Assembly: GCA_003553165.1 (NCBI GenBank)
Contig: PUOZ01000125.1
Span: 1 to 10,079, forward strand
Direction: 5' to 3'
Length of the DNA: 10,079 nt
From: Thioalkalivibrio sp.
GTDB taxonomy: Bacteria > Pseudomonadota > Gammaproteobacteria > Ectothiorhodospirales > Ectothiorhodospiraceae
Shown: positions 1 through 10,079 of the stretch, one piece after another
How positions within the stretch are numbered: position 1 is the first letter of the stretch
Layout of the letters: each line of letters starts with the position of its first letter
The notes under the pieces: generated by a model
Told to the model about the DNA's origin: nothing
Database searches by the model: none
The model's input: only the letters and a program-made list of their open reading frames with translations
Translations under genes and position numbers: made by a program

Positions 1-893
1 TGTTCATGGTGTCCTTCGGGATCAAGGCGGCGGCGTTCCCGTTCTTCTTCTGGCTGCCGGCGTCGTATCACACGCCGAAGGTCGCGGTCTCGGCGCTGTT
101 CGCGGGCATGCTGACCAAGGTTGGTGTGTACGCGCTGTACCGTGTATTTACGCTGATCTTCAACCAGGACGTCGACTACACGCACGAGATCCTGCTGTGG
201 ATCGCGATGCTGACCATGCTGACCGGCGTGCTCGGCGCTGCGGCGCAGTTCGAGTTCCGGCGCATCCTGTCCTTCCACATCATCAGCCAGATCGGGTACA
301 TGATCCTGGGGCTCGCGTTGTTCACACCGCTCGCGATCGTGGGCGGGGTGTTCTACATCATGCACCACATCATCGTGAAGGCGAATCTGTTCCTGATCAG
401 TGGTTTGACCTATCAACTGAAGGGATCGCACGAGCTCAAGGAGCTGGGCGGGCTGTACCGTTCGCACCCGGTGCTGGGGGTGTTGTTCATGGTGCCCGCG
501 CTGTCGCTGGCCGGCCTGCCGCCACTGTCCGGATTCTTCGCCAAGTTCATCATCATCCGCGCCGGCATCGAGGTCGAGGCCTGGCTGGCGGTGGCGGTGG
601 CGCTGGTGGTCGGTCTGCTGACACTGTATTCGATGGTGAAGATCTGGAACGAGGTATTCTGGAAAGCGCAGCCCGCGGGCGTCGGGCCGGCCCCCACGCC
701 CGCCCGGTCCCTGTTCTGGATGTGGCCGCCGATCGTCGGCCTGGCGCTGATGACGGTGATGATTGGCCTCTACGGCCAGCCGATCTTCGAGATGGCCGAG
801 TTGTCGGCCGAGCAGCTGCTTGACACCTCGCGGTACATCGAGGCGGTGCTTGGTGCGGACTACGTCGAGTCCCTGCAGGAGATGCGGCGATGA
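1..893 (+). CDS. mrpD: Mrp/Mnh Na+/H+ antiporter subunit D (5'-truncated)
   Basis: This is the C-terminal ~297 residues of a proton-translocating antiporter subunit of the Mrp (Mnh/Sha) complex in the inner membrane. The family is related to the membrane subunits of respiratory complex I. The reading frame is already open at the window edge (first full codon at 3), so the start lies upstream; full-length MrpD is about 500 residues. Visible family marks are FGIKAA followed by FFFWLPASYHTPKVAVSAL, the membrane lysine in LTKVGVYALYR, the SFHIISQIGYMILG helix, and the HHIIVKANLFL segment with the His and Lys of the proton pathway. The rest is a series of hydrophobic helices, ending with a short soluble tail. 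It overlaps mrpE by 4 bp (ATGA at 890-893), as expected for translational coupling. Subunit D rather than A is preferred because mrpE, mrpF and mrpG follow directly. Confidence 0.93.
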   Translation, partial: FMVSFGIKAAAFPFFFWLPASYHTPKVAVSALFAGMLTKVGVYALYRVFTLIFNQDVDYTHEILLWIAMLTMLTGVLGAAAQFEFRRILSFHIISQIGYMILGLALFTPLAIVGGVFYIMHHIIVKANLFLISGLTYQLKGSHELKELGGLYRSHPVLGVLFMVPALSLAGLPPLSGFFAKFIIIRAGIEVEAWLAVAVALVVGLLTLYSMVKIWNEVFWKAQPAGVGPAPTPARSLFWMWPPIVGLALMTVMIGLYGQPIFEMAELSAEQLLDTSRYIEAVLGADYVESLQEMRR

Positions 894-1363
894 TCGCGCT
901 GATCTGGAACATCGCGCTGGCGCTGATCTGGATGGCGCTTACCGGTTCCTTCACCGGTGCCAATCTGGTGCTCGGTTTCGTGCTGGGCTACGTGGTGCTC
1001 GCGCTCACGCTCGGGCGCAAGCCGGGATTCCGGAAATACCTGTTGAAGGTGCCGCAGTTCTTCGCGTTTCTCGGCTATTTCTTCTGGGAGTTGCTCCTCT
1101 CGAACCTCAAGGTTGCCTACGATGTGCTGACCCCGACGCATCACATGTGCCCCGGCGTGATTGCGATGCCGCTGGACGCCGAGACCGACGGCGAAATCAC
1201 CATCGTGGCCAACCTGATTTCGCTGACCCCCGGGACGCTGAGCCTGGACGTGTCGAGCGACAAGAAAGTGCTCTATATCCACGTGATGTATCTGGACGAC
1301 CGCGACGCGGTGATCCGGAGCATCAAGGTCCTGGAAGCCCGTGCGCTCCAGGTGTTGCGCTGA
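890..1363 (+). CDS. mrpE: Mrp/Mnh antiporter subunit E
   Basis: A 157-residue inner-membrane protein of the Mrp Na+/H+ antiporter, at the usual length for MrpE. Two or three N-terminal hydrophobic helices (residues about 4-42 and 55-71) are followed by a cytoplasmic domain. That domain carries the MrpE signature [15 protein letters not shown] (residues 107-121) and the strand [13 protein letters not shown] (125-137). MrpE helps assembly and full activity of the complex and does not transport on its own. The ATG at 890 overlaps the mrpD stop and is preceded by AGGAG at 877-881, a spacing of 8 nt, so the start is well supported. It is the second gene of the visible part of the operon. Confidence 0.94.
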
Positions 1364-1372
1364 GGGACCGAT

Positions 1373-1648
1373 ATGTTCGACTACGCGATCTTCGTCGCCT
1401 ACGCGCTGCTCAGTCTGGCACTGGTGCTGAGTTTCGTGCGCCTCGTTCTGGGACCATCGCTTCCCGATCGCGTGGTGGCGCTTGAGCTTCTCGCATCGCT
1501 GACCGTGGGCTTCATCGGCGTCGCGGTAGTGTCCACCGGGCGGTCCGCGTTTCTGGACGTGGCGATGGTGTTGGCGTTGACCGCATTTCTTGCGGCGATC
1601 GCCTTCGCACGCTATCTCGAGAAGGGAGGGCATCGCCTCAATGATTGA
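1373..1648 (+). CDS. mrpF: Mrp/Mnh antiporter subunit F
   Basis: A small (91-residue) membrane protein with three predicted hydrophobic helices (about residues 4-27, 36-55 and 61-81), which is the normal size and shape of MrpF. The conserved family element PDRVVALELL is at residues 31-40, and LDVA follows at 61-64. The ATG lies 9 bp after the mrpE stop, with GAGGGA (1362-1367) as ribosome-binding site overlapping that stop. Its own stop overlaps the mrpG start by 8 bp. It is a required subunit of the hetero-oligomeric Na+/H+ antiporter. Confidence 0.93.
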   Translation: MFDYAIFVAYALLSLALVLSFVRLVLGPSLPDRVVALELLASLTVGFIGVAVVSTGRSAFLDVAMVLALTAFLAAIAFARYLEKGGHRLND

Positions 1649-2063
1649 GATACTGACGGCCGTTTTCCTGGTGGCCGGAGCCGGTTTCATGCTGATCGCC
1701 GCACTTGGGTTGCTGCGCATGCCGGATCTCCTGACCCGCATGCATGCGACGACCAAGGCGGGTGTGCTGGGTGCCGGCCTGATCATGGTGGGTGCCGCGA
1801 TCTTCATCGGCCAGCTGACGGTGGTCGTCAAGGCCGTGGCCGTGATCGCGTTCCTCATCCTCACCGCTCCGGTGGCTGCGCACGCGATCGGCAGGGCGGG
1901 GTACTTCATGGGCGTGCCGCTGTGGTCACAGACGCATACCGATGAACTCGAGGGGCGCTACGATCCAGAGACCCACATCCTCGCTTCGTCGTCGGAGAAG
2001 CCTTCCGGGAACGATGGCCAGGTGCCGCGCGAGACTTCGGGCAGCGACAGACAGGAGCCGTGA
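1641..2063 (+). CDS. mrpG: Mrp/Mnh antiporter subunit G
   Basis: A 140-residue protein, last gene of the Mrp operon. I chose the ATG at 1641 because MIEILTAVFL begins the first membrane helix, GGAGGG at 1625-1630 gives a ribosome-binding site 10 nt upstream, and upstream extension would only read into mrpF. Family marks are LLRMPDLLTRMHATTKAGVLG (residues 24-44) and FLILTAPVAAHAIGRAGY (71-88), with three hydrophobic helices. The last ~45 residues, from about THTDELEGRYDPETH, form a hydrophilic tail rich in Ser, Glu, Asp and Gly. Most MrpG proteins are nearer 100-120 residues, so this tail is long. The gene overlaps mrpF by 8 bp. Confidence 0.92.
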   Translation: MIEILTAVFLVAGAGFMLIAALGLLRMPDLLTRMHATTKAGVLGAGLIMVGAAIFIGQLTVVVKAVAVIAFLILTAPVAAHAIGRAGYFMGVPLWSQTHTDELEGRYDPETHILASSSEKPSGNDGQVPRETSGSDRQEP

Positions 2064-2092
2064 ACCTTAGGGTGCTGCGGCAACGTCGTCAC

Positions 2093-2133
2093 GCCACCCC
2101 CGCCCCCGAAGGGCGGGTTAGCCCGGACGGTGG
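2093..2133 (+). repeat. GC-rich nested hairpin between mrpG and lpxD
   Basis: CCCGCCC (2099-2105) pairs with GGGCGGG (2111-2117) across a 5-nt loop, a 7 bp stem. Outer CCACC (2094-2098) can pair with GGTGG (2129-2133). It lies 35 bp after mrpG and ends 45 bp before lpxD. Only TTA follows the inner stem, so it is not a textbook rho-independent terminator, but it is a reasonable transcription attenuator or terminator for the Mrp operon. The CCCGAAGGGCG stretch (2105-2115) also occurs inside the palindromic repeat at 3425-3454, so it may be a degenerate copy of that repeat family. Confidence 0.45.
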
Positions 2134-2177
2134 TTGCAGCTCAACGATCAACAACAAACGGCACAACCGGGGGCAAC

Positions 2178-3203
2178 GTGGAATTCAGCTTGGGGGATTT
2201 GGCCGAGAGACTGGGCGTCGAGCTGAGTGGCGATCCCCGTCGTCCGATCCAAGGGATCAGCGCCCTGGACTCCAGCAAGCCCGGTACCATCAGCTTTCTG
2301 GCGCATTCCCGCTATCGTCACCATCTGCGCGGGACCCGTGCCGCTGCGGTCATCCTGACGCAGGAGGAACGTCAGCACTGTCCGGTCGATGCGCTGATCA
2401 GTGCCGCACCCTATCTCTGTTATGCCCGCCTCACCGCACTGTTTGCCCCCCGGTTTGCCGCCGTTGAGCCCATTCATCCGAGCGCCGTGGTCGATCCCGG
2501 CGCCAGCCTGGGCGCGGGGGTGCGGATCGGTGCCAATGCGGTGGTCGGCGACGGGGTGACACTGGGCGAGGGGGTGGAGATCGGCCCCGGCTCTGTGGTG
2601 TTGCAGGGCAGCCGTATCGGTGCCTCCAGCCGTCTGATGCCGAATGTCACCGTCTATCATGACTGCATGATTGGTGAACGGGTCCTGATCCACAGTGGTG
2701 CGGTGATCGGCAGTGACGGCTTCGGGTTCGCCCAGGATGGCAAGGAGTGGGTCAAGATCCACCAGCTGGGCCGGGTGGTGATCGGTAATGACGTGGAGAT
2801 CGGGGCCAACACCTGTGTCGACAGGGGCGCCATCGAAGATACGCTGATCGGCGATGGGGCCAAGCTCGACAACCTGATCCAGGTGGCGCACAACGTCAAG
2901 GTGGGCGCCCGTACGGTGATGGCCGGTTGCGTGGGGATCGCCGGGAGCGTGGATATCGGCGAGGACTGCGCGCTGGGCGGTGGCGTCGGCGTTGCCGGCC
3001 ACCTGAGTATTCCCCCCGGCACCAAGGTCATGGGGATGTCGCTGGTGAGCAGTTCGCCACCCGAGCCGGGTGTCTATGCCGGAGGTCTGCCGGCAGCAAA
3101 GCGCGGGGATTGGCAACGCAATGCCTTGCGCTTCCGTCAGCTCGATGGCATCGCCAAGCGTCTGCATAAGCTGGAAAAGGCGCTGGAAGAAGGGCGGACG
3201 TGA
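2178..3203 (+). CDS. lpxD: UDP-3-O-acylglucosamine N-acyltransferase
   Basis: LpxD adds the second, N-linked hydroxyacyl chain from acyl-ACP to UDP-3-O-acylglucosamine in lipid A synthesis, and works as a cytoplasmic trimer. The GTG at 2178 gives 341 residues, the same length as E. coli LpxD, and starts VEFSLGDLAERLG like the family N-terminus. An upstream GTG at 2130 would add 16 unconvincing residues. The N-terminal uridine-binding domain (about 1-97) is followed by a long left-handed beta-helix of hexapeptide repeats (about 98-290; e.g. IGANAVVGDGVTLGEGVEIG). The motif IQVAHNVKVG holds the catalytic base, His238 here and His239 in E. coli. The C-terminal helix carrying KRLHKLEKALEE matches the family's coiled end. 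Only a GGGGG-type weak ribosome-binding site is seen. The gene stands alone, without bamA, skp, fabZ, lpxA or lpxB, so it could be a second paralogue. Confidence 0.93.
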   Translation: MEFSLGDLAERLGVELSGDPRRPIQGISALDSSKPGTISFLAHSRYRHHLRGTRAAAVILTQEERQHCPVDALISAAPYLCYARLTALFAPRFAAVEPIHPSAVVDPGASLGAGVRIGANAVVGDGVTLGEGVEIGPGSVVLQGSRIGASSRLMPNVTVYHDCMIGERVLIHSGAVIGSDGFGFAQDGKEWVKIHQLGRVVIGNDVEIGANTCVDRGAIEDTLIGDGAKLDNLIQVAHNVKVGARTVMAGCVGIAGSVDIGEDCALGGGVGVAGHLSIPPGTKVMGMSLVSSSPPEPGVYAGGLPAAKRGDWQRNALRFRQLDGIAKRLHKLEKALEEGRT

Positions 3204-3363
3204 CCTGCGTGCCGAAGGCCGACGCCCTCGGGTCGCGTTGTGGAATAGGAACTCCCGTATGAACCACTGGCAGAGAAAGGAAGCGGGACCGGCCCCGCGG
3301 TTGATGACGGGGGCGTGTAACGCCGACGAGGCCACTGGCGGTCACGCCGCAGGGCCAACCCCT

Positions 3364-3389
3364 GTCGGGTTACCCTGCGCCAACCCGAC
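3364..3389. repeat. Palindromic repeat, copy A (GTCGGGTT...AACCCGAC)
   Basis: Perfect 8 bp arms, GTCGGGTT (3364-3371) and AACCCGAC (3382-3389), flank a 10-nt spacer. The arms are identical to those of copy B 61 bp away, while the spacers differ. This marks a dispersed REP-like palindromic element and not chance. Similar 'CGGGTTA...TAACCCG' elements are common in high-GC proteobacterial intergenic DNA (from general knowledge). Confidence 0.75.
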
Positions 3390-3424
3390 CTACGCGACTA
3401 TGTGGTCACACCGCACGACCGTAA

Positions 3425-3454
3425 GTCGGGTTAGCCCGAAGGGCGTAACCCGAC
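3425..3454. repeat. Palindromic repeat, copy B, strong hairpin
   Basis: Arms GTCGGGTTA (3425-3433) and TAACCCGAC (3446-3454) pair perfectly over 9 bp. An inner GCCC (3434-3437) pairs with GGGC (3441-3444), closing a 3-nt loop with one bulged G (3445). It lies 13 bp past the stop of the minus-strand gene and 221 bp past lpxD, so it is well placed to act as a bidirectional transcription barrier or 3'-end stabiliser. There is no T-tract on either side. Confidence 0.78.
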
Positions 3455-3467
3455 ATCGCGCCTTGGC

Positions 3468-3917
3468 TCAGGCCGCGTACCGGGCCTTGGCTTCGCGGGC
3501 CGCCCTGGCCTCGGCGTCGGAGTAGGCCTTGCCCGACCACAGCATCTCGTAGGCGATCTCCTCGTTGCCATTCTCGCAGAGGTCGAGCACCTCGCGGAAC
3601 AGCGGCTGGAAGGTCTCGCTGCGGTGCGATGCCTCGTGTTCCTCGAACGACTTCCAGAACGTGATGATCAGGGCCTCGCGGTCCTTCAGCGGGCTGTCCA
3701 CCGGCTGGCCGATGGTCGAGCCCTCGTTCGAAACGGCACCGGAATTCATGGCCACGAACCCACCGACAAACCCTGTGTCGGAGTGGTAGGTCTTCACGTT
3801 CTCGCAGAGCATCGCGACGCGTTCCTGAAGATCGTCCACCGTGTATTCCGGCTTGATGATCACGCGATTGAGGGTCACGACACCATCGGGCGGAAAGTTG
3901 CTGATGAGCTGACTCAT
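3468..3917 (-). CDS. Single-domain SOR-like dimeric alpha/beta-barrel protein
   Basis: The gene encodes 149 residues without a signal peptide or membrane segment, so the product is probably cytoplasmic. The ATG at 3917 is chosen because AAAGGAGG (3930-3923) sits 5 nt upstream; an in-frame ATG at 3947 lies inside a 5'-UTR hairpin and lacks a site. The middle of the protein resembles the ABM-like dimeric alpha/beta-barrel fold, and more specifically half of sulfur oxygenase reductase (SOR). TGFVGGFVAMNSG (48-60), TFWKSFEEHEASHR (86-99), LFR (106-108) and EEIAYE (119-124) match in order SOR's GFVGF, TFWKDWKDHEEMHR, LFR and WEPIYE. His94, His98 and Glu120 fall on SOR's iron ligands His86, His90 and Glu114. 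Cys38 lies near the place of SOR's essential Cys31, offset by about three residues. SOR itself is about 310 residues with two such halves, so this is half-length. The alignment is from memory; the reaction and substrate are unknown. A general ABM monooxygenase or heme/iron-binding protein is the alternative. Confidence 0.6.
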   Translation of the reverse strand: MSQLISNFPPDGVVTLNRVIIKPEYTVDDLQERVAMLCENVKTYHSDTGFVGGFVAMNSGAVSNEGSTIGQPVDSPLKDREALIITFWKSFEEHEASHRSETFQPLFREVLDLCENGNEEIAYEMLWSGKAYSDAEARAAREAKARYAA

Positions 3918-3940
3918 GACTGCCTCCTTTTCGGCAACAA

Positions 3941-3954
3941 GCCCCATGCGGGGC
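3941..3954 (-). other. Hairpin in the 5' UTR of the SOR-like gene
   Basis: GCCCC (3941-3945) and GGGGC (3950-3954) form a perfect 5 bp GC stem with a 4-nt loop. It lies 24 bp upstream of the start codon and 11 bp upstream of the ribosome-binding site on the minus-strand transcript. No T-tract follows, so it is not a terminator; it could stabilise the mRNA or adjust ribosome access. Confidence 0.4.
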
Positions 3955-3977
3955 GTTTCAGTACTTGGTTGAGTGCT

Positions 3978-4005
3978 AATATAAAAGACCTAGTAGAATA
4001 GTCAA
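3978..4005 (-). promoter_or_regulatory. Candidate sigma-70 promoter of the SOR-like gene
   Basis: On the minus strand, TTGACT (4005-4000) matches the -35 consensus at 5 of 6 positions and TATATT (3983-3978) matches the -10 at 5 of 6, with a 16 bp spacer. Transcription would begin near 3971 and leave a ~54-nt leader. The element sits in an AT-rich patch that stands out from the GC-rich surroundings. The left part of an IscR-type (Rrf2 family) operator can be seen over the -35 region, at 3985-4009; see findings. Confidence 0.6.
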
Positions 4006-4031
4006 GAATTCCCCTGCGGCTTGCGGACCAT

Positions 4032-4037
4032 TACACT
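4032..4037 (+). promoter_or_regulatory. Weak -10-like element TACACT before mazG
   Basis: TACACT (4 of 6 matches to the -10 consensus, within TTACACT) ends 7 nt before the mazG ATG. No good -35 is visible. If used, the transcript would start at or almost at the start codon, giving a leaderless mRNA, which would fit the lack of a Shine-Dalgarno sequence. Confidence 0.25.
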
Positions 4038-4044
4038 CCCCAAC

Positions 4045-4863
4045 ATGGACATCCACGACTCCGATCCACTGCGCCGCCTTCGCGCCATCATGGCGCGGCT
4101 GCGCGATCCCGATGGCGGCTGCCCCTGGGATCGTGCGCAAACGCCCGGATCGATCGTCCCCTTCACGCTGGAGGAGGCCTACGAGGTCGGCGAGGCCATC
4201 GCCAGCGGAGAGCCCGAAGCCATCCAGGGCGAGCTCGGAGACCTGCTCTTCCAGGTGGTTTTCCAGGCGCGCCTGGGCGAGGAGGCCGGCGATTTCGACT
4301 TCGACGACATCGCGCGCGCGATTGGCGACAAGTTGCTGCGCCGGCACCCACATGTGTTCGGCGATGCCGAGTTCGCCGAGGACCACGAGCGGGAAGCGGC
4401 CTGGGAATCGGCCAAGGCCGACGAGCGCAGCGAGCGCGACCGGCACAGCGCCCTGGATGACATCCCGCTGGCGATGCCGGCGCTGGCGCGCGCCCAGAAG
4501 CTTCAGCGCCGGGCGCGGCGGGTCGGCTTCGACTGGCACGAAGCGGCCGCGGTAATCGACAAGATCCGCGAGGAGATCGGCGAGGTCCAGGCCGAGTTCG
4601 AGCAAGGCGCCATGCCCGAACGCCTTACGGACGAGGTGGGTGACGTGCTGTTCACCGTGGTGAACTGGGCGCGGCACCTGGGCGTGGATGCAGAGACCGC
4701 ACTGCGCGGCAGCAACCGCAAGTTCGAGCGTCGCTTCCGAGCAATGGAAACCCTGGCCGAAGCAGACGGTCGGGGGATGAACGATCTGAGCCTGGACGAA
4801 CTCGAAGCCCTTTGGGCCGAGGCGAAGCGCTCGGAAGGAAAGGGTCCGTCGAACCACCTTTGA
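4045..4863 (+). CDS. mazG: Nucleoside triphosphate pyrophosphohydrolase MazG
   Basis: MazG cleaves (d)NTPs to the monophosphate and pyrophosphate. It is linked to removal of abnormal nucleotides and, in E. coli, to tempering of ppGpp signalling. The 272-residue product has the standard two tandem MazG domains. The first carries CPWDRAQT (about 27-34), then LEEAYE (42-47) and GELGD (62-66), which give the acidic Mg2+ site. The linker region holds RRHPHVF and the family element HSALDDIP. The second domain has EEIGEV (176-181), DEVGD (196-200), VNWARHLG, and KFERRFR (226-232). Catalysis in E. coli MazG depends on the C-terminal domain, whose acidic residues are intact here. The ATG at 4045 aligns with E. 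coli MazG; no clear Shine-Dalgarno precedes it. The gene is divergent from the SOR-like gene, and an oxidoreductase follows 14 bp after its stop. Confidence 0.95.
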   Translation: MDIHDSDPLRRLRAIMARLRDPDGGCPWDRAQTPGSIVPFTLEEAYEVGEAIASGEPEAIQGELGDLLFQVVFQARLGEEAGDFDFDDIARAIGDKLLRRHPHVFGDAEFAEDHEREAAWESAKADERSERDRHSALDDIPLAMPALARAQKLQRRARRVGFDWHEAAAVIDKIREEIGEVQAEFEQGAMPERLTDEVGDVLFTVVNWARHLGVDAETALRGSNRKFERRFRAMETLAEADGRGMNDLSLDELEALWAEAKRSEGKGPSNHL

Positions 4864-4877
4864 CGCAAGGATTCCCC

Positions 4878-5603
4878 ATGTCACACGTACTGGAAGTACC
4901 CGATCACTTCATGTCGGCCCGAATCGAGCGGATCGAGCAGGTTACGCCGTTGATCAAGGTCTTCACCCTGGCAGCCGATCCACTGCGCTTCCGCTCGCGG
5001 GCGGGTCAGTGGGTGGATCTCGCGATCCCTACCGCCGGCGAGCCCCTGGTCGGCGGGTATTCCGTGGTCTCCGCGCCCAGCGCCGACGGTCGCCTGCAGC
5101 TTGCGATCAAGTATGCCGATCACCACGCGGCCACACATCACCTCCACACTGTGAGCCGGATCGGCGACGAGGTCTTCGTGACGGCCGGGCAGGGCCCGTT
5201 TTATTTCGAGCCCGGGATGAGTCGGGAAGTGGTGCTGCTGGGCGCCGGTATCGGCGTCACCCCCTTGATGAGCATCCTGCGTTTCATCCACGCCGAGGCG
5301 CCCGACGTCCATGTGCACCTCGTCTACAGCGTGGCATCGCGGCGCGAGGTGCTGTTCGCCGGGGAACTCGCCCAAATCTCCCGCTCGCCCAACATCGACG
5401 TGACTCTCACGGTGACCCGCGACGCCGAGGACTGGCGCGGGCACACGGGGCGCATCAGTCATCCACTGCTCGAGTCCCTGAACCTGTCTCGGGAGGCGCT
5501 GTACTACTTCTGCGGCTCGCGCGAATTCATCGAGGATATGACCGACCTGCTCGGCGAGTGGGGCATCCCCGAGCAACAGCTCAAGTACGAGAAGTGGTGG
5601 TGA
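4878..5603 (+). CDS. FNR-type FAD/NAD(P)-binding oxidoreductase, OXNAD1-like
   Basis: A 241-residue soluble flavoprotein reductase of the ferredoxin-NADP+ reductase superfamily. The N-terminal half (about 12-110) is the FAD-binding barrel with AGQWVDL (42-48) and GGYSVVSAPS (59-68), where the family usually has RxYS. The C-terminal half (about 116-241) is the NAD(P) domain with LGAGIGVTPLMSILR (121-135), VYSVASRREVLF (149-160), YYFCGS (209-214) and a terminal EKWW. The ending and length resemble the OXNAD1 group, whose physiological partner is poorly known. No 2Fe-2S domain is fused, so electrons would pass to a separate partner. The ATG at 4878 has AAGGA (4867-4871) 6 nt upstream. The gene very likely forms a transcription unit with mazG and ends 45 bp from the convergent nadC. 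Confidence 0.85.
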   Translation: MSHVLEVPDHFMSARIERIEQVTPLIKVFTLAADPLRFRSRAGQWVDLAIPTAGEPLVGGYSVVSAPSADGRLQLAIKYADHHAATHHLHTVSRIGDEVFVTAGQGPFYFEPGMSREVVLLGAGIGVTPLMSILRFIHAEAPDVHVHLVYSVASRREVLFAGELAQISRSPNIDVTLTVTRDAEDWRGHTGRISHPLLESLNLSREALYYFCGSREFIEDMTDLLGEWGIPEQQLKYEKWW

Positions 5604-5648
5604 TTCAAGGTGCCGCGGATTCTACGATCCACGTAGGCGACCGAGGAC

Positions 5649-6530
5649 TCAGATGAGCCGCAGGGAGAAGTCGATGGCGCGCAGATGCTTGGTGAGGCTG
5701 CCCATCGAGATGTAGTCCACGCCGGTGGCGGCGATGTTGGGCAGCGTCTGCTCGCTCACGTTCCCGGAGGCCTCGGAGACGGCGCGCCCCCGGATCCTTG
5801 CCACGGCTTCGCGTAGCGGTTCCAGTGCGAAGTTGTCCAGCATCACGACGTCGGCGCCGGCGTCCAGCGCCTGACTGACTTCGTCCAGGGTCTCGGTCTC
5901 CACCTCGATCCAGCGACCCTTGCCCATGGCGCGGGCCCGTTCCACCGCGACCTGGATGGAGCCGCAGGCCAGGATGTGGTTCTCCTTGATCAGCACCGCG
6001 TCCCAGAGTCCCAGCCGGTGGCTGTAACCGCCGCCGCAGCGCACCGCGTACTTCTGCGCGACGCGCAGACCGGGAAGCGTCTTGCGAGTGTCCAGGAGAC
6101 GTGTGCGCTCCCCGGCGAGGAGCCTGACCAGCCGCGCGGTTTCGGTGGCCGTTCCCGACAGGGTCTGGAGCAGGTTCAGGGCGCAGCGTTCGGCGGAGAG
6201 GATCGCCCGGGCCGGCCCGCTGATCTCGGCGACGACACCGGGCGTCTCCACGTTCGCCGCCTCGTCGACCGTCCACAGCACCCGCACCCCCGGCGCGAGG
6301 GCCCGGAAACAGGCGTTGAACCACGCCTGCCCGCAGACCACCGCGGGTTCGCGCAGGTACAACTCCGCGTGGGCCTGTTGCTCCGCGGGAACCAGCGTCG
6401 CGGAGAGGTCTCCTGAGCCGAGATCCTCGCGCAGTGCCGCCTGGACCAGTGTCTGGATCTCCCCAGGATCCGGCGGCTCAGCCGGTTCTGCGAAGGGATC
6501 GAGCACGCGGCCCGGGCGGGCCTGATTCAT
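5649..6530 (-). CDS. nadC: Quinolinate phosphoribosyltransferase (nicotinate-nucleotide pyrophosphorylase)
   Basis: NadC makes nicotinate mononucleotide from quinolinate and PRPP with loss of CO2, the third step of de novo NAD synthesis. The 293-residue product (E. coli 297) has all the main active-site blocks: ERCALNLLQTLSG (114-126), DTRKTLPGLR (147-156), KYAVRCGGGYSHR (160-172), IKENH (181-185), EVE (209-211), LDN (231-233), EASGN (253-257) and MGSLT (276-280). Arg and Lys residues of these blocks bind quinolinate and PRPP phosphates. The first ~23 residues are a Pro-rich extension without obvious function. The ATG at 6530 has only GGGTGA as a weak ribosome-binding site. It is transcribed alone, convergent with the oxidoreductase and divergent from the ZIP gene; nadA and nadB are not in view. 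Confidence 0.96.
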   Translation of the reverse strand: MNQARPGRVLDPFAEPAEPPDPGEIQTLVQAALREDLGSGDLSATLVPAEQQAHAELYLREPAVVCGQAWFNACFRALAPGVRVLWTVDEAANVETPGVVAEISGPARAILSAERCALNLLQTLSGTATETARLVRLLAGERTRLLDTRKTLPGLRVAQKYAVRCGGGYSHRLGLWDAVLIKENHILACGSIQVAVERARAMGKGRWIEVETETLDEVSQALDAGADVVMLDNFALEPLREAVARIRGRAVSEASGNVSEQTLPNIAATGVDYISMGSLTKHLRAIDFSLRLI

Positions 6531-6632
6531 CGTTTCACCCGGTCTCGGGCGTCGGGCCGGCCGCGAGCGTGGCCGCGGGATGGCAGGCCGTTTGCGCGGA
6601 GCGAAATCGTCGATGTGCTGTCCACGGTACCT

Positions 6633-6661
6633 TGTATAACGGATTCAGGGAGTGGTGAGAA
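6633..6661 (-). promoter_or_regulatory. Weak candidate promoter for nadC
   Basis: On the minus strand, TTCTCA (6661-6656) and TATACA (6638-6633) lie 17 bp apart; each matches its sigma-70 consensus at 4 of 6 positions. The site is about 100 bp upstream of the nadC start. The same patch also reads TATAAC on the plus strand (6635-6640), without a -35 partner. Support is weak. Confidence 0.25.
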
Positions 6662-6668
6662 GCCCCGA

Positions 6669-6694
6669 GCGATCCTCGAATGATCGAAGATCGC
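6669..6694. repeat. 26 bp interrupted dyad in the nadC-ZIP divergent region
   Basis: Arms GCGATC-x-TCGA (6669-6679) and TCGA-x-GATCGC (6684-6694) are complementary except for one opposed pair, around a 4-nt centre. It lies 94 bp before the ZIP start and 139 bp before the nadC start, where an operator for either gene could sit. I recognise no known regulator consensus, and no gene ends nearby that would need a terminator. Confidence 0.45.
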
Positions 6695-6746
6695 CCGCGG
6701 CTGTCCTGCCCAAGGAGCGAGGGCGCGCCGCCCGGTCCCGGCGCGT

Positions 6747-6752
6747 TACACT
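6747..6752 (+). promoter_or_regulatory. -10-like element TACACT before the ZIP gene
   Basis: TACACT (within GTTACACTC) lies 35 bp upstream of the ATG, leaving a plausible ~28-nt leader that contains the ribosome-binding site. The same TTACACTC string precedes mazG. No convincing -35 is seen in this very GC-rich stretch. Confidence 0.3.
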
Positions 6753-6787
6753 CAGACGCGTGATCCAGCGGTTGTGGAGGCTTTGCC

Positions 6788-7693
6788 ATGAGCCACGATC
6801 ATCTGTCCCGCAGGGGTATGCTGAGCGCCGGCATGATCCTGGCGTTACCGGCGTTGGCGGTATTCGTCGCTGCGACGGGGGCGATCTGGCCTGCCCTGCA
6901 GTTTTGGCTGGCCGACCTGAGTACGCTGCAGTTGGGCGTCCTCGCGAGTTTCGTCGCCGGCATGTTCACCGCAGTCGGCGCGATCCCCATCTTCTTCCTG
7001 CGGCGCATATCGCGCGAGGTGGAGGACTCGCTGATGGGATTCGGCGCCGGGGTGATGCTCGCGGCGACCGCCTTTGAACTGGTATTGCCGGCGGCCGCGA
7101 TTGCCGAGGCCGATCTCGGCAACTCCTGGCTGGCGGCGCTGCTGGTCGGTACCGGCATCGCGCTGGGCGGCGGCTTCCTGCTGGCGCTGCACCGGCTGGT
7201 GCCGCACGAGCATTTCGTGACCGGGCCGCAGAGCGGCGCCGACCCGAAGAAGATCCGGCGAGTCTGGCTGTTCGTGTTCGCGATCGCCCTGCACAACCTG
7301 CCGGAAGGACTGGCCGTAGGCGTCGGCTTCGGCGGCGAGGATCTGAGTGACGGGGTCGCGCTCGCGATCGGGATCGGCCTGCAGAACATCCCCGAGGGTC
7401 TGGTGGTCGCGGTGGCGCTGATGTCCCTCGGATACAGCCGGCTGGCTGCCTTCGGCGTCACGATGCTGACCGGCCTGGTGCAGCCTGTCGGCGGCCTGAT
7501 CGGAGCCGGGGCCGTGACCCTGATGGAGATGCTGCTGCCGTGGGGTCTGGCCTTTGCCGCCGGGGCGATGCTGTTCGTGATCAGTCACGAGATCATTCCC
7601 GAATCCCATCGCAAGGGGCATGAAGGGAAAGCCACCTTCGGGGTCCTGCTGGGCTTCATCGTGATGCTCGCCATCGACATGGTGCTGGACTGA
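6788..7693 (+). CDS. ZIP family divalent metal transporter, GufA type
   Basis: A 301-residue inner-membrane metal-ion importer of the ZIP family, similar in size and layout to bacterial ZIPB. Around eight hydrophobic helices are visible. The binuclear metal site is marked by HNLPEG (169-174) in the fourth core helix, QNIPEG (199-204) in the fifth, and SHEIIPESHRKGHE (266-279) around the sixth. The loop between helices three and four is short (residues about 137-157, with HRLVPHEHF). The short N-terminus SHDHL may add weak metal binding. Zinc is the commonest substrate, though iron, manganese or cadmium cannot be excluded from sequence. GGAGG (6776-6780) lies 7 nt before the ATG. The gene is monocistronic and divergent from nadC; stem-loops follow its stop. 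No Zur box was recognised. Confidence 0.9.
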   Translation: MSHDHLSRRGMLSAGMILALPALAVFVAATGAIWPALQFWLADLSTLQLGVLASFVAGMFTAVGAIPIFFLRRISREVEDSLMGFGAGVMLAATAFELVLPAAAIAEADLGNSWLAALLVGTGIALGGGFLLALHRLVPHEHFVTGPQSGADPKKIRRVWLFVFAIALHNLPEGLAVGVGFGGEDLSDGVALAIGIGLQNIPEGLVVAVALMSLGYSRLAAFGVTMLTGLVQPVGGLIGAGAVTLMEMLLPWGLAFAAGAMLFVISHEIIPESHRKGHEGKATFGVLLGFIVMLAIDMVLD

Positions 7694-7720
7694 CCAAGGC
7701 CATCGACAGAGCGAGGTAAA

Positions 7721-7756
7721 CGGCACGGGTTCGATACCGTTCGTGGGGGCGTGCCG
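7721..7756 (+). other. Stem-loop downstream of the ZIP gene
   Basis: CGGCACG (7721-7727) pairs perfectly with CGTGCCG (7750-7756) around a 22-nt loop, 28 bp past the ZIP stop. Together with the next stem-loop it gives a structured 3' end. No T-tract follows. Confidence 0.4.
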
Positions 7757-7758
7757 AG

Positions 7759-7791
7759 CCATGAACGTGGGTCGGTGGTTCATGGTCTTCT
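7759..7791 (+). terminator. Candidate terminator stem-loop between ZIP and SDR genes
   Basis: CCATGAAC (7759-7766) pairs perfectly with GTTCATGG (7778-7785) across an 11-nt loop, and TCTTCT follows. The moderate T-content makes this a possible terminator of the ZIP transcript. The same dyad could also be an operator for the SDR gene, 73 bp downstream. Confidence 0.4.
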
Positions 7792-7858
7792 GGGCGTAGC
7801 GTGCATCGCTTTGCGCGCCCCTTCTCAATCCACCAATGACCGAGCAGGAGGAACCATC

Positions 7859-8572
7859 ATGCCTAGCAAGCCAATTCGTACCGCCCTGGTGACCGGCAAT
7901 TCCAGCGGACTGGGTCTCGGCCTGACCCGCGTGCTGATGCGCCAGGGTGCCACAGTGTACGGGCTCAGCCGCAGCGGCTGTCCCGAGGAGACCGCCGGAG
8001 ATGTCCGCGTGGATCTGGCCGACTACGCAGGTATTGCCCCCGCAATTGCGCAGCTGCTGGACGGCGTGGAACGCCTGGACCTGGTGGTGTTGAACGCGGG
8101 CCTGTTGGGTCAGATCCAAAGTATGCAGGAGGCGGACATCGCCGAACTCCGGCAACTGATGGACGTGAACGTCTGGGCGAACAAGCCGATCCTGGACCAT
8201 TTCCTTGCCAAGGACATCGAGGTGGGGCAGATCATCGCCATCTCCTCCGGGGCCGCGGTGTCCGGCAATTTCGGCTGGAGCGGCTACTCGATCTCGAAGG
8301 CGGCCCTGAACATGTTCGTGCAGTTATACGCCCACGAATTCCCAGAGACACCGATGCACAGCCTGGCCCCGGGGCTGGTCGATACCGCGATGCAGGAGTT
8401 CATCTCGGAGGAGGTCGATGTCGAGCGCTTCCCGGCCCTGAAACGCCTGCAGGAGGCGCGCGGCACGGACGCGATGCCCGACAACGATACGGCTGCGCAG
8501 ATGATTCTGGATGGCCTGCAACGGGTTCGCGCGATTCCCACTGGCAGCTTCGTCGACCTGCGCAACCTGTAG
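7859..8572 (+). CDS. Short-chain dehydrogenase/reductase (SDR)
   Basis: A 237-residue classical SDR with a single Rossmann fold. The cofactor-binding glycine motif is TGNSSGLG (12-19), NAG is at 79-81, the structural Asn is in DVNVW (Asn104), the catalytic Ser is in ISSGAAVSG (129-130), and the catalytic Tyr143 and Lys147 are in GYSISK. LAPGLVDT (169-176) follows as expected. Ser38-Arg39 after the second strand would favour NADP(H). The shape is close to benzil/sepiapterin-reductase-like SDRs, but the substrate cannot be assigned. The ATG at 7859 is fixed by AGGAGG (7846-7851) with a 7-nt spacer; the open frame continues upstream to 7751 through the stem-loop and is not used. It is a lone gene, followed by the repeat block. 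Confidence 0.88.
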   Translation: MPSKPIRTALVTGNSSGLGLGLTRVLMRQGATVYGLSRSGCPEETAGDVRVDLADYAGIAPAIAQLLDGVERLDLVVLNAGLLGQIQSMQEADIAELRQLMDVNVWANKPILDHFLAKDIEVGQIIAISSGAAVSGNFGWSGYSISKAALNMFVQLYAHEFPETPMHSLAPGLVDTAMQEFISEEVDVERFPALKRLQEARGTDAMPDNDTAAQMILDGLQRVRAIPTGSFVDLRNL

Positions 8573-8578
8573 GCGCGG

Positions 8579-8792
8579 CCTCCCAGCGCCGGGATCGCCG
8601 GGAGGGCTCGCCTTCTACCGGGGCTGGGTTGGAGTGTGGGAGGCCAGCCCTCTTGGCGACTCCTGCCAGGGCCAGGTGGCCGATAGGGCTCGCCTCCTGC
8701 AGGGTGCTGGGTTGGAGCGTGGGAGGCCAGCCCCCTGGGCGAGCTCCTGCCAGCGCCGGGTGGCCGAGAGGGCTCGCCTCCTGCAGGGTGCC
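8579..8792. repeat. Tandem palindromic repeats, ~83 bp period
   Basis: AGGGCTCGCC starts at 8603, 8685 and 8769 (periods 82 and 84). GTGGGAGGCCAGCCC starts at 8636 and 8719 (period 83). Each full unit, 8636-8704 and 8719-8788, opens with GGAGGCCAGCCC and closes with GGGCTCGCCTCC, which are inverse complements apart from one base, so each can fold as one long hairpin. A 3'-half unit precedes at 8580-8622. The sequence CCTCCC (8579-8584)/GGGAGG (8600-8605) gives a smaller hairpin 7 bp after the SDR stop. Copies differ by scattered substitutions (about 10-15%), so the duplication is not brand new. This resembles REP/BIME-like intergenic elements of high-GC proteobacteria. Confidence 0.85.
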
Positions 8793-8848
8793 CTGGTCGA
8801 ATACCGGCTTTTCCGCATATTCCGAACATGGGCATATAAAAGATTTTC

Positions 8849-8860
8849 ATCACCGGTGAT
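8849..8860. repeat. Perfect 12 bp palindrome in an AT-rich island
   Basis: ATCACCGGTGAT is a perfect palindrome, flanked by TTTTC (8844-8848) and, two bases further on, GAAAA (8863-8867), which extends the symmetry. The surrounding 8820-8880 is markedly AT-rich against the GC-rich background. A regulator binding site is likelier than a terminator, since A's follow on the plus strand and the loopless core folds poorly. Confidence 0.5.
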
Positions 8861-8957
8861 TAGAAAAAAATAAGCCACTAGAGCACTCGGATATTGCCTG
8901 CGGGGTGCTCATTCCAAAGTCCAACCCGGGCAAGGGCTCGGTGATTTCTCGCCCAGC

Positions 8958-8966
8958 TTTTCCACA
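8958..8966 (+). promoter_or_regulatory. DnaA box upstream of nrdA
   Basis: TTTTCCACA fits the DnaA-box consensus TTWTNCACA at every position and lies 110 bp before nrdA. A weaker candidate, ATTCGCACA (8980-8988, 7 of 9), is 22 bp further on, two helical turns away. E. coli nrdAB is controlled by DnaA through upstream boxes, so the placement is meaningful; a nine-base match can still be chance. Confidence 0.5.
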
Positions 8967-8994
8967 GGTTGCCAAGCCCATTCGCACAGCATGG

Positions 8995-9010
8995 GCACAA
9001 TATGTTGTGT
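8995..9010 (+). promoter_or_regulatory. NrdR box 1 upstream of nrdA
   Basis: GCACAATATGTTGTGT matches the NrdR-box consensus ACACWATATATWGTGT at 14 of 16 positions. NrdR is the ATP-cone repressor that shuts off ribonucleotide reductase genes when dATP is high, and normally binds two boxes about three helical turns apart. Confidence 0.8.
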
Positions 9011-9026
9011 CTAGGAATGCCCGGAC

Positions 9027-9042
9027 ACACGCCCTATAGTAT
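9027..9042 (+). promoter_or_regulatory. NrdR box 2, over the nrdA -10 region
   Basis: ACACGCCCTATAGTAT matches the NrdR consensus at 11 of 16 positions and starts exactly 32 bp after box 1, the expected spacing for cooperative NrdR binding. It includes TATAGT (9035-9040), a -10-like hexamer with 5 of 6 matches, so bound NrdR would cover the promoter. No good -35 is visible. Transcription would begin near 9047, giving a ~30-nt leader. Confidence 0.6.
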
Positions 9043-9076
9043 CTCGCCGTAGCCACCCGTACAGCGCGAGGTCCTT

Positions 9077-10079
9077 ATGCACAGCGAAGCCCAGCCTCTC
9101 TCCACGTCGGTTCCCACCGAAGTCCGCCATGCCCCCGACGCCGGGCCGAGTGCCGAGATCCTGGCGACCTCGCCGGGCCGGCACCAGGTGATCCGTCGCA
9201 ACGGCAAGGTCACGCATTTCGACGGCGCGAAGATCGGTGTGGCGATCACCAAGGCCTTCCTTGCCGTCGAAGGGGGTGGCGCTGCCGCCAGCCGCCGCAT
9301 CCACGAGATCGTCGAGGAGCTGACCGGGCAGGTCACCGACAACCTGTTCCGTCGGGCCGGCGCCAGCGGCATCACCGTGCACATCGAGGACATCCAGGAC
9401 CAGGTCGAACTGGTGCTGATGCGCGGCGGCCACCACAAGGTGGCACGGGCCTACGTGCTGTACCGGGAGAAGCAGTCCGAGAAGCGTGCCGCCGAGGCCG
9501 CGAAGAAAAAGCCCGCATCCGCTGCGGCGGATGTGCTGCACGTCACCCGTGTCGACGGCACCCGTGTCCCGCTGGACGAGGCGCGCATGAGCGCAGTGGT
9601 CGCCGAGGCCTGCCGCGGGCTGAATCAGGTGGAAGGGGCTCGCGTCCTCGCCGAGGCCCGGCGCAACCTGTTCGACGGCGTCGCCGAGAAGGACGTCGGC
9701 ACCGCGCTGGTGATGGCCGCGCGCGTGCAGATCGAGCAGGAGCCGAACTACTCCCAGGTGACTGCGCGCCTGCTGATGGACAACCTGCGTCGCGAGGCGC
9801 TGAGCTTTCTCGCCGGGCTGCCGCAGGAAGCCACCCAGGCTGAGATGGGCGAGCGCTACCCCGAATACTTCCAGGCCTACATCAAGCGCGCGGCGCAGCT
9901 GGAACTGGTCGACTCCGAACTCACCCGCTACGACCTCGACGCCCTTGGCAAGGCGCTCAAGCCCGAGCGCGACCTGCAGTTCACCTACCTCGGCCTGCAG
10001 ACGCTGTACGACCGCTACTTCATCCACTCCGGCGGCACCCGCTTCGAACTGCCGCAGGCGTTTTTCATGCGTGTCGCAA
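9077..10079 (+). CDS. nrdA: Class I ribonucleotide reductase alpha subunit, two ATP-cones (3'-truncated)
   Basis: NrdA reduces ribonucleoside diphosphates to deoxy forms together with the NrdB radical subunit. The first 334 residues are in the window and the frame is open at the edge. After a ~34-residue polar leader comes a first ATP-cone (about 36-130: VIRRNGKVTHFDGAKIGVAI at 38-57, then VHIEDIQDQVELVLM and ARAYVLYRE). A Lys/Ala-rich linker (131-152) leads to a second ATP-cone (about 154-238: VTRVDGTRVPLDEARM at 156-171, then EPNYSQVTARLLMDNLRRE). The NrdA N-terminal body then begins; LKPERDLQFTYLGLQTLYDRYF corresponds to E. coli NrdA's DHDRDMTFSY region. The second cone aligns with the only cone of E. 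coli NrdA, so the first is the added one, as in Pseudomonas aeruginosa NrdA. The ATG at 9077 has GAGGT (9068-9072) just upstream. Catalytic cysteines lie beyond the window. Confidence 0.94.
   Translation, partial: MHSEAQPLSTSVPTEVRHAPDAGPSAEILATSPGRHQVIRRNGKVTHFDGAKIGVAITKAFLAVEGGGAAASRRIHEIVEELTGQVTDNLFRRAGASGITVHIEDIQDQVELVLMRGGHHKVARAYVLYREKQSEKRAAEAAKKKPASAAADVLHVTRVDGTRVPLDEARMSAVVAEACRGLNQVEGARVLAEARRNLFDGVAEKDVGTALVMAARVQIEQEPNYSQVTARLLMDNLRREALSFLAGLPQEATQAEMGERYPEYFQAYIKRAAQLELVDSELTRYDLDALGKALKPERDLQFTYLGLQTLYDRYFIHSGGTRFELPQAFFMRVA

Follow-up and report, generated by a model that had tools for sequence, protein, structure and literature searches.

The window, that is, the whole 10,079-nucleotide stretch of the Thioalkalivibrio sp. 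contig PUOZ01000125.1 that was analyzed, stems from an incomplete assembly (67.9% complete). On its minus strand, positions 3468 to 3917 (stop included) hold an open reading frame for a 149-residue protein resembling one domain of sulfur oxygenase reductase (SOR), with an ABM-type fold according to prediction. An earlier note on this DNA had given these coordinates correctly; the strand has to be added, with the ATG start at 3917 and the stop codon at 3468–3470. The gene is convergent with lpxD and divergent from mazG, and the rest of the window contains Mrp antiporter genes, an oxidoreductase, a nadC-type phosphoribosyltransferase, a ZIP transporter, and a short-chain dehydrogenase (Pfam on ten open reading frames; gene symbols assigned by us). 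Upstream of the start, on the same strand, lie a Shine–Dalgarno sequence AGGAGG at 3923–3928 (by eye) and a σ70-like promoter TTGACT-16-TATATT at 3978–4005, the only one found by pattern search in 3200–4150, where shuffled sequence yields a mean of 0.2. The −35 element is covered by an IscR type-1–like operator at 3985–4009 (minus strand), which matches the consensus in 18 of 25 positions. Two GC-rich inverted or repeated stretches, REP-like by eye, are found at 3350–3465 beside the 3′ end of the gene and at 8570–8850 after the dehydrogenase gene.

The translation contains the motifs TFWKSFEEHEASHR, LFR, EEIAYE, and TGFVGGF as well as Cys38, all as previously quoted, and the residue numbering was likewise correct. 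The iron ligands of SOR are His86, His90, and Glu114 (PMC7398979). Their counterparts are His94 (codon at 3636–3638), His98 (3624–3626), and Glu120 (3558–3560), all on the minus strand, with 22 residues between His98 and Glu120 versus 24 between His90 and Glu114 in SOR. Herein, His94 and His98 lie inside the stretch aligned by hhalign, and Glu120, situated beyond it, is matched via the motif ExxY. Cys38 (3804–3806, minus strand) aligns to the essential Cys31 of SOR. Near the place of SOR Cys101/Cys104, a single nearly invariant cysteine is found, Cys114 (3576–3578, minus strand; 292 of 294 proteins). Eleven positions, chosen by us, correspond between the family and SOR with offsets of 5 to 9; ten of them are invariant in both a 57-row family alignment and a seven-row SOR alignment, the exception being Gly49 (46 of 57).

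The descent from the SOR lineage proposed in the earlier note is supported by hhalign (probability 88.5, E 2.7e-6), with an alignment covering the N-terminal, iron-binding half of SOR, and by a family-profile search of the PDB, in which the ten best sequences are all SORs (E 3.7e-4 to 0.064; best E 3.3e-4 in a second search) and not members of an unrelated DABB family. The comparison with PF07682 that had been suggested alongside stayed below threshold for the single protein, at 15.1 bits against a cut-off of 25. The score for NF047630 is 16.6 bits, below the cut-off of 400, which the full-length SORs of the relatives also fail to reach (0 of 40 genomes pass). Searches of Pfam, NCBIfam, and the PDB with the single sequence gave only subthreshold SOR matches mixed with others. 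With E up to 1 allowed, 11 of 18 family members match PF03992 (ABM), the best of them at 0.0053, the window protein being absent from the list. As had been claimed, the protein has half the length of SOR: 149 residues and one domain compared with two ABM-like halves in about 310 residues. Its predicted structure, computed from the 57-row alignment, shows an ABM fold with a pLDDT of 89.7, in which helix 91–98 and strand 119–124 carry the ligands; this model supersedes an earlier one from 18 rows (pLDDT 77.5). Taken together, these comparisons support a protein of the SOR lineage with one ABM-fold domain. Homology suggests that one iron would be bound via His94, His98, and Glu120, with Cys38 as the likely persulfide-carrying residue, and the protein probably dimerizes like other ABM proteins.

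A search of 5.8 billion proteins retrieved 4398 relatives at E 0.001, of which the best 120 were listed; those listed are mostly annotated as "hypothetical protein" or "ligand-binding protein SH3". Two subfamilies are distinguished. Subfamily A is the type of the window protein with about 150 residues, and subfamily B comprises proteins of about 120 to 190 residues with 28 to 39% identity to it. A search with subfamily B gave 4459 relatives, which may overlap with the 4398 of A, the best being from Gallionella and Sideroxydans. The family amounts to thousands of proteins without a name in any curated model. In a genome collection of all bacteria and archaea, 418 stretches encode a relative, and the best 80 of these loci belong to Thioalkalivibrio, Thiobacillus, Sedimenticola, Halochromatium, Thiodiazotropha, and less precisely named bins. 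Cultured phages, queried with subfamily B, and plasmids, queried with the window protein, gave no match.

Cys38, His94, Glu95, His98, Glu120, Tyr123, and Trp127 are identical in all 294 proteins compared, a redundant set of 293 listed best matches plus the window protein. The free variation of His94, His98, or Glu120 that would speak against an iron site was therefore not observed, and the conservation of ligands and Cys38 exceeds chance. In the 57-row alignment, which has 21 invariant columns including Cys38, His94, His98, Glu120, Tyr123, and Trp127, it persists among members with as little as 28% identity. Glu124 is variable and, in subfamily B, Glu119 gives way to K, R, H, or S; hence, Glu120 is the right ligand candidate. 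In the tree that had been proposed together with this conservation check, SOR is joined by very long branches and the bootstrap values are unsettled, and therefore no rooting is claimed. A C-terminal fragment of a second family copy lies behind the complete copy in genome G219 (L128:5928-6622), which represents a partial duplication.

The distribution of the gene was followed in genome samples drawn from one phylum and in the 80 loci from the collection of all bacteria and archaea. Nine of 398 phylum genomes encode a protein that matches the window protein at E 0.001; one of these nine belongs to subfamily B, of which remote members may be missed. The marker dsrA exceeds its cut-off in 51 of the 398, including eight of the nine carriers; the ninth is the incomplete source genome. 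This association has a Fisher p of 3.6e-7, or 4.5e-8 without the source genome. Among 50 carriers from the 80 loci, 41 have dsrA at E 1e-60 and 39 over the cut-off. The nine carriers lacking dsrA comprise five Thioalkalivibrio in which a single contig bears an HdrB-like pair (one of them, L150, with LbpA–DsrE–LbpA-like genes by eye), three (L149, L153, and L162) with an HdrC–HdrB-like pair behind an apparent QmoB (by eye), and G457 with neither dsrA nor an Hdr-like pair. In PMC6382920, hdr is described as present in all rDsr-negative strains. In the Gallionella-type family of G364 (80 genomes), all 22 carriers have dsrA, which is found in 46 of the 80 (p 2.9e-7; 0.006 when shuffled within genera). 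The carriers in the samples tested are thus sulfur oxidizers with rDsr or sHdr, one of 50 (G457) showing neither. Since 43 of the 51 dsrA genomes of the phylum sample and 24 of the 46 in the family of G364 do not have the gene, it is an accessory one.

Among 40 Thioalkalivibrio relatives, 25 are carriers; dsrA alone was rejected as the explanation of the distribution herein, with only 10 of the 25 having it over the cut-off. Two relatives with dsrA (G415 and G416, both incomplete) do not have the gene. Full-length SOR is encoded separately in 12 of the 40, including the source genome, where only part of the frame is present at the end of a contig; 10 of the 12 are carriers of the family gene as well. 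The window protein is no replacement for SOR, as both coexist. A second, divergent full-length SOR paralogue (L145, L146, and L147; also C93 of the source genome, L148) was also seen in genomes of the Thioalkalivibrio type and in one from a different family. It shares 33 to 36% identity with the first SOR where aligned and scores far under the NF047630 cut-off.

The operator over the promoter recurs upstream of other family genes. Matches of at least 19 of 25 positions (19–23) to the IscR type-1 consensus, used as printed in PMC3899308, are present in 35 of 59 upstream regions (49 hand-picked of the 80 loci, the window, and nine further loci) and in 0.42% of 1180 dinucleotide shuffles; the weaker operator of the window itself, with 18, lies under this threshold. 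According to the same source, the two putative operators in the isc operon of Pseudomonas aeruginosa have identities of 68% and 76%. The sites of the family are similarly placed: 34 of 35 end 30 to 81 nucleotides upstream of the start codon, often covering TTGACT. As a control, 1113 other upstream windows from these loci were scored, and 18 reach 19. Six of these were read: L045, L065, and L071 represent the family's own site where the gene was uncalled, L091 precedes an S24-like gene, and for L081 and L106 no explanation was found. The S24-like gene is present in the loci of nine of the 18, among them L091. This gene encodes an S24-peptidase–like protein of 120 residues (L091:9467-9826 and counterparts; PF00717, one copy scored) upstream of subfamily A in Thiobacillus and has its own IscR-like site.

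Genome wide, the pattern with up to three mismatches gave 30 sites in 10 of 13 genomes, the reversed pattern none in 13. The sole site of G409 lies 69 nucleotides before the family gene, and G474 and G466 have one site each with the sequence of the family gene's promoter site. Surroundings were read for 24 sites. In five genomes, such a site is followed by iscR (two of these genes exceed the TIGR02010 cut-off, one falls just under it, and two were named by eye); behind other sites lie grx4, two DsrC-like genes (one by eye), an iscA-type gene, and a cysE-like gene. About half of the 24 precede genes without evident Fe-S tie. A small protein without a name (155 and 139 residues as called) lies behind an IscR-like site in two Thiobacillus genomes (L216 and L230). 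In subfamily B, 10 of the 11 genes located (of 12) have no operator of their own, the one exception being L188 (21 of 25); in L193, an operator precedes the DsrC-like leader of the subfamily B gene. To our knowledge, the gene has never been described as a member of the IscR regulon.

For subfamily A, the window was compared with the 80 loci (81 sequences, 64 of them with the target gene called), and no shared partner was seen. The neighbors, mostly named by eye, follow lineage: Mrp antiporter genes in Thioalkalivibrio, and S24-like genes along with genes resembling xseA, miaA, and tol in Thiobacillus. Fourteen further regions likewise gave no shared partner, the exceptions being L132, with tusA-, rhodanese-, and sox-like genes close by, and L134, which has qmo-like genes in its vicinity (all by eye).

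Subfamily B is found on 26 viral contigs. In four of them, an iscU-type gene lies within about 185 nucleotides: at most 5 nucleotides away in L168 and L181/L182 (L182 by cluster pattern only) and within 185 nucleotides in L167, with a 58-codon frame between. Either gene of the pair can come first, an IscA-type gene is found at a greater distance, and the iscU-type genes of L167 and L181 pass the TIGR01999 cut-off. The viral status of L167, L168, L181, and L182 rests mainly on their listing in IMG/VR; phage origin is backed by tail, tape-measure, primase, or ssDNA-binding families in L113, L116, L120, L121, and L122. A DsrC-like gene with one C-terminal cysteine (one scored versus PF04358) lies upstream of subfamily B in seven of the 26, 125 nucleotides away in five. 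SUP05 phages carry dsrC (PMC4164917), and iscA and nifU have been reported in viral sequences (PMC8226683 and PMC8940887). On the viral contig L122 (shared with L165), subfamily B is flanked by a Rieske ring-hydroxylating oxygenase on one side and by an IscA-type gene on the other.

In cellular genomes, the DsrC-like gene is directly upstream of subfamily B in two of the 22 carriers, G518 (read) and G488 (by coordinates). It is present in 44 of the 80 genomes of the family of G364, including all 22 carriers and four genomes without dsrA; within dsrA genomes, its association with subfamily B has a p of 0.014. For the Gallionella-type gene (L222:2004-2303, L232-L261), 29 upstream regions were obtained from 30 loci, and 27 of them have an operator of at least 19, compared with 0.69% of 580 mononucleotide shuffles. 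The single-cysteine DsrC-like protein may be a sulfur carrier whose role is linked to the Fe-S status.

Promoter, gene order, and co-occurrence jointly suggest that, in sulfur oxidizers, the protein handles sulfur for Fe-S assembly. The reading we favor, to which we assign a probability of about one-half, is a single-domain, probably mononuclear-iron protein that handles sulfane sulfur in the service of Fe-S cluster assembly in sulfur oxidizers with a cytoplasmic rDsr or sHdr pathway. When Fe-S clusters are plentiful, holo-IscR would bind the operator and repress the gene; when clusters are short, the protein would be made. It would then convert or pass on sulfane sulfur from DsrC/TusE-type carriers, its putative partners, with this presumed direction of flow, so that IscU might be loaded or, alternatively, kept clear of excess polysulfide. 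By analogy with SOR, the reaction would involve a persulfide on Cys38 beside an iron coordinated by two histidines and one glutamate. More tentatively, the system may form a bridge between dissimilatory sulfur oxidation and Fe-S biogenesis, in which an IscR-controlled miniature SOR and a DsrC-like carrier would feed IscU from the rDsr/sHdr pool, phages carrying parts of it together with iscU and iscA. The IscR-type control and the links to IscU and a DsrC-like protein are new beyond what the earlier note had proposed.

The ligands and cysteine shared with SOR, and the fact that the tested carriers are rDsr or sHdr sulfur oxidizers, would also suit a miniature sulfur oxygenase, a dimer that would form sulfite by oxidizing elemental sulfur, polysulfide, or protein persulfide in the cytoplasm, either for detoxification or as one arm of dissimilatory sulfur oxidation, with IscR control merely sparing iron. 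We consider this unlikely, because full-length SOR exists as a separate gene in 12 of the 40 relatives, 10 of which have the family gene as well, most dsrA genomes of the phylum sample do without the family gene, and a promoter of the Fe-S-status type with links to iscU and iscA is, in our judgment, unusual for an energy enzyme. IscR-type control together with the links to IscU and the DsrC-like protein argues for Fe-S assembly rather than a free-standing sulfur oxygenase.

Improbable is a heme-degrading or heme-binding protein like IsdG or MhuD that frees iron when Fe-S clusters are short. It would fit the iron-type regulation and the Foldseek matches, where IsdI and IsdG structures rank 8 and 9, and Asn17, Trp88, and His98 resemble Asn7, Trp67, and His77 of IsdG (PMC6018153) with the same Trp-to-His spacing of 10. 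However, IsdG is absent from the family sequence-profile matches in the PDB at E up to 1, Cys38, His94, and Glu120 are invariant yet outside the IsdG triad, and the partners found are sulfur carriers and Fe-S genes. Least probable is an iron chaperone or donor to IscU, modeled on CyaY and IscX and using the His–His–Glu site only to carry iron, since this would suit the IscR-type promoter and the proximity to iscU in four viral contigs but leaves the invariant Cys38, the DsrC-like partner, and the link to sulfur oxidizers unexplained.

For the favored role in Fe-S assembly, two questions that we judge open are concerned: where the sulfur for the many Fe-S enzymes of sulfur oxidizers comes from, and how the ISC machinery is shielded from the large dissimilatory sulfane pool. 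With a conserved, nameless gene combining SOR active-site residues and an IscR-type promoter, both become testable. Furthermore, SOR gains a possible single-domain ancestor or offshoot, and phages a new candidate auxiliary gene. In the open-licence literature searched, no paper was found on the family or its IscR control.

Compared with known systems, the family differs from the ABM monooxygenases (PF03992), of which SnoaB is cofactor-independent according to its entry title, by its invariant His–His–Glu and Cys. With the heme oxygenases IsdG, IsdI, and MhuD, it shares the predicted ABM fold, and its Asn–Trp–His positions are similar, whereas Cys38, His94, and Glu120 are additional invariant residues and its gene company consists of sulfur and Fe-S genes. 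It resembles the genes of the IscR regulon (iscR, iscA, and grx4, as well as viral iscU) in having the same type of operator in the same kinds of genome and in their closeness on viral contigs; its predicted fold, in contrast, is unlike that of known ISC components. SOR itself is a 24-subunit sphere with sulfur oxygenase and reductase activity. Its N-terminal half displays Asn, Cys, GF, TxW, HExxH, and ExxY in the same order and near-constant register on an ABM-like fold, likewise in sulfur-oxidizing hosts. The window protein differs from it by its half length and single domain, by scores under both curated cut-offs, by its coexistence with full-length SOR, and by an IscR-type promoter and viral relatives.
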